64,000 bases of DNA from Helicobacter bilis. Its GTDB lineage: Bacteria; Campylobacterota; Campylobacteria; Campylobacterales; Helicobacteraceae. The DNA lies in contig NZ_FZMS01000023.1 in assembly GCF_900198365.1 (NCBI RefSeq), positions 1-64,000 of the forward strand. Direction: 5' to 3'. Below are positions 1 through 64,000 of the stretch, piece after piece (position 1 is the first letter of the stretch; each line of letters begins with the position of its first letter). The translations under genes were made by a program, and so were the position numbers. The notes beneath the pieces are model-generated. The model saw nothing but the letters and a program-made list of their open reading frames with translations, searched no databases and was not told where the DNA came from.

Positions 1-254
1 AACGGATTAAAGGGTTTTTTGAGTATCAACGCTTAAGACTATCAACACAAACACCGCTTAAAATCTATCCCTTGACTGATTTTCAAAGCCTCTTTTTTTT
101 TATTTCCGTAGACTGAAAGCAAACAAAAAGTAAAAATTTTTTGTTTGTGTCCTTAATGTATTCTTTAAAGCAATTGCGTTAGTGTATTATGTTTTGGAGT
201 AATTCAAAATATCGGTTTAAGAATAGTTATGTTTTTGTTACTTTTTTCCTTGTC

Positions 255-276
255 ATGTTGAGCGTAAGCGAAACAT
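255..276 (+). repeat. H1 hairpin repeat, GTAA-loop form
   Basis: The layout is ATGTT, GA, GC, loop GTAA, GC, GA, AACAT. Outer arms and inner stem are complementary and are separated by facing GA dinucleotides (a tandem G-A mismatch). GTAA is a GNRA-type tetraloop if transcribed. The 5' flank TGTC is shared with the other H1 copies. Confidence 0.75.
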
Positions 277-298
277 CTACCCTTTAATACAAGTAAAG

Positions 299-322
299 AT
301 TTTTCGGCTAAAGCCTCAAAAT
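299..322 (-). repeat. H1 hairpin repeat, GGC/GCC form
   Basis: Read on the minus strand this is ATTTT, GA, GGC, TTTA, GCC, GA, AAAAT. Both stems differ from the neighbouring copy at 255-276 but stay complementary, so the structure rather than the sequence is conserved. Confidence 0.75.
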
Positions 323-450
323 GACAAGCATAAAGCCCCATTCCGTGCGGCAAGTCTTTAAAAAACAAGGTTTATGCCCTTGCGTTTAAAGATTTTTTAG
401 CAAAGCACACAAGCCCATATTCTAGTATTTGCATTATAGCTTTATGAGTT

Positions 451-512
451 TTAGCCTTTAAAATAGCTAGGAGTTACCTAAATGCGTAATGACTAGCTAT
501 TTTAAAGGCTAA
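451..512. repeat. H2 long-armed hairpin element
   Basis: Perfect 20-bp inverted arms at 451-470 and 493-512 enclose a 22-nt centre beginning GAGTTACC and ending GTAATGA. The centre has its own stem GTTAC/GTAAT, set off from the arms by facing GA dinucleotides. The centre recurs at 3129-3149, about 29592-29613, 30391-30412 and 60146-60166 with different but again complementary arms. Confidence 0.8.
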
Positions 513-550
513 TCTCTTAAATGTATAATCAAAGACGAATATCTAAAAAA

Positions 551-988
551 TTAAGCCTTGAGTCCATACTTAAATATCGCATACACTCTCACCGAAGCAT
601 ACAAAACAAACCGAGTAAAAGCATTCACTTTAATAGCTTTCATGGAATCTAAAAATAGCTTATCCGCCTCACATCTTCTTACAAAGCGATTTTGCAAAGC
701 AATAGGCAATTTATCTTTATCAACAGCTACTTTATTCCATAACTCTTTATTCAAAAAAGCTACACATAATCTATCATGCAATACTGCACACTTTGTATAT
801 CTGCCAAAAGGTGGATATATACTCCAAAATATACGAGGCACACTTGCAAAGTCTGTAATAAAGCCTTTTTCTACTTTTAATAACGCTTCTTTATTGCTAT
901 CTAAATAGTATGTGAAGGTATCTAGCACTTCATAATGCCTTCCATCATCTCTCACTCTTACATCTAAAGGTTCTCTAAAACTAGACAT
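551..988 (-). CDS. DUF1353-family phage protein
   Basis: This 145-residue protein carries the DUF1353 signature around residues 42-72: a GFITDFASVPR block followed by a histidine-aspartate pair (LHD). The family is common in tailed phages, often near tail or lysis genes, and its biochemical role is not established. It is the last gene of the minus-strand phage module, 3 bases after the upstream gene, so it is probably co-transcribed. Family assignment is fairly safe; function is not. Confidence 0.7.
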   Translation of the reverse strand: MSSFREPLDVRVRDDGRHYEVLDTFTYYLDSNKEALLKVEKGFITDFASVPRIFWSIYPPFGRYTKCAVLHDRLCVAFLNKELWNKVAVDKDKLPIALQNRFVRRCEADKLFLDSMKAIKVNAFTRFVLYASVRVYAIFKYGLKA

Positions 989-991
989 ACA

Positions 992-1777
992 TTAACCTTG
1001 TGTAGCTTGTGTGCTTGACATGCTTTGGAGGTGTTGTAATGCAAAGTCTTTATCAAACTTTGCATTACGCAAGGAAATTACATCACTAGCACTCTCTAAA
1101 GTCTTTATAACCTTTTGTCTATAACCGATTAAAAAGCTACTTGCCATTCTATATTTTTGTGCTTTTTCTATAATCTTATTTGCAAATTCGCTAATATCTC
1201 TACCTTGAGTTGTTGCCATGATTACAATATTTGGTGCTTGTGCTACATCATTATTTGCTAAATACGCCTTAGCTTCTTTTTCTTGTGTCTCCCAAGAAAT
1301 CATTTCGCTTAAAGGTGTATTTTCGCCCATAATGATATTAATCACAGCGTTATAACTCTCATTAGCTAGATTGATATATAAATTACGCACATATTCTAAA
1401 TCTAGCACAAAGCTTTCAGTGTTCTCATCATAAATATTACCATTACAAACTTCAAAAGATTGATTAGTAGGTATTACAACGACTTTTTCATCATCATTAT
1501 AAAACTCTTTTTGTTCTTTTGTAAAGCTATATAATAGCTCGTTATTTTCCCCAAGCACACCATAAAGCACATTATCTTTTGTTGCAATCTCTTTTTTAAT
1601 CACAAAGTCATTATTTATATATTCTGTGCCTATTTTCACTTTATTTATAAGCTTTTTAGGAATGCTTACGACATGCAAATCGTTCTCATTCCATTCAGGC
1701 ATATCGTTTTTAGTGAAAATCCATACAACCTTGTTGCCAACAATATTGGCGTAAGTGGTATCATCTTTTGCAATCAT
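992..1777 (-). CDS. Phage protein of unknown function
   Basis: This 261-residue protein has no signal peptide or membrane segment. The N-terminal half is rich in beta-forming stretches, and the C-terminal half (about residues 130-250) looks helical and is rich in Lys, Glu and Ala, ending in a Ser/Thr/Gln-rich tail. The layout resembles small tail-fibre accessory proteins, but I recognise no motif. It lies between the capsid gene and the DUF1353 gene on the same strand, which supports a virion or assembly role by context only. Confidence 0.55.
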   Translation of the reverse strand: MIAKDDTTYANIVGNKVVWIFTKNDMPEWNENDLHVVSIPKKLINKVKIGTEYINNDFVIKKEIATKDNVLYGVLGENNELLYSFTKEQKEFYNDDEKVVVIPTNQSFEVCNGNIYDENTESFVLDLEYVRNLYINLANESYNAVINIIMGENTPLSEMISWETQEKEAKAYLANNDVAQAPNIVIMATTQGRDISEFANKIIEKAQKYRMASSFLIGYRQKVIKTLESASDVISLRNAKFDKDFALQHLQSMSSTQATQG

Positions 1778-1815
1778 TTCTTTACCTTTATTGCGTTGTC
1801 TTTTTGCAAGTGTGG

Positions 1816-1834
1816 GCTAGTGCTTCGCACGAGC
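1816..1834 (+). repeat. H3 hairpin repeat
   Basis: The structure is GCT, A, GTGC, loop TTC, GCAC, G, AGC. Copies at 25937-25955 and 30339-30357 share the GTGCTTCGC core. At 30339 the outer stem changes to ACT/AGT and the mismatch to G-A, so pairing is kept. The repeat sits between two phage genes. Confidence 0.65.
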
Positions 1835-1871
1835 GGTCGCTTTTAAGTGATTCAGCATAAAAGTCTGCGGC

Positions 1872-3053
1872 TTATTCTTTTGAAGTAATATATCCAATCA
1901 CTCCAAAATCTTTCCCATGATAAATAGAATTATGATTTCCACCGCTTTTAATTGCATCAAATACAGCCTTTCTTACACCGATAATCTTATCTGCTGCAAC
2001 AAGAGTTTTTCTATTCATGTCTGCTTTTTGTGTAAGTAGCCTAATGTTTCCATTATTTGCATAAATACACGCACTAGCACCAAGCAAAAAGCCAATAGAA
2101 GTCGCTTGGTTGTTTCCATGATAGTCATTCACGCTCATAAGTTCAGCATCTTTATTGACATACTTTGCAAATTGATTATTATCTACTTCACTATGGAGTA
2201 ATCCTGCTTGTTCTTTACTCCAAGTAGGAAGCTCCACAATCCAGCAGTTATCAATCTTACCTAAAAAGCCAGTGAAAAACGCATGTTCTAAACCTTGATT
2301 ATGATTTACTGCTTGCATTTCCCTCCATTCAGGATCGCTTTTTAGTTGTTCTGCTTGATAGCTATCGATAAATAGTAAATACACCTTGCTTGAGAATTGC
2401 GTATCGCCAATAGTTTTTACTTGCACTTTAGTAGGTTTGACTACAAAGCTTTCTTTACCATCAAGTCCAATACCATTTTTAGCACAAAAGATAAGCCTAC
2501 GAATAGACTGCACAGAACACACATCGCCTTTGCTTACCTTAGCACACATACTCTTAACGGTATCATTTTGCGTAAAATTATGCACTCCACCTTGAGCTTT
2601 AGCTGCAGCACATACAACATTTGTAAGGTTATTTGTAAGATTAGCAATAATAAATCTATCACTTCTTTCAGCAAACCATTGAATAAGATTTTCTTTACAC
2701 TCTTTCACAAAGTCAATATTCTTTGTGTTTGAGTAAATATCTATCTCACTTTGAAAACCATTAGCAATAACTTCAGGGCTTAGTGTCCTCGCATACCAAT
2801 CCATTTCATCTAAGTTATCAGCAATATTTGCATTACCAGTAACACCATCGCCATAACTTTTGCCTTTAAGCCTTGCAGTAAAAGGGCTTAAATCAGTAAT
2901 TTTATATTGCCTTATCACTCTATCCGCACCACTTCCAGTGTAAAAGTCAAAAAGACTATCAGCCCAATAACCTTTTTCTATATCACTTGCAATCTCTTCA
3001 TTTACATAAGGGTGTTGTCCTAGACTATTATAGTCGATAAAATCATTAGCCAT
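1872..3053 (-). CDS. Major capsid protein, N4 gp56/DUF4043-like
   Basis: This 393-residue protein follows the pattern of the N4 gp56-type (DUF4043) major capsid proteins. There is a short N-terminal arm; then a region near residues 60-85 with LKGKSYGDG and a GN pair; then a helix-rich stretch (residues 100-150) ending in a WFAERSDRF segment; and a late block with a GFLLGASA motif. The size fits an HK97-fold capsid subunit. Upstream on the same strand are a scaffold-like gene and small structural-type genes, the usual head-gene order. Portal, terminase and protease genes are not found. Family assignment is from motif recognition, not a search. Confidence 0.7.
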   Translation of the reverse strand: MANDFIDYNSLGQHPYVNEEIASDIEKGYWADSLFDFYTGSGADRVIRQYKITDLSPFTARLKGKSYGDGVTGNANIADNLDEMDWYARTLSPEVIANGFQSEIDIYSNTKNIDFVKECKENLIQWFAERSDRFIIANLTNNLTNVVCAAAKAQGGVHNFTQNDTVKSMCAKVSKGDVCSVQSIRRLIFCAKNGIGLDGKESFVVKPTKVQVKTIGDTQFSSKVYLLFIDSYQAEQLKSDPEWREMQAVNHNQGLEHAFFTGFLGKIDNCWIVELPTWSKEQAGLLHSEVDNNQFAKYVNKDAELMSVNDYHGNNQATSIGFLLGASACIYANNGNIRLLTQKADMNRKTLVAADKIIGVRKAVFDAIKSGGNHNSIYHGKDFGVIGYITSKE

Positions 3054-3109
3054 TTTAATTTCCTTTCAAATTAAGATAAATATTCGCACTTGATTATACA
3101 TTTTGCAAG

Positions 3110-3168
3110 TTTTTAAAATTTTGACTAGTCATTATCGCTTAGATAACTCCTAGTCAAAATTTTAAAAA
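3110..3168. repeat. H2 long-armed hairpin element
   Basis: Perfect 19-bp inverted arms (3110-3128, 3150-3168) enclose a 21-nt centre. On the minus strand the centre reads GAGTTATC...GATAATGA. Compared with 451-512 the inner stem is TTAT/ATAA instead of TTAC/GTAA, a compensating change, and the arm sequence is unrelated. It lies upstream of the capsid gene, where it could act on the transcript. Confidence 0.8.
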
Positions 3169-3442
3169 ATCACGCACATTGCGTAAGCAATTTGCCCTGC
3201 AAAAAGCTATAATACAAATACTAGAATCTGTTTTTGTTTCCACTTTGTCATGTTGAGCGTATAATCCGCAAAAAGCAGCACAAAACATAAACGCACAAAG
3301 TAGATTCTCTGTGCGGAAGTATTGCGAGGCAATTTTAAGGGTTATTGAGCTTTTTTGAGAGAGAGTGTATATATAATACATGACCGAACAAAAAAGCGAT
3401 GATTCCCTTAAAAGTGTCCGCAAGACAACGCACTCATAAGAG
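3169..3442. other. Spacer with repeat DNA, no credible gene
   Basis: This gap interrupts the otherwise tight phage operon. A frame of 98 codons runs through it on the minus strand (3154-3450), but it overlaps the H2 arm and includes a partial H1 motif (TCATGTTGAGCG near 3248). It is Cys- and Phe-rich and has no family look. I regard it as repeat-derived and untranslated. Confidence 0.5.
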
Positions 3443-3829
3443 CTATACACTAAGTGTATAATCCTTCATTCTCACTTCATTCCCAAACATCTGCATTCTA
3501 AACACAATCTTTCCTTTTGTTTGAGCAGCTTTGACATCAAGCACAATAGGATATAACCTACCCTTACTACTCAAACGCACAGAAGAAGCATTGTTTTTAA
3601 CCACAGTTAAACTCACACCGCCAATAAAGCGATTAGAATCACCTTTTACGCCGACATCAAGCGTTCCAGTCCCAGCTTCTAATACTTCAATATCAATGCC
3701 CATACAAATATGATTTTCAGGTATCGCACTGATAATATTTACACCTTGTTTTAAATCTGCTAGATTTATTTCTTTTTCTTCTAAAAAAGAGTTACATCTA
3801 ACGAATTGTTCCACATATTCTGTAGCCAT
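3443..3829 (-). CDS. Small phage structural-type protein
   Basis: This 128-residue protein is beta-rich and Gly/Val-rich, with no signal peptide and no Cys-rich region apart from isolated residues. It lies directly upstream of the capsid gene and downstream of the scaffold-like genes on the same strand. Size and position fit a head decoration or head-completion protein, but no motif supports a particular role. Start ATG at 3829 has an AAAGGA-type ribosome site upstream. Confidence 0.5.
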   Translation of the reverse strand: MATEYVEQFVRCNSFLEEKEINLADLKQGVNIISAIPENHICMGIDIEVLEAGTGTLDVGVKGDSNRFIGGVSLTVVKNNASSVRLSSKGRLYPIVLDVKAAQTKGKIVFRMQMFGNEVRMKDYTLSV

Positions 3830-3850
3830 CTTTTAATCCTTTCTTTTAAA

Positions 3851-4486
3851 TTAAAACGAGATAGAATCTAATTCCTTCTTACTCTGTGCTTGCTTAACCT
3901 TAACACTAAGATTAATAAACTGCGTTTCCAAAATCCCTTTAGCCTTAGCAAATTCAACAAGTTTCTTTTTAAACTTTGTCGCCACGACTTCCACGCCTTC
4001 ACCACTTGCCCCAGCTAAAACCTTAAGTATGGGTGTATGCTCATCATTAAATGTGCCTAAATAGCTTCTAATCTCACTATCTAGCGTGTTTTTCATACCA
4101 TAATAATCAGTTCCTAAAATCTCTTGTGCTTTATTGAGTTTCCTTTGATATAAATCACTCTGCAAAGCAAATAGCTTTTCTTTACGCTCTGTATCAGTGA
4201 TAGGCGTAGGCGTATCAAGTGAGATAATAGGGTCTGGCACATTTTGTTTTACTTCAATGACAGGTGTTTGTGCTAAATCAATATTAGCTTCTCTATCTTT
4301 ATCCAATGTTACCACTTTAGTATCATTATCAATCTTTGCAATCAAATAATCATTACCTAAGATATTTACACTATGTGCGACTTCTAGTGGGTCTATTGTA
4401 TTAACAACAATTTCTTTTGTAGCATTATCGCCAATAGATTCTATTCTTTGTATAAATACACTAGGTGTATAACTTTGAACAGGCAT
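3851..4486 (-). CDS. Phage protein of unknown function
   Basis: This 211-residue protein has a beta-rich N-terminus (residues 1-75), a Pro/Asp/Thr-rich linker (75-95), and a long Lys/Glu/Leu-rich helical C-terminus likely to form coiled coil. It sits 21 bases from the next gene and about 100 bases from the scaffold-like gene upstream, inside the head module. The linker-plus-coil layout is seen in head accessory proteins, but I recognise no family. Confidence 0.5.
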   Translation of the reverse strand: MPVQSYTPSVFIQRIESIGDNATKEIVVNTIDPLEVAHSVNILGNDYLIAKIDNDTKVVTLDKDREANIDLAQTPVIEVKQNVPDPIISLDTPTPITDTERKEKLFALQSDLYQRKLNKAQEILGTDYYGMKNTLDSEIRSYLGTFNDEHTPILKVLAGASGEGVEVVATKFKKKLVEFAKAKGILETQFINLSVKVKQAQSKKELDSISF

Positions 4487-4588
4487 ATATTCTCCTTATA
4501 AAATTTAGTTTGAGTGCCTTTATGTGCGTAGCAAAAAACAACAGCAAAATAAAACTACGCACACAAAGACACTCATAACACGCATAAA

Positions 4589-5242
4589 CTACCTTCTGTT
4601 AATAGGTAAATCACTATCTCTTAAGTCTAAATCCAACCCTTTTGTAGTGCCAAATTGTCCGCTTGTCTGCTTTGGTAAATCTCTCTTTTTACCGCCTTCT
4701 TCAGCCCCACCATTCATATATTGATATACTTTTTCATAGGCTTTAAACAAATCTCCTTCACTCTCTAACTCTTGTTTTTGCTTAGGGCTTAGATTTTCAT
4801 TATAAAACTTTAATAGGCTATCTAAATCAGCATCAGGGTAAGCCTTAGTAAATGCAGCTTGTGCTTCCCAAATAGCTGCTCCTTGCTTATTTTGCTCAAT
4901 ATTTTGTGTTAATTCCTCTTTTCTTTGCTGCATTGGTGTGATTTTTTCTTGTATATATTCCATTTTAGCTTTTTCTACTTCCATTAAAAAAGCTGCTCTA
5001 TCTTCAAAAAACAACTCTTCTACATCATCAGGCATATTTTCAGCATAAAAGTTTGCAAAATCACTATCTAAGGCACTCAAACTCTCATTTAATTCAGTTT
5101 CTAACGCACCAAGCTCACTTTCTTGCTGTGTTGTATCAAATGGATTTGTAGGTGCAAGGTTAGGTGCAGCTTGTCCTGCCTCTTGCGGTGGGATAATAGG
5201 CTCTTGTTCTGCTATTCCTTGTTGTGCTAACATTTCGTCCAT
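4589..5242 (-). CDS. Putative phage scaffolding protein
   Basis: This 217-residue protein is strongly acidic and hydrophilic: a Gln/Pro/Ala-rich N-terminus (residues 1-45), a long predicted coil (50-135) rich in Glu and Gln, and a basic tail ending in an Arg pair. This is the usual composition of capsid scaffolding proteins, which are acidic coils with a basic capsid-binding end. Its place upstream of the capsid gene agrees. No conserved motif was recognised, so this is inference from composition and gene order. It overlaps the upstream stop by one base. Confidence 0.5.
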   Translation of the reverse strand: MDEMLAQQGIAEQEPIIPPQEAGQAAPNLAPTNPFDTTQQESELGALETELNESLSALDSDFANFYAENMPDDVEELFFEDRAAFLMEVEKAKMEYIQEKITPMQQRKEELTQNIEQNKQGAAIWEAQAAFTKAYPDADLDSLLKFYNENLSPKQKQELESEGDLFKAYEKVYQYMNGGAEEGGKKRDLPKQTSGQFGTTKGLDLDLRDSDLPINRR

Positions 5243-5688
5243 TATAAAATCCTTTCTAGTTTATCATTTCTTAGCATTGCATTACCAAAGCTATCTTTTT
5301 GTATATAAATCACTTCATTTTGCTTTATTTCATAGATTTTTCCATGTATGCGGATATCTACATTTTCTTTTGCCCTAAAACAATAGCAATTAATCCTATG
5401 TATAATCGTATCTTTATCTCTAAAGAATGTTTCTAAATAGGTTATAAAACTATCAAACACAGGACTTGACATAAATCTTTCTAGTATCTTTTTTTCTTGT
5501 GGATTTAAAGAGTTTTTATAAGACTCAAGGCTTTTATATTCTTTTTGTGTGTTCTGTGCTATATTCTCATTATTGTCTTTGCTTTCTGTCTTATTGTCTT
5601 GTTCTTCTTCTTTGTCATGTTTGGCGTGTGCTGAAACATCTTGCGTATTCTCTACATTTAATAAATTCATCTCTTTTTCTTTTGCCAT
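5242..5688 (-). CDS. Phage-module hypothetical protein with repeat-like N-terminus
   Basis: Of 148 residues, about 1-50 are low-complexity Asp/Glu/Lys/Asn and the rest (55-148) looks folded. The segment coding for QDVSAHAKHDKE (near 5610-5642) resembles a degenerate H1 hairpin, with TGTCATGTTT on one side and AAACATC on the other. The N-terminus may therefore contain repeat-derived sequence. It is co-directional and one base from the scaffold-like gene. Function unknown. Confidence 0.5.
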   Translation of the reverse strand: MAKEKEMNLLNVENTQDVSAHAKHDKEEEQDNKTESKDNNENIAQNTQKEYKSLESYKNSLNPQEKKILERFMSSPVFDSFITYLETFFRDKDTIIHRINCYCFRAKENVDIRIHGKIYEIKQNEVIYIQKDSFGNAMLRNDKLERIL

Positions 5689-5698
5689 AACTTACTCC

Positions 5699-6094
5699 TT
5701 ATCCTATTTGTGCTATAAGCTTACTTATGGTTTCTATAAAGCTATCATGTGTAATATGTGGTTCAAAGTTATTAATCAGCTTAAACTCATCAACAGCATT
5801 TTTAAAAAGCTTTGTATTGTATTTCTCACCCACTAAAGCCTTATCAAGCTCATTTATAAAGCATTCATGTAATAAAGCTTGTTTTAAATACAATAAAGGC
5901 TTTAAGGCTAAGTCTAGCGGCAATTTTGTGCTACCATTATGTATATACAAGATTCCTAAATTACTCTCATAGTAATCTCTACATGTATTAATAGGTAGCT
6001 TGCTCGTGTTTTCATAAGTGCTTATTTCAGTGCCATAAGCATTTTTTAACACTGCTTTGGTAATGGTAAAATCTAGCTCACGCATTGCAGACAT
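5699..6094 (-). CDS. Phage-module hypothetical protein
   Basis: This 131-residue, mainly helical protein has no signal peptide or membrane segment and no recognised motif. It is the first gene of the minus-strand phage block as it stands here. Upstream of it the strand changes, so the portal and terminase genes expected before a scaffold gene are missing. It may be a truncated module edge or an early head protein. Confidence 0.5.
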   Translation of the reverse strand: MSAMRELDFTITKAVLKNAYGTEISTYENTSKLPINTCRDYYESNLGILYIHNGSTKLPLDLALKPLLYLKQALLHECFINELDKALVGEKYNTKLFKNAVDEFKLINNFEPHITHDSFIETISKLIAQIG

Positions 6095-6174
6095 TTCTAG
6101 CCTTTTTGTATTTTGCGTGATGATAGCATTATCTATAAATAAAAAAAATATCGGTTAAGAATTTGCTATTTTTC

Positions 6175-6180
6175 TATAAT
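6175..6180 (+). promoter_or_regulatory. Probable -10 box, TATAAT
   Basis: A perfect TATAAT lies 45 bases before the ATG at 6225 in an AT-rich gap between divergent genes, consistent with a sigma-70 promoter for the small gene pair. No clear -35 box, as is usual in this phylum. Confidence 0.5.
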
Positions 6181-6224
6181 GTTATGCTTTAATAATCTAT
6201 AAAAATAATAAAAAGTAGGTTATT

Positions 6225-6695
6225 ATGAAGCGTTTTATAAGCTTTATCGCAAGTTCTGTATTAGCGTTTGGACTACAACAAGATATAAAAACACCATTGC
6301 AAAATACAAACTATCAAATATATGTAAAGCAAAGAAGCAACATCACAAAAAGTGATATAGAAATGCTTTGCAATATTATCTATGAAATAAATCAAGCCAA
6401 ATGTAAAGACATAATACAGCAAAACTACACATTAAATAAAAGCCAAAAACAAAACATAAAAAGCCTATTAAAGATATTAGACAAAGTCATTTTAATTGCA
6501 AAAAACGAAATGACAAATAAATACGATGAAAAAGTATATTATTCAAGTCTAGCGTTAAAAAACCTTTTAGAATCTTTGATAAATGATACATATATGCAAA
6601 TAGTAGGCAACTTTAACGCACTGAATACAAACGATTTTAATTGCTTAGAATATGGTAAAAAAGTCCATGAAATAAATGAGTTATTAAATGTCTAA
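6225..6695 (+). CDS. Small exported hypothetical protein, possible prophage cargo
   Basis: This 156-residue protein starts with a short Lys/Arg plus hydrophobic segment (MKRFISFIASSVLAFG) that looks like a signal peptide. The rest is Lys/Asn-rich helix with three Cys residues. It overlaps the next gene by 8 bases and has its own promoter-like TATAAT, against the direction of the phage genes on both sides. That is the usual layout of a lysogenic-conversion or immunity cargo pair, but no family was recognised. Confidence 0.55.
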   Translation: MKRFISFIASSVLAFGLQQDIKTPLQNTNYQIYVKQRSNITKSDIEMLCNIIYEINQAKCKDIIQQNYTLNKSQKQNIKSLLKILDKVILIAKNEMTNKYDEKVYYSSLALKNLLESLINDTYMQIVGNFNALNTNDFNCLEYGKKVHEINELLNV

Positions 6696-6996
6696 TTTGT
6701 ATCATATTCAAATTACATTAGCCCAAATCTGTAAAAATCCACACAGAGATAATCCTACAATATTCCAGCGTTATCTATGTGTGCTAATTTTTCCTTATTG
6801 GAGTGATTTTTGCAAGTATTATAATGAGTTTTGCAAAGAAAAACACGACAATATAGAATCCTTTTTATCCGCTTTATTTGAGATTGATAACACAAAAGTA
6901 AAAAGCATATTGCAGCAGCTAGATATTTACAAAAACTACAAAATAACCGAAAAACAGAGTATGCAAGATTGTTGTAATTTTAAGTTATCTTTGTAA
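6688..6996 (+). CDS. Small hypothetical protein, partner of upstream gene
   Basis: This 102-residue protein is rich in Tyr, Phe, Cys and Lys, with a hydrophobic stretch near residues 28-37 and no clear domain. It starts inside the end of the preceding gene (8-base overlap), so the two are translationally coupled. Coupling and isolation suggest a two-component small system (toxin-antitoxin-like or effector-immunity-like), but nothing in the sequence shows this directly. Confidence 0.5.
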   Translation: MSNLYHIQITLAQICKNPHRDNPTIFQRYLCVLIFPYWSDFCKYYNEFCKEKHDNIESFLSALFEIDNTKVKSILQQLDIYKNYKITEKQSMQDCCNFKLSL

Positions 6997-7097
6997 CAAT
7001 TCTACTTTCCCTTGTCATGTTTCCTTTTCCTTGTCGTGTTGAGCGGCAGCGTTACATCTCTAGCTTACTTAAAGTTTAGATTTTTCGTGCTACGCAC

Positions 7098-7748
7098 TCA
7101 AAGCGATTTCAAATAACTCACCTTCTCATGTATTGTAGCATTACTCCTTAAAAATCTCTTTTTCTCTCTGTCCCTTGCATACTTAATAATATCATTCAAA
7201 TCAGCTATAAACTCATTCAAACTTCTATATCGCATAACATATTCATCATTAAATACAATATGAGCTAAAGTATGGTTTAATCTATCTTGCATACAATCTA
7301 CATAGCTTTCTTCTAAAGGATGAAAATAACTTGCATTTGTATTCTGTCTTAATATCTCTTTATATTCTCTATTATTATAGGCTTCTTTTAGCACTCTTGC
7401 CATAGTGAGATTATAGGCTATTATGTTAGGATTATAGCTTGTGTTATTATTTGATGTTGTGTTTATATGTGAGATATTAAAGCCAAATAGCTTGTTTGCG
7501 TATTTATTATATTCTAGCCTTATGTAGCTATCTTTAATGCTATTTAAAAATAGGCTTACTTCCTTTACTATCTTAGCCTTATTTTCAATGCTATTTCCTT
7601 GTTGCAATCTTTTATATATCTCTTGCAAACTATACGCTATTATAGGCACTCTTTTTACTCTTTTGTTATCTTGTTTTAAGTGAGTAAATATCTCTTTATC
7701 TCTTAAAAGCATATCGTTAAAATCTTTTTCTTGTGTGTCTATACGCAA
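7098..7748 (-). CDS. Hypothetical protein at prophage edge
   Basis: This 216-residue, charged, largely helical protein has no membrane segment. A Ser/Thr/Asn-rich loop sits near residues 95-108. I recognise no family. It is separated from the phage head genes by the divergent pair and from mnmA by about 100 bases, and its base use resembles the phage genes. It may be a phage regulatory or DNA-metabolism gene left at the edge. Confidence 0.5.
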   Translation of the reverse strand: MRIDTQEKDFNDMLLRDKEIFTHLKQDNKRVKRVPIIAYSLQEIYKRLQQGNSIENKAKIVKEVSLFLNSIKDSYIRLEYNKYANKLFGFNISHINTTSNNNTSYNPNIIAYNLTMARVLKEAYNNREYKEILRQNTNASYFHPLEESYVDCMQDRLNHTLAHIVFNDEYVMRYRSLNEFIADLNDIIKYARDREKKRFLRSNATIHEKVSYLKSL

Positions 7749-7855
7749 TACAAATCAAAAATAACTACTCACACTTAAATACAATGGAAACAATTCAAAA
7801 TACACAAGCTTTTATTTTTTTCTCCATGATATTTTATACAATGCTAGAATCTAGC

Positions 7856-8899
7856 CTATATAATCACACCGCCACCCAGCACAATATCATCTTTATAAAT
7901 CACTAAAGCTTGTCCTTTTGCTACGCCATATACAGGCTCTTTTAATGTCGCTACGATTTTATCATCTTGTATAGTAATGGTCGCATTGCTTGGTGTGCTA
8001 CGATAACGCACTTTTGCTTTATATTCGCCGTTTCTAAACTCATTTGGTAGAGATTTGTTTAACGCGGTTACACAAAAGGTCTCTAGCTCTTCTTTTTTGC
8101 CAACTATGATTTCATTCTCTTTTGGGTTAATCTTTAGCACAAAATGCGGCTCATGCGCACCCTTAACACTAAAGCCTTTGCGTTTGCCAATAGTGTATTG
8201 CATGTAACCCTTATGTTCGCCAACGATGTTTCCCTGCGTATCACGCACAACGCCCTTGTTTTCCACGCTGACATGCTTTTTTAAAATATCAATATAATCT
8301 GTCTCAACAAAGCAAATCTCTTGCGACTCTTTATAAGATTCCAAATCTCCAAGTATTGGCAAAGCCGCAAACGCCTTAGGTTTCACCTCCTCTTTTAGCA
8401 TATCGCCAAGCGGGAAAATAAGGCGATTAATCGCATCTTGACTAATGGCGTATAAAAAGTAGCTTTGATCCTTGCTCTTATCCCTTGCCTCTTGTATCCG
8501 CTTTATGCCATCTATGCTTGTAATGCGTGCATAATGTCCCGTTGCGATATACTCACAGCCATAGCCAAGTGCCGCATTTAAGGCTAGTCCAAACTTCATT
8601 AGTGGATTACACAACGCACAAGGATTGGGTGTCTCACCACGCTTATAAGATTCTACAAACTCATTATAGACTGCTTTTTTAAACTCTTCTTTTGCTTCTA
8701 TAATCTTAAATTCTAAGCCCAAAAACTCACATACTTTCTCGCAGTTTCTAATAAAAACCGCATGCTTCTCTTCTTTATCATGAAGTTTTAGATAGATTCC
8801 CAAAACTTCATAGCCTTGCTGTTGCAATAAGTAAGCAGAATATGAACTATCGACGCCACCACTCATTAATAATGCAACTTTTTTATTATTTTGTTCCAT
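7856..8899 (-). CDS. mnmA: tRNA-specific 2-thiouridylase MnmA
   Basis: MnmA thiolates U34 in tRNAs for Lys, Glu and Gln using ATP and a persulfide donor. The 347-residue protein has the PP-loop [13 protein letters not shown] at residues 13-25, the catalytic CxxC-type block in NPCALCN near residue 95, and the second catalytic cysteine in the SQEICF segment (about residue 193). The C-terminal beta-barrel region carries the KGFSV and VRYRS blocks. Length matches the family. It stands alone, followed by a 119-base gap. Confidence 0.96.
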
Positions 8900-9018
8900 A
8901 AAATATAACCTTAATATAATTTAGTGTAAGAAATGTATTCTATCGTATAAAATTGAATAGCATGTAATGCAATGGGCTTAGATTCTGACAATATTAGAAT
9001 TTACACCCATTTACACCC

Positions 9019-9396
9019 TCACTCATGCGTTCTAATGTATTTATATAGCACATGGATTTCAGAATCTGTTAAGTAGTATTTTGGCATAACCGCATGTGTT
9101 TTACGCAAGGCTTCTGTAAATCTTTGCAAGTCAAGTCCTGTAATATCTGGTGCATTTATCTCTATCGCTTTACCCCTATGCGTGTAGCTTACAAGCTGTT
9201 TGCCCTTGCCATATTCTCCATGGCATTTTTTACAGCTAATACCGCGTGGTTCTTGATACAGATATTTGCCATACTCTTCTTCTGTCATAAATTGCTCACT
9301 TATTATAGAATCTTTTGTATCAGCTTCTTGATCGAAAGCATATATATACTGAAAACACACAATACATAGCATAAAAGCACAACAATATCTTATCAT
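9019..9396 (-). CDS. Small periplasmic c-type cytochrome
   Basis: This 125-residue protein has a signal peptide (residues 1-20, ending in IYA) and a single haem-binding CKKCH motif near residues 55-59. A likely axial Met lies in HAVMPKYYL near residue 105. It is a monohaem class I-type cytochrome c, expected to carry electrons in the periplasm. Partner oxidase or reductase is not shown by context; the neighbours are mnmA and coaE. Confidence 0.85.
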   Translation of the reverse strand: MIRYCCAFMLCIVCFQYIYAFDQEADTKDSIISEQFMTEEEYGKYLYQEPRGISCKKCHGEYGKGKQLVSYTHRGKAIEINAPDITGLDLQRFTEALRKTHAVMPKYYLTDSEIHVLYKYIRTHE

Positions 9397-9468
9397 TTCT
9401 CACTCCATAGCTTAAAAAAGGTGTTATTGTAACAAATTATTGTTATGCAATATCACTTCTGCCATTTT

Positions 9469-10506
9469 TTAATATTGACTTAAAAATGCCTGTAAAAAAG
9501 ATTCTATATTTTTTTGCAGCGTTTTTAAATCGCTTGTGTTTTCAATGACAAAATCGCTTTTACTTCGCTTTATCTCAATATCAATTTGTGAATCCACTCT
9601 TTTTATCGCGTCTTCAAGGTTTAGATTGTTTCTGGCTTGTATGCGTTGTATTTGCATATCCCTTGTGGCATATACACAGATAACAAATCGCTTTTTATAC
9701 TCATATTTGCTTTCAAAATAAAGCGGAATATCTATGAAGTATGGGCTTTTCTTTTTCTCTAAAATCTCGCACTCTTGTGCGATATACTGCTGAATGAGTG
9801 GGTGAAGTATAGATTCTAACTTTGCTTTTTTCTCAGCATTGTTAAATACTATATTGCCTAATTTTTCACGACTAATTATTATTGCTTTAGTATTAGATTC
9901 TAAATTGTGTTTTTTGTCATGTTGGTCGTTTAGAAGAGGTGGAATATCTTTATCTAAAATTGTTGCGGATTTTAGAACATTGTCATCTTGAAGTTCAAGC
10001 AAAAAATCTGCTTTAGATTCTATACTAGATACTTTGCCTAAAGGCTTAGTGCGATAAGTTATCTTAGAATCAAGATTCTTTTGAGTTTCTAAACACGCTT
10101 TGCCTTTACTCTCTAAGTCCGTGCTAGATATTTCCCCTTCGCTTTGCTTAAGGTTGATATGACAATCTTTAGATTCCTTGCTCTCTGCTACTTGAGCGGT
10201 AGCAGATTGTATTGAATCTATGAAATCTAACTCCCTTTCATTTTCCAAACACGCTTCATTTTGAGATGAAGTCAAAATAGTGGCTTTAGAATCTATGCTA
10301 GATATTTGCTTACGCATAGCATAGCAATCACTAGATTCTAAAATCTCATCACCAAATGCCGCCACAACGCTACTTTTAGCTGCCTCCAATGCTTTTCGTG
10401 CGATTATATCCGCATCAATAATCTTAAATCCATGCAATGCTAAAAGCCTTGCTGTTGTGCTTTTCCCACAACCTATACCGCCCGTAAGTATATTTGCGTA
10501 ATACAT
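9469..10506 (-). CDS. coaE: Dephospho-CoA kinase with 146-residue repeat insertion
   Basis: CoaE phosphorylates dephospho-CoA, the last step of CoA synthesis. The P-loop GGIGCGKST (residues 9-17), the IDADIIAR block, the LHPLIQ block and IDIPLYFE are all present. The protein is 345 residues, against about 200 for the family. The surplus lies between GDEIL and ISREKLG and is Ser/Glu/Lys/Asp-rich with an H1-like TKPLGKVSSIES segment. The extra DNA is bounded by 11-bp direct repeats (9894-9904, 10332-10342) 438 bp apart, exactly 146 codons; without it the protein would be 199 residues. The core residues are intact, so it is probably functional with a surface loop. A second CoA gene, coaBC, is at 56,564. 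Confidence 0.92.
   Translation of the reverse strand: MYYANILTGGIGCGKSTTARLLALHGFKIIDADIIARKALEAAKSSVVAAFGDEILESSDCYAMRKQISSIDSKATILTSSQNEACLENERELDFIDSIQSATAQVAESKESKDCHINLKQSEGEISSTDLESKGKACLETQKNLDSKITYRTKPLGKVSSIESKADFLLELQDDNVLKSATILDKDIPPLLNDQHDKKHNLESNTKAIIISREKLGNIVFNNAEKKAKLESILHPLIQQYIAQECEILEKKKSPYFIDIPLYFESKYEYKKRFVICVYATRDMQIQRIQARNNLNLEDAIKRVDSQIDIEIKRSKSDFVIENTSDLKTLQKNIESFLQAFLSQY
9894..10342 (-). repeat. Insertion unit inside coaE between direct repeats
   Basis: The 11-bp repeats TAGATTCTAAA at 9894-9904 and 10332-10342 flank 438 bp that has no counterpart in normal CoaE proteins. Inside are several further AGATTCT/AGAATCT copies and a degenerate H1 hairpin at 10031-10050, in which both GA dinucleotides have become AA. 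The unit looks composite, as if made of several smaller units. Confidence 0.8.
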
Positions 10507-10709
10507 TGTTGTCCTTTTTAGATTCTATACCCTTATTATTTTGCACCAAAAGCTCTGCATCCACCCTTAGAAATGTGGCAACCGCTGTGCACTTTGTATG
10601 AGATGATAAGTTCTCTTTGAATGTTGCAACCATATATTTTGCTATACTTAAAATAACGCCTACTGAAATCTAAACCTAACTATACACACAAATCATTAAA
10701 GCTTATAAG

Positions 10710-12830
10710 TTACGACTCGCCCATCATGCGTGTTACAAGTCGTTTCATTTTTTCATCAACTTTTTTGCTCGCATTATGAATTTGTGTAGTCATTCTCTCC
10801 CATGCTTCTTGCGATGAGAGTCCGCCATCTTTTGCTGGGACTTTTTGATATTCACCATCGCTTTTCAATTCATATCTTTGCATAGTGTCATTTAACTGCA
10901 AGGTTAGAATCTGCATGAGTTTTTCTGCTACGCGTTTATTTATCGCTGGTGTGAGTAGCTCCACTCTACGCTCCAAGTTTCTTGGCATAATGTCTGCACT
11001 TGCAAAGTAAATGTTTGTTTTTGCATGTTTAAAATAATAGATTCTAGCATGTTCTAAATATTTGCCAACGATTGAATACACATTGATATTTTCGCTCAAT
11101 CCCGCAACTCCGGGTTTCAAGCAACATATACCGCGTATGATGAGATCTACTTTTACGCCCACTTGTGATGCTTTGTATAACGCATTTATAATGTCAATAT
11201 CCACACATGCGTTTGCTTTCATAATGATTTTACCTTGTTCTTTATGTGCGATTTCATCATTGATTAATTGCAAAAGGTGCTTTTTTATCTGCGTTGGCGC
11301 ACTATATAGCGTATCAAGTGTAGCGCGTTTAGAGCTACCTGCAGAGAGTGAGTGAAAGAATTTTACCGCATCTTTTGCAAAGGCTGGATTTGCACTAAGC
11401 AAACTCACATCTGTGTAAATTTTTGCAGTTTGTGCGTTGTAGTTACCAGAGCTTAAATGCACATATTCATGCAATTTATCCCCTTTTTTGCGAATGACAA
11501 GCGCTATTTTTGCATGCACTTTTAGGTTTGGCACACCATAGATTACATGTGCTCCAGCAGCTTCTAAAGCCTTTGCCCAGTGAAGATTGTTTTCTTCATC
11601 AAAGCGCGCCTTTAACTCAACGAGTGCGGTTACTTGCTTGACCTCAGCGGCTTCGGTTAGGGCTTTAACAATGGGCGATTTTGCCCCTACACGATAAAGT
11701 GTCATGCGGATAGATAGCACATCAGGGTCTTTTGCTGCTTGTTGTATAAACTGCACGACAGGATCAAAGCTCTCAAATGGGTGAAATAGCAATATATCCT
11801 CTTTTTCAATGCAATCAAAAATATTTACAGAATCATCAAGTGGTGGCAGAGTCTTTGCTACATATTGTGGCAAGGTAAGATATGCATATTCTTTTAATCC
11901 TACAAGCTCCCAAAAGGCATTCATGCCAATAGGCGTCTTATATGTATAGACATCTTCTTTTGGCACTTTTAGCTGCGTATTAATAAAATCTAGCAATTTT
12001 GTATATTCGCTCTCTTTGTTCGCACTGCCGACTTCAAGCCGCACAATCTCGCCTTTTTTCCTTGCCCGTAAGCCCTCGCTCATAAGCGCGATAAAGTCAT
12101 CTGCCTCATCTTCTTCTATCTCCATATCCGCATTTCTTGTAACTCTAAATGGCAGATACGCAAGTGTCTCATAGCCCTCAAATAGCTCACTTGCAAACTC
12201 GCCAACAATGCTTTCAGTAAATACAAAAGAGTCATGATTCACACGCACAAAACGCTTCAAAACGCGTGATATACGCACCATGCCATACTTTATCTCATTT
12301 GTTTCCTTATTTTTTAATGTTAGGGCTATGGCAAAGCTTAGGTTATTAAGATGGGGGAATGGATGCACAGAATCTACAACGATAGGCACGATAATGGGAT
12401 ACAAATAGGTCTTAAAATATTTATGCATCTCCTGCTTTGTTCTAGAATCAAGCTCATCAAAATTACGCAAAATAAGCTTTTCTGCCGCAAGTGATTTCTT
12501 AATATCATTATACAGATTTGCAATAATATCTTTTTCTTTGTTGATGTATGTGCGTATGGCATTTAGCTGCTCTAAAGGCGTGAGTTTATCAGCCCCGCTC
12601 TCAATAACACCATTTGCAAAAAGTCTCTGCAAACCAGCTACCCTTATCATATAAAATTCATCAAGATTTGTGCTATAAATCGCTAGAAACTTTAGTCGCT
12701 CAAGTAGGGGCAACTTTGTATTCTTTGCCTCATTTAAAACGCGCGTGTTAAATCTTAGCCAACTTAACTCGCGGTTAAAATACATGTCTTTTTTTGCGAT
12801 TTCTGCGTTTGTCTGTTTATCCTTTTGCAT
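10710..12830 (-). CDS. ppk1: Polyphosphate kinase 1
   Basis: PPK1 makes long-chain polyphosphate from ATP at the inner membrane. The 706-residue protein begins with the family block YFNRELSWLRFNTRVL (residues 17-32), has the central LFHPFESFDPVVQF segment, and carries the phospholipase D-like catalytic region with VHAKIALV (the autophosphorylated histidine) and a second histidine region in HARIYYFKH. Length is typical. It is monocistronic here, convergent with nothing close. A PPK2-type enzyme is also in this window (41,423). Confidence 0.96.
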   Translation of the reverse strand: MQKDKQTNAEIAKKDMYFNRELSWLRFNTRVLNEAKNTKLPLLERLKFLAIYSTNLDEFYMIRVAGLQRLFANGVIESGADKLTPLEQLNAIRTYINKEKDIIANLYNDIKKSLAAEKLILRNFDELDSRTKQEMHKYFKTYLYPIIVPIVVDSVHPFPHLNNLSFAIALTLKNKETNEIKYGMVRISRVLKRFVRVNHDSFVFTESIVGEFASELFEGYETLAYLPFRVTRNADMEIEEDEADDFIALMSEGLRARKKGEIVRLEVGSANKESEYTKLLDFINTQLKVPKEDVYTYKTPIGMNAFWELVGLKEYAYLTLPQYVAKTLPPLDDSVNIFDCIEKEDILLFHPFESFDPVVQFIQQAAKDPDVLSIRMTLYRVGAKSPIVKALTEAAEVKQVTALVELKARFDEENNLHWAKALEAAGAHVIYGVPNLKVHAKIALVIRKKGDKLHEYVHLSSGNYNAQTAKIYTDVSLLSANPAFAKDAVKFFHSLSAGSSKRATLDTLYSAPTQIKKHLLQLINDEIAHKEQGKIIMKANACVDIDIINALYKASQVGVKVDLIIRGICCLKPGVAGLSENINVYSIVGKYLEHARIYYFKHAKTNIYFASADIMPRNLERRVELLTPAINKRVAEKLMQILTLQLNDTMQRYELKSDGEYQKVPAKDGGLSSQEAWERMTTQIHNASKKVDEKMKRLVTRMMGES

Positions 12831-12966
12831 ACCACTCTCCTTGTGTCTTTCTTATATTTTACATTATTTTTTGAATTTCACAGAGATTTTATGCAATTAT
12901 GACTATTTTATAAGCATATAGTTATAAATTTTGATATGTATTTTAAGAAAATGTGGTAGGGATCGT

Positions 12967-12988
12967 AGATTCTAAATAGTTAGAATCT
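12967..12988. repeat. Inverted pair of the AGATTCT motif
   Basis: AGATTCTAA (12967-12975) and TTAGAATCT (12980-12988) form a perfect 9-bp stem with a 4-base loop in the gap between glnA and ppk1. It could be a secondary terminator or a palindromic repeat. Confidence 0.6.
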
Positions 12989-13080
12989 TGATGTTTATTG
13001 TAAATTTGTAGAGATAACACAGGATTAGAATCTACAAAAAGATTTTACAATTTCTAATTTGCATACTAAAATCTGCTTAC

Positions 13081-13106
13081 ACTAGATTCTAAGCATGGAA
13101 TCTAGT
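13081..13106 (-). terminator. Likely glnA terminator built from an AGATTC inverted pair
   Basis: Arms ACTAGATTC (13081-13089) and GAATCTAGT (13098-13106) pair perfectly around an 8-base loop, about 55 bases after the glnA stop. There is no strong T-run, so its terminator role is inferred from position. Confidence 0.5.
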
Positions 13107-13160
13107 ATCATGTAAATATTCACAAGGGACTTATACAATGATGCTTTGCACTAATGCAAA

Positions 13161-14603
13161 CTAGCAACTATAAGTTGAGATAAACTCAAATGGGTGTGGT
13201 CTTGCTTCCCAGGGCCAGATTTCTGTTTCAAACTTATATGCTTTATATACTTGTAAAAAGTCTTCGCTAAAGACATTGCCCTCTTTTAGATACTCTCTAT
13301 CTGTAAGCATTTCTTCAATAGCACTACGCAATGTGTGCGGTAATTGCTTGATGCCTTTATCTCTAATTTCATCAAGGCTTAATTCAAAAAGATTAATATC
13401 CATAGGCTCACCCGGATTTGTCTTTTTTATAATGCCATCAAGTCCTGCCATAAATAGACTAGCAAAGGCTAGATAAGGATTACTCGAGCTATCTGGGAAT
13501 CTAAACTCCATTCTTTTTGCTTTCTCCCCTTGATTGTATGGAATCCTAACACTTGCACTTCTATTTTGCGCAGAATATGTTAGAATGCTTGGGGCTTCAA
13601 AGCCCGGTATCAGCCTTTTGTATGAATTTGTGCTAGCATTTGTAAAGGCTGCTACACTTCTTGCATGTTTCAACACACCGCCTAAAAAATGCAATGCCAT
13701 TTCGCTAAGCCCTTGATATTTATCACCTGCAAAGCAATTTTTACCATCTTTCCATATACTGATATGCACATGCATACCGCTGCCATTATCGCCATATAAG
13801 GGTTTTGGCATGAAGGTAGCGGTTTTGCCATTTAGATGTGCTACCATTTTTACGACATACTTTAGCTTTTGCACATTATCTGCTGCTTCTATCATATTGC
13901 CAAAACGCACACCGATTTCACACTGCCCTTGTGCGACTTCATGATGCACAACAAATGTTTCTAGCCCCACTTGATTTAGCACTTTTACCATTTCTGCACG
14001 AATATCCACTAAGGAATCCACAGGGGCAACGGGAAAATATCCACCTTTTAAGCCGGGTCTATGTCCTATATTACTCCCACCTTCAAATGTCCTATCTCTA
14101 TTCCATTCTCCATCTTCTGTATCCACCTCATAGTATTGACAATTTACAGAATCTCGCATTTTAATGCTATCAAATACGAAAAATTCATTTTCAGGTCCAA
14201 AATACGCACTATCGCCAATGCCTAAATCAACTAAATGTCGCATAGCTCTTTTAACGATACTTCTAGGGCATTTCTCATAAGGCTCATTTTTATAAATATC
14301 CCAAATATCACAAAATACCACGATTGTTGTATCCGCAGTAAAAGGATCGATAAAATATCGCACAAGCTCTGGGATAAGTATCATATCAGATTGATTAATA
14401 GGCTGCCATGCTGCAAGGCTTGAGCCATCAAATGGAATACCTACTTTAAAAGTATCAGAATCAATAGCAGACATTGAGAAGCTTATATGATGCCAAGTCC
14501 CTTTTATATCTGTGAATCTAAAATCTACAAATTCTACTTCATTTGCTTTACAAAAATCAAAAAAAATCTCAATAGATTCTGGTGTGTTATGTGTGCTAGT
14601 CAT
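13161..14603 (-). CDS. glnA: Glutamine synthetase, type I
   Basis: GlnA condenses ammonia and glutamate using ATP and is the main route of ammonia assimilation. The 480-residue protein shows the beta-grasp N-domain with GIPFDGSS near residues 54-61, the metal-binding [11 protein letters not shown] block, the [13 protein letters not shown]/metal block, and the [19 protein letters not shown] arginine region. Length matches type I enzymes. It is alone, with an inverted AGATTC pair after its stop. Nothing here shows its regulator. Confidence 0.96.
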
Positions 14604-14713
14604 GCTTAAGACTCCTTTTTTATTGCTAAAGCGGGATTATAGCATTTTACATAGAATAAAAAATAAATAGCCTATAAAATGCACTAAAGCCCTAGCAAAT
14701 AGAGAATTAGACC

Positions 14714-16114
14714 CTATGATAAAAACTTCTCTTTGAAACTAGCCACAAAGACAACTAAAATGATAATAGGGATAATATATTTCACATATAAGAACCACAC
14801 ATTTACAATACCCGCATATTTTTCGCTTCCTTGCAATATTTCTTGCTTTGCTTCATCTTTAAGCACCCAACCTACAAAGATAGCACAACCAAGGGAAGTA
14901 AAGATAAAAAAGATAGTCGCACTAATATCATCAAAGGCATCAAATATACTTTTTCCTAGAATCTTTATATCACTCCATGCGTTATCACCCAAGATTGAGG
15001 GGATATTACCAAGCACAAATACCACGCTTAAAACAAGGAATACCGCTACTTTTTTATTCATACCAAATTTCTCTTCTAACACAACGATTAAAACTTGAAA
15101 ATTTGGCAATGAAGTCGTAAATGCCGTAAGCATAAGCAAGCAGAAAAATGCAACCATAAAAATCGTGCCACCATGCATTTTAGAAAACACAATAGGCAAA
15201 CTCTCAAATACAAGGCTAGGACCAGCAGCAGGATCTACACCAAAGCTAAAGAGTGATGGGAAAATCATAAAGCCAGCTACAACTGCAATTAAAGTATTAA
15301 CAACGCCAGTGATGACAGAGGTTTTAATAAGCTGTTCATTCTTATGCAAATGCGATGAGAGCGTAATCATAACGCCAAAGCCAAGCGATAAGGCAAAGAA
15401 TACTTGCCCCAATACTACAATGAATAAATCAAGTGTGATTTTACTAAAATCAGGTGTTAAGTAGTATCTAATGCCCTCCATAGCACCATCTAAAGTAACA
15501 TTTCGTATAACCATGCCAATCATAAGGCAGAAAAGAAGCGGCATGAGAATCTTTGCGGCTTTTTCGATTCCATTAATAACACCGCGAGTTAAAACAATGT
15601 AGTTTGCTAAAACAAAAAAGAAGGTAGCAATACTTACTGCAAGTGGTGCATGAACGACACTAGATTCCCAAAATGCCTTTGTCTCACTAGCAGAAAGTGT
15701 ATGCGAGAGAGAAAGTGAGCCTGTTATACTATTAAAAATATAGTTTAAAACCCAACCGCCAATCACCATGTAATACGCCATAATACCAAAACAGCCAATA
15801 AGCCCAGTAATGCCTATAATCTTCCAAAGTGGTGATATGGGTTTGCCATTTGCAGTGCCGCTAAAGCAGTCAAAAGAGTTTTTATGCATGCGTCTGCCAA
15901 TCGCATTTTCAACAAGAATCATAGGGATTCCGATTAGAATCATCGCTATACAAAATGTAAGCACATACGCACCACCACCATTTTGCCCGACCATATAGGG
16001 AAAACGCCATGTAGCCCCAAAGCCTATTGTCGCACCAGCAACGGTTAAAATATATGCGAGTTGAGAACTCCAAACAGGTCTTTGCATACTAATCCTTATT
16101 ATGTAAAATGTCAA
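14714..16114 (-). CDS. Sodium-dependent transporter, SNF/NSS family
   Basis: This 466-residue membrane protein has eleven to twelve hydrophobic helices. It opens with the NSS signature in TM1: a GATIGFGATWRFPYMVGQNGG-type segment with the unwound Gly-rich stretch that binds sodium and substrate (near residues 26-46). Family members import amino acids or similar solutes with sodium. The substrate cannot be told from sequence. It is divergent from argG across a 569-base gap. Confidence 0.9.
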   Translation of the reverse strand: MTFYIIRISMQRPVWSSQLAYILTVAGATIGFGATWRFPYMVGQNGGGAYVLTFCIAMILIGIPMILVENAIGRRMHKNSFDCFSGTANGKPISPLWKIIGITGLIGCFGIMAYYMVIGGWVLNYIFNSITGSLSLSHTLSASETKAFWESSVVHAPLAVSIATFFFVLANYIVLTRGVINGIEKAAKILMPLLFCLMIGMVIRNVTLDGAMEGIRYYLTPDFSKITLDLFIVVLGQVFFALSLGFGVMITLSSHLHKNEQLIKTSVITGVVNTLIAVVAGFMIFPSLFSFGVDPAAGPSLVFESLPIVFSKMHGGTIFMVAFFCLLMLTAFTTSLPNFQVLIVVLEEKFGMNKKVAVFLVLSVVFVLGNIPSILGDNAWSDIKILGKSIFDAFDDISATIFFIFTSLGCAIFVGWVLKDEAKQEILQGSEKYAGIVNVWFLYVKYIIPIIILVVFVASFKEKFLS

Positions 16115-16683
16115 ATCATTTAAGTAACTTGGTAATCAATCATGATTCATTTATGTAAATAAATATGATAAACAAGATTATCAAAAAATAACAAAAAAGC
16201 TTATTTTTACAAAAAGTAACATAATAGAATCTATGTCATAAGAATAATGTTTTATGTAAAAGCAAATCGCTTGATTGCTATCATAAATGTAGAATAAAGT
16301 AAAAACTGCATGTTATAAACGCCAATAAGACAAAAGTAATAGATCTATAATATTGTGAATATTGAAAAAATTATTACCAATTTACACAGACAGAAAATAT
16401 AGATTCTGCAACAAATAAAAATATTCCATCTTCCCAAAGGGTCAATATGGCAATAAACATGTGCTAGATTCTGTAAATTAAAAAATCTATTGTAAAAAGA
16501 CTTATTGCACATAACCATAATAATCAAATTTTAAACATATGCAGCAAGAAATGTATTCCCATTTTTCATCGAGTTTAATTTTTGACAGCATATAGAGATT
16601 TAATAAACTAGTATTCCATAATTTAAAGCTAAAATATCACTTGTTTTAGAATCTCAATTTTACGATTTTTAAAGGAAAGTAAC
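16115..16683. other. Divergent intergenic region, transporter / argG
   Basis: This very AT-rich gap should hold both promoters. A CATAAT-like box lies near 16618. No structured element beyond AGATTCT copies is evident and the short frames here are not gene-like. An AAAGGA ribosome site precedes argG. Confidence 0.5.
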
Positions 16684-17889
16684 ATGGCAATTAAAAAAGT
16701 CGTTTTGGCATACAGCGGTGGGCTTGATACAAGCGTGATTTTAAAGTGGCTTGGGGATAATTACAACTGCGAGGTGGTAACTTTCACCGCAGACATTGGG
16801 CAGGGAGAGGAAGTAGAACCCGCAAGGGCTAAGGCATTAAAGCTTGGCATTAAGAGTGAGAATATTTTCATTGAGGACTTGAGAGAAGAGTTTATCAAGG
16901 AATTTGTATTCCCTATGTTTCGTGCAAACACCATTTATGAGGGTGAATATCTGCTAGGCACAAGCATCGCACGACCCCTAATAGCAAAGCGACTTGTAGA
17001 GATAGCAAAAGCCGTTGGAGCGGACGCAGTAGCACACGGAGCAACGGGCAAGGGCAATGATCAAGTGCGATTTGAGCTTGGAGCGTATGCGCTAAATCCT
17101 GATATAAAAGTCATCGCCCCTTGGCGTGAGTGGGACCTAAACAGCCGTGAAAAGCTTCTAGCCTATGCGGAATCTGCTGGTATTAGCATTGAGAAAAAGC
17201 CAAATAAATCGCCCTATTCAATGGACGCAAACCTGCTTCATATCAGCTATGAAGGGCAGATTCTAGAAGATCCAAATGCTGAGCCTGAAGAGGATATGTG
17301 GCGTTGGAGTGTCTCACCGATGAACGCACCAAATGAACCTGAATCTATCAAGCTTGAGTTTGAAAAGGGCGATGGCGTGGCGATTAGTGGAGAGAGATTA
17401 AGCCCGGCAAGATTCTGGACGAAACTCAATGAGCTAGGGGGCAAACACGGCATAGGGCGGCTTGATTTGGTAGAAAATCGCTATGTGGGTATGAAGTCTC
17501 GCGGCTGCTATGAAACGCCCGGTGGCACGATATATCTAAAGGCTCATCGTGCGATAGAATCTTTATGCCTTGATAGAGAGGAAGCGCATTTAAAAGATTC
17601 TATTATGCCTCGCTATGCGGAGTTAATCTACAATGGCTACTGGTTTAGCCCGGAGCGAGAGGCACTTCAAGCCTTGATTGATAAGACACAAGAGCGTGTG
17701 AGTGGCGTGGTGTCTTTAAAGCTGTATAAAGGCAATGTGATTGTCGTAGGAAGAGAGTCTAAAAACTCACTCTTTAACGCCGCATACAGCACTTTTGAGG
17801 AAGATTCTGTATATAATCAAAAGGACGCCGCAGGGTTTATTAAACTCAATGCCTTAAGATTTATCATCGCAGGGAAAAGCAGGGGGTAG
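16684..17889 (+). CDS. argG: Argininosuccinate synthase
   Basis: ArgG joins citrulline and aspartate with ATP in arginine synthesis. The 401-residue protein has the N-type PP-loop YSGGLDTS (residues 10-17), [24 protein letters not shown] and the YGGTRxx-equivalent [12 protein letters not shown] block. Length is exactly typical. The coding sequence looks richer in G and C than its neighbours, and a restriction-gene scrap follows it, which may indicate an imported segment; I have not measured this. No other arg genes are nearby. Confidence 0.95.
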
Positions 17890-18027
17890 TAGGCTACCTT
17901 GCTTGATATATGAAATAAGAGTGGCATAATGTAATGCAATCTTTAGAATCTTGCACTTGTCATACAAAAGCCTTGCCCCCCCCTGCCATACTGATTATTC
18001 TTGTCATACCGACTCTCCCCCTTGTCA

Positions 18028-18051
18028 TACTGAGCCTTTAGGCGAAGTATC
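18028..18051 (+). repeat. H1 hairpin repeat, intergenic copy
   Basis: ATACT, GA, GCC, TTTA, GGC, GA, AGTAT: a perfectly complementary example with both GA mismatches. The same sequence, read as codons, gives the CHTEPLGEVS peptide found inside the KAS III and glycerophosphotransferase genes. Two truncated CTTGTCATAC copies lie just upstream (near 17957 and 18001). Confidence 0.8.
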
Positions 18052-18075
18052 TAAAATGTATAACGGAGTGTAATA

Positions 18076-18243
18076 ATGGAATCTTGTAATACAAAATCTA
18101 GCTTAGATTTACCTTTAGAATCTCTCTCTTTACAACCCTTTCTACAATCTGTCCATAAAGAGCAATGGCAGGAAGTAGGGCTTGGGGAAGTTGCAGAAAT
18201 CACCTCAAGCAAAAGAATTTTTTATAGCGAATATGTAGAATAA
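18076..18243 (+). pseudogene. Fragment of a type I restriction specificity gene (hsdS)
   Basis: This 55-codon frame ends in WQEVGLGEVAEITSSKRIF, the typical start of a target-recognition domain in type I restriction S subunits (W-x-x-V-x-LG-E-V followed by a SKRI segment). It then stops at 18241, where intact S subunits continue for some 350 residues. No hsdM or hsdR is nearby. It is a remnant, not a working specificity subunit. Confidence 0.7.
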
Positions 18244-18534
18244 AGGATTTTTTTAGCTTTGCTTTTTTTGTTGCCATTAAAATTTGTCATGTATTTTACC
18301 TTTTTTGCTATTTCATAGTTAGTAAAAATCTAGCTTAATATAAATTTTCAATAATTGTTTGTGTCTAATATGTTAAACCAAAAGCTGTATGACAGCATCT
18401 CAGCTTTATCTCATATCTCCAATTCACCACAACCAAAAAAATAGATTTTAAATGTATTGCAAAAAAGTATTTACACATATCATTTTAACATGGATATTTA
18501 GCACCCAACTACCATTAACTCATGCAAAAAAAAG
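18244..18534. other. AT-rich stretch without a gene
   Basis: Between the hsdS scrap and the end of the TonB receptor gene. I see no open frame or structured element other than the terminator hairpin at its end. It is probably the eroded remainder of the restriction locus. Confidence 0.4.
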
Positions 18535-18537
18535 AGA

Positions 18538-18553
18538 AAGGATTGCCATCCTT
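18538..18553 (-). terminator. Rho-independent terminator of the TonB receptor gene
   Basis: On the minus strand AAGGAT, loop GGCA, ATCCTT is followed by TCTCTTTTTTTT, a stem plus T-run 12 bases after the receptor stop codon. Confidence 0.65.
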
Positions 18554-18565
18554 ACGTAAGTCTAG

Positions 18566-20752
18566 TTAAAAGTCAATGTTTAGACTGACATAATATCTTC
18601 TGCCTTCTTGAATGACACTATACATGTTAAAAAAGTAGGGTAACCCCTTTTTTGTCGAAGCGTTTGGATAAAAATCAGCATGTCTAAAATCTATAAAATT
18701 TATATCAAAAAGATTATAGATGGCAAAGCCAACTTTTAGATTCTTATTGAATCTATAAAGTCCTCCCAAGTGCATGAGAAAAAAGGGTTTATAGTAGTTG
18801 CCCAATATGGAATAACGCACAGGGTTTTTGCTAGGATCTAACCCGCGAAATCTCCCTGCTTGTGCCTCTGTCCTCATATATACATGCAGGTTTTTATAAT
18901 CCCAACTTAGTTTTGAATGAAAAAGGTGTGCTAGCGTGTTTTCCAAAGGATATCCTTGCATACTACCACTTAATTGATTGCTATGAGTAAAGGTATAGTT
19001 CATGTCAAAAGCAATGTTGTAAATAGGCTTCATACTTAAAAATAACTCTAAACCCTGAATACTACTTTTATCAACATTTTCTCGTCTAGCACATGCATTA
19101 CTATACGCATGAGTGCATATCTGGCTATCTTTTGTATAGCTTACATTTGTAATCTTATCCCAAAAGAATGTGTAAAAATATGTGGCTCCCATTTCCACAT
19201 AATCATTGTCGCTCAATAGAGTTAGCTCTTGACTAAGGCTTGTTTCTGGTTTTAGGTTTGGATTGCCAATTGTTACCCTGCTGCCTTGATTGCCAAGCCC
19301 TATTGCTCCATCTACTAGTTCATTAAGATAGGGTGCTTTATAGCCTGATACTATGCCCCATTTTATCGTAAGCCAATCTTGCAGTGGCTCATATACTATA
19401 TAGGCTTTTGGCGTAGTATGAAAGGAAAAGCGAGAGTTATAGTCTTCACGCAAGGCGAAAGTAAGCTTTAGATTATCCCTTGCCTCCCATTCATTTTCGG
19501 CAAACAAAGATATGGTATGTTGTGAAAATGTGCTAGGATTGCCGATTAAATCCTGCATATACGCATACCAATATTGCATACCAACACTCAATGTGTTGTT
19601 AAATGCCAAATCCATAAATGCCCTAGATTCTAATATCACATCTCTACCCTGAATATCCCTTGGTGTTGGTGGTGTTGTGAGTGAATTCAGTCTGCCATCA
19701 TTGTATGCTTGATTGAGTTGTATGGAGTTTTGCATACTCCAATTATGGTATTTTCCCTCATGGGCTAATATTGAATTATTACGCATGATGATATAATTGC
19801 TTGCTACACTTGTATGTGGTCCCCACTGCTCTTTGCTGTTATCATATAATTGTTTTGCGAATTGTGTATCAAAGTAAATGTGATTTTGTGAATCTAGATT
19901 CCATAAAATCCGTCCACCAATATCAAAGATTAACCCCTCTGTTGTGTTTCCTATCCCACCATCTGGTGTGCTTGTAACAATTTGTCCTAATGTGTAATTA
20001 TTAAGATTGTTGCTATTGTCGCCTGTTGTTGTTTGTATTGGACCTGATAGCATTATGCTTGATGGACTATGATAATAAAAGCGACTACGCAATTGTATCC
20101 CCAATACATCTTTAATAATGGGAATAACACCAAACATATTAGCAACATAATGCCCTCCAAAATACCTATGCTCATTTTGTATTGTCTCAATATTTAAATT
20201 CAGTCCATATTTGTTGATATGCCTTTTTGTGATAATATTTATAACTCCACCCATTGCATCACTGCCATACAAGGTGCTTAATGGTCCCCTTATAATCTCG
20301 ATTCTTTCAATCGCATTTAATGGCGGTAAAAAACCATTATCGATTTGCTGATAACCATTATTGAAAGTGTTTATTGCCCCGCTTACACTTTGTCTTTTGC
20401 CATCTATAAGCACTAATGTATAATCGCTAGGCATACCTCGCACAGATATTTCTGCATTGCCACTTCTACCCATACCGCCTCCAATATCAATACCGGGTAT
20501 GCCTGATAACACTTCTGCCAAATCTTTGTGCGGTTTAGATTCTATCTCTTCTTGTGTGATTATGGTAATTGAAGCTGGTGCATCTTTTTGTAAATGCTCT
20601 TTGCCTGTGGCAGTTGTAACGACAGATTGCAGTGTATGTGTTTTTATATCGCCTTTGATTTCTTCTTTAGTTGTATTGCTATCCATTAATGGATAAGCTA
20701 AAGCATAACCCAAATGCAATGTTGCAAAAAACGCAAATGTATATAATCTCAT
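18566..20752 (-). CDS. TonB-dependent outer-membrane receptor, probably iron-related
   Basis: This 728-residue protein has a signal peptide (residues 1-19). A plug domain (about 45-170) carries the ASITIITQEEIE, VLSGIPGIDIGG and SVRGMPSDYTLVLIDGKR blocks and RIEIIRGPLSTLYGSDAMGGVINIITK. A beta-barrel with aromatic-ended strands follows, ending in Phe, as needed for BAM insertion. It imports a metal chelate, haem or colicin-like ligand using TonB energy. The plug most resembles the FepA/CirA/BtuB group. Fur-like palindromes lie in the upstream gap, so iron repression is likely. The ligand cannot be told. Confidence 0.92.
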   Translation of the reverse strand: MRLYTFAFFATLHLGYALAYPLMDSNTTKEEIKGDIKTHTLQSVVTTATGKEHLQKDAPASITIITQEEIESKPHKDLAEVLSGIPGIDIGGGMGRSGNAEISVRGMPSDYTLVLIDGKRQSVSGAINTFNNGYQQIDNGFLPPLNAIERIEIIRGPLSTLYGSDAMGGVINIITKRHINKYGLNLNIETIQNEHRYFGGHYVANMFGVIPIIKDVLGIQLRSRFYYHSPSSIMLSGPIQTTTGDNSNNLNNYTLGQIVTSTPDGGIGNTTEGLIFDIGGRILWNLDSQNHIYFDTQFAKQLYDNSKEQWGPHTSVASNYIIMRNNSILAHEGKYHNWSMQNSIQLNQAYNDGRLNSLTTPPTPRDIQGRDVILESRAFMDLAFNNTLSVGMQYWYAYMQDLIGNPSTFSQHTISLFAENEWEARDNLKLTFALREDYNSRFSFHTTPKAYIVYEPLQDWLTIKWGIVSGYKAPYLNELVDGAIGLGNQGSRVTIGNPNLKPETSLSQELTLLSDNDYVEMGATYFYTFFWDKITNVSYTKDSQICTHAYSNACARRENVDKSSIQGLELFLSMKPIYNIAFDMNYTFTHSNQLSGSMQGYPLENTLAHLFHSKLSWDYKNLHVYMRTEAQAGRFRGLDPSKNPVRYSILGNYYKPFFLMHLGGLYRFNKNLKVGFAIYNLFDINFIDFRHADFYPNASTKKGLPYFFNMYSVIQEGRRYYVSLNIDF

Positions 20753-20764
20753 TTTAACCTCATA

Positions 20765-20785
20765 TTATGATAATTAATATCATTA
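20765..20785. promoter_or_regulatory. Fur-like operator
   Basis: A palindromic ATGAT-ATTAAT-ATCAT-type sequence rich in TGATAAT half-sites lies 13-33 bases before the receptor ATG. It matches the style of Campylobacterota Fur boxes. Inferred from pattern only. Confidence 0.55.
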
Positions 20786-20812
20786 ACAGGTGGAATTATA
20801 TACATTATGAAC

Positions 20813-20835
20813 AATTATGTATTATTATAATGATA
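20813..20835. promoter_or_regulatory. Second Fur-like site
   Basis: A TATTATTATAATGATAA stretch about 60 bases upstream of the receptor gene resembles the TAATAATNATTATTA form known from H. pylori Fur sites, and could act together with the site at 20765. Confidence 0.4.
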
Positions 20836-21177
20836 AATTATATTAAAACTATATGCGATGGTTACCATATTCTACATTATATTTGAAAGCTTTTATAAAA
20901 GTTGCTTCTTTGTGTATTTAATAGGAGATTATATAAAATAGAAAGTATGATCAATCGTAGGATTTGTAAAAGATTTGGATGATAGCAAAAAACCAATGAT
21001 AATGCTTTATATTCTTTATAATCATTTGTATAGAAAATACTTTGTGCTGTAATTGCAAGGTTTTATGTTCTCGCATTGGTTTTACATTTAAACCACCAAA
21101 CATTATATGTCTTTATCGGTTTGGTTTATACTTTGCATTATTTATGTTAGAATCTGAAAGATAGAAATGGAGCATAA

Positions 21178-21972
21178 ATGGAGTTTTTTACCGCAGTTTT
21201 TGATGCACTCACCACTACGCAAATTGATTTAAAATTACAAAAAGTAGAATATTTACAGGCAAATTTCTACACATATAATATGCAACATGATATTGAAATT
21301 AAGAGTATAACAACACCTTCTTATTCCCCTTTTTGCAAGGTTATACACCCTACGCGTTTGCAAAGACCAAAGGGCGGAAACTCAAAAGAAGCTCTAGCAA
21401 AAATCCTGCATTCAGTCGCACATATAGAATACAATGCGATTGATTTAGGGCTTGATGCGGCATATCGTTTTCGACATTTACCGCTTGAATATTATTATGA
21501 TTTTATCACTCTTGCTGGTGAAGAGGTTTTGCATTTTAAGCTTTTAGAATCTTTGCTGAAAGAGCTTGGATATGGCTATGGGGATTTTTTCGTGCATGAT
21601 AATCTGTTTTGTGCTATGCAAAGCACACAGACTTTAATTGATCGTATGGCACTCGTGCATAAGGGCTTAGAAGCCTTAGGACTTGATGCAAATCCATTTG
21701 TAAGAAAGAAGATAAAACAAGCACAAACACCGCTAAAATCACAGATTCTTGCTGCACTTGATAGAATCTTATATGATGAAATAGGGCATGTCTCAAAAGG
21801 CGTAAAATGGCTCAATTACGCACAAAAGCTTTATAACGACAATCGCAGTTTATGTGAGATATTGCAAGGCTATGACTTTAATATCATAGGCAAGATTCCA
21901 AATATAGAGGCAAGACTAGAGGCTGGATATAGTATGCAAGAAATAGAATCTTTGCAGCAAACTTTAAGGTAG
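21178..21972 (+). CDS. DUF455 ferritin-like protein
   Basis: This 264-residue protein of the ferritin-like DUF455 family (related to MiaE-type di-iron proteins) carries spaced Glu/His ligands: AHIEYNAIDLGLD (about residue 81), AGEEVLHFKLL (about 112) and YDEIGHVSKG (about 198). The di-iron set E, ExxH, E and ExxH appears complete. The actual substrate is unknown. It faces away from the TonB receptor across a gap with Fur-like sites, which fits an iron-linked role but does not prove it. Confidence 0.85.
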   Translation: MEFFTAVFDALTTTQIDLKLQKVEYLQANFYTYNMQHDIEIKSITTPSYSPFCKVIHPTRLQRPKGGNSKEALAKILHSVAHIEYNAIDLGLDAAYRFRHLPLEYYYDFITLAGEEVLHFKLLESLLKELGYGYGDFFVHDNLFCAMQSTQTLIDRMALVHKGLEALGLDANPFVRKKIKQAQTPLKSQILAALDRILYDEIGHVSKGVKWLNYAQKLYNDNRSLCEILQGYDFNIIGKIPNIEARLEAGYSMQEIESLQQTLR

Positions 21973-22047
21973 TCTAAGAATCTCTAGAGAAATAGCCAAA
22001 AGATTCTATAACAATCTATACCAAGCATATAGAAGCAAAAGTTAGGG

Positions 22048-22293
22048 TTATTTTTCGCCAATATTTTGCATTTTCTCTACTTGTGTTTGTAATGATTGCA
22101 CTTTGCGTTCATTTCCTGCCACACCACCTGCAATAGTGAAGAGTATGCTAAGATTTAGCGCAACAAAGAAAAAGCAGAGTATGCCAACGCCTATGCTAAG
22201 TTTCAATGCATTTTTTGTAGTCTTTTTCTGTGTGTCTAGCTCATTTTGCAAACTCTTTACTTGCTCTAGCAATGCCTTTATATCAGAATCCAT
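22048..22293 (-). CDS. Small coiled-coil membrane protein
   Basis: This 81-residue protein (starting MDSDIKALLEQ) has an N-terminal coiled coil (residues 3-28), one transmembrane helix (about 33-58, GVGILCFFFVALNLSILF) and a C-terminal Gln/Glu coil. I chose the internal ATG because an AAAGGG ribosome site, formed by the end of the permease gene, lies 7 bases before it. Tight spacing (2 bases) makes it part of the permease operon. Function unknown. Confidence 0.65.
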   Translation of the reverse strand: MDSDIKALLEQVKSLQNELDTQKKTTKNALKLSIGVGILCFFFVALNLSILFTIAGGVAGNERKVQSLQTQVEKMQNIGEK

Positions 22294-22295
22294 AT

Positions 22296-23138
22296 CTATC
22301 CCTTTTGTAAATATCCCAAAAACCATCTACATAAATGCACCAAAATAATGCAAATCGTGCCAACAAAGGTGATAGCTGCACCGGGCATAATATTATAAGC
22401 ATAAGCAAGAAATAAGCCAACAATCATAAACAATAACGCAAAGATTCCAGCAAAAAGCATTTGAGTTTTGAGCGTTTTTGCAAAAATATTGCCCATATAC
22501 GCAGGGATAGAAAGCATGGCTAATACAAGGATTAAACCTGATATTTGCATACTAAGAATAATCCCAATGGCAATAAACACAAAAATGCTTTGTGTAAAAA
22601 TATTTGTATGAAGCCCACGAAGCTGACAAAACACAGAATCATAACTCACACTTAGAATCTCTCTATAATACATACCAACAAAAAGCAGCAAAATCACATC
22701 AAACACGCCCATAAGCAGCAAAGATTCCATATCCACACTAATAAGTGAGCCAAAGAGATAAGATTCCATATCGGCATTTGCGTTTGGACTAAGATTCATA
22801 AACACCACGCCCACAGACATGCCAAGCGCCCACAATATCGCATTAAAAGTATCAATATGTGTATCCCATTTCTTCTGCACAAACGCAAGGCTAAATGCCA
22901 CAATAATCGCACTGATACTTGCCCCAAGCAACACAGAAAAGCCGAAAAATAGGGCAATGCCAATCCCACCATAAGCACAATGGGCAACACCGCCACCGAC
23001 AAATACAATGCGATTTGACACAAGCAAAGAGCCAATTATCCCAGCAATTACACTAATAAGCACAATGGCAAGTAAGGCGTTTTGCAAAAAGCTATATTGC
23101 ATAATGGCTTGCAGAAAAGATTCTAAAGTTGTTAGCAT
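22296..23138 (-). CDS. ABC-3 type metal transporter permease (ZnuB-like)
   Basis: This 280-residue polytopic protein has about eight helices and the ABC-3 permease blocks SLLVSNRIVFVGGGVAHCAYGGIG (residues 37-60) and a later SGLILVLAMLSIPA segment. Family members form the membrane channel for zinc, manganese or iron uptake with a periplasmic solute-binding lipoprotein and an ATPase. Neither partner gene is adjacent, so they must be encoded elsewhere or upstream of a rearrangement. Zinc is the likeliest cargo but not shown. Confidence 0.88.
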   Translation of the reverse strand: MLTTLESFLQAIMQYSFLQNALLAIVLISVIAGIIGSLLVSNRIVFVGGGVAHCAYGGIGIALFFGFSVLLGASISAIIVAFSLAFVQKKWDTHIDTFNAILWALGMSVGVVFMNLSPNANADMESYLFGSLISVDMESLLLMGVFDVILLLFVGMYYREILSVSYDSVFCQLRGLHTNIFTQSIFVFIAIGIILSMQISGLILVLAMLSIPAYMGNIFAKTLKTQMLFAGIFALLFMIVGLFLAYAYNIMPGAAITFVGTICIILVHLCRWFLGYLQKG

Positions 23139-23272
23139 AATGTCCTGTATTTTGTAAGATGTGCGTATTATAATCTTTTAAAGCGAATTTTTATCCGCAA
23201 AGATTTATTTTAGAATCTTGTGGAAAGTTTTAAGGGAGTTTTTATGGTAGAATGGACCTGCAACCCAGTTGT

Positions 23273-23887
23273 TTATTTAAAAACAAGCAAACTTCTTTCT
23301 ACTACGCCATCAATGCCAATATATTTGTTGGAATTTTTTAAGAAGTTATACATAAAGTCATGATATGTAGACCACGAGGCAATATTTTCAATCTCCATAT
23401 AAGAATCTACGAGTCCTAAAAGCTTTATATCAAGTAAATAATGATCTATCCATGTTTGTGCCACAGGTAAAAAATCGTAGTTTTGCTTATCAAGTATAAA
23501 AAAATTTGCACCATGCTTTGCAAACATAAAAAGCAGTGTTCGAAATGGTAAAAGACTGCTTATATCTTCACTTTTATACTCCTCATCGTCTGTATCAGTA
23601 ATATCGCCTCTATATCGATATATATGTTTTTCCCACTTTGACGAACCATCTTCTGTTTTAGTATGACCACAATACTGAAGCACAGCCGGGCTATCAAGCA
23701 ACACGGCATAAGGGATATTATGTTTATATAGTTCTTTGCCAAGCGTAAAATAAGATTCTAACATTTCTTTGCCTGCATGTTTTATACATATAAACGCATA
23801 GCTATCAGCTTCTAAAGTATCACAATCACTAAGCCTTTTTACTTGCATAAACTTTTTGTCATTATCAAAACTACTGAATATAATCAT
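23273..23887 (-). CDS. Hypothetical protein
   Basis: This 204-residue soluble-looking protein has acidic patches (TDTDDEEYKSED near residues 95-106) and scattered Tyr and Phe. There is no signal peptide, membrane segment or recognised motif. It is alone between the metal permease and the GNAT gene, with its own apparent ribosome site. No function can be proposed. Confidence 0.6.
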   Translation of the reverse strand: MIIFSSFDNDKKFMQVKRLSDCDTLEADSYAFICIKHAGKEMLESYFTLGKELYKHNIPYAVLLDSPAVLQYCGHTKTEDGSSKWEKHIYRYRGDITDTDDEEYKSEDISSLLPFRTLLFMFAKHGANFFILDKQNYDFLPVAQTWIDHYLLDIKLLGLVDSYMEIENIASWSTYHDFMYNFLKNSNKYIGIDGVVERSLLVFK

Positions 23888-24004
23888 GCGCTATTCCTTA
23901 AATCATAAATTGAGATTGTGTATTATAGCATTATCATTGGCTTTACTTAGTATTGTTTGGCTATTTGAATCATGCGGTCTTAAAAAGTCTTTATAAACTA
24001 AAGT

Positions 24005-24050
24005 CTAGATTCTAATCTTTTAGAATCTAGTTGGTAAAAACATTTTTACC
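24005..24050 (-). terminator. Two stacked hairpins after the acyl cluster
   Basis: CTAGATTCTAA (24005-24015) pairs with TTAGAATCTAG (24020-24030) around a 4-base loop. Directly beside it GGTAAAAA pairs with TTTTTACC (24033-24050). They follow the GNAT stop by 32-52 bases and so probably end the long minus-strand transcript. The first is another inverted pair of the AGATTCT motif. Confidence 0.6.
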
Positions 24051-24081
24051 ATGATAGCTACGCAGTTTAACACACAAGAAA

Positions 24082-24627
24082 CTAATCCTTAGCATAAATC
24101 TCCATAAGGTCTAAAAGTTTATGTTTATTGGAAAGAAACTCATCTTTTGTAAGCTCAAAAAGATAGTCTATATCGGTTTCTCCAATAATGCGTGATCCAC
24201 AAAATTTGTGATATTGCACGACTTTCTTATTTGCTTTACGCACTTCAAAGCAATTTTTATTAAAACCTAAGACATAATAGGCATAATGCTTCAAAAGGTA
24301 TTCACCTTCTAGAGACTGAAAAGTGGTTGCAGACTCCAACATAAGCCAGCTTCCACCTTCAAACTGCTTGCCAGAAACATTATAGATTCTAATCGTCCCA
24401 AGTGCCTTGCCTTGCTTGTCTTCTACAATGAAATACCATTCATCATTCTTTTTAAAATAGTTTTCAATGTATTGCTCTTGCAAACCCACATCATTTTTAG
24501 TTGGATTTAAAAACTTTGCCTTTGAACTACAACGAAGAGCAACGACAAATGCCGCATCAGCCAAAGTAATCTCGCGTAAATTTACATATTTTCCTTGCAA
24601 TTCTTCTTCTCTAATGATTTGTGCCAT
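24082..24627 (-). CDS. GNAT-family acetyltransferase
   Basis: This 181-residue protein of GNAT type has the N-terminal YVNLREITLADAAFVVALR strand-helix, the central FIVEDKQGKALGTIRIYNV beta pair that precedes the acetyl-CoA site, and a late NKKVVQYHKFCGSRIIGE segment as in sugar N-acetyltransferases of the RimJ/RimL branch. The inner ATG (MAQII) is preferred because AAAGGAAA lies just before it; an upstream ATG would add nine residues. It closes the acyl cluster, so it may acylate an amino sugar. Substrate unknown. Confidence 0.75.
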   Translation of the reverse strand: MAQIIREEELQGKYVNLREITLADAAFVVALRCSSKAKFLNPTKNDVGLQEQYIENYFKKNDEWYFIVEDKQGKALGTIRIYNVSGKQFEGGSWLMLESATTFQSLEGEYLLKHYAYYVLGFNKNCFEVRKANKKVVQYHKFCGSRIIGETDIDYLFELTKDEFLSNKHKLLDLMEIYAKD

Positions 24628-24660
24628 AGTTTTCCTTTCTTCATTTTTAAACATGTCATA

Positions 24661-25378
24661 CTACAAACTCCCGCCGCCATCAATGACGATATTTTGTCCC
24701 GTTATCCACCTGCTAGATTTACTCAATAAAAGCACACAAGCGGCGTAATATCACCCACTTCCCCTATGCCTAGCGGGTAGGCTTTATCCATTGCTTCAAT
24801 ATATTCTTTATCATAGATTTTACTCCAAGATTCTATCATCTCCGTTTTGACAAAGCCCGGGTTAATGGCGTTTATGCGGTATTTTGGGGCGATTTCTAGC
24901 GCGATTGATTTAACCGCGGCATTCACCCCCGCCTTTGTCGCAGAATAGCTAGATAAGCCCTTTTGTGCTTTTACACTTGCATTTGAGCTAATCCACACAA
25001 AAGACGCCTTATCCGCACTTTTTGCCCTTTTATCTAGCAGCCCTTTTAGAATCTGTAAGTTTCCAAAATAATTGACATTAAAAATTGCGGTGGCGTTTTC
25101 CACAGACAGCACCGCGCCATCAAAGCTGCCATATTCTTTAGCAAGATTCAAAGCCCACTTATCCAAAGAGACATATTCGCTAATATCCTTTGAAATAGGG
25201 ATAAACCGCTCTTTATATAGAGCTTTTCCCTTTTAGATTCTAGCTTTTTGCTATCCCTTGCTAGTGCTACAACCTCTGCTCCAAGTGCGTTTAGCTCTAA
25301 TGCAATCGCCGCACCTAAGCCGCTACTAGCCCCTGTGATTAAAAAGCGTTTATCGCTAAAACAATCTTGTTTAAACAT
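24661..25378 (-). pseudogene. Short-chain dehydrogenase broken by two frameshifts
   Basis: Three reading frames together give a normal SDR of about 240 residues: frame one has the NAD(P) motif TGASSGLG; frame two has the catalytic Ser-Asn region and YSATK; frame three has WITGQNIVIDGGGSL. The first break is near 25225 beside short A/T/G runs and the second near 24745. Both are one-base changes, so this is a recent pseudogene or a sequence error. It follows the acyl carrier protein by 2 bases, suggesting it once reduced a carrier-bound acyl group. Confidence 0.75.
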
Positions 25379-25380
25379 AT

Positions 25381-25611
25381 TTAGCCCTCTAATTTATCTT
25401 GTGCTAGAGCGATTATATCGCTTACTCGTTTGCAATTATGCAGGGTATTGCCGCTTACTTGCATAGCAAAGAGATTTTCAAATAGGGCGATGAGTGAGAC
25501 AATGGCTAGGCTGTCGTATTCTTCAATAGAATCTAAGGGCATATCTGGCGTTAATGGCTCATCTCTTTGTATCGCATCAGCGATGTGTGTCAAAAACTCT
25601 TGTTGTGTCAT
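25381..25611 (-). CDS. Acyl carrier protein-like
   Basis: This 76-residue acidic helical protein has the phosphopantetheine serine in YDSLAIVSLI (about residue 36). I start it at ATG 25611 because AAGGA precedes it by 7 bases; the frame extends 17 codons further upstream without a ribosome site. It is a dedicated carrier protein, not the housekeeping AcpP, and sits between the KAS III-like and SDR genes. Confidence 0.8.
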   Translation of the reverse strand: MTQQEFLTHIADAIQRDEPLTPDMPLDSIEEYDSLAIVSLIALFENLFAMQVSGNTLHNCKRVSDIIALAQDKLEG

Positions 25612-25619
25612 TGTGTATC

Positions 25620-26087
25620 CTTTAATGTTGAAATTTGAATATTGTTTTATGCAAAGTTGCATAATCTTTAAAGTCAGCTTTTGTAAATCTTTGACTGCAA
25701 AGATTATGTAACATTTTTAGATTTTGTGTAGATTGTGTGTTTTTGGATTTTAAAATTTTAGATACTTCGTTTCGCTCAATATGACAAGAGGTAGAATCGA
25801 CTTGAGAAGCTGCGGCTTTGCCTTGTTTTGCTGCGGTCGCTTCGCCCTCTCGCAATGACGGAGTTAGGGCATTTTTATAATTATTGTGAGATTCTAGGCT
25901 CACAGAATCCACGATTCTAGTATTTTGCAAGTATGGACTAGTGCTTCGCGCGAATGCGGTGTGGCTAGTGGGGCTTTTTGTGGATTTTGGGGCAGAGTCT
26001 AGGTCAAAAAGGTCTGCGGTTGCCCTAAAACGAAGTTTCTTTAGAAAATCCACAAAATCGCTGCTATGACTACCCAAAGACGAATGG
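25620..26087. repeat. Island of palindromic repeats after the KAS III gene
   Basis: A 161-codon minus-strand frame (25622-26107) crosses this region but is built almost entirely from repeats: an H1 hairpin (25762-25782, CHIERNEVS in codons), an H3 hairpin (25937-25955), a long CGTCATTGCGAG-type repeat near 25840 and several AGATTCT copies. The phrase CTGCGGCTTTGCCTTGTTTT occurs here and again inside the KAS III gene (near 26767). I treat the frame as repeat-derived rather than a gene. Confidence 0.65.
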
Positions 26088-27660
26088 TTATTCGGCATAG
26101 ATTCCAACCTTTTGACATTTAAATCCTTTATCTAGCGTTACCACCGCATTCCCCCACGCTAATCCCGCACCAAATCCAGCTAAATGCACCCTTAAAGGAG
26201 TTTCTAGCCCGTTACTCGCTAACTCTGCTAGAGTGTCGCATATTGTCGCTGGGATTGAACAGCCGCTAAGATTGCCGTATTTATTAGTCGTGGTATTTGG
26301 GACTTTCTCTTTTGGTAGCCCTAAACTTCGCGTGATGTTATCTACAATATATTTATTTGCCTGATGAAAAAAAGAAGTAATCAATCGCTTCTTTATCACA
26401 TTGTGCGTAATCTATAATGCCCTGAAATGTCTTTGGATAAGCAGAAACCGCAAAGCTAAAAATCTCTGCTCCGTCCATATATAAGTCTTTAAGACTTCGG
26501 CTCTCGCCTGTCTGCCATACTTTAAAATCTGTGATAATCTCTTTTGTTGGGATTCTACACGCACCTTGTGGGATTATGAGTTGGTGAAATTTAGAGCCAT
26601 CGCTACCTAACTCAAAATAATGCTCTTTTGGCAATTCAGCTTGCTCTAAAGAAACTTCGTTTTGCGATAAATGTGAGAGCTGCGAAAAATCGCACAGGTC
26701 TCCGCTTAGGTAACTCCCTTGTACTTTTTCTTGCAACCCACATTTACTAAAGAAACTGCGGCTTTGCCTTGTTTTCTCATCAAAAATCTTAGAATTGCTG
26801 GAATCTAGCTTTGTAGAATCTGCTTGAGATTCTGGGGTCTTGTCATTTTGAGCCTTTGAAAAAGGCGAAAAATCTCTTTTGGATTCTATGTGAGATACTT
26901 CGCCTAAAGGCTCAGTATGACAAGGGGCAGAATCGGCGTGAGATTCTGTATCGCTAGAGTCTTGGCATTCTAAGATTGTGGATGAATTTTTGGGGTTATG
27001 CAAGGTAAGCGAATGAGGCGATGTAGCCGTAGGCGAAATCCACACTTGCAAATTAGACATACGCCGCAATGAAGTGGGCGCAGCATTCCCCAAAAAGTCG
27101 CCACAAGCTGAATGCCTAGCTAAATTGCGTTCTAGTAAAGTCGCACTCACCCCATCCCCCATTATCGGCGCTAAATTAGAATCTAGCGGATTAACAAACT
27201 TGCTTAAAGTATCGCCAACGATAAGTAGCACACGATTTGCCCCGCCGCTATCACATAAACTATGCGCCACATATAGGCCATAGAGATAGCCCGCACAGGC
27301 TTGATTTATATCAAAGCTAAGGCAGGATTGACTTAAGCCGAGTTTGCCTTGCAAATAGCACGCACTTGCTGGGCAGGAGTAATCAGGGCTTTGCGTTACA
27401 AAAATAAGCGCATGAATACTCTCTCTTTCCACATTTAAAGATTCTAAAAGCCTTGTAGCCGCTTACAGTCCTAAATCACTCGCGGTAATGTGTGCTTCAG
27501 CGATATGGCGAGTTTGCAAACCTATGACTTTTTTAATCCGCTCTAAGCCCTTTTTATCACCTTTGTAAATGGTGTCAAGCTCGGAATCTATGTCTATAAC
27601 CTTTGGTGGCACAATGGTGTAAATGCCTTTTATGCTTATGTTATGAAAAGTCGCTTTCAC
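26088..27660 (-). pseudogene. 3-oxoacyl-ACP synthase III-like gene, interrupted
   Basis: A KAS III (FabH-type) condensing enzyme with a GTG start. The catalytic triad is visible: Cys in QACAGYLYG, His in HQANKYIV and Asn in NKYGNLSG. The gene is interrupted by an in-frame TAA at 27463-27465 (after residue 65) and by a +1 shift at a run of seven T (26367-26373) just before the catalytic His. It also carries a repeat insertion of roughly 130 codons (about 26640-27020) with H1 hairpins at 26845-26873 and 26895-26918. As written it cannot make an active enzyme. Its likely role was making or loading an unusual acyl group on the dedicated carrier. Confidence 0.78.
26845..26918. repeat. Two H1 hairpins in opposite orientation
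   Basis: 26845-26873 reads ATTTT, GA, GCC, long loop, GGC, GA, AAAAT on the plus strand. 26895-26918 reads ATACT, GA, GCC, TTTA, GGC, GA, AGTAT on the minus strand. The second is translated in the KAS III frame as CHTEPLGEVS. Confidence 0.75.
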
Positions 27661-27763
27661 GCCGCCCCCTTAAGCACATAAGGGCTTATGTGTGGGATAG
27701 TAAAAGGCGTGGGTAATGTGGGGCTTTGTAAAGGGGTATTTGAGACAGATATAAAAAGGGTAT

Positions 27764-28381
27764 TTACCCCCCCCCCCCCATAGTTAGATTTTCATTCTTT
27801 AAAAATTCTAAAAATTCCTTTTCAAGTGTAAGAATATTCCTGCTTCTCTCTAAGATTCTTTTTGCAGGATTTCCAAAGTAGATTCCAAAAGGTTTTGTAG
27901 GGCGAGAAACAAGACTTAAAGCCCCTACACTCACACCTTCGCTTAAGCCTTTACTTGAAGGCAATATCACACTTCCAGCGCCCACAATGCAATGCTTTTG
28001 TAAAATAATCTTTGAAGTGCTGACACACTTAAAGTTTGATGGTATCATGGGATTTGTCAGGCTTTCCCCACTATAATCATCGCTTGCCACAAACACACTT
28101 ACGCGATAGGAAAGACCGCAAAAGTCCTCTATTACAATTCCAACTTCACCACCAGACAAGATCGCACCCGCTGCTATATGAACGAAATTACCAATGCTTA
28201 TATTCCCTGCAAGAATAGCAAAATCATCAATGCGAACATGATTACCTATGCTTATGCGTTCTGTATTATAAAGACTGGCTTTTTTTGAGATAAAAATGTT
28301 TGTTGGGTTTTCTGGGATTGTGATTCCCAACTCTTTAAGCTCATCAATACTATAAAAATTATTTGAGTTTTTTGCTTTCAT
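27764..28381 (-). CDS. Left-handed beta-helix acyltransferase with 3' poly-G tract
   Basis: This 205-residue hexapeptide-repeat protein has repeats such as IGNHVRIDDFAILAGN and IGNFVHIAAGAIL, the usual fold of sugar O- or N-acetyltransferases, with IVGAGSVILPSS near the acetyl-CoA end. The gene ends in a run of 13 G (27767-27779 as C) coding four Gly and then a stop. One more G would extend the frame 36 codons, to a TGA overlapping the GTG start of the KAS III gene, so the tract could switch both the C-terminus and translational coupling. Acceptor unknown. Confidence 0.8.
   Translation of the reverse strand: MKAKNSNNFYSIDELKELGITIPENPTNIFISKKASLYNTERISIGNHVRIDDFAILAGNISIGNFVHIAAGAILSGGEVGIVIEDFCGLSYRVSVFVASDDYSGESLTNPMIPSNFKCVSTSKIILQKHCIVGAGSVILPSSKGLSEGVSVGALSLVSRPTKPFGIYFGNPAKRILERSRNILTLEKEFLEFLKNENLTMGGGG
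27767..27779 (-). repeat. Run of 13 G at the end of the acyltransferase gene
   Basis: A homopolymer of this length is expected to slip in this phylum. At 13 the frame ends at once; at 14 or 11 it runs on to overlap the next gene; at 12 it runs to a third stop. Confidence 0.85.
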
Positions 28382-28399
28382 TGTTTGCCTATCCTTTAC

Positions 28400-29966
28400 T
28401 TATGGTTTTATTCTCTTAAATCTCTCACTCACTTCTAAAGATTCCACAATGCTTACTTTACTTGGAATCTTAAAGGGGGCGAGTTTGTCTTTGCAGAAAG
28501 CGCGGATATGTTTTTTTAGCGTTAAGTTTGAATTAGCGTGAGATTTAGATTCTACTGCTTCTATTTTTTCAGAATCTAACACCACCTTTACACTCACACT
28601 TTGCCCTGTAATAGCATTAGATTCCCCATATACAACACAATCACTTATAAATGGAATCTGTAATAGCACCCCTTCAACTTCTTGTGGGATAACTTTCTCT
28701 CCACCTACATTTATAACTTCTTTTGCCCTGCCTATGATTTTTATATACTCTTCCCCATTAATAAACTTTGTTTCTACTAAATCTCCTGTTGCAAAGTAAC
28801 CTTTATTATCAAACACACTATTATCACTATTAAGATAGCCTATTGCGTTTGTGTGGGATTTAAGATAGAGTATATTATCCACTATCTTGTAGTCTGCATT
28901 TATGATTCTAAAAAACTCTGCGAAGTCGATCTCATCTGCTTGTTTGGTTTTAATGGCATTTGTCTCACTTGTCCCAAAGCTTTGTTTGAATCTTGTGTGC
29001 GGCAGGGCTTGTTGCAGAGATTCTAAAAGTTTTGAAGACATTTTTTCGCTTCCATAAATGACTAGCTTTAAATGAGTTAAATCATAATCACTTAATCCAG
29101 CTACAAGTAAAAGTCGCAACAATGTCGGTGAAGCAGGCAAAATCTCTACTTTGTGTTTTTGTAAAGATTCTAGAATCCACTGCGGACTCCGCTCTTTTGG
29201 GATAATAAGGCTTCCACCGCTCCCAAAGGTATTTAGCATTACATCAATCCCTGCGATATGGTCTGGCAAATATACACTCATTATACGCAATGGATTTTGC
29301 CTTTTATTACAATAAGATTCTAAAAATGTGTTTAGATTATGCACTATGGCTTTGGGTTTGCCTGTGCTACCGCTTGAAAAAAGGATTAGTCCGCTTGTGT
29401 GATTTGCCTGTAAAGAGGTGATAATACTATGCTTCTTATCTGTGTTATGCGTAGAATGCAGGGTGTTATCATAAAAAAGATAGTCTATCTGCCCCTCTTT
29501 GATATAAGATTGAAGCATAGAAGAGAATATAGAATCCTAGATTCTGCGTTGTCTTTTTAGCACTTTCAAGGGAGTTTGATATTGCAACTGCGTCATTATC
29601 GTTTAGATAACTCCTTGTTGCAATATCTACACAACCTGCAAAATTACCTAAAGATACTTCCGCAGTGGGCGTTTTGGTTTTTATAGAATCTTTTGGGGCA
29701 AGTGAAGCAGATAGCGGCGTTATAATAAAGCCCTTTTCTACACACGCTAAGAAAAAGGCTAAAGTCTTTAAATCATAATCGCCGATAATGCCAATGACAC
29801 TATTTGCCTTTATGCTATTGAGTAAATTTAGGGCATTGCGTATAGAATCTAAAAGCTCCCCATAAGTGTGGCTTTGATCTTGTGCAATAAGACATATAGA
29901 ATCTTGCTCAAAACTTTGAATTTTGCGTAAAAATAGGTGCGTGAAATTATAAGAATCACTACGCAT
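28400..29966 (-). pseudogene. AMP-dependent acyl ligase split by a 154-bp insertion
   Basis: An adenylate-forming ligase (ANL superfamily): P-loop SSGSTGKPK, YGSEKMS, FGTSETNA, YFATGDLVE and GRAKEVINVGGEKV in order. It would activate a carboxylic acid and load it on an acyl carrier protein. Two frames (29966-29469 and 29518-28400) are separated by extra DNA between two GATTCTATA copies (29528-29536, 29682-29690). Removing the 154 bp joins LAPKDSI directly to FSSMLQSYIKEG in one frame of 470 residues. The insertion is not a multiple of three, so the gene is broken as it stands. Confidence 0.85.
29528..29690 (-). repeat. Insertion unit in the AMP ligase, with H2 hairpin
   Basis: Flanked by 9-bp direct repeats GATTCTATA, unit length 154 bp. 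It contains an H2 element with 11-bp arms (29578-29588, 29617-29627) around a centre reading GAGTTATC...GATAATGA on the minus strand, preceded by GCGGAAGTATCTTTAGG, a leader also seen before the H2 copies in the SDR and histidine kinase genes. Confidence 0.8.
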
Positions 29967-30954
29967 TCACGCCTCCAAGATAAATGACTTGTGCGGTGAT
30001 AAAATCACTTTTTTCATCTAAGAAAAACTCAATGGCATTTAGCACATCTCTAAACTCACCAAATCGTTTGATGGCTTGTTGATTTAAAAGGGCGTCCATT
30101 TTTGCTTTAGGGACATTTTTGATTAAATCCGTTGGCACAGGTGTAGGACCAATGGCGTTTATGGTGATACCAAACTCGCTTAGTTCCTTAGCACATACTT
30201 GTGTGAGATTGACTAATGCGGCTTTTGAAGCAGCATAGGCGGCTTCTCCTTCTAGGCGTAAGGGGGTGGCGACTGTGGCGAAATTTACGATACGGTAGGG
30301 CATTTGCGTTGTTTGCGTCGGCTTTTTTGCAGGTTTGGACTGGTGCTTCGCACAAGTGGTGCTTTTAGCGGATTGTTCGCTCAAGGCTTGGTCATTACCC
30401 CTTAGGTAACTCCCTTCGCCTTTGCTTTGAAAACACTTAAAATCCCTCAAAGATACTTCCGCAGAAGAATCCTTATTGTTAGAATCTAAGATTGCAGATT
30501 CTTTAAAATCATCACAAACCGCTTCCGCAATGGCATTTTTCGCATTATTTTTAGAATCTAGCCCCTTAGATTCTAAATCCTTTATACGCTTTTTATAATT
30601 TTGCACCATAACCTTTGAGACTTCTCGCAAGAAAAGAAAGCTACCAAATACATTTGTGTTAAAGATATTTTGCATAGTTTTTAGTGGTGTAGTAAGGATA
30701 TGATTCATAGAAGCAATTCCGGCATTATTGAGTAAAACATCAATTGTGCCAAATTCCTTTTTCACAGCCCTTACCATATTTACAACCGCATTTTCATCGC
30801 TCACATCAAGGGTAAAATGTCTGTAATTTTTATGCTCTAAATTGCTTTGTGTCCGCGAACAGCCACACACAATATCGCCTTTATTTAAGTAATACTCGCT
30901 TAAATCCCTGCCTATGCCCTTGCGTGTCCCTGTGATAAGTATGACTCTAGGCAT
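29959..30954 (-). CDS. FabG-like short-chain dehydrogenase with repeat insertion
   Basis: This 331-residue SDR has the NAD(P) motif TGTRKGIG (residues 8-15), the NNAG motif in LLNNAGIA, and the catalytic YAASK near residue 235. Family members are about 245 residues. The surplus of roughly 85 residues lies between the VMVQNYKKR helix and MPYRIVNF and is made of repeat sequence (H2 at 30383-30422, H3 at 30339-30357), in frame. The core is intact. It overlaps both neighbours by 8 bases, so it is translationally coupled with the carrier protein and the ligase, and probably reduces a carrier-bound acyl group. Confidence 0.85.
   Translation of the reverse strand: MPRVILITGTRKGIGRDLSEYYLNKGDIVCGCSRTQSNLEHKNYRHFTLDVSDENAVVNMVRAVKKEFGTIDVLLNNAGIASMNHILTTPLKTMQNIFNTNVFGSFLFLREVSKVMVQNYKKRIKDLESKGLDSKNNAKNAIAEAVCDDFKESAILDSNNKDSSAEVSLRDFKCFQSKGEGSYLRGNDQALSEQSAKSTTCAKHQSKPAKKPTQTTQMPYRIVNFATVATPLRLEGEAAYAASKAALVNLTQVCAKELSEFGITINAIGPTPVPTDLIKNVPKAKMDALLNQQAIKRFGEFRDVLNAIEFFLDEKSDFITAQVIYLGGVNA
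30339..30560 (-). repeat. Composite repeat insertion in the SDR gene
   Basis: Contains an H3 hairpin (30339-30357, outer stem ACT/AGT), an H2 element (30383-30422, arms AAGGC/GCCTT) and a 72-bp unit bounded by near-identical 16-bp repeats ending in TTAGAATCTA (30473-30488 and 30545-30560). All keep the reading frame. Confidence 0.7.
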
Positions 30955-31243
30955 TGCTTTGACTTTTTTCTAGGATATAAGCACTTAGGGTAGCGACATC
31001 TTTAAATGGTGAGTTTCTTCCGCTCATTGTCTTTTCATCAGCTAGGACAAGATTAATATTAAGCGTTTCAGCTAACATTTCCTCTAAGTCGGCAATAAAG
31101 CTTACAAGGGCTAGAGAATCTAAATTGCCCTCAATCCCATAGATTTTTGTTTCAAGTGTTGGATTTTTTAGATTCTCATTTTCTAGCTCATCTGCTAGAG
31201 ATTGGAGAGTTTTATAGATTAATGATTGTATTTGTGTTTGCAT
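30947..31243 (-). CDS. Acyl carrier protein-like, first gene of acyl cluster
   Basis: This 98-residue acidic protein has the phosphopantetheine attachment serine in GNLDSLALVSFIADLEE (about residue 42). It heads the minus-strand cluster and overlaps the SDR by 8 bases. Two carrier proteins in one cluster suggest handling of two acyl intermediates, or a duplicated unit. A run of 14 A (on this strand) lies about 75 bases upstream of the start. Confidence 0.8.
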   Translation of the reverse strand: MQTQIQSLIYKTLQSLADELENENLKNPTLETKIYGIEGNLDSLALVSFIADLEEMLAETLNINLVLADEKTMSGRNSPFKDVATLSAYILEKSQSNA

Positions 31244-31316
31244 GTTGTGTTCCTTAAGTAGTGTCGATAAAAAATATTTTTACATGTAGATTTGCATTAT
31301 AATATATGCAAAATCG

Positions 31317-31330
31317 TTTTTTTTTTTTTT
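31317..31330 (-). promoter_or_regulatory. Run of 14 T in the acyl-cluster promoter region
   Basis: The homopolymer sits 74-87 bases before the ATG of the first carrier protein. In Helicobacter, T-runs of this kind near promoters change expression by altering spacing. No clear -10 box was identified, so the effect is inferred. Confidence 0.5.
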
Positions 31331-31990
31331 GTAAAAAAAGCGAAATTATTTTAGTTTTGTGTAGATAAAAGTAACATTTTTAAGATTTTATGGCAATAAG
31401 TAGTGCTTAAAATAGAGATGATTCTATGTTTTTGTAGGACATGTGGGTTAAGAGTTTTCATATAAAGTAAGGATTTTTAGTTATCACTTATAAAATATTA
31501 AACTTTTTTAACTCCAAACACCCTAAATACCGATACTCTAAACACTAAGCAAAAAAGCCCTGTTATAATTCTGTATAACCTTTTAAGATTAAATCAAAAA
31601 ATCACAAGTAAAATAACACATATTCTAAAGATTTCAGTTTTGATTGTGTTGTACGAATAAGGTTTTAAAGTTTTATTTCTTTCCTGTTTTTTTAAAATAC
31701 CCTTACATCACAACTTAAAGTACAAGTCTTTTTTATATAGTGATTATATGTTACATTTTCACTTTACAAAGTGTGACAAACTAAGCAATACAAAATTACA
31801 AATTACTTAAGCTTTGATACAAATTAAAATTACATAAGCAAACAATACTTTAATTTTTACATTCTCTACTTAATGGAATTTATAAGCCTTTATTGTGTAG
31901 TTTTATATATCTTTTAAGCACATAAAACATAGTTTAATAATTTAAAAAATGTATAACCTTTTTTAGATTAAAACAAAAGAATTGTAGCAA
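31331..31990. other. AT-rich non-coding stretch with direct repeats
   Basis: No credible frame. It contains two long direct repeats (31572-31603 and 31950-31983) that start TGTATAACC and continue with an AGATTAAA-type segment. It lies at the 3' end of the transposase remnant and may be the former end of a mobile element. Confidence 0.5.
31572..31983. repeat. Pair of direct repeats beginning TGTATAACC
   Basis: The copies at 31572-31603 and 31950-31983 match over about 30 bases with a few differences. TG at the outer edge and repeated sites are what transposase-binding ends of Mu-like elements look like, but the orientation relative to the transposase gene is not the standard one. Confidence 0.45.
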
Positions 31991-33163
31991 TCAATAGAGA
32001 CTTTGCAATAAAACATTATGTTTTATAATTATTTTATTTTTGGTTACAGCAGAATAAAAACTCAAATCCCTTTTAACTTCACCCTTAGATTTCATGTTTT
32101 CTTCTTGTGTCTGTAACTCCACTAGATTCACTATATCTCCACCACTAATAGCCCTATTTGCCTCACTCTTTAGCTTTGCTGATACAATGTCTATATTATT
32201 GATTTTAGGCACACAAGGCTTTATTGTTCTTGGTGCATTACTTGCAGCACTCTCTATTAAGCCCTGCAAGTTTGCATATTGACTATCTTTTGCAGTTTGC
32301 ATATCTCTCTTAGCTGCCTTTATGCGTTTAAGCGATATTTTTTCAGCCATTTTTGCACTCTCTGCACTCACACCATCAAAGCCTATGCGGGTAGCTATAT
32401 CTACAAACACCCCTTTTTCATCATAGACAAAGAGTTCTTGTGTATTATTGATATTAGGTCGCACGATTACAGAGTCATAGTTAAACGCTTGAATGCTTTG
32501 ATACCACACTCCCCCATGCATAATGCCCTTTTTATTCACTCTTCTTTTTACACTAGGCGATAATTTCATAATGAGTTCATACTCATTCATAGCCACTGCT
32601 TCATTTGCTTTTTGATTATAAGCCTCTGTTGGTGTCATGCCTAGTGAATCTAGATAACGATTATTAAGCAGTGTATCTGTATATGTGTCTATTCGCTCTA
32701 GCATAGATTCAAAGCTATCTAGCTCTTTTAAGTTTGTTAAAGCCCCTTTTTTCAATCTTCTCTCTTTTTTACTAAAGAAAAACTCTATTGCTTGTCTTTG
32801 AGCTACATTATGTCCTATGTATCCTTTACCCCAAGAGATAATCCTATCTTGCAATGCCCTAAAGGTATTCTCTACATAAGGCTTTAACCACCCACTATAA
32901 CCCCTTACATTCTTATACTCTATATCTAAGTTTTCCATAACAGCCTTAGTGTATTTAGATAGAAAGGCTTTGCCATTATCCCCTTTAATAACTTTTGGCT
33001 TACCATATTTAAGGATATATTTAGCCACAGCTCTTGCCACACCTAAGCTATTTTCAGTATCACTGATATGAAATCTAACGACACGGCTATATGTATCTAC
33101 CAGAGAGATTAAAACATATCTTTTCTGCCAATATTCTATAATCTTGTGATCAGACTCTGTGCT
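31991..33163 (-). pseudogene. 5'-truncated Mu-type (rve/DDE) transposase
   Basis: The open frame lacks a start and begins after a stop at 33164-33166. It shows LVDTYSRVV, then the second catalytic Asp in VIKGDNGKAF and the catalytic Glu in PYVENTFRAL, followed by a Mu-type C-terminal beta-barrel region (FVYDEKGVFVD). The first catalytic Asp and the DNA-binding domains are missing, because the frame runs into the 3' end of the endonuclease gene. It is a remnant. No MuB-like gene is nearby. Confidence 0.75.
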
Positions 33164-33876
33164 TTATAAAACATTTTCCATAAAGGTATTTGAGCGATGG
33201 CACTATCCCTTGCTTTTTCATATTCATCTTTTGGATACATTTTATCCCATGCTTCCATGAGTTTTCTCTCTTGATCGCTTAAGCGGATATTATAGGTTTC
33301 ACTCATGTAAAGATATGTGCGGGCGATAAGCCCTTTAGAATAGTTTGCAGGATAGAATCTCTTTGCTTTAAAGTCAGTATAAACCTTGCAATTTCCATAT
33401 TGATTATAGACTATATATCGTGGTGCTTCTGCGTATCTAAAGTTGCTTCTGTCTGCATTTATTTCGCCTATTGCTGGGACAAGGTTTCTTGGGTCTGCTT
33501 CCATGAGATTAAAGGTTTTATCATCCCTGCATGCTTTTCTGCCGCCTTTTTGCCAACATGGGAGATGATGTCCAAAGTTATGGGCTGGCATGATATGCTC
33601 AAACTCAATATTTTGCGTGCGTTCATTAATCGTCTTTTTCTTTGTGAGTGGCTTTCTGGGGGTGTAGTGTGGAGATTCTATTAGCTTTATACCATTATCT
33701 GTGATTTGAAATGGTGCTTTGCAATAAAACTCGGTTGTAAAGCCTTTAGATTCCCATATTTTTGTCAATATCTCTTTAGTTTCGCGGAATGTTTGCGGTG
33801 GCTTTAATCCATCAAAAAGCAAGTAAGCAAATAAGGTTAGTAGAGAAGCAATACTTATAGTTTTTAATCTACGCAC
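33136..33876 (-). CDS. Endonuclease I family nuclease
   Basis: This 246-residue protein has an N-terminal hydrophobic segment (residues 6-22) for export and the endonuclease I fold. The EFEHIMPAHNFGHHLPCW block includes the metal/His catalytic motif, with CRDDKTFNLMEADPRNLVPAIGEINADRSN as family signature. Such enzymes (EndA/Dns) cut DNA outside the inner membrane and affect DNA uptake or biofilm DNA. Its last 28 bases overlap the open frame of the transposase remnant, so it abuts a recombination junction. Its C-terminus may differ from the ancestral one. Confidence 0.88.
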   Translation of the reverse strand: MRRLKTISIASLLTLFAYLLFDGLKPPQTFRETKEILTKIWESKGFTTEFYCKAPFQITDNGIKLIESPHYTPRKPLTKKKTINERTQNIEFEHIMPAHNFGHHLPCWQKGGRKACRDDKTFNLMEADPRNLVPAIGEINADRSNFRYAEAPRYIVYNQYGNCKVYTDFKAKRFYPANYSKGLIARTYLYMSETYNIRLSDQERKLMEAWDKMYPKDEYEKARDSAIAQIPLWKMFYKAQSLITRL

Positions 33877-34014
33877 AAAATACCTTTCATATTTTTATAA
33901 AACATATAAAACTTGTTGCAAAACATTGACTACAACACTAAAAGATTCTAAAAATCACACTTTAAAATCGCACAATCTACTCAAGGCTATAAATATTCTA
34001 AGATTCTAGATTCT

Positions 34015-35040
34015 GTGCTAAATTTGGGTGGGCTACGGGGTTTAGGGCGTAATTTACAGAATCTAGAATCTAACACAATAGCCCATCATGTTGAGCGTAA
34101 GCAAACATCTAGCATAGAATCTAGAAAAGATTCTATGAATACACAAAATAAAGAAAATTTAGATTCTAAAAAGAATATGGATAAAAACTCTGCGGAAGTA
34201 TCTTTGAGTGATTTTAGTGGTTTTCAAAGCAAAGGCGAAGGGAGTTACCTAAAGGTAAGTGAGCGAGCCTTGAGCGAAGAATCCACTAAAAGCAGCAAAG
34301 AGACAACGCAACCAAACAAAAACCCCACCCCAATCGGCGTAGCACTACTCCTACACGACATCACAGAAAAAGCACAAAGAGAGCAGTTAAGACGAGAATT
34401 TAGCGCAAATGTATCACATGAGCTAAAAACCCCACTCACAAGCATTTTAGCCGTGCTTGAAATGCTGCAAAACAATACCATTAAACAAGAAGACATTCCA
34501 AAATTTCTTTGCAATATACATAAGGAAGCAAGGCATTTAATGGCCTTGATTGAAGATATAATTATCCTAAATGAGCTTGATAATGACTACACTTTTACGC
34601 CTTATCCGCTTTCCATGCGAAATCTTTGTGAAATTACTCTATCTATGTTTAAAGATTCTATCCGGAAAAAAGGGCTTTCTTGTGCTATACAAGGCGATGA
34701 TTTTTTGGTTATGGGAGAGCAGCGACTACTTCTTGTTATGCTTTCTCATCTCTGTGAGAATGCTATAAAATACAATAAGGATAAAGGCAGTATAGAGATA
34801 ACCTTTGATGCGACACACAAAACATTGCATATCAAAGATAGTGGCATTGGCATACCAGAAATGTATCATGAGAGAGTGTTTGAGCGATTCTTCTGTGTGG
34901 ATAAAAGCCACTCAAGTATGATAAATGGCACAGGACTTGGCTTAAGCATAGTTAAACATGTAGCACACCTGCATCATGCAAAAATCAATCTTAATAGCAC
35001 CACCAACATAGGCACTAGCATTTCTCTTTGCTTTAGTTAG
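34015..35040 (+). CDS. Histidine kinase lacking its sensor half, repeat-filled N-terminus
   Basis: The C-terminal 225 residues are a complete PhoR/VicK-type kinase: H-box SANVSHELKTPLTS, N-box LCENAIKYN, DSGIGIPE, FERFF and GTGLGLSIVKH. Residues 1-100 are repeat-derived (an H1 form reading HHVERKQTSSIES and an H2 form reading SAEVSLSDFSG...GEGSYL), leading into GVALLLHDITEK, the end of a PAS-like domain. Membrane sensor and start are missing; the GTG at 34015 has no good ribosome site, and a stop lies about 70 bases upstream. No response regulator is adjacent. Probably a 5'-truncated pseudogene. Confidence 0.75.
   Translation: MLNLGGLRGLGRNLQNLESNTIAHHVERKQTSSIESRKDSMNTQNKENLDSKKNMDKNSAEVSLSDFSGFQSKGEGSYLKVSERALSEESTKSSKETTQPNKNPTPIGVALLLHDITEKAQREQLRREFSANVSHELKTPLTSILAVLEMLQNNTIKQEDIPKFLCNIHKEARHLMALIEDIIILNELDNDYTFTPYPLSMRNLCEITLSMFKDSIRKKGLSCAIQGDDFLVMGEQRLLLVMLSHLCENAIKYNKDKGSIEITFDATHKTLHIKDSGIGIPEMYHERVFERFFCVDKSHSSMINGTGLGLSIVKHVAHLHHAKINLNSTTNIGTSISLCFS
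34088..34271 (+). repeat. H1 and H2 repeats in the kinase N-terminal frame
   Basis: 34088-34108 is an H1 hairpin with ATGTT/AACAT arms and loop GTAA, one base lost from the second GA. 34193-34271 holds the leader GCGGAAGTATCTTTGAG and an H2 centre GAGTTACC...GGTAAGTGA with AAGGC/GCCTT arms. Both are matched closely by the SDR insertion at 30,383-30,480. Confidence 0.75.
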
Positions 35041-35210
35041 AATGAGATTGCAACTTATTTAATGCAAATTTAAGGCAAAGCACGATCAAAAGATTTCACA
35101 CAATCGCAACAGTATGTTTTTGAACCTAAGTTAAGCACGGGAACATGCTTTTTATTCAATCCTATTTCACCCAAACTTCAAAACACTTTAGAATCTCAAT
35201 AATCTCATGC

Positions 35211-35216
35211 TATAAT
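35211..35216 (+). promoter_or_regulatory. Probable -10 box upstream of fliR
   Basis: A perfect TATAAT, 80 bases before the fliR start, in an otherwise non-coding gap. It fits a sigma-70 promoter for the downstream genes. Confidence 0.45.
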
Positions 35217-35296
35217 TTTACTCCTAAGATTCACTAAGATTCATTAAAATTAAGATTATTTGTATTTCGAGTTTTGTATCAAAAGTAAGGTTATTT

Positions 35297-36073
35297 ATGC
35301 TTGATTTTCTCCCCTATATTACGAACGCAAATGTTATGGCATTTTTAATGCTATTGTTGCGTTTTGGCGGTATTCTTGCATTTTTCCCTTTTTTTGATAA
35401 TCAAATCTTGCCTGTAAGTGTTAGAGCTGCTCTTGCCTTTGTGCTTGCGGTTGTGTTTATGCCGATGGTAACACATATTATTTCTTATCCTAGTCTAACG
35501 GCGTTTATGATTGGTGGCTTGTTTGAAATTCTTTTAGGTTTTACTTGTGGGCTTGTGTTGCAAATCATCTTTTCATCTATCGTATTTGCGGGGGATTTGA
35601 CAAGTTTTTCTATGGGTTTGACTATGGCTAGTGCGTATGATCCTATGAGTGGGACTACAAAGCCTATAGTCTCTCAAGTTGTGGTGTTTTTATCGATCCT
35701 TATGGCATTGCATTTTAATTTTCACTATCTTTTGCTTGATATTATTGCACGCACGCTGAATGATACGCCACTTGGTGGCTTTATGCTAAGTGATAATATT
35801 GTCGCATATTTTACAAAGTCGTTTGCAAATATGATTCTAATCGGCTTTTCTATGGCGTTTCCTATTATTGCGGTGCTGCTTTTGACTGATATTATTTTTG
35901 GTATGATTATGAAAACTCACCCGCAATTTAACCTACTTGTGATTGGTTTCCCTGTGAAAATTGGCGTGGCTTTAGTGATTTTAGCCATTATTGTGCCGAG
36001 TATTATGCAGCATTTTAGATATGATTTAAGTGAGGGTATGAAAGTATTATGGAAGATTCTAAGTCAAGATTAA
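35297..36073 (+). CDS. fliR: Flagellar export protein FliR
   Basis: FliR is a membrane component of the flagellar type III export gate with FliP and FliQ. The 258-residue protein has six hydrophobic segments and the family features: LLLRFGGILAFFPFF at the start, a FEILLGFTCGLVLQIIFSSIVFAGDLTSFSMG central block and GFPVKIGVAL near the end. Length is typical. It is followed 9 bases later by azlD and the thiE-like gene, an arrangement with no functional logic I can see beyond shared transcription. Confidence 0.94.
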   Translation: MLDFLPYITNANVMAFLMLLLRFGGILAFFPFFDNQILPVSVRAALAFVLAVVFMPMVTHIISYPSLTAFMIGGLFEILLGFTCGLVLQIIFSSIVFAGDLTSFSMGLTMASAYDPMSGTTKPIVSQVVVFLSILMALHFNFHYLLLDIIARTLNDTPLGGFMLSDNIVAYFTKSFANMILIGFSMAFPIIAVLLLTDIIFGMIMKTHPQFNLLVIGFPVKIGVALVILAIIVPSIMQHFRYDLSEGMKVLWKILSQD

Positions 36074-36082
36074 AGGGGTAAT

Positions 36083-36415
36083 ATGCTATATATTATGATA
36101 CTTTTTATAGCCTTGCTTACGGCATTAACAAGGTTTTTGCCATTCTTTATTTTTCGCAATAAAGCCCCAAAAGTTATCACAGATTTAGGCATTCTTTTGC
36201 CCCCTAGTCTTATTGCTATGATATTTGTGTATTCATGTAAGGATATGTTGGGCTTAGATAATATTGATAATGGGGTCTATGGGCTTATTGGCATTATTTT
36301 TGTGCTGTTTTTACATATTATGTTTAAGAATATTTTAGTGAGTATTTTTTGTGGCACACTCTTTTATCTTGTTTTGCGTAATTATGATTTAATATCTAGT
36401 TTAATGGCTTCTTGA
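36083..36415 (+). CDS. AzlD-family membrane protein
   Basis: This 110-residue protein has four hydrophobic helices and the AzlD start pattern, with TALTRFLPFFIF and the ILLPPSLIAMI segment. AzlD pairs with AzlC to export branched-chain amino acids in other bacteria. No azlC is adjacent, so either the partner is elsewhere or this subunit acts alone. The stop overlaps the start of the next gene. Confidence 0.8.
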   Translation: MLYIMILFIALLTALTRFLPFFIFRNKAPKVITDLGILLPPSLIAMIFVYSCKDMLGLDNIDNGVYGLIGIIFVLFLHIMFKNILVSIFCGTLFYLVLRNYDLISSLMAS

Positions 36416-37224
36416 TGTTATCCTATCTTATTTTATCCCCAGCATATTATGCTGATGATACATTATATACAAAGCTACAATATGCTTATACTATGTTAGA
36501 ATCTAAGGACATGACGCTAGATTTTATCGCATTTCGCTATGATAATAATGATATTTTATCTGCGAATGAATATCATAAACTATTTGAAGCATATAGATTT
36601 GCTAAAACTCATAACATAGTATTATTGCTTAATCTCTCTAGCTATAAACTTGAAACACTCGTCCTTTTATGGTTGCATGGCTTTAACTTAGGCATACATT
36701 TTAAAGAATCTGATATGCCTCTTTTGCGTGATAATATCTGTAAAGATTTAAAGCAAAGCCATGCTTTAATACATTCTCTGCAAGATAACATAAGTTTGCA
36801 TGAAAAAGTAAAGATTCTTTATAGCGCACTTTCTCATACAGGTATCGCAAAAAGTTTAAAGCTATTATGTGATATAGAATCTTTTTCATACTTTCTAACT
36901 CCATTCAATCAAGCCTTAAATACTTATGAAAACTTAAGACAAGAAAATAGGCTAGATAAAAGATTCTATCCTATTTTTGTAAGCACACATAATTCGTGCG
37001 ATTTATCTAAAGTCCTATCACTTGGGGCTAACTACGCTACAATCAGCCCTATATTCTATGATAAGGGCAATAAGGCTTTAGGTCTGCCATATCTACAAAA
37101 ACTACCTTTGCGTGTAAAAGAAAGGGCATTTGCATTAGGTGGTATAAATAGTGATTTAAGAGTGCATGAGATTAAGTCATGTGGCATGGCTGGATTTGCT
37201 TCAATTAGCTATTTTTTACAATGA
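36415..37224 (+). CDS. ThiE/TenI-like thiamine phosphate synthase homologue
   Basis: The C-terminal part of this 269-residue protein has the ThiE/TenI barrel signature: STHNSCDLSKVLSLGANYATISPIF, then a phosphate-binding ALGGIN and a GMAGFASI ending. The N-terminal half is divergent. ThiE joins the pyrimidine and thiazole phosphates; TenI-like members do related chemistry. With a weak N-terminus and no other thi genes nearby, catalytic ability is uncertain. The ATG at 36415 overlaps the azlD stop by one base and is preferred over the TTG three bases earlier. Confidence 0.72.
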   Translation: MLSYLILSPAYYADDTLYTKLQYAYTMLESKDMTLDFIAFRYDNNDILSANEYHKLFEAYRFAKTHNIVLLLNLSSYKLETLVLLWLHGFNLGIHFKESDMPLLRDNICKDLKQSHALIHSLQDNISLHEKVKILYSALSHTGIAKSLKLLCDIESFSYFLTPFNQALNTYENLRQENRLDKRFYPIFVSTHNSCDLSKVLSLGANYATISPIFYDKGNKALGLPYLQKLPLRVKERAFALGGINSDLRVHEIKSCGMAGFASISYFLQ

Positions 37225-37329
37225 TGAGTTATGTTTTTAGCTATTAGCTTACAGAGTGAATTAACCCTTTTTATGCTTAGATATGTTAGAATATTGGGCT
37301 TATTAAACAAAATTATTAAGGGTGTAAAG

Positions 37330-37980
37330 ATGAAAAAACTTTTTACTTTCATGCTTTTTTGTGTGATTCTTCAAGCAAAGGAATATGTTATCGATGAGAC
37401 GCATTCAAGCGTGAGTTTTAGTGTAGAGCATTTAAGTGTTGCCGATACCATAGGGCATTTTCAAGAGTTTTCTGGCACACTTGATATTGAGAATAATGCG
37501 ATTAAGAATCTGCAAGGGCAAGTTGAAATCAAAAGTATTAATACCTACAATGCCGCACGAGATGAAGAGCTGCTTTCAACAGATTTTTTTCACACCAAAA
37601 AAGCCTTTTTACAATCTATCTCATATAAAAATAACATTTTACGCACAAAACTTACAATAAATAATATTACAAAAGAAGTAGCCTTTAAGGTAAAAATCAC
37701 AGGACCAATACGCAATCCAAGTCTATCTTTAAAAGAAAAAAGCACAAATACTAATCCTTTCGCATTGCAAACAACAGATATGCCGTTACAAAATCCGCAT
37801 TTAAAGACAAATGATTCTAGCACAGATTGTGGCTGCTATGTCAGCTATGGTGATAATGTCATCGGCGTAGAATTACATGGCAAGATTAATCGCTTTGACT
37901 TTAATATCGCTACAACCACCCCAAAAGAGCTTTTAGGCGAATATGTCAATATAAAAATCATATTAGAAGGGTCTAATTAG
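37330..37980 (+). CDS. YceI-family periplasmic protein
   Basis: This 216-residue protein starts at MKKLFTFMLFC with a signal peptide (residues 1-16) and continues as the YceI lipocalin-like barrel: VIDETHSSVSFSVEHLSVADTIGHF, LSTDFF and VTKEVAFKVK-type strands. YceI proteins bind isoprenoid-like lipids in the periplasm; their exact job is unclear. A Cys pair (DCGCYV) near residue 165 is unusual. The internal ATG is chosen for its signal peptide and AAGGG ribosome site. Confidence 0.88.
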   Translation: MKKLFTFMLFCVILQAKEYVIDETHSSVSFSVEHLSVADTIGHFQEFSGTLDIENNAIKNLQGQVEIKSINTYNAARDEELLSTDFFHTKKAFLQSISYKNNILRTKLTINNITKEVAFKVKITGPIRNPSLSLKEKSTNTNPFALQTTDMPLQNPHLKTNDSSTDCGCYVSYGDNVIGVELHGKINRFDFNIATTTPKELLGEYVNIKIILEGSN

Positions 37981-38041
37981 ATTATAAAGATTCAAATATC
38001 ACATAGACTGCATACAAAAGATAAAAATAGAATCTTTATAG

Positions 38042-39466
38042 CTATTTCTCCGAACGCTTTGTAGTATAGTATAAAACCACAACACTCACGCATAAAGCAC
38101 AGCATTGTGATATAGGATAGGCGATCCATGCACCCATGATTCCATAATAATGTGTCATAAGTGGTAGCAGCACAACAATGAATGCAAGTGTGTAAGCTAT
38201 CGTTACGACAAAAGAAGCTAGGGCTTGTTGTAATGCTTGCAAGTAAAATGCAATAATTAAATTCACACTCAAAAAGACATAGCCAATAAAGTAAATATTG
38301 AGTGCCACCCCGCTTTGTGCCTTAAGCTCTAAATCCTTTAAATATAAGGACACAACAAAATCACTAAAAGTAAAGAATAAAGCGTATAGAACACAAGATA
38401 GCCCCAACGCTACATAAATATAGAATCTTAGAATCTCTCTCAAACGATTAAAAAGTCTCATGCCATAGTTAAAACTTGCAATAGGCTGTATAGATTCTGC
38501 AAGGGCTATCATAATGGTAAAAAAGTTAAATCCTGCATAAAGAATAACACTATATATCGCAAGGGCAGACTCACCGCCAATATCTTTTAGAATCTGATTA
38601 TAAAGCCACATGACAATGCCTACACTTGCTTCACTTGCCGCATAAGGTGAGCCATATTTTATCGCTCTTCCAAGCAGATTCCAATTAAATACTTTTACAA
38701 AATATAACTCCCCGCTTTTCTCACAGATAAAGGGTAGTGCTGTGCGTATTTTATTGGCTAGATTTTTATTAAAAAAGCCAAGTAATAATGCCCTATGTTT
38801 AGATTCTATATAATGCCACAATAGCACAAGAGAGCCGATAATATGCCCTAAAGTCGTAGCATACGCACTGCCGATAATGCCAAACTCCCATACAAATAAA
38901 AAGAGATAGTTAAATATCACATTGCAAATCGCCCCAAGAAACATAGCAAACATAGCAAGGCGAGGGCGTTTATCATTGACCACGCATATATCAAGCACAG
39001 GATGTAATATGATTCCAAAAAGTCCCACACAAGTCCCACGCAGATAATCGACCGCCATATCATGCACATTTTGTGTTAAACCCTGCGCAAAAAAGTCAAT
39101 TACAGAACTAGCATACGCATAGCACAAAACACCAACTAAAAGCGATAAAGGAAAAAGCAAATACACAATACTACTAAAAATAGCCCTAGCAATATTTGCC
39201 CTACCTTTTGCAAGATAGTAGCTAATAAGACTTGCTCCACCTAAAGAAAACATAAGCGAACACGCCATCATAGAAGGAAATAGGGGCCATACTACAACGA
39301 TTGCTTTCATAGCGTCATCACCAAGCTTTTTATTAACAAAAATGCCATCAATGGTGGAATAACTAGCCATTGCAAGCATGGCTAAAAGCATGGGGATAAA
39401 GTAGTTAAAAAAGAGTTTTGGGATACTATCACTTGCTAGATTGAGATTACTCTTTGCGTTCGCCAT
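38042..39466 (-). CDS. MATE-family efflux transporter
   Basis: This 474-residue, twelve-helix transporter has the MATE pattern: FFNYFIPMLLAMLAMASYSTIDGIFVNKKLG at the start, the paired QPIASFNYG motif near residue 320, and repeated halves. It exports cationic drugs or metabolites using a sodium or proton gradient. It overlaps pssA by 20 bases and is translated after it. No regulator is visible. Confidence 0.9.
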   Translation of the reverse strand: MANAKSNLNLASDSIPKLFFNYFIPMLLAMLAMASYSTIDGIFVNKKLGDDAMKAIVVVWPLFPSMMACSLMFSLGGASLISYYLAKGRANIARAIFSSIVYLLFPLSLLVGVLCYAYASSVIDFFAQGLTQNVHDMAVDYLRGTCVGLFGIILHPVLDICVVNDKRPRLAMFAMFLGAICNVIFNYLFLFVWEFGIIGSAYATTLGHIIGSLVLLWHYIESKHRALLLGFFNKNLANKIRTALPFICEKSGELYFVKVFNWNLLGRAIKYGSPYAASEASVGIVMWLYNQILKDIGGESALAIYSVILYAGFNFFTIMIALAESIQPIASFNYGMRLFNRLREILRFYIYVALGLSCVLYALFFTFSDFVVSLYLKDLELKAQSGVALNIYFIGYVFLSVNLIIAFYLQALQQALASFVVTIAYTLAFIVVLLPLMTHYYGIMGAWIAYPISQCCALCVSVVVLYYTTKRSEK

Positions 39467-40235
39467 TATCCCCCTTTATCTCTTCAATATCTTTCTTTTT
39501 CATTGTGATTCTAAAAAGCACGATAAAAATCCATCTTATAACACCATAGATTATATACGCACTTAAAAGCACACAAAGGGCTAAAGATGGCTGGGCGATA
39601 ACAAATGCAAGGGCTATTAAAAGCATGATGAAATATTTTAGATTCCATTGCACCTTTTTAAAGCTTGGATAGCGGATATTACTCACCATAAGAATAGCAA
39701 TAAAGAACGCAAAGATAAGAAAAACATAGGTATTTGTGCGTAAAAACTCAATCCAGCCAAAAAAACTCACCTTTTGATGTTCCACCACAATAATCCATAA
39801 GCACACAATAGCCGCTGCTGAAGGGATAGGAAGCCCAATAAAAGAATTTGTCTCAACATTTGTTGTAATATTAAATCGTGCAAGTCGAATAGCCCCAAGC
39901 ACCACAAATAAACCGCTAATTGCCACACCATAGCGACCATAATCATGCCCTACATAAAAATACAATAGCACCGCAGGGGCAACACCAAAGGCAACAATAT
40001 CAGCAAGAGAATCAAACTCTACCCCGAACTTACTCGCTGTGTTTGTAAGACGGGCTACACGACCATCAAGCCCATCTAGCACCATAGAAAATAAGATATA
40101 CCAACAAGCCGTTGTAAAAGCCTTAGAATCTGCTTGCACCAAACCCTTATGTGCCATAAAAATAGCCATGACACCTAAGAATATGCTACCTGCTGTGAAA
40201 AGATTTGGCAGGATATAGCGGGGACTAATTTTCAT
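39447..40235 (-). CDS. pssA: CDP-diacylglycerol-serine O-phosphatidyltransferase
   Basis: PssA makes phosphatidylserine, precursor of phosphatidylethanolamine, at the inner membrane. The CDP-alcohol phosphatidyltransferase motif (D-G-x2-A-R-x8-G-x3-D-x3-D) is complete in the stretch from DGLDGRVARL to DSLAD (about residues 55-80). Length (262) and six or more helices fit. A charged tail (KKKDIEEIKGDNGE) ends the protein and overlaps the MATE start. It is divergent from mtnN. Confidence 0.93.
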   Translation of the reverse strand: MKISPRYILPNLFTAGSIFLGVMAIFMAHKGLVQADSKAFTTACWYILFSMVLDGLDGRVARLTNTASKFGVEFDSLADIVAFGVAPAVLLYFYVGHDYGRYGVAISGLFVVLGAIRLARFNITTNVETNSFIGLPIPSAAAIVCLWIIVVEHQKVSFFGWIEFLRTNTYVFLIFAFFIAILMVSNIRYPSFKKVQWNLKYFIMLLIALAFVIAQPSLALCVLLSAYIIYGVIRWIFIVLFRITMKKKDIEEIKGDNGERKE

Positions 40236-40372
40236 AAATATTTCCTTTTATAAGCATATAAATACATTGAATCTAAAGAGTTTTAAAAAGCTTAATTTTA
40301 GCATAGTTTTAGATAAGTTGTTACTATTTCTTATAGTCCTAATTTTTATAACACAAGGATTCTATATTATGT

Positions 40373-40378
40373 TATAAT
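40373..40378 (+). promoter_or_regulatory. Probable -10 box for mtnN
   Basis: TATAAT preceded by TATG-like bases, 31 bases before the mtnN start. Confidence 0.5.
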
Positions 40379-40408
40379 CAGCATTTTAATTTGCAGAAAA
40401 GGAAAAAT

Positions 40409-41101
40409 ATGACAATAGGTATTATTGGGGCTATGCGTGAAGAGATTGTGCCGCTTTTAACACTTTATAAAGAATATGAAAGCATAGAAATCGCTGGAAA
40501 TGTGTATTACAAAATCACATATAAAAACGCAAATATTATTATCGCTTATAGCAAAATAGGCAAGGTGCATGCAGCAATAAGTGCGACTACCATGATACTA
40601 CGCTTTGGCTGTGAAAAGATTATTTTTAGTGGTGTTGCTGGGGGATTGGCAAAGGGGCTAAAGGTTGGAGATTTATTACTTGCAACAAAGCTATGTCAGC
40701 ATGATGTGGATATCACTGCCTTTGGACATGCTATGGGCTTTATACCTGAAGGTAAGCTTTTTTATGAAAGCGATAAGCATCTATGCGACATGGCAAAAGA
40801 AGTGGCAAAAGATATGGGGCTTAGTATAAAAGAGGGCATTGTGGCAAGTGGAGATCAATTTATCGCAAATCAGCAGATAAAAGATTCTATCGTAAAAGAA
40901 TTTAATGCAATCGCAGTAGAAATGGAGGGTGCAAGTGTAGCCTGTGTGTGTGATAATTTTAAAATCCCATATTGTATCTTCCGCTCTATTAGTGATAGTG
41001 CCGATGGAGAAGCTAGTCAAAGCTTTGATGAGTTTTTAGAATCTAGCGCAAAGATTAGTGCTGATTTTGTTTATAAGATTGTGGATAAAATCCTGCTTTA
41101 A
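40409..41101 (+). CDS. mtnN: MTA/SAH nucleosidase (aminofutalosine-type in this group)
   Basis: This 230-residue nucleoside hydrolase opens GIIGAMREEI and has VSGVAGG-like FSGVAGGL, the EMEGASVA substrate loop, and the catalytic Asp in ISDSADG. It cleaves methylthioadenosine and S-adenosylhomocysteine; in Helicobacter and Campylobacter the same enzyme also cleaves 6-amino-6-deoxyfutalosine for menaquinone. ATG 40409 follows AAAAGGAAAA. Monocistronic here. Confidence 0.94.
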   Translation: MTIGIIGAMREEIVPLLTLYKEYESIEIAGNVYYKITYKNANIIIAYSKIGKVHAAISATTMILRFGCEKIIFSGVAGGLAKGLKVGDLLLATKLCQHDVDITAFGHAMGFIPEGKLFYESDKHLCDMAKEVAKDMGLSIKEGIVASGDQFIANQQIKDSIVKEFNAIAVEMEGASVACVCDNFKIPYCIFRSISDSADGEASQSFDEFLESSAKISADFVYKIVDKILL

Positions 41102-41422
41102 CAACCGATTGTTATAGTTTAGCCTTGTTAAGATTCTGTAATATCATGAGAGTGAATTTGTATAATTTCAAAGGCTAATCATGTCAGACAAAGTCTAAAA
41201 TGAGCAGAGTTAAAGCTAAATTATGAAGTTTAATATTTAAATTCATAAAATATAGGAATTTACACAATCATAAAGCACAAATAGTTATAAATAAAGACAG
41301 ATTCCGCATTATTTATCCTAAAAATACACACCTACACACTCTATCACGGCTATTTTAAGTAAATTTTAATAAAATATTGAGTACGCTATACTTTTTTTTA
41401 CTTTAAGATAAAGGGGCTTATA
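41102..41422. other. Intergenic region before ppk2
   Basis: AT-rich, no gene. A TATACT box near 41391 could serve ppk2, and AAGATAAAGG precedes its start. Otherwise nothing is evident. Confidence 0.4.
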
Positions 41423-42355
41423 ATGAGCAAAAAGCAAATTGTCGTTCGACCTGAAGAGTCAATGGATCCACAAGAAGTGTATAGCAAAAAAAAGGTGATT
41501 AACAAACGCCATTTGTTTAAAAATGACTTTTATGAGAAAGAGTTGCGTAAGCTAGAAATCGAGCTTGTGAAATTGCAAAATTGGGTTAAAAAGACAAATC
41601 AAAAAATTGTCATTATAATGGAAGGTAGAGATGGTGCTGGTAAGGGTGGCACGATAAAAGCGCTTACTTCTCACCTTAATCCTCGCGGTTGTCGCATTGT
41701 CGCACTCAATAAGCCCACAGAGCAAGAAAAAACTGAATGGTATTTTAAGCGTTATATCACTAATTTGCCATCTGGTGGTGAAATCGTATTTTTTGATAGA
41801 AGTTGGTATAATCGTGCTGGTGTTGAAAAAGTTATGGGATTCTGCACACAAGATGAGTATAAAGAGTTTATCTATCAAGTGAGTAATTTAGAGCAAATGC
41901 TTGTCGCAAGTGGCACAATGATTTTTAAATACTTCCTTAATGTTTCGCAAGAAGAGCAAAAAAGACGCATTGAAAGAAGAAAAAATGATCCATTGCGCAT
42001 GTGGAAATTAAGCCCTATTGATGCAAAGTCTTTGAGCTTATGGGACGACTATACAGAAGCATTTGAAAAAATGTTTTCACGCACACATACACCATATAGC
42101 CCTTGGATGATTGTAGATTCTAATGATAAAAAGCGTGCAAGACTAAATATCGCAAGGGATTTGTTAAGCAAAGTGGATTATGAAGATAAAGACCAAAACT
42201 CTGTATGTTTGCTTGCTGACCCAAATATCGTGCATTTATATTCGCAACAATCAAGCTTTATTAAGAAGAATAAAGACTTTAAAATCTTTGATAAAGAGAA
42301 GGATAAAAAAGATAAAAAAGACTCTAAAGATTCTAAAAATGATGAGAAAAAGTAA
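41423..42355 (+). CDS. ppk2: Polyphosphate kinase 2, class I type
   Basis: PPK2 uses polyphosphate to phosphorylate nucleoside diphosphates, mainly making GTP or ATP. The 310-residue protein has Walker A EGRDGAGKGG (residues 67-76), the lid region with NPRGCRIVALNKPTE and Walker B FFDRSWYNRAGVE. The first 40 and last 30 residues (a Lys/Asp tail) are charged extensions. It starts a pair with the CinA-type gene, which overlaps it. With ppk1 at 10,710 the cell can both build and spend polyphosphate. Confidence 0.94.
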   Translation: MSKKQIVVRPEESMDPQEVYSKKKVINKRHLFKNDFYEKELRKLEIELVKLQNWVKKTNQKIVIIMEGRDGAGKGGTIKALTSHLNPRGCRIVALNKPTEQEKTEWYFKRYITNLPSGGEIVFFDRSWYNRAGVEKVMGFCTQDEYKEFIYQVSNLEQMLVASGTMIFKYFLNVSQEEQKRRIERRKNDPLRMWKLSPIDAKSLSLWDDYTEAFEKMFSRTHTPYSPWMIVDSNDKKRARLNIARDLLSKVDYEDKDQNSVCLLADPNIVHLYSQQSSFIKKNKDFKIFDKEKDKKDKKDSKDSKNDEKK

Positions 42356-43397
42356 ATCTCATTTACCTAAAAAACGCGTTATGAAAGCATTTTCTAACGC
42401 ACTTAAAGCATTCAATACAGAATCTTCATCAAGTGAAAATAGGCTGGGTGGTAGTATCTCTAGCCACCATAAGAACAAACAGAGAGACACTTCTTTATCG
42501 CATTGCACCATAAAAGATTCCAATATGCAAACCCACACAATTGATAATAATGAAATATACTTTGAGATTATAGGCTTTGAGCAAAGTAGTGCTATGCAGA
42601 TAATCTCACATTATGCTATGGATTGTTCTGTATCCTTGAGGCTTGCAGATTCTGTGCCACTGCATTCTAGTCTTATGAGTGAAAATTGCGATAAGTTAGC
42701 AAATAAAGAAAATCTAGCCAAAAATAGCAACAACGCGCTACCCGCCATATTATCGCAAGAATACGGCATAATAGCACAAGGTTCTACACAGAATCTAGAC
42801 ACATTTTTTAAGATTCTAGATTCTCTATTTGCAGAGCGACTTGTAAAGGGCGATATCGCAACTTTTGTGGTAAAAAAACTACAACAGCATAACTACAAAC
42901 TCTGTGTTGCTGAATCTTGCACAGGTGGAGTTTTGAGTGCGATGATTACAGCTATTAATGGTGCGAGTTCTGTTTTTAAAGGCGGGATAACGACTTATAG
43001 CATTGAATCTAAACAGCAGATTCTGGGCATAAAAGATTCTGTATTTAGAGAGCATAGCGTGTATTCACAAGCTTGTGTAAATGCGATGGCAAGAGGGGCG
43101 ATCGACTTATTTCAAGCCGATATTGCCATTGCTACAAGCGGATTAGCCACACGCGATGATAGCCCTAATAATTTCTTGCATTTACCCGCTGGTATGGTTT
43201 TTACCTGCATTCTCATACGCGATAGATTGCCAATAAATATTGCCTATAACTATTTATTAGATGCAAATATGGGGGGCAAAGATTCTAAAAACCCCACCCT
43301 TTACACTCCGCACACACATATAGATTCTAGAATCTTCGTGCAGAAAATGGCTAGTTTGCAAGCCTTGCGTTTGCTTTTAAGCGCCCTTGCGAGTTAA
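42342..43397 (+). CDS. CinA C-terminal domain (PncC-like) protein with repeat-like N-terminus
   Basis: Residues 180-350 form a CinA C-terminal nicotinamide-nucleotide amidase-type domain: KLCVAESCTGGVLSAMIT (with the catalytic Ser/Cys region), GGITTYSIESK and IATSGLA. The first 170 residues have no recognised domain and are Ser/Asn/Lys-rich, longer than in PncC (about 165 residues). The ATG at 42342 overlaps the ppk2 end by 14 bases; a later ATG at 42381 is possible. AGATTCT copies are dense here, including a perfect palindrome near 43323. Confidence 0.78.
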   Translation: MRKSKSHLPKKRVMKAFSNALKAFNTESSSSENRLGGSISSHHKNKQRDTSLSHCTIKDSNMQTHTIDNNEIYFEIIGFEQSSAMQIISHYAMDCSVSLRLADSVPLHSSLMSENCDKLANKENLAKNSNNALPAILSQEYGIIAQGSTQNLDTFFKILDSLFAERLVKGDIATFVVKKLQQHNYKLCVAESCTGGVLSAMITAINGASSVFKGGITTYSIESKQQILGIKDSVFREHSVYSQACVNAMARGAIDLFQADIAIATSGLATRDDSPNNFLHLPAGMVFTCILIRDRLPINIAYNYLLDANMGGKDSKNPTLYTPHTHIDSRIFVQKMASLQALRLLLSALAS

Positions 43398-43569
43398 TAT
43401 CAAGATTTTGACATACCCAATGAAATTTCATGTTATTTTATTGTGGTTTTTCTGTTAATATTTAGCAAATTTTAAGGTAAAAAAAGATAGAATAACCCCC
43501 ATGCTTTGCAAGTAGGGGGGCATATCCGAAAACAAAAGTGTGAGTTTATTTTATTAATAAGGAATGAGT

Positions 43570-43905
43570 ATGAAAAAGCTTCTTTTATTCTTTTTCGCAT
43601 GTGTTGGTTTTGCACTAGCTGCTGATGCAAAAGCTGGTGTAGATGGTATTAATGGTGCTGATTTAGTAATGGCACTTTCTGTTCTTGCTGGTGTTGTTGG
43701 CTTGGGTATTGCAGCCCTTGGTGGTGGTATCGGTATGGGTCATGCTGCTGCTGCGGCAATCTCTGGCACTGCTAGAAACCCTGCATTAGGTTCTAAATTG
43801 CAAACAACAATGTTTATTGCAATCGCTTTGATTGAAGCACAAGTTATCTATACGCTTGTATTTGCTGTTATTGCAATTTATGTGAATCCTTATCTTGCAT
43901 CTTAA
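43570..43905 (+). CDS. atpE: ATP synthase F0 subunit c
   Basis: The 111-residue subunit forms the proton-driven rotor ring. Two helices flank the polar loop with the ARNP motif (GTARNPALGSKL), and the proton-carrying Glu lies in ALIEAQVIY. The N-terminus has an extra signal-like hydrophobic segment (MKKLLLFFFACVGFALAAD), as is usual in this phylum. ATG 43570 is preferred to 43564 because AAGGA then has a 6-base spacer. It is separate from the other atp genes, as in related species. Confidence 0.95.
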   Translation: MKKLLLFFFACVGFALAADAKAGVDGINGADLVMALSVLAGVVGLGIAALGGGIGMGHAAAAAISGTARNPALGSKLQTTMFIAIALIEAQVIYTLVFAVIAIYVNPYLAS

Positions 43906-43938
43906 TTGTTTGTATAAAGATTCTTAAAACTTTTTAGT

Positions 43939-43959
43939 CTCCCTTTGTTCTAAAGGGGG
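43939..43959 (+). terminator. Possible atpE terminator
   Basis: CTCCCTTT pairs with AAAGGGGG around a 5-base loop, 33 bases after the atpE stop. The T-run is short. Confidence 0.5.
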
Positions 43960-43965
43960 ATTTGT

Positions 43966-44049
43966 GCGCTGGTGGTGGAATGGTAGACACACCATCTTGA
44001 GGGGGTGGCGGGGCGACCCGTGTGAGTTCAAGTCTCACTCAGCGCACCA
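43966..44049 (+). tRNA. tRNA-Leu (anticodon GAG)
   Basis: 84 nt, class II with a variable arm. Acceptor GCGCTGG pairs with TCAGCGC, CCA is encoded, and the anticodon stem CCATC/GGTGG encloses loop TTGAGGG. GAG reads CUC and CUU codons. Confidence 0.93.
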
Positions 44050-44081
44050 TCTTCAAATAGAATGATTAAAACCACCATATA

Positions 44082-44168
44082 GCCGGAGTGGTGAAACTGG
44101 TAGACGCGCTAGACTCAAAATCTAGTAAGGGCAACCTTGTGTCGGTTCGAGTCCGACCTTCGGCACCA
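44082..44168 (+). tRNA. tRNA-Leu (anticodon CAA)
   Basis: 87 nt, class II. Acceptor GCCGGAG pairs with CTTCGGC, and the anticodon stem CTAGA/TCTAG encloses loop CTCAAAA, anticodon CAA (UUG). CCA is encoded. Confidence 0.93.
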
Positions 44169-44192
44169 TTCAATTCAAACTTCATTAATTTT

Positions 44193-44269
44193 GTCCTGAT
44201 AGCTCAGCTGGATAGAGCGTAAGATTCCTAATCTTAAGGTCATGGGTTCAAATCCCTTTCGGGACACCA
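44193..44269 (+). tRNA. tRNA-Arg (anticodon CCT)
   Basis: 77 nt. Acceptor GTCCTGA pairs with TCGGGAC, and stem TAAGA/TCTTA encloses loop TTCCTAA, anticodon CCT (AGG). CCA is encoded. Three tRNAs in a row suggest one transcript. Confidence 0.93.
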
Positions 44270-44859
44270 CTTGATTTATATAGCTTATCGTAACTTTTTC
44301 TTGTTTTCAGTCAAAGCAATTTTGTTGATTTTAATATGGGTTGTGTTACTTTATCGACTACATTTATATCTTTCCATGTTTCAGGAAATAGCTATCTCTA
44401 TATTCTTTCTTTTACATCTTTATAATTGCTTTTAGCTGGATTATTAGCCTTATCTAATTGTTCTTTTGTTAATAAACCATTGCCTACTGACGCTTAACCC
44501 GGCCTTATTTCGTTCTATATTGCAGTATTATACAAATGCTTATAGTGTTCTTTACAAAATCCAGCTTTTCTTACATAAACTTAGCAATACTATCATTCTT
44601 TTTTGTATATAGGCTATCTTGTTTATTGTTGTCTTACAATCTAAACTCTAAAAAATCGATTCAAGCGATATGGAGTCTGGATTCTAGTAATTGTCATGTT
44701 GCGTGCAATAAAACAACTAAGATTTTAGAATCAAAAGCGATATTTTGCAGACGCTCAAATCATGACAAAATTTGGGTTTTAATTCAAGGCTTAAAACAGA
44801 ATTTAAGTTTTAGCTAAAGTTAAATCTAGCGAGTGTTAAGATAGCTTTAAAATCAAGCG
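44270..44859. other. Decayed stretch downstream of the tRNA genes
   Basis: No intact gene. On the minus strand near 44400-44480 a short frame codes for LTKEQLDKANNPAKSNY before stops, which looks like a relic of a protein gene I cannot name. A plus-strand frame (44536-44817) crosses a partial H1 motif (TGTCATGTTGCG near 44693) and is not gene-like. DNA next to tRNA genes is a common insertion site, so this may be a lost island. Confidence 0.4.
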
Positions 44860-45229
44860 TTATTTAGAATCATTACTAAGGCATATTTCTTGTAAATACG
44901 CAATTGATTTGCTAATACTATTAAATCTATCAATCTCTTCTAAATCTTTATTTGTTAAGGTTTTATTATTAAAGCTTACCGCTTATAAACTTATCACTAT
45001 CTGCTTTAATCAGGGCTAGTAGCTTTTTATCTTCTGTGTAGAGTTTTATATCCCATTTCTGCTATTGTTTTTAAATGGTGTTTTGTTTTAGATTACCATT
45101 TTCAGAATCATATTTTTCAACACATCCTTGCATCTTATTCTCTTCACTTTCACATTCCTTAAGATTCTCTGCATAGCCTATGCTGCATGTAATGATAGCA
45201 CTTAGACCAAGTTGTATAAAATATCTCAT
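44860..45229 (-). pseudogene. Remnant of a MORN-type exported protein gene
   Basis: It starts with AAAGGAAAACT and an ATG at 45229, a signal peptide (MRYFIQLGLSAIITCSIGYA) and GCVEKYDSENGNLKQ, the opening of a MORN_2/YwqK-like repeat protein. It then stops. Later pieces in other frames read KLLALIKADSDKFISGKL and LTNKDLEEIDRFNSISK. At least two frameshifts separate them. Related in kind to the phase-variable gene at 62,965. Confidence 0.6.
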
Positions 45230-45485
45230 AGTTTTCCTTTAAAGTAGCCTATCTCGCTAGAATGCGTGCCATTTTACAAAAAAAACAAATCAAGGTATTT
45301 TATCTACTTGTTTAGTTTTGTATGCTTGAGTTCAGGCGTCCATAAAAGCTATCTTATATGTTAAAAGTGTGGAATCTTAGCTAATCTTTAGAGTAGCTAC
45401 TAAAGATTAAAGGGAGATTTATCTATTGTGTATAAGTCGCATTAAGCTTTGTGGTGAATGTTACATAGGTTATTAATAATATGTG

Positions 45486-46505
45486 TTACAGGGCAATCCA
45501 CTTCTCAGCGATACGCACGGCATTTGTCGCCGCGCCAACACGCACTTGGTCTGCTACGCAAAATAAATGTAAAATGCGTTTATCATAGTTATCCACTCTT
45601 ATCCTACCTACAAAGGTCTCATCGGTATCTGTGGCGATGAGTGGCATAGGGTATTCATTATCACTTGGGCTATCTATCACTACGACACTTTCAGCCTTTT
45701 TTAGAATCTCTCTCGCCTTGTCTGCATTCACTTCATCTTTAAAGCGAATACTTAAAGTTTCGCTATGACTGCGTAAAATCGGCACTCGCACACAAGTCGC
45801 TGAAATCTCAAAATTTGCGTGCATAATCTTTTGACTTTCATTTATCATCTTCATCTCTTCTTTTGTGAAGCCATTGTCAAGGAATGTGTCAATATGGGGG
45901 ATAAGATTTAGAGCGATTCGGTGTTGAAAGGCTTTTGGGATAACAGAATCAAGCTCAAAAGCAAAGAATTTCTGCATTTGCATGATGAGTTCTTCCATAC
46001 CTTTTTTACCCGCTCCGCTTACCGCTTGATAGGTGCTAACATCCACTCTCTCAATGCCAAATGCCTTATGCAAGGGGGCTAATACATGCACCATTTGTAT
46101 GGTAGAGCAATTTGGATTTGCAATAATTGTAGAATCTTTTTTAATATCCTCTGGATTTACTTCAGGCACAACAAGCGGAATAGAATCTTGCATACGAAAA
46201 AAGCTCGTATTATCAATCACAATTGCCCCAGCTTTTACCGCACTCTTAGCAAATCTCTCGCTCACACTCCCCCCAGCACTAAAAAACGCAATCTCTACAC
46301 CTTCATCTTTAAATACAGAATCTGTTGTCTCTAAAACCTTTATTTTTTGATTTTTAAACTCTATCCTATCACCAGCACTACGCGCACTAGCAAGTGGGAC
46401 TAGCCTTTTCACCGGGAAGTCTCTCTCATCTAAAATCCGCAACAACTCTTCGCCAACCGCACCTGTAACGCCTACAATGCCTACTACATATTCTTTTTTT
46501 GTCAT
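45486..46505 (-). CDS. asd: Aspartate-semialdehyde dehydrogenase
   Basis: Asd reduces aspartyl phosphate to the semialdehyde, the branch point to lysine/diaminopimelate, threonine and methionine. The 339-residue protein has the NADP motif GVTGAVGEEL (residues 12-21), the catalytic Cys in NPNCSTIQMV and the acid/base His in RSHSETL. Length is typical. Alone on the minus strand. Confidence 0.96.
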   Translation of the reverse strand: MTKKEYVVGIVGVTGAVGEELLRILDERDFPVKRLVPLASARSAGDRIEFKNQKIKVLETTDSVFKDEGVEIAFFSAGGSVSERFAKSAVKAGAIVIDNTSFFRMQDSIPLVVPEVNPEDIKKDSTIIANPNCSTIQMVHVLAPLHKAFGIERVDVSTYQAVSGAGKKGMEELIMQMQKFFAFELDSVIPKAFQHRIALNLIPHIDTFLDNGFTKEEMKMINESQKIMHANFEISATCVRVPILRSHSETLSIRFKDEVNADKAREILKKAESVVVIDSPSDNEYPMPLIATDTDETFVGRIRVDNYDKRILHLFCVADQVRVGAATNAVRIAEKWIAL

Positions 46506-46734
46506 ATTTATCCTTTAATGTATTGCTGTGTTTTATGAATTTTATAATTATAACCACAAATAATGCAAATTGATTTTACTTTTATGCGACACAATTGGTG
46601 TAGCATGTTTATAAAAGTCATATCCTTATGCTTCAATTTGTTAAAAACTTGCATAGATTCTATTAATGTATCATTATCGCTATATAGTCACTCGTATTGT
46701 TAGTCAATAAATCTTCTTCTGCGATGTGCTATTT

Positions 46735-47480
46735 TGCTTTTACAAATCTTCGTGATGAAATGCGACAAAATAAGTAAGATTCTCCATGTAAAATCCTCTG
46801 CAAATTATTGCAACTCTTTTTTACTAAGTCCTGCATTAAGTTTTTTACCCACACATTACATAGCCCTGCAATCCTTTTTCATCATCTCTTCAAACATCGC
46901 CCTATTCATATATTCGTGCAAAATTTGCCCATCTTTCGCACACCATATTTGCCAATCTTGCCCCGCTTTTACAGGCAGATAAAAAATATATACCGTGATT
47001 TACTCGCACTTAAATATGCTTGTTTTAGCCTTTGTATCTTTTGTTTATAGGCTTCTTTTTCTATGTTTTGAGATTTACTCACATTCACACTTTTTACTTC
47101 AAAAATGTGGATTCTATCTCCCCTGTCTTTAAATATAAAGTCTGGGTAGCTTGCGCGTTTTCTCTCATCATAATATTCATATTTTATATTTGATTTATCT
47201 ATAAAGTTTTTGCCAAAAAGATAGATTTCTCCTCATTATCTCTATGCCTTTAGCACAATCTTTAGCAAGGCTTTTAAGGGTTTGACACCACTCTTTTTCC
47301 GCTTGAGAATCAAGCCCAAATTCATCATTTTCACTGCCCCATATCCAGTCTCACTCCCTGCACTCTCTTCATAGAAGCTATACGCATATTCGCGTATTTC
47401 TACACACTTAGATTAAATATTCACCATAGTTTTCTACCGCTCTTTTTACTTTATTTTTAATAGAATCTAAATTGAGAGAC
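46735..47480 (-). pseudogene. Remnant of a restriction enzyme C-terminal region
   Basis: Several frames together read like the end of a type III restriction (Res) or related helicase-nuclease: RAVENYGEYL, EYAYSFYEESAG, LDSQAEKEWCQTLKSLAKD, then YDERKRASYPDFIFKDRGD with HIFEVKSVNVS (a PD-(D/E)xK-like nuclease core) and LPVKAGQDWQIWCAKDG. At least three frameshifts or stops break it. No methyltransferase gene remains. Identification is from pattern and is moderate. Confidence 0.55.
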
Positions 47481-47562
47481 TTTAAAGGTAGAAAAGATTT
47501 TTTGTAAATTTAAAGCATGTTGTGTTATTGTTGGAATATAGTGATTGATAGGGAATATAGTG

Positions 47563-48132
47563 TTATTGTTGATTGCTGTATGGTTTATCAGCGATATTAT
47601 AAGTTGTTGGGGTGCTTCGTAAATTCTGTGTTTGTAGGCTTTTTATGTGCTTGTGTTTAAGTTTTATTATGTCGCGAATATCTTCAAAAATAGCATACAA
47701 TACTGGATCTGTTGCGTGATTAATGAAATTTCCCTCTGCATATTCGCACAAATCTGTGGAATCTATATAGTGAATTTGATATGCATCAAGCAGATTTTTT
47801 GGAACATAAGCTTTAACTTTTGTGTAAGATTCTAAAGACAAAGTTTGTTTTAAAATTGTATTGTTTTGGATAGTTTTTAATAGTGTTTTTGCATGAAATT
47901 TATTAAATTCCATGCATGCAGGATAATTATTAAAAGTGAAAAGCAGCTCTTCTTTGTCTCGTCTTGATGGCATGATAGCAATAATATACTGACGCATTTG
48001 TGGTATAATGAAGTTTTTCAACAAATGCAAATTATATGAGTTTTGCAAAAATAGTAGTGCGTTTGGGGCAATACACTTTTCTTTAACTTTATTTGCATTT
48101 TGTGTCAGCAATATATCTTTAAAGGTTTTCAT
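47563..48132 (-). CDS. Hypothetical protein
   Basis: This 189-residue basic, mainly helical protein has no signal peptide. A possible weak likeness to small DNA-replication-linked proteins (DciA/DUF721 style) rests only on size and the LLFTFNN-type core; I do not assert it. Its ATG (48132-48130) is one base from the start codon of a divergent lipoprotein gene, so the two share a regulatory region of almost no length. Confidence 0.55.
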   Translation of the reverse strand: MKTFKDILLTQNANKVKEKCIAPNALLFLQNSYNLHLLKNFIIPQMRQYIIAIMPSRRDKEELLFTFNNYPACMEFNKFHAKTLLKTIQNNTILKQTLSLESYTKVKAYVPKNLLDAYQIHYIDSTDLCEYAEGNFINHATDPVLYAIFEDIRDIIKLKHKHIKSLQTQNLRSTPTTYNIADKPYSNQQ

Positions 48133-48133
48133 A

Positions 48134-48262
48134 GTGCGTATTATAACACATTTTTTTTCTGTATTTTTACTTTGTAGTGCAGTGTTTTTCTTACATGCTT
48201 GTGGATATAAGAGCGATCCATTTTGGAATGAGGCTGAAAAGCAGGATCTATTGTTACCTTAA
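48134..48262 (+). CDS. Tiny lipoprotein
   Basis: A 42-residue protein with a GTG start, preceded by AAAGG with an 8-base spacer. A hydrophobic signal ends in the lipobox-like FLHAC, and the mature part is CGYKSDPFWNEAEKQDLLLP. The CGxKxDP start is common to very small lipoproteins of the LptM/YifL style. Similar tiny lipoproteins precede lysA in related bacteria, but no lysA is seen here before the sequence becomes non-coding. Confidence 0.6.
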   Translation: MRIITHFFSVFLLCSAVFFLHACGYKSDPFWNEAEKQDLLLP

Positions 48263-48687
48263 TTGAAATTGGGTGCTTTTGGTTATCGAGAATTTGTCCA
48301 TTTATCATGAAAACTATAGGGCTTGTTTGCACACTCTCTTATGAAAGTTTCTTAGCATTGCAATGTCATTTTTACTTTTTTCTCGATTATATATTACAAA
48401 TACTCTAAACATTATTACGACACAACAATTTTTAATCATCTGTGAATCTACACACAACAACATATAGAAAGCAGACTGCTGTCTATCAAAACAAAAATTA
48501 AATACAACAGATTAAAACAAAACAAATAAAATACAAAAAGCTAAAATAAAAAAGTAGTATATGAAAGATTTTAAGCGAAATAAAACACCTCAAAACAACA
48601 TGTTACAAATCAAAGCCCTAGATTTTCGAGAAAATCTAGAATGGCAATGCGAATCAACAAGTCTTTAAAGAGGCAATAGCATGGGGA
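48263..48687. other. AT-rich intergenic stretch
   Basis: No gene, hairpin family member or clear promoter is seen between the tiny lipoprotein gene and the end of the paralog triplet. Confidence 0.4.
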
Positions 48688-49272
48688 TTATCTTGTGCCA
48701 CACTCAAATACATTAGCATGGATTCTGTAAGTGAGAATTTTGCCATTTTGAGGAATTTTTTCCCAAGCTGTACAATCTTTCTCTTCGTATTTACCATCAC
48801 TTACTCTCATTTCACAAGTCATAGCTTCTTTTGTCAATTTAAGTAAAATTCTGCTGTCTTCATTTACCAATTCAGAAGCGTGATTTCTTAAATCATTTGT
48901 TGCACCTTCTCTAATATCTTCGAAAGAAGGTGGAACTTTACCATCAGAGCTATCTTTACCTTCAACCTCACCAAGTAACTTACAAGTATAAGGAATGCTA
49001 TATGCTACAGCAATCCCTCTTGCTTCCTCATTCAATCTCTTAGGCTCATACGCTGGAAGTTGAGGCACCTTAACATAAGGTGCAACTTTTGTTACAGTAA
49101 TCTCTCTTGCAGCATTCACTGTAACTTCAACTTCTTTGCTATAATTCACCTTACCTTTTGAACCGCTGTAATTTCCACCTTTCTGCTTTGGTTGAGAAGA
49201 ACAAGCAACCAAAAGAGAAACAGCACCTACTGCCAAACCTACTTTAGCAAAACTATTAACTAATTTCAACAT
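48688..49272 (-). CDS. Exported lipoprotein, paralog 3 of a tandem triplet
   Basis: This 194-residue protein has a signal peptide and lipobox (SLLVAC, Cys at about 24) and a Ser/Lys linker. Its conserved domain has CKLLGEVEGKDSS, FEDIREGATNDLRN, KEAMTCEMR, EKDCTAWEKIP and RIHANVFECG. The same blocks occur in the two upstream genes. The layout is like the DUF4156 family of periplasmic lipoproteins; function unknown. Four conserved Cys could form two disulfides. Confidence 0.75.
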   Translation of the reverse strand: MLKLVNSFAKVGLAVGAVSLLVACSSQPKQKGGNYSGSKGKVNYSKEVEVTVNAAREITVTKVAPYVKVPQLPAYEPKRLNEEARGIAVAYSIPYTCKLLGEVEGKDSSDGKVPPSFEDIREGATNDLRNHASELVNEDSRILLKLTKEAMTCEMRVSDGKYEEKDCTAWEKIPQNGKILTYRIHANVFECGTR

Positions 49273-49302
49273 TTTTCCACCTTATAAAAATAAAATCAAA
49301 GA

Positions 49303-49902
49303 TCATCTTGCACCGCAATCAAAAACATTAGCATGGATTCTGTAGTATAGAATCTTACCATTACTTGGTATCTGTGTCCATGTTGTGCAGTCTTTTTCAT
49401 CAAATTGATCGCCCTCATTGCGAAGTTCGCAAGTCATAGCTTCTTTAACTGGGGTAAGCACTATTCTATCTCTTGAATCTACAAGATCCATAGTGCCGTT
49501 TCTCAAGTCATTCAAGGCACCTTCCCTGATCTGCTCGAAAGAGGGAGCAGCTTTACCATCAGAGCTATCAATGCCTTCAGCCTCACCCAACAACTTACAA
49601 TTCAAAGGAACGCCATTTACAACAGCTATACCTTTTGCATCATCAATAAGTGGTTTTGGCGTATATTGTGGCAATCTAGGTAACTTATAGTATGCATCAC
49701 TTGAACTTTTTGTAATCGTAAGCTCTCTAGCAACATCGATATTTTCGTTTCTTTCTTTCAACGACTTTGAATCTGTTGTTTGAGTAGAATAAGACTGCGC
49801 ATCACTGTCTGCCTCGACACCAACAACTTCATCTGCCAGAGCAACACAAGAAACAACACTTGTAGCAATCAAACCAGCTTTTAGCAAATCTTTAACCAAC
49901 AT
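49303..49902 (-). CDS. Exported protein, paralog 2 of a tandem triplet
   Basis: This 199-residue protein has the same domain as its neighbours (CKLLGEAEGIDSSDG, IREGALNDLRNG, KEAMTCELR, DCTTWTQIP, YRIHANVFDCG). The signal end reads VVSCVALADEV, so it can be read either as a lipobox (VVSC) or as a normal signal peptidase site after ALA; its siblings have a clearer lipobox. It may thus be soluble in the periplasm. Confidence 0.72.
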   Translation of the reverse strand: MLVKDLLKAGLIATSVVSCVALADEVVGVEADSDAQSYSTQTTDSKSLKERNENIDVARELTITKSSSDAYYKLPRLPQYTPKPLIDDAKGIAVVNGVPLNCKLLGEAEGIDSSDGKAAPSFEQIREGALNDLRNGTMDLVDSRDRIVLTPVKEAMTCELRNEGDQFDEKDCTTWTQIPSNGKILYYRIHANVFDCGAR

Positions 49903-49992
49903 ATTAACCCTTTATATTTAAATTTTCAATTACTCTACCGACATAGACTCCCACATTTACTGGGAATCTACGCAACCAAACACAAGTAATAC

Positions 49993-50556
49993 TTACTTCT
50001 CGCCACACTCAAATACATTAGCATGGATTCTGTAAGATAGAATCTGCCCATTGTCCGGTAGTTTATTCCAAAGAGTGCAATCTTCTTCTTGATACTTATC
50101 TTTCTTTGTTCTCATTTGGCAAATCATAGCTTCTTTAGTAACAGAAAGCATTAATCTTTGACCACCTCTTACAAGATCAGCAGCTTGATTTCTCAAATCA
50201 TTAGTTGCACCCTCTCTGATTTGCTCAAAAGTTGGTCCAGCTTTACCGCTTGCTTCATCTTTACCTTCAACCTCACCCAATACCTTACAATTGTAAGGAA
50301 CGCTATACGCAACAGCTATGCCTCTTGCATTCTCATTAAGAGTTTTTGGCTCGTATGGAGGATGCTGAGGATCAATAGCATAACCTACTGCCTTATAAAC
50401 AGCAAACTGACGAGCATTAGGCTCAAGTTCTTGAGAAGCATACTTAGCATTTTTGCTTTTCTTTGGATCTCCAGAGCAAGCCGCCAACATTAAAACAGAA
50501 CCTGCCACTAAACCAACTTTTACAGAATGGTTCAAGACTTGTTTGTAATTCAACAT
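49993..50556 (-). CDS. Exported lipoprotein, paralog 1 of a tandem triplet
   Basis: This 187-residue lipoprotein has signal peptide and lipobox VLMLAAC (Cys about 28), then the shared domain with CKVLGEVEGKDEASG, FEQIREGATNDLRN, KEAMICQMR, DCTLWNKLP and RIHANVFECG. It is first in transcription order. Gaps of 90 and 30 bases suggest one operon that grew by duplication. Confidence 0.75.
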   Translation of the reverse strand: MLNYKQVLNHSVKVGLVAGSVLMLAACSGDPKKSKNAKYASQELEPNARQFAVYKAVGYAIDPQHPPYEPKTLNENARGIAVAYSVPYNCKVLGEVEGKDEASGKAGPTFEQIREGATNDLRNQAADLVRGGQRLMLSVTKEAMICQMRTKKDKYQEEDCTLWNKLPDNGQILSYRIHANVFECGEK

Positions 50557-50946
50557 TTTTACACCTTTTTAGTAAAATTAAAAACATGATAAGCATGACT
50601 AGCACACAGCACAATGTTTTTTATCCCGTTATGCTATCAAAAAAAATAAAAAAAATCAAGTAAAAGCTATAAAAAATATGTAGAATAGCTGAAATTTACA
50701 ACCGATTAACACAAAAATGCTTTAAACATAAAATAATTTATCTAAAGTCATCGGCTTTAATCTTAATGTTATCTAGGATTATCCTGGATAATAAAGTCAA
50801 TTTCTCTCGCAATATTGCGGAAACAATAATAATGTAGCAAAACTGCGCTAAAAAATAAAATTTAAATCTCACATAAACATAAATTAAAACAAATTCCAAA
50901 ACACAATTCCTCCCAACCCCTTTATTAAAAACATAAAATTATTATG
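50557..50946. other. Divergent intergenic region, triplet / hemB
   Basis: AT-rich with long A-runs and no gene. It should hold the promoters of the triplet and of hemB. Confidence 0.4.
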
Positions 50947-50952
50947 TATAAT
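50947..50952 (+). promoter_or_regulatory. Probable -10 box for hemB
   Basis: TATAAT within TTATGTATAAT, 42 bases before the hemB GTG start. Confidence 0.5.
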
Positions 50953-50993
50953 GCAAAGATCTAGTGAAAATACAAGAAACAAAAGGATAAAAA

Positions 50994-51974
50994 GTGTTTC
51001 AAAGAAAAAGGCGATTGCGTTTAAATAATGTTATGCGAAATCTTGTGCGTGAAAATGCCTTGAGTGTCAATGATTTTATCTATCCCCTATTTATAGTGGA
51101 AGGTAAGGGTATTAGAAATGAGATAGATTCTATGCCCGGCGTGTTTCAAATGAGTTTAGATAATATCCTAAAAGAATGTGAAACTTTACAGAATCTAGGC
51201 ATTTATGCTATCTTATTATTTGGTGTGCCACCGCAACATAAAAAAGATTCCAGCGGCTCTTACACATGGGATAAACACGGCATTATCCCGCAAAGCGTCC
51301 AAGAGATAAAAAAGCATTTTCCACAAATGTATGTTATCGCTGATGTTTGCTTTTGTGAATATACAGATCATGGGCATTGTGGCATCTTAGATTCTAAAAT
51401 ACAATCTGTTGATAATGATGCTACTCTTTTGAATCTTGCTAAGCAAAGCGTGGTATTAGCACAAAGTGGAGTAGATATGCTTGCCCCAAGTGCTATGATG
51501 GATGGGCAGATTCTAACTATGCGTAATGCCCTAGATTCTAATGATTTTGTGAATCTTCCTATTATGAGTTACTCTACAAAATTTGCTAGTGCATATTATG
51601 GTCCTTTTAGAGAAGTCGCACAAAGTAGCCCTAGCTTTGGCGATAGAAAGAGTTATCAAGAAGATAGTGCAAATGCTAGAGAAGCTATCCTTGAAAGTCT
51701 AAATGATGAGAATGAGGGGGCTGATATACTCATGGTAAAACCTGCCTTAGCCTACCTTGATATAGTAAAATCAATACGAGAAAAAAGCTTATTGCCCCTT
51801 GCTGTATATAATGTGAGTGGTGAATACGCTCTGCTTAAAGCTGGAGAAAAGCTTGGCATTATCGATTACGAAAAAGTCATGCTAGAAACCCTGCTTAGCT
51901 TTAAAAGAGCAGGAGCTGATATTATCATTACTTATCACGCAAAAGAAGCAGCTAAGATTCTAAAAGGCAATTAA
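50994..51974 (+). CDS. hemB: Porphobilinogen synthase (ALA dehydratase)
   Basis: HemB condenses two 5-aminolevulinate molecules for haem. The 326-residue protein has the metal-site Cys block [22 protein letters not shown], the first Lys in [17 protein letters not shown] and the Schiff-base Lys in [11 protein letters not shown]. The start is GTG with AAAGGA before it. Monocistronic. Confidence 0.96.
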
Positions 51975-52135
51975 GCAAAATATAATGAAACTATATGATT
52001 TACAATATTAAAATATTGTGTATTTTTACGAAAAAATATTACTTTTTAAAGAATATGCAAATAAAAATATTATAGAATCTTGCTTTGTAAAGTGAAGCGG
52101 AAAAACGAAAGAAGTTTAAGAAAAATCTTAAGCTA

Positions 52136-52210
52136 TTGAAAGAAGTTTTAAAGGTCGTATCACTTATAACAAGCATAGCCTACATGCTAAGACTATTATT
52201 GGGATACTAA
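52136..52210 (+). CDS. Possible 24-residue membrane peptide
   Basis: A TTG-started frame gives MKEVLKVVSLITSIAYMLRL plus four residues: one hydrophobic helix. The ribosome site is weak. It is listed only because four more tiny frames follow, three with good ribosome sites. Confidence 0.25.
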   Translation: MKEVLKVVSLITSIAYMLRLLLGY

Positions 52211-52217
52211 AGAAAAA

Positions 52218-52237
52218 GCCCCTCTTAGGAGAGGGGC
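52218..52237 (-). terminator. Strong GC-rich hairpin
   Basis: GCCCCTCT, loop TAGG, AGAGGGGC is an 8-bp perfect stem. On the minus strand it is followed by TTTTTCTTT and looks like an intrinsic terminator, but no minus-strand gene ends here. It may belong to a small RNA or an attenuator in front of the small-ORF run. Confidence 0.55.
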
Positions 52238-52266
52238 AAGGGAATTATAACATAAAAGGGCTTAAT

Positions 52267-52407
52267 ATGGATTTTCTATTTTGGTGTATGGGTATTTTTA
52301 TATGTTGTTAGCTATTTTTTAATTGGTATAACGACAGAGAAATCAAGGCATTAAAAGATAGAATCAACAAGCTAGAAAAAGGAGCTAACAATGTGGAAGC
52401 TACTTGA
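52267..52407 (+). pseudogene. Small membrane ORF interrupted by an amber codon
   Basis: ATG after AAAAGGG. MDFLFWCMGIFICC is followed by TAG at 52309-52311, then in the same frame LFFNWYNDREIKALKDRINK to a TGA at 52405. Without the TAG it would be a 46-residue protein with one membrane helix and a coil, a holin/spanin-like layout. It is either a nonsense mutant or two pieces. Confidence 0.4.
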
Positions 52408-52546
52408 GAATATAGGCTTAGGTTTGTTTGTGAATGCCTTGTATTCTATAATGAATCTAAATTTTGAAACAGCACCTTTTATAGTGCTAGTGTTAAGTGT
52501 GATACTTATGAGTATGTCAATTTATAGTCAAAGGAAAAATAAATGA
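52391..52546 (+). CDS. 51-residue membrane protein
   Basis: It starts MWKLLENIGLGLFVNAL after an AAAAAGGAG ribosome site and has two hydrophobic segments (residues 8-21 and 30-45) with a basic end SQRKNK. It overlaps the previous frame and shares ATGA with the next start. The chain of couplings indicates that this is real. It may be a phage holin-like or toxin-like peptide. Confidence 0.5.
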   Translation: MWKLLENIGLGLFVNALYSIMNLNFETAPFIVLVLSVILMSMSIYSQRKNK

Positions 52547-52635
52547 GTGCATGGGATATAACAGCGATTATAACCGCAATTATTACGGCTATGGCAGGGA
52601 TAAAGTTAGTAATTGACTTGAGAAAGGAGAAATAA
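52543..52635 (+). CDS. 30-residue membrane peptide
   Basis: MSAWDITAIITAIITAMAG, then a Lys/Arg-rich end: one amphipathic membrane helix. The ATG overlaps the previous TGA by 4 bases and follows AAAGGAAAAAT. Size and form are like type I toxin or phage lysis peptides; no homologue was recognised. Confidence 0.45.
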   Translation: MSAWDITAIITAIITAMAGIKLVIDLRKEK

Positions 52636-52725
52636 ATGAACAATAACATGAGACAACAACGCAAAAACGAAGTTATGGTTTTGCTTGAGAATAAACAGAT
52701 ACAAGAGCGATTATGTGCTTTATGA
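52636..52725 (+). CDS. 29-residue peptide upstream of aroG
   Basis: It begins [20 protein letters not shown], directly after the previous TAA, with AAAGGAG before it. It is hydrophilic and basic, unlike the others. It ends 13 bases before aroG, so it could also be a leader peptide; it has no run of aromatic codons, so classical attenuation is unlikely. Confidence 0.4.
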
Positions 52726-52738
52726 AGAAAGGAATGCA

Positions 52739-54094
52739 ATGTCTATAACAACAACTACATGGAATAAAAGCAGTTGGAGAGATTTTCCAATCAAGCAGCA
52801 CCCAATCTACACAGATAAAAATGCCATAGAATCTGTAGAGAAAGAGCTATCAGGCTTACCACCATTAGTATTTGCTAAAGAAGCAGATAGTTTGAAAGAA
52901 AAGTTTGCAAAGGCTAGTCGCGGCGAAGCATTTGTATTGCAAGGGGGCGATTGTGCGGAGAGTTTCTCACAATTTAATGCAAATAATATTAGAGATATGT
53001 TTAAGATTATCTTGCAAATGAGTGTGATTCTAACCTTTGCTTCAGGCTGTCCAATAGTGAAAGTCGGTCGTCTAGCAGGGCAGTTTGCAAAGCCTAGAAG
53101 TAGCGATACAGAAACAATTGATGGCATAAGTTATCCTAGCTATCGTGGTGATTTAATCAATTCTCAAGAGCTTGATAAAAGAGAGCCAGATCCCACAAGG
53201 CTATTAAAAGGTTATCATCAAAGTGCAAGCACACTCAATCTTTTGCGTGCGTTTTCACAAGGTGGATTTGCAAATTTAGAGCAAGTGCATTTATGGAATC
53301 TTAGCTTTGTTGAGAATAATAATTTTGGTAAAAAATACGCCGAATTAGCAAGTGATATAGCAAAGTCCCTGCGTTTTATGAAAGCATGTGGCATTGATAC
53401 AAATAATACTCGACAGCTTAAAGAAGTATCCTTTTATACTTCACATGAAGCCCTTGTATTGCATTATGAAGAGGCTTTAACGAGGCAGGATTCACTCAGT
53501 GGCAACTGGTATGACTGCTCTGCACACATGCTATGGATAGGGGAGAGGACACGCGATATTGACCACGCGCATTTAGAGTTTTTACGCGGTGTTAAAAATC
53601 CACTTGGGGTAAAAATAGGACCAAATGCTACAAAAGATGATATTCTAAAAATTTGTGATATTTTGAATCCAAACAATGAAGCAGGGCGACTGAATCTTAT
53701 TGTGCGTATGGGAGCGGATAAAATCGGGGATAAATTCCCAAAATTGCTTAAAGAAGTATGCAGTGATGGGCGTAATATCTTATGGAGTTGCGATCCAATG
53801 CATGGTAATACAAAAGTAGCAAGTAGCGGTTATAAAACCCGTGCGTTTGAAGATATTGTAAGTGAAATCGAGCAGTTTTTTGCTATACATGCAGCACAAG
53901 GTAGCATTGCAGGTGGTGTGCATCTTGAGATGACTGGCGCTGATGTAACAGAATGCGTGGGGGGAATACAAGCCATTGCGGAAGATAAGCTGCATACAAA
54001 TTATCACACGCAATGCGATCCAAGGCTAAATGCTACACAGGCACTTGAGCTGAGCTTTATGTTAGCACAAATACTTGCCAATCGAGCTGTATGA
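52739..54094 (+). CDS. aroG: DAHP synthase, class II
   Basis: It catalyses the first step of the shikimate pathway (PEP plus erythrose 4-phosphate). The 451-residue protein is the plant-type (class II) enzyme: [12 protein letters not shown] with the metal-binding Cys, [32 protein letters not shown] and [14 protein letters not shown]. The ATG at 52739 follows AAAGGAATGCA; an upstream extension of 18 codons has no ribosome site. It follows the small-ORF run closely. Confidence 0.95.
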
Positions 54095-54327
54095 TATTTC
54101 ATATAAAATGTTATATAAGTGCATAAAAATTATAATAAGAATTAGATGGGTTATATGCTTATGTTTGTAGTCGTTGCGATCAAAAACAATGAGATGTATC
54201 TTAATGCACTTTGATATGTGGGGTTAAAATGCTAAGATACTTTGTATTTCCTGCATACTTATTTTATAAATATGGAGTTTGTGTATCTATGTGTAAGATA
54301 AGATATATTTTTATTGAAAGGTGATTA

Positions 54328-54783
54328 ATGGATACAGAAGATGAGCGGAGGCTAGAAGAGTTTGTTGCACAAAGTTTTGATTTTGCAAGGCAAAATGATA
54401 AGGAAGCATTAGAGATTATGATTAAAGCTGGATTAAATGTTAATTTGGCTAATCATCATGGAAACACCTTGCTTATGCTTGCTGCCTATAATAATAGCTT
54501 GGAAACTGCAAAAATGCTCTTAGAATATGGGGCAGATGTCGATAAAAGAAATGATAAGAATCAAACGCCTTTGGCTGGAGTGTGTTTTAAGGGATATTAT
54601 GAGATGGCTGAACTTCTCATACAATATGGTGCGGATGTAGACGCAGATAATGGGCGAGGATTAACTCCTATTAATTGCGCCGTTATGTTTAGAAGAAAGA
54701 ATATCATTGAACTTTTGCTTAAATACAAAAAACAAAGATTGTCTTTTATGCAAAAGATTGCTATTTTTCTCTTTAATAGATGA
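54328..54783 (+). CDS. Ankyrin-repeat protein beside catalase
   Basis: This 151-residue protein has four ankyrin repeats (for example GNTLLMLAAYNNSLETAKML and RGLTPINCAVMFRRKNIIEL). It lies 105 bases before katA. In Campylobacter jejuni the ankyrin gene next to katA (Cj1386) helps supply haem to catalase. By position and size this is its counterpart; H. pylori has a different ankyrin partner, KapA. No signal peptide, so cytoplasmic. Confidence 0.85.
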   Translation: MDTEDERRLEEFVAQSFDFARQNDKEALEIMIKAGLNVNLANHHGNTLLMLAAYNNSLETAKMLLEYGADVDKRNDKNQTPLAGVCFKGYYEMAELLIQYGADVDADNGRGLTPINCAVMFRRKNIIELLLKYKKQRLSFMQKIAIFLFNR

Positions 54784-54888
54784 ATGTTTTGAACAACTTT
54801 GATTTTGTTAATTTGCATTTATTTTAATATGATAGTGTGTCTAGCAGAGTAATATGGTTATAGACTATATGCTCTGAAAGGATTTAAT

Positions 54889-56325
54889 ATGAGCAAAAAG
54901 CTTACAACAGCAACAGGCACACCAATCGGTGATAATCAAAACTCGATTACAGCAGGTAGTAGAGGTCCCACACTTTTACAGGATACTTGGCTTTTAGAAA
55001 AGTTGGCACATTTTGATCGGGAGAGAATTCCGGAGCGTGTCGTGCATGCTAAAGGAAGTGCAGCTTACGGAGAACTTACAATCACTAACGATATTACCAT
55101 GTATTCCAAAGCAGATATTTTTAGTCAAGTAGGTAAGAAGACAAAAGCATTTTTACGTTTTTCGACTGTCGCAGGAGAAAGAGGAGCGGCTGATGCAGAA
55201 CGCGATGTGCGTGGATTTGCATTAAAATTTTATACAAATGAAGGCAATTGGGATATTGTAGGAAATAACACACCTGTCTTTTTTATTAAAGATGCAGTAA
55301 AATTTCCTGATTTTATTCATACGCAAAAAAGGGATCCAAAGACAAACTTACGATCTGCAACGGCAGCGTGGGATTTTTGGAGTTTGCATCCAGAATCACT
55401 CCATCAAGTAACAATTCTTATGAGTGATAGAGGGATCCCAAGAAGCTATAGGGAGATGCATGGATTTGGTAGTCATACCTATAGTTTTATTAATGCAAAA
55501 AATGAGCGTTTTTGGGTAAAGTTTCACTTTAAATCTATGCAAGGAATCCATAACCTAACTAATGCAGAAGCAGAGGCAATTATAGCAAAAGATAGGGAGT
55601 CTCATCAAAAAGACTTGTTTGAAAACATTGAAAAAGGAAATTTTCCTAAATGGAGATTCTGTGTGCAGGTTATGCCTGAAAAAGAAGCTCAGAATTACAA
55701 GGTAAATCCTTTTGATTTGACAAAGGTATGGAGTCACAAGGATTATCCACTTATTGAAGTGGGAATTTTAGAGCTAAATAAGAATCCAGAAAATTATTTT
55801 GCCGAGGTAGAACAAGCCGCATTTAATCCAGCCAATATTGTCCCAGGTGTTGGGTATAGTCCAGATAAGATGTTACAAGGAAGACTTTTTAGCTATGGTG
55901 ACACGCAGAGATATAGGCTTGGAATCAATCATTCCCAACTTCCTGTAAATGCTGCTATTGCATCTGTGAGTAATACACACAGAGATGGTTACATGCAAAG
56001 AGGAAGTTTTGGTGGAGAGAGAAACTATAATCCAAGTATATTTAATGATTATGTGGAAGATTCTAAAGCAATCGAGCCTCCATTGCATATTCAAGAGGGC
56101 AATGTTATAACAAGATATAATCATAGAGATGATGACAATGACTACTATAGTCAAGCAGGAGATTTATATCGTCTTATGAATGCTGGTCAAAAAGAAGTGC
56201 TTTGTCAAAATATTAAGGAAGCAATGGAAGGTGTGCCAGTTGATATTCAAAGACGACAGATTGAGCACTTCACGAAAGCAGATGCAGCCTATGGTAAGAG
56301 AGTGGCCGAACTTTTAGGCTTATAG
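54889..56325 (+). CDS. katA: Catalase
   Basis: A monofunctional small-subunit haem catalase of 478 residues. The active His lies in [15 protein letters not shown], the active Asn in [32 protein letters not shown] is present, and the haem-ligand Tyr lies in [14 protein letters not shown]. Length is normal. It removes hydrogen peroxide in the cytoplasm or periplasm. No clear PerR or Fur box was identified in the short upstream gap. Confidence 0.96.
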
Positions 56326-56563
56326 CCTAAATTCTCTGTGAGCTTGCATGAAACATGACGCAGTGTCTTTAGATATGTGCAGATTATTTGAGTGTCATTG
56401 CACTCACATAGAATATAAACTTATTGCAATGGGAAACAATTTAGGAATATGAAGATTTCTGCTATGTGGTTTTTATGATTAAGATTAACCCTTTAGTTGG
56501 CTGCATTATATTTTATACAACAAGATGTATGATTATTTAGTAACAATTAAGATTATAATTAGG

Positions 56564-57823
56564 TTATAGCCCAAGAGCTTGTAAATGCAGACAGATTTCT
56601 AAACTTACTTCAAGCTTTGTGCCTTGTATATATTTTTCAGAATCTTTTGTAATAAGATAAAGTTTATTATGTGTAGCTCCAAAACCCATATTAGATTCAC
56701 TAATAATATTTAGACACATCATAGAGCATTGTTTTTTAATAAGTGCATTTTTTGCGTTAATCTTCGCATTTTCTTTGTCGCATTCTGCTTTAAAGCCAAT
56801 CTTTATAAGATTAGTAGCATTAAGTGAGGCTAAAATATCTTTGTTTTCATATAAATTTAGGGTCATTGTATCGCCTAAATCTTTCTTTTTTAACTTGCCC
56901 TCTCTTTTATGCGGGATATAATCGCTTATTGCTGCTGCCATGAAGAGATAGATTTTCTCATTCTTTATAGAATCTATTGTATGTTTAAGTGCGTTTTCAT
57001 AATCTTTTGAGCTTTTTACTTGTATGTGTTTAATGCTTGGTGGTAACGTTATCGGCGTTTTAGAGCTAATGAAAATGACTTTCGCACCTAGATAATAGAG
57101 CACTAAAGCAAGATTGCTAGCTTGCATACCGCTTGAGTGATTGCTAATACATCGCACAGAATCAATCTCTTCAATACTGCCACCACCTGTAACAATGGCG
57201 TATTTATCCTGCCAGTATGGATTGTTAAAAACCGCTTTCTTTAAGGCAAAAAGCATAGTTTCAGTGTCTGCCATCGCCCCATTGCCTATATCACCACATG
57301 CTAGCATGCCTAAGGCTGGGTTAATAATCTCATAGCCGCTATTTTTTAGAATCTCTATGTTTTTCTGCGTAATGGGATTTTCTAGCATGAGAGTATTTGC
57401 GCTTGGGGCGAGAAGCTTTGGGATATTTGGCAGGGCAAGGGCGGTTGATAGGTAGATATTGTCAGCAATGCCATTTGCGAGTTTATTGAGACTATTTGCA
57501 GTGAGTGGTGCAAAGAGAGCAATATCAGCCCATTTCGCATAGCCAATGTGATTTTGCGGTGGGTTGGAATCGTTTTGCATATTGGATTCTAAAATGTTTG
57601 AATCCGTGTAAGGCATACTAGCCCAGCATTCATTACTATCATGAAGCAAGGGCGTATTGCTTAGCGTCTCAAAGCTTAGAGGCGTGATGAATTTTAACGC
57701 ACTCTGCGTAGCGACAACGCGGACTAATGCCCCCTCTTTACGCAAAGATCTAATTAGCATTAAAATCTTATAAATCGCAATAGAGCCACTCACAAATATG
57801 AGAATCTTTTTATCTTTTAACAT
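56564..57823 (-). CDS. coaBC: CoaBC: phosphopantothenoylcysteine synthetase/decarboxylase
   Basis: The bifunctional enzyme makes phosphopantetheine for CoA. The N-terminal flavin decarboxylase domain has GSIAIYK, an APLTANSLNKLANGIADN region and the catalytic Cys in LACGDIGNGAMAD. The C-terminal synthetase has TGGGSIEEIDSVRCISNHSSG and FMAAAISDY, with the Lys run GKLKKKDLGD. The usual APAMN motif reads APSAN, a small departure near the active site; the His is not obvious to me in the first domain. Length 419 is typical. Confidence 0.92.
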   Translation of the reverse strand: MLKDKKILIFVSGSIAIYKILMLIRSLRKEGALVRVVATQSALKFITPLSFETLSNTPLLHDSNECWASMPYTDSNILESNMQNDSNPPQNHIGYAKWADIALFAPLTANSLNKLANGIADNIYLSTALALPNIPKLLAPSANTLMLENPITQKNIEILKNSGYEIINPALGMLACGDIGNGAMADTETMLFALKKAVFNNPYWQDKYAIVTGGGSIEEIDSVRCISNHSSGMQASNLALVLYYLGAKVIFISSKTPITLPPSIKHIQVKSSKDYENALKHTIDSIKNEKIYLFMAAAISDYIPHKREGKLKKKDLGDTMTLNLYENKDILASLNATNLIKIGFKAECDKENAKINAKNALIKKQCSMMCLNIISESNMGFGATHNKLYLITKDSEKYIQGTKLEVSLEICLHLQALGL

Positions 57824-57959
57824 ATTTTTCCTTTATGTGCTTATGTGCGATTATACTTAATAATAGGGGAAAATGCAACTATGTATCACATTGTGTTTTA
57901 GACTAACCGTTAAAACGCAACGTGATCAAGAACGAATATCTTAAACACGCAAACGACAA

Positions 57960-60875
57960 TTAATGAATCTTGTCAATCTGTAATGTACCATTTTTGACTT
58001 CTTTTGTGATATCTTGCCAGTTGTTTTCATTGTAAATGCTGTCATTCACTTGGAAATAGTGGGTAATATTCCATTCATTTTTTTTATGCGTACCAAAACC
58101 AGCTGTGATAGGTATTGTTGTAATGATTTTTCTATCTTGCAGATAATTGTTGAGAATGTTTTTTGGCACATTAGGACAACCATTAGGAAGATTCTCGCAA
58201 AAAATGCTTGAAATATCGTAATTTGCCATAAGTCTAGAATCTACTTTTAATTCCCCGCTTGTATTAAAATTCTTAAAGAGAAAGAGAATATCAGGTCGCC
58301 CCTCTTTTGCTGCTATATTGCTAGGAATGCCTATACTATCGAACCCACTATGATCGCTTACTACAAAAATTTGCGTGTTATCATAAATCTCATTGTCTTT
58401 AAGCCATTGTATAAATGTGCTAAGATAGTTCAAGGCACATGCTTCAGAATCATAATGCTTGAAATAAAGTCTTGTTTCTGCCTTATTTCTGTAGGGCATT
58501 TCCACTTTATGCGGATAATCATGCCATGCAGTTTTATTGCCAAGTTTATCTTGCCCATTTACAAAGATACATTTTCCTTGCTCATAATACATAGAATATG
58601 GAGTATGTGTTATAAGGGTGTGTAAGTATTTAAAGGTTGACTTTTTAGATTCTGTATTATGCAGATGCGTAAAAGCATAAAATGATGAGGTATAAGGTAC
58701 AGCAGTGATAGCGTTATTATCTATATCTTTATAACGCAGCCATTCGCTATCATTATAAATTCTAGAACGAAACATCTCTGGACTAAAGCGAAATACACCA
58801 AAACTTAGAATCTTTTTTATGTTGGCAATACTACCTTTTTCTGCTGCTTCAAATGCCTTAAGAGCAGTATGATTGTTTTGCATGAAATAATCTAAATATG
58901 CACGAGTTTGAAATACTACTGCTATATTGTCATTATAGTCTTGTATGCGTTTTGATCCACCAAACATATCATCCACAAAATACGCCACATCATAGCCATT
59001 CTTTACAAAAGTATCACCCATAACACCAAAGGCTTCAGTGATACTATCAGCAAGATTATCTTTTCTAGCATTCATATTATATACAGCATAATGCTCCCCG
59101 CCGATAAGTGTAGAAAAGCTATGGATGGTAGCATTTGTCGTAGATATAGCGTTATCAAATAGCACAAAGCCATCAAGCTGTGTTTTAAACTCTGGGAATT
59201 GCTCTAAGAGTGGATGCATATGTGAGCCACTAAACATATCAAGCACCATAACTACGATATTTTTCTCTGTCTTTGAGTAGGAAAATAACTCTTTTTCATA
59301 AGGTTGCAGATTACTATCTTCTGCAACAAGGCTTTTTGGGACTATATAGGTTTTATTTGCTTCCATAATATTAAAGAAAGATATAACACTTAGCACACAA
59401 AGACTAATGAGACTAACACTAAAAATACTCTTCAGCCATTTAAAACAAAAATACACAATCGCTACACTTGCTATAAAAGCACACAAGGCATATAAAAGAT
59501 TATTTGGATTATTAAACTCTGGTTTTTGCAAGACAAAGTGATCCATTACTCCATAATCACCTACAAAAATAAATGTATTGATTATCCCAATAAGAAATAA
59601 TATGCTTGCAACATATACACCAAACTTAAAAAGTCTTGTTTTATAAAAAAAGCTTGTAATATAAATAATCATAAAGCTAGAACAAAGAAAAGCACCAAAT
59701 AGTACTGCTAGTGTTTGATAAGTCTCTTTCATAGCAAACTGTGATACATCACTACTATACAAAGCATAAGGGCTAAATACACATATTATAAAGCAGATAT
59801 TAAGAATAGCTAGAATGCTGATATTACGATAGGTTGCATAAGCCTTAGAATCTAGAGAAGTGTATGGGGTAAATATGTTAAATAATAGAGTTTTGAGTTT
59901 TCCTTGTGGTTGTGTAGCTTTGCTTGGTATTTTAGTGCTTTTAGATGAATTGGTGTTGTTAGAATCTCGTTTTTTGGATACTTCGCTTTGCTCAGTATGA
60001 CAAGACAAAGAATCCGCAATTCTAGTATCTTGGTTAAGATTTGAATCATTAGAATCTCGGCATTCTACGCCAACCCTATCCGCACTTTCACACATTCTAG
60101 TAATTGCAGTATTGCTTTGTGAGTTTTGTGTAGATTTGGGGGCAGGAGTTACCTTAGCGGTAGTGACTGCCTCCAAAGACACACAATCTTGCGAATGATT
60201 ACTTAAAGATGAATGTTTTTTGTGTTTAAATATCTCTTTTAGCAACGCAAACGCCATATTACAAGTCCAATATAATACTAACGCACTAGGCATACTATAG
60301 AGTAGCACCAAGAATAATAAGGCAATCAAACTCCCTTGCACTCTTGCACCTAGCTCTTTTGAGCTATAAAAGACATTGATTAAAGTAAAAGCGCTCATCA
60401 GTAAAGGCAAGATATGAATACTTAAACCACATAACATAATAGAATCTGGTTTGCTTAAATCATCTATCCATAAGAAACTTACAAACTGGAGATATGAAGC
60501 TTTGTTAATAATCTCATACATTGCAAAAAAGAATGGAATCTGCAGGGCTAATCCACCAAGACTACGCAGCGCATAAATAGGGTGATAATTATGCTGCCTG
60601 TATAGCGTTTGTGTAAAAGCATAGAGCTTTGCCCTCTTATACACGCTTTTCCACGATTTAATCCTTTTATCTAATTTCTCTTTTAAGTCTGCTTCTTGTT
60701 GTGCCTTTTTATCAGTATAGAGAAAGATTTTAAGTAAAAAGAAATTCACCACAAGGCTTAGTAAAATAATGCTTACACCATAGCTTGGTATTATCTTAAG
60801 TATATTATGCAATACAACTTCAAGGACTTGTTCCAAAGGAAATATGAAGATATAATAGAGAAGTTCAGTAATCAT
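57960..60875 (-). CDS. YidC/Oxa1-sulfatase fusion, probable phosphoglycerol transferase
   Basis: In this 971-residue protein, residues 1-215 are a YidC/Oxa1-type membrane domain (QIPFFFAMYEIIN, SALVLYWTCNMAFALLKE). Residues 216-325 are a repeat-rich linker with a CHTEQSEVSK segment, then four or five helices (345-505), then a sulfatase/LTA-synthase-like domain (about 545-940) with MVLDMFSGS metal Asp, a Thr nucleophile region in TTNATIHSFSTLIGG and VVSDHSGF. It overlaps the glycerophosphotransferase gene by 4 bases (ATGA). I infer that it transfers phosphoglycerol-type groups to a surface polymer. A separate housekeeping yidC must exist elsewhere. Confidence 0.82.
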   Translation of the reverse strand: MITELLYYIFIFPLEQVLEVVLHNILKIIPSYGVSIILLSLVVNFFLLKIFLYTDKKAQQEADLKEKLDKRIKSWKSVYKRAKLYAFTQTLYRQHNYHPIYALRSLGGLALQIPFFFAMYEIINKASYLQFVSFLWIDDLSKPDSIMLCGLSIHILPLLMSAFTLINVFYSSKELGARVQGSLIALLFLVLLYSMPSALVLYWTCNMAFALLKEIFKHKKHSSLSNHSQDCVSLEAVTTAKVTPAPKSTQNSQSNTAITRMCESADRVGVECRDSNDSNLNQDTRIADSLSCHTEQSEVSKKRDSNNTNSSKSTKIPSKATQPQGKLKTLLFNIFTPYTSLDSKAYATYRNISILAILNICFIICVFSPYALYSSDVSQFAMKETYQTLAVLFGAFLCSSFMIIYITSFFYKTRLFKFGVYVASILFLIGIINTFIFVGDYGVMDHFVLQKPEFNNPNNLLYALCAFIASVAIVYFCFKWLKSIFSVSLISLCVLSVISFFNIMEANKTYIVPKSLVAEDSNLQPYEKELFSYSKTEKNIVVMVLDMFSGSHMHPLLEQFPEFKTQLDGFVLFDNAISTTNATIHSFSTLIGGEHYAVYNMNARKDNLADSITEAFGVMGDTFVKNGYDVAYFVDDMFGGSKRIQDYNDNIAVVFQTRAYLDYFMQNNHTALKAFEAAEKGSIANIKKILSFGVFRFSPEMFRSRIYNDSEWLRYKDIDNNAITAVPYTSSFYAFTHLHNTESKKSTFKYLHTLITHTPYSMYYEQGKCIFVNGQDKLGNKTAWHDYPHKVEMPYRNKAETRLYFKHYDSEACALNYLSTFIQWLKDNEIYDNTQIFVVSDHSGFDSIGIPSNIAAKEGRPDILFLFKNFNTSGELKVDSRLMANYDISSIFCENLPNGCPNVPKNILNNYLQDRKIITTIPITAGFGTHKKNEWNITHYFQVNDSIYNENNWQDITKEVKNGTLQIDKIH
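59959..60171 (-). repeat. H1 and H2 repeats in the YidC-sulfatase linker
   Basis: A 90-bp unit lies between direct repeats TTAGAATCTCG (59959-59969, 60049-60059) and contains an H1 hairpin at 59978-59998 (ATACT/AGTAT, GC/GC). Further along, 60141-60171 is an H2 element with GGCAG/CTGCC arms. Both keep the frame. Confidence 0.75.
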
Positions 60876-62551
60876 ACATTATCCTTTGCAATGTCTTTTT
60901 TAGAATCTAGATTCCGTATAGAATCTTTTTTATCCTGCAAAATAATATGAGAATCTCCACACATACCACTTGCTACATTCTCTAATACTCTATTAATCAC
61001 ATTTATCTCATTATGCAATTCTAGTTTATCTTGCAATCCAGATTCTAGAATCTCTTTTTCTATTCTTAAAATCTCTTGTGCGGTTTTGATACCACCCACA
61101 CCTTGATACTCCCAAAGAAGTGCTTTCATCTCTCTAATATTTTCTTTTAGCTTGTCATAGCCCTCTTTATCCTGCAATAAAGATTCTATAACGCTTGGCA
61201 ATCTATCAAACTCACTAGGCTCAATGCTTTTGCCTATCTTGGTTAGAGCATCTTTCACCCAAGGGGTATCATAAATGTCTTCTAAATCATAACCCACAAT
61301 ATTAAAATCAAATGTAGGCGTTAGCACGGGCTTTTCAAACAAGCACACAAAGTCAAATATTACACCGGAGAAATCCCCTATCATCATATCCGCACGATAC
61401 AAGGCATAGATATTATCCCTGTTATTATCCCATACGATATTGCTGCAATCTTTGGTTTGCTCTCGCAGTGAATCTAGCAGTTCCTTTTCGGAATTATAGC
61501 TTTGTGGGTGAGGGCGGATAATAAGATTAAAAGAAGAATCTATAAAAGGTTGAATAAGATTCATACCATATTTGCTAAGCAAAGCCTCTCTCCCCCAAGA
61601 TGGTGCTAAAAGTATAGTAGTCTTTGTATCTGTCTTTGGAAAAAAGTGTATCTTTTTGTCATCATCTAGTTCTTTATAATCTTGCAACTTTTCTTGTAAA
61701 ATATCAAGATAAGTGCAGCCGGTGATAACAACTTCTTTTGTTTTAAGATTTCTTACCCTTTCTACTTCGTGGATAAAATCTGTATGTATGATTGAGTTTG
61801 TAAAAACACTATCAAAGTAATCAAGGGCAAATACCTCGTAAATATCTACATGTGGGAGCGAGTGGATAATATGGCTATAATGCTTCACACCTTTGCTTCG
61901 CTTGATTTGAAGTATATCAAGCTGTGGTGTGCTCATCATTACAATATCAGCTTTAAGGCTATTAAGACGAGAAATAGCTTTAGGGCTATCGCTACTGCCG
62001 ATGTATTCAAATTGTGCGTTGGGGTTGTGGTTTTGTGCTATGCGTTTGTTTGTATCGTTAGAATCTAGGTTTTTATCATATTGAGTGCGTAAGTGCGAAA
62101 TATCTTTTTTAGTTTCTATGTTAGATACTTCACCCAAAGGCTCAGTATGACAAGCAGTTGTAGATTCTAATTTCTGTATAGAATCTTTTTTAGAATCTAA
62201 ATCTTTTGTATATAGTTCAAAATCCTCTTTTGATGAAGTAAGATAGGTGTAAGGATAAGAGATAGAATCTAGATAAGTTAATATAGGCTTAAAAACATTA
62301 TGATATTGCTTGCCCTCACTATAAAAGACAAGTTTATGATTTTCTTGCTTACCTTTCTTAAGCTTTACCCCTCCCCCGCCAGATGTCAAAGAAATAACTT
62401 TATAAAAAATGCTTTTGAAGAAAAAGAGGGCTGAAGCAAAAAGGGCAATAGCAGATGAAAGCAATAAAGAGCCAGTGCCTGGATCAAGATAGGCAAACAA
62501 ACTACAAGGCATAAGACATAAAAGCAAGATAAATTTATACAGAATCTTCAT
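60872..62551 (-). CDS. CDP-glycerol glycerophosphotransferase family protein
   Basis: A TagB/TagF-type glycosyltransferase-B fold of 559 residues. The N-terminus has a signal-anchor and a YLDPGTGSLL motif, with a second membrane helix (33-52). The catalytic part has the HSLPHVDIYEVF His region, ITGCTYLD, LLAPSWGREALL, IIRPHPQS and GDFSGVIFDFVCLFEKPVL. Such enzymes polymerise or prime glycerol-phosphate from CDP-glycerol. A 44-residue in-frame repeat insertion (62058-62199) carries CHTEPLGEVS. It is the first gene of the two-gene operon with the sulfatase fusion. No CDP-glycerol synthesis gene is in view. Confidence 0.88.
   Translation of the reverse strand: MKILYKFILLLCLMPCSLFAYLDPGTGSLLLSSAIALFASALFFFKSIFYKVISLTSGGGGVKLKKGKQENHKLVFYSEGKQYHNVFKPILTYLDSISYPYTYLTSSKEDFELYTKDLDSKKDSIQKLESTTACHTEPLGEVSNIETKKDISHLRTQYDKNLDSNDTNKRIAQNHNPNAQFEYIGSSDSPKAISRLNSLKADIVMMSTPQLDILQIKRSKGVKHYSHIIHSLPHVDIYEVFALDYFDSVFTNSIIHTDFIHEVERVRNLKTKEVVITGCTYLDILQEKLQDYKELDDDKKIHFFPKTDTKTTILLAPSWGREALLSKYGMNLIQPFIDSSFNLIIRPHPQSYNSEKELLDSLREQTKDCSNIVWDNNRDNIYALYRADMMIGDFSGVIFDFVCLFEKPVLTPTFDFNIVGYDLEDIYDTPWVKDALTKIGKSIEPSEFDRLPSVIESLLQDKEGYDKLKENIREMKALLWEYQGVGGIKTAQEILRIEKEILESGLQDKLELHNEINVINRVLENVASGMCGDSHIILQDKKDSIRNLDSKKDIAKDNV
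62058..62199 (-). repeat. Insertion unit in the glycerophosphotransferase gene
   Basis: Direct repeats TTAGAATCTA at 62058-62067 and 62190-62199 are 132 bp (44 codons) apart. Between them is an H1 hairpin at 62126-62149 with ATACT/AGTAT arms. Removing the unit leaves YTKDLDSNDTNKR in frame. Confidence 0.75.
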
Positions 62552-62964
62552 GTAAATCCTTTAGTTTCTTACAATATTTTCATGCTAAAAATACAATAAA
62601 GCAAATAAATTTTCACAACATTAATGATTATTGATAGCAAAAAATAAGCAAAAATTATAACATAAATTATACGAAGACGCTATGAAAATTTCAAGCGTTT
62701 CAATAGCTTAGAATATATTCATTCTATATACCACACAACACTATCACACGATTAAGATCCACTAAACAGCTTTTCACAAGATAACTTAATGCAGTATAGA
62801 ATCTTGTGCTATGGATTATGAAATATATGTAGATTCTATAATACAAGCCCATAATATAAGCAATATAACTTTCAATAAAGTGTGAAATGGGCTATATCTA
62901 AAGGTTAAATTATTTTATCGCCTATGACTTTAAAAGCACTTCTAAGTCTCTTGGGAATTTGCCT
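62552..62964. other. AT-rich intergenic stretch
   Basis: No gene seen between the teichoic-like operon and the MORN gene. Several AGATTCT copies and A/T runs occur. The promoter of the glycerophosphotransferase operon should lie near 62,560-62,650. Confidence 0.4.
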
Positions 62965-63943
62965 TTAGAATCTTTTTTTTGCTCCAAGTGCTTCATAAAC
63001 TTTGTTTGTTCTATTAAACGCTTCACCGCTTTGCTGACCTGTATATGTAGCATATACCCTGCATTCATTATTTTCACATGAAATTATTGTAATTTCGTGT
63101 GTTGTTGTCATTGCAAACTCATTAGACCTATATACTTGCACACCACTAAAATTGCCAGATGAGTCATATTGCCCTTGTCTTTCTTCAGAAAAAGCTCCAC
63201 CAGCAAAATTATATCCCCCAGATCTACTATAATCTCCGATAGCTACCCCATTTACCATATTAAATTCCATACGATAACCACCCATTGCATTATATGTATA
63301 ATGTTGCTCTTTGTATTCGCCATGTAGTTTATCATTTACAACGCTAAACTCTGCTTCATACCATGGGATTTCTATCCGTTGTTTTCCATGTAGTTTGCCA
63401 TCTTTATAATGCAATGTAATCTCGCTTTTACCATCTTTAAGCATTATGCTTTCATGATTATCTTTATTGTGCATGTTACTCATATATTGTTTGCCATGCA
63501 GCTTACCATCTTTGCAATTTGTCTCATATACTAGCTTTCCGGTTTCTTTATTATGCGCTTTTGTGTTACATATATTTTTCTTGCAATCATTACTTATGCG
63601 AACTTCTATGGAGTCAATCTTTTCTAAATATTCCTCAACCGGTTTATATTCCCCTATCATTACAAATTCACTATTAAAAGGATTAAGCATGCGTGTTATA
63701 GCCTTTAGGGTTTTATCATCACTATGATACCCCCCCCCCCCCATCTTTTTTATCATCATCTTCTGTATCGTTTGCATAAAATTTAAAAGTCCCATCTTCT
63801 ATTTGCATATCATTTAGAGTTGGCACTCTACACATTTCATCTGCTAACACTAGGGTATTTACACATAGCACACCACAGAGTATAAAAGCCCCTTTGTGTA
63901 ACAAGCTTGTAGAAAGTCGCGTAATATTATGGAATCTAGACAT
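62965..63943 (-). CDS. Phase-variable exported MORN-repeat protein (off in this sequence)
   Basis: The N-terminal piece (63943-63722) has a signal peptide ending in TLVLA and an acidic segment DTEDDDKKD running into four Gly, then stops. The body continues in another frame with GGGGYHSDDKTL and carries MORN_2-type repeats (CKDGKLHGKQ, YKDGKLHGKQ, VNDKLHGEYKE). The junction is a run of 13 C on the plus strand. A run of 12 would give one protein of 325 residues. Such proteins are annotated as YwqK-like; their role is unknown. Confidence 0.78.
63730..63742 (-). repeat. Run of 13 G switching the MORN gene
   Basis: The homopolymer separates the signal-peptide frame from the repeat-domain frame. 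Twelve or fifteen G would join them; thirteen does not. Confidence 0.88.
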
Positions 63944-64000
63944 ATTCTCTCCTTGTAAAAATAAAAATATGATTGTATCTAAAAAATCATAGATTCTATA

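Follow-up and report, generated by a model that had tools for sequence, protein, structure and literature searches.

A 154-bp insert in a Helicobacter bilis ligase gene appears to belong to a family of hairpin repeats that occupy protein genes largely in frame

Palindromic repeats that are translated as part of protein genes have been described in the obligate intracellular bacteria Rickettsia and Wolbachia and are cited for one archaeon. In Rickettsia, these are the palindromic elements termed RPE (Ogata et al. 2000/2002, summarized in PMC10969869), which are about 150 bp long, encode a conserved peptide, and are found in frame in many metabolic genes (PMC10969869 and PMC3733652). They comprise many families, with translational fusions in unrelated genes and also copies outside genes (PMC10969869). 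The Wolbachia protein-coding palindromic repeats (WPE) are cited in PMC3733652 as palindromic repeats inside protein genes. Two further kinds of short repeat are relevant here: the REP elements, with their GTAG/CGTC tags and RAYT (Y1) transposases (PMC3733652), and the PARCEL amphipathic repeats, which are palindromic, protein-coding and tandem, and include Helicobacter hepaticus (PMC2996958). In the open-licence literature we find neither a report of in-frame hairpin repeats in Helicobacter nor a paper text containing the octamer AGATTCTA discussed below, which is weak evidence.

The window analyzed here is a stretch of 64,000 nucleotides of the Helicobacter bilis genome (NCBI RefSeq assembly GCF_900198365.1, contig NZ_FZMS01000023.1, positions 1 to 64,000). 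This genome is denoted G000 and the contig C24; other G and L numbers denote the genomes and loci compared. The preliminary description of this DNA reported an AMP-ligase gene split by 154 bp lying between GATTCTATA repeats, and the coordinates and frames agree with it. The insert consists of a 145-bp unit plus one 9-bp GATTCTATA, on the minus strand, and the locus comprises the following features.

28400 to 29518, minus strand: downstream frame of the AMP-ligase, 372 aa, with the C-terminal part of PF00501 and PF13193.
29469 to 29966, minus strand: upstream frame of the AMP-ligase, 165 aa, open on through the element in the standard phase of the family.
29682 to 29690, minus strand: left (5') copy of GATTCTATA.
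29537 to 29681, minus strand: unit between the GATTCTATA copies, 145 bp, one long hairpin.
29528 to 29536, minus strand: right (3') copy of GATTCTATA, overlapping the AGATTCTA octamer family.
29545 to 29663, minus strand: family core GCGGAAGTATC...ACAACGCA, 119 bp, the commonest core length in the family.
29592 to 29613, minus strand: conserved apical hairpin motif GAGTTATCTAAACGATAATGAC.
29531 to 29545, minus strand: right junction and place of frame loss in the ligase, exceeding by one base that of sister copies with the same end.

Both ligase frames match PF00501 (AMP-binding), the match of the 165-residue frame being below the curated cut-off. An uninterrupted ligase with one repeat, which the preliminary description had suggested looking for in sister strains, is present in five relatives, namely L003 (G013), L022 (H. 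labetoulli), L023 (H. magdeburgensis), L025 (H. rappini), and L026 (H. bilis). Alignment places a single AAAAGATTC(T/C)ATATTCTC, i.e. GATTC(T/C)ATA, exactly at the site in all five, and anchored distances give a net length difference of 154 bp to each of them. Given this empty site, the event in the strain studied is a real insertion, barring an assembly error at that single point. It is logically conceivable that the element was ancestral in the ligase and has been precisely removed elsewhere, but the five relatives without it keep one exact copy of the motif, and such a loss, unlikely on parsimony, has in our view a close to negligible chance of being the explanation.

The ligase itself is chimeric, resembling in its N-terminal part the first, and in the remainder the second, of two tandem ligases of H. 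labetoulli, H. magdeburgensis, and H. rappini, as if recombination had deleted the stretch between tandem paralogues. The H. labetoulli assembly (L022) contains a run of unknown bases in its first ligase, where the tandem copies resemble each other. Beside the ligase, the 3-oxoacyl-ACP synthase III (KAS III) gene (26353-27660) carries a stop and a separate frame break, both unrelated to any element. The gene cluster is thus decaying, and since the KAS III gene bears these lesions and the ligase is a join of tandem paralogues, loss of the ligase frame was probably tolerated.

The insert is one copy of a family of hairpin repeats, of about 120-190 bp, that has spread into dozens of Helicobacter genes. 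A DNA search returns related DNA on many contigs of the same genome (best 86%, 84%, 73%, and 69% identity over most of the length), and a search with the peptide encoded by the insert reports 24 places in this genome, many of them in frames of 280-1661 aa. The same query returns 17-24 places in each of G002, G009, and G013, and 2-29 places in six genomes from three other genera of the family Helicobacteraceae. It has no match among 72,556 plasmids, leaving a plasmid-borne source unsupported. The common hairpin motif, GAGTTAYCT-N-TAATGAC, occurs in 41 exact copies in the genome studied (0 for the reversed-pattern control), and in 26-35 copies in each of the congeners G002, G009, and G013. Its distribution is patchy across the Helicobacteraceae, and it is absent from the sampled other families of the order Campylobacterales. 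Most core lengths other than 119 bp (140, 152, 170, 188, 194, 137, and 149) equal 119 modulo 3, the right ends being set by a fuzzy pattern that may misplace those of diverged copies (lengths 118, 121, 150, and 169). A strict regular expression for these ends matched just six copies, and the fuzzy pattern was used for the counts.

The ligase copy folds into a single long hairpin of -39.3 kcal/mol (z -4.2), which none of 200 shuffles equals. Among copies of the family, the apical motif is invariant and the stem letters differ. In the 15 non-redundant class-1 hairpins, 170 of 195 stem positions are paired, versus 117 on average and at most 146 in 2000 shuffles of arms between copies, and in the 21 class-2 hairpins 128 of 273 are paired, versus 97 on average and at most 120. 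Because pairing exceeds the maximum seen with shuffled arms, the stem covaries. The class-1 hairpins are frequent between prophage genes (contig C29), are present in published Helicobacter prophage records (L176, L177), and occur twice at such a position in the window.

471 to 493, plus strand: class-1 hairpin between prophage genes, with a variable, well-paired stem between conserved internal motifs.
3128 to 3149, minus strand: class-1 hairpin of the same description, between prophage genes.

These prophage hairpins perhaps have a role in RNA processing or termination. Over the whole window, Rfam reports only three tRNAs above the gathering score, and for four hairpin loci it returns microRNA models only, far below the cut-off. 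Many IMG/VR contigs match the core pattern. In the 81 examined the stem is missing throughout, with at most 9 of 13 pairs over four offsets and a median of 6; these matches are therefore due to chance, and a wide viral spread is rejected. A prophage gene bearing a family copy has no close relative in IMG/VR.

Genes that host hairpin copies encode a short-chain dehydrogenase (SDR), a histidine kinase (HK), a UDP-glucose dehydrogenase (UGDH), MurJ, an IlvD-type dehydratase, a P-type ATPase, and a type III DNA methylase. Besides the ligase, the window contains the following copies and related repeats.

30355 to 30462, minus strand: second family copy, in frame in the SDR gene 29959-30954.
34192 to 34311, plus strand: third family copy, in frame in the histidine-kinase gene 33952-35037.
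26623 to 27117 (limits approximate), minus strand: composite in-frame insert of ~165 aa, made of several repeat modules, in the KAS III gene.
9469 to 10506, minus strand: coaE gene, intact over 345 aa, with an in-frame insert of other (sister) repeat modules.
26865 to 26924, 62095 to 62154, 9999 to 10058, and 18004 to 18057: second dispersed repeat, GTCATACTGAGCCTTTAGGCGAAGTATCT.

Near 18020 the GTCATACTGAGCCTTTAGGCGAAGTATCT repeat is intergenic, and in some genes it is read in frame as CHTEPLGEVSHIESK. Between the lipid-type cluster and the histidine kinase, 31991-33040 encodes a Mu-type transposase C-terminal domain.

The ligase had initially been taken as a sign of entry into genes irrespective of frame, with coaE as a parallel case. 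The copies in host genes do not support this view. Of 38 motif places examined in the genome studied, 21 lie in frames of at least 200 aa, and 18 of these share one phase; among the remaining three, two are in another sense phase (both of the 23-nt motif variant) and one is antisense. The other 17 places are outside long frames, many of them intergenic in prophages. The coaE gene, for its part, has an intact 345-aa frame with a large in-frame insert. At element sites other than the ligase, the nonzero net lengths relative to orthologues are 339, 93, 336, -30, 192, 207, 186, 72, -123, 174, -48, 75, 261, and -48, measured between the nearest conserved anchors; 14 out of 14 are multiples of 3, some of them sharing a site or an ancestor and hence not being independent, and the ligase is the sole exception.

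In the SDR, the insert separates a helix from a strand; it is predicted to be disordered (residues 131-215 with pLDDT below 50, and 24-40 over most of the length), the SDR being the one case covered by this test for an unstructured segment. Within the clade, the insert occupies a single site (L003, L022, L023, L025, and L026), at which modules and length vary by species, mostly in frame, which suggests module swapping between copies. More distant SDRs mostly have no insert.

In the ligase, the upstream frame crosses the whole insert in the standard peptide phase of the family (AEVSLGNFAGC...SYLNDND...KKTTQNL) and fails only at the right junction, AGAATCTAGGATTCT, which has one base over the AGAATCTAGATTCT-type ends of L030, L033, L034, L094, and L169. 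In these five copies, which share the right end, the sequence is GAA(T/C)C(T/C)AGATTCT, i.e. GAATCTAGATTCT or a one-letter variant, versus GAATCTAGGATTCT in the ligase. The earlier remark that the insert is not a multiple of three in length is correct for the 154 bp, but the cause lies in this one junction base and not in the length of the element, the 119-bp core being of the usual family length. The broken ligase therefore looks like an exception produced by one extra junction base, not evidence of frame-blind entry. The extra base could date from the insertion, the event then being out of frame from the start, or from a later time, the single copy being compatible with both. If it were instead an assembly or sequencing artefact, the gene would be intact in the strain, with an in-frame insert. 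Everything does hinge on one base in one assembly of 111 contigs; however, the extra base gives a GG pair and no long homopolymer, and the independent lesions in KAS III make loss of function in this cluster plausible, so that we hold an artefact to be quite improbable.

The octamer AGATTCTA at the ends of the insert is the most over-represented octamer of the window, with 126 copies versus 4.9 expected (trinucleotide-based expectation), and about 80% of these are in coding frames, mostly as Asp-Ser or Glu-Ser. Counted over few, non-random loci, it occurs 19-29 times per 10 kb in G000, G002, G009, and G013, and 55 times per 10 kb in G010, a genome without the hairpin core. It is dense in most Helicobacteraceae loci examined and near absent in G014, G026, and G044. 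The octamer motif is found at most 48 bp to the left of 25 of 36 family copies, versus 12% by chance, and at most 25 bp to the right of 16 of 36, versus 5% by chance. An AGATTCY lies 28 bp ahead of the GCGGAAG core in the ligase copy and in several sister copies, and in many copies the octamer is 28 or 31 bp from the core. The ligase empty sites already hold AGATTC(T/C)A, and the empty UGDH, HK, and MurJ orthologues have AGATTC near the site. GATTCTATA includes most of AGATTCTA, and the motif is present on one or both sides of many copies; since the direct repeat is therefore common to many copies, it would not be a clean, random target-site duplication, and GATTCTATA is better read as the octamer motif. 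We consider AGATTCTA a candidate uptake or recombination signal.

These observations bear on how the element could have been joined to the ligase. A classical MITE would be mobilized by a transposase in trans, would generate a 9-bp target-site duplication and would enter without regard to frame, the in-frame copies being survivors. A perfect 9-bp direct repeat indeed flanks the insert and the empty sites have one copy. However, this repeat falls on the region's most frequent octamer, and the octamer lies at fixed or near-fixed distances from the core in many copies, so that part of the direct repeat belongs to the element or to a preferred site. Furthermore, the inverted ends amount, by eye, to just 7 bp (AGATTCT...AGAATCT), and Y1 transposases (PF01797, IS200/RAYT type) are absent from all nine element-rich genomes checked (G000, G002, G009, G012, G013, G034, G066, G068, and G075). 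We regard the MITE reading as somewhat unlikely. On the same search, a Y1/RAYT transposase is rejected as the mover.

Alternatively, recombination through the ubiquitous AGATTCTA, in naturally transformable Helicobacter, would import elements and shuffle modules between sites. Empty sites contain AGATTCTA, many copies carry it at both ends, and the modules at one site differ between species (SDR, UGDH, and KAS III). Its abundance in the hairpin-free relative G010 further indicates that the octamer predates the element or is independent of it. In contrast, 8-9 bp of homology is very short for a RecA-type exchange, and this route describes one form that the joining step of our preferred explanation could take, not a full alternative to it. 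We regard it as quite possible, while somewhat short of an even chance.

What is observed is a hairpin repeat with a single phase, lengths that are multiples of three, and sites that are empty in relatives. On this basis we consider it likely that the insert is a Helicobacter protein-invading hairpin repeat that entered the ligase at the octamer in its standard phase and that the frame was then lost through one junction base. The family would consist of short, non-autonomous repeats, each having in essence a single long open phase and coming to lie at loop positions within protein genes. The element would have entered the ligase at the pre-existing AGATTCTA octamer, by recombination or by some enzyme; as the octamer is common to the donor ends and the target, short-homology recombination is the most likely joining route. 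Entry would have been in the standard, tolerated phase of 51 codons, and the frame would have been lost through the single extra base of the right junction, at or after insertion, in a decaying cluster. The simplest account of the one-phase pattern in genes is that selection keeps the single open phase, because any other phase or orientation brings stops, and such copies are lost. Frame-blind landing followed by selection may thus be compatible with the data at the joining step, since 17 of the 38 motif sites are outside long frames. A more speculative reading, which we judge unlikely, is a structure-guided mobile element: an enzyme would read the apical motif on freely varying stems, AGATTCTA would be its docking site or an uptake signal, and modules would be continually spliced into protein loops, diversifying genes without frame loss.

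The ligase case itself is minor, being a single decaying gene with its frame broken at a junction. The larger finding is that gene-invading hairpin repeats form a dense system in Helicobacter, nearly always preserving the frame. Many Helicobacter species are culturable, and how such repeats move and how they affect the invaded enzymes would thereby become testable. The set of close species with filled, empty, and remodelled sites constitutes a natural experiment. For annotators, the family is a warning that a long linker in a Helicobacter enzyme may consist of repeat DNA.

Among described systems, MITEs resemble the Helicobacter insert in being short and non-autonomous and in having direct repeats. 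However, the insert is devoid of long terminal inverted repeats, its direct repeat is a genome-wide octamer, and a search for Y1 returned no parent transposase. Like REP elements, the family is made of many short hairpins with a conserved tag and variable stems, but its conserved part is at the apex and not at the foot, many copies are in coding frames, and no Y1_Tnp is found in the nine genomes. The PARCEL repeats are also palindromic, protein-coding, and present in a Helicobacter; they differ in forming tandem arrays with another peptide, and are not single in-frame inserts in housekeeping genes. The WPE share with the family a palindromic structure inside protein genes, belong to another lineage, and are likened to it by description. 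The likeness to the RPE is broader, both being short palindromic repeats with many copies, in frame in unrelated genes and also between genes. We know of no transposase for the RPE. They belong to another phylum and, unlike them, the Helicobacter family combines a constant apical motif with variable, covarying stems, AGATTCTA joins, and modular composites, and also occurs in prophage genes and as phage intergenic hairpins. With respect to the in-frame location typical of the RPE and WPE, the ligase copy fits on its left side and not across its right junction. Protein-coding palindromic repeats of the RPE/WPE kind, whose structural and coding features the family displays, are thus, by description, the closest kind.
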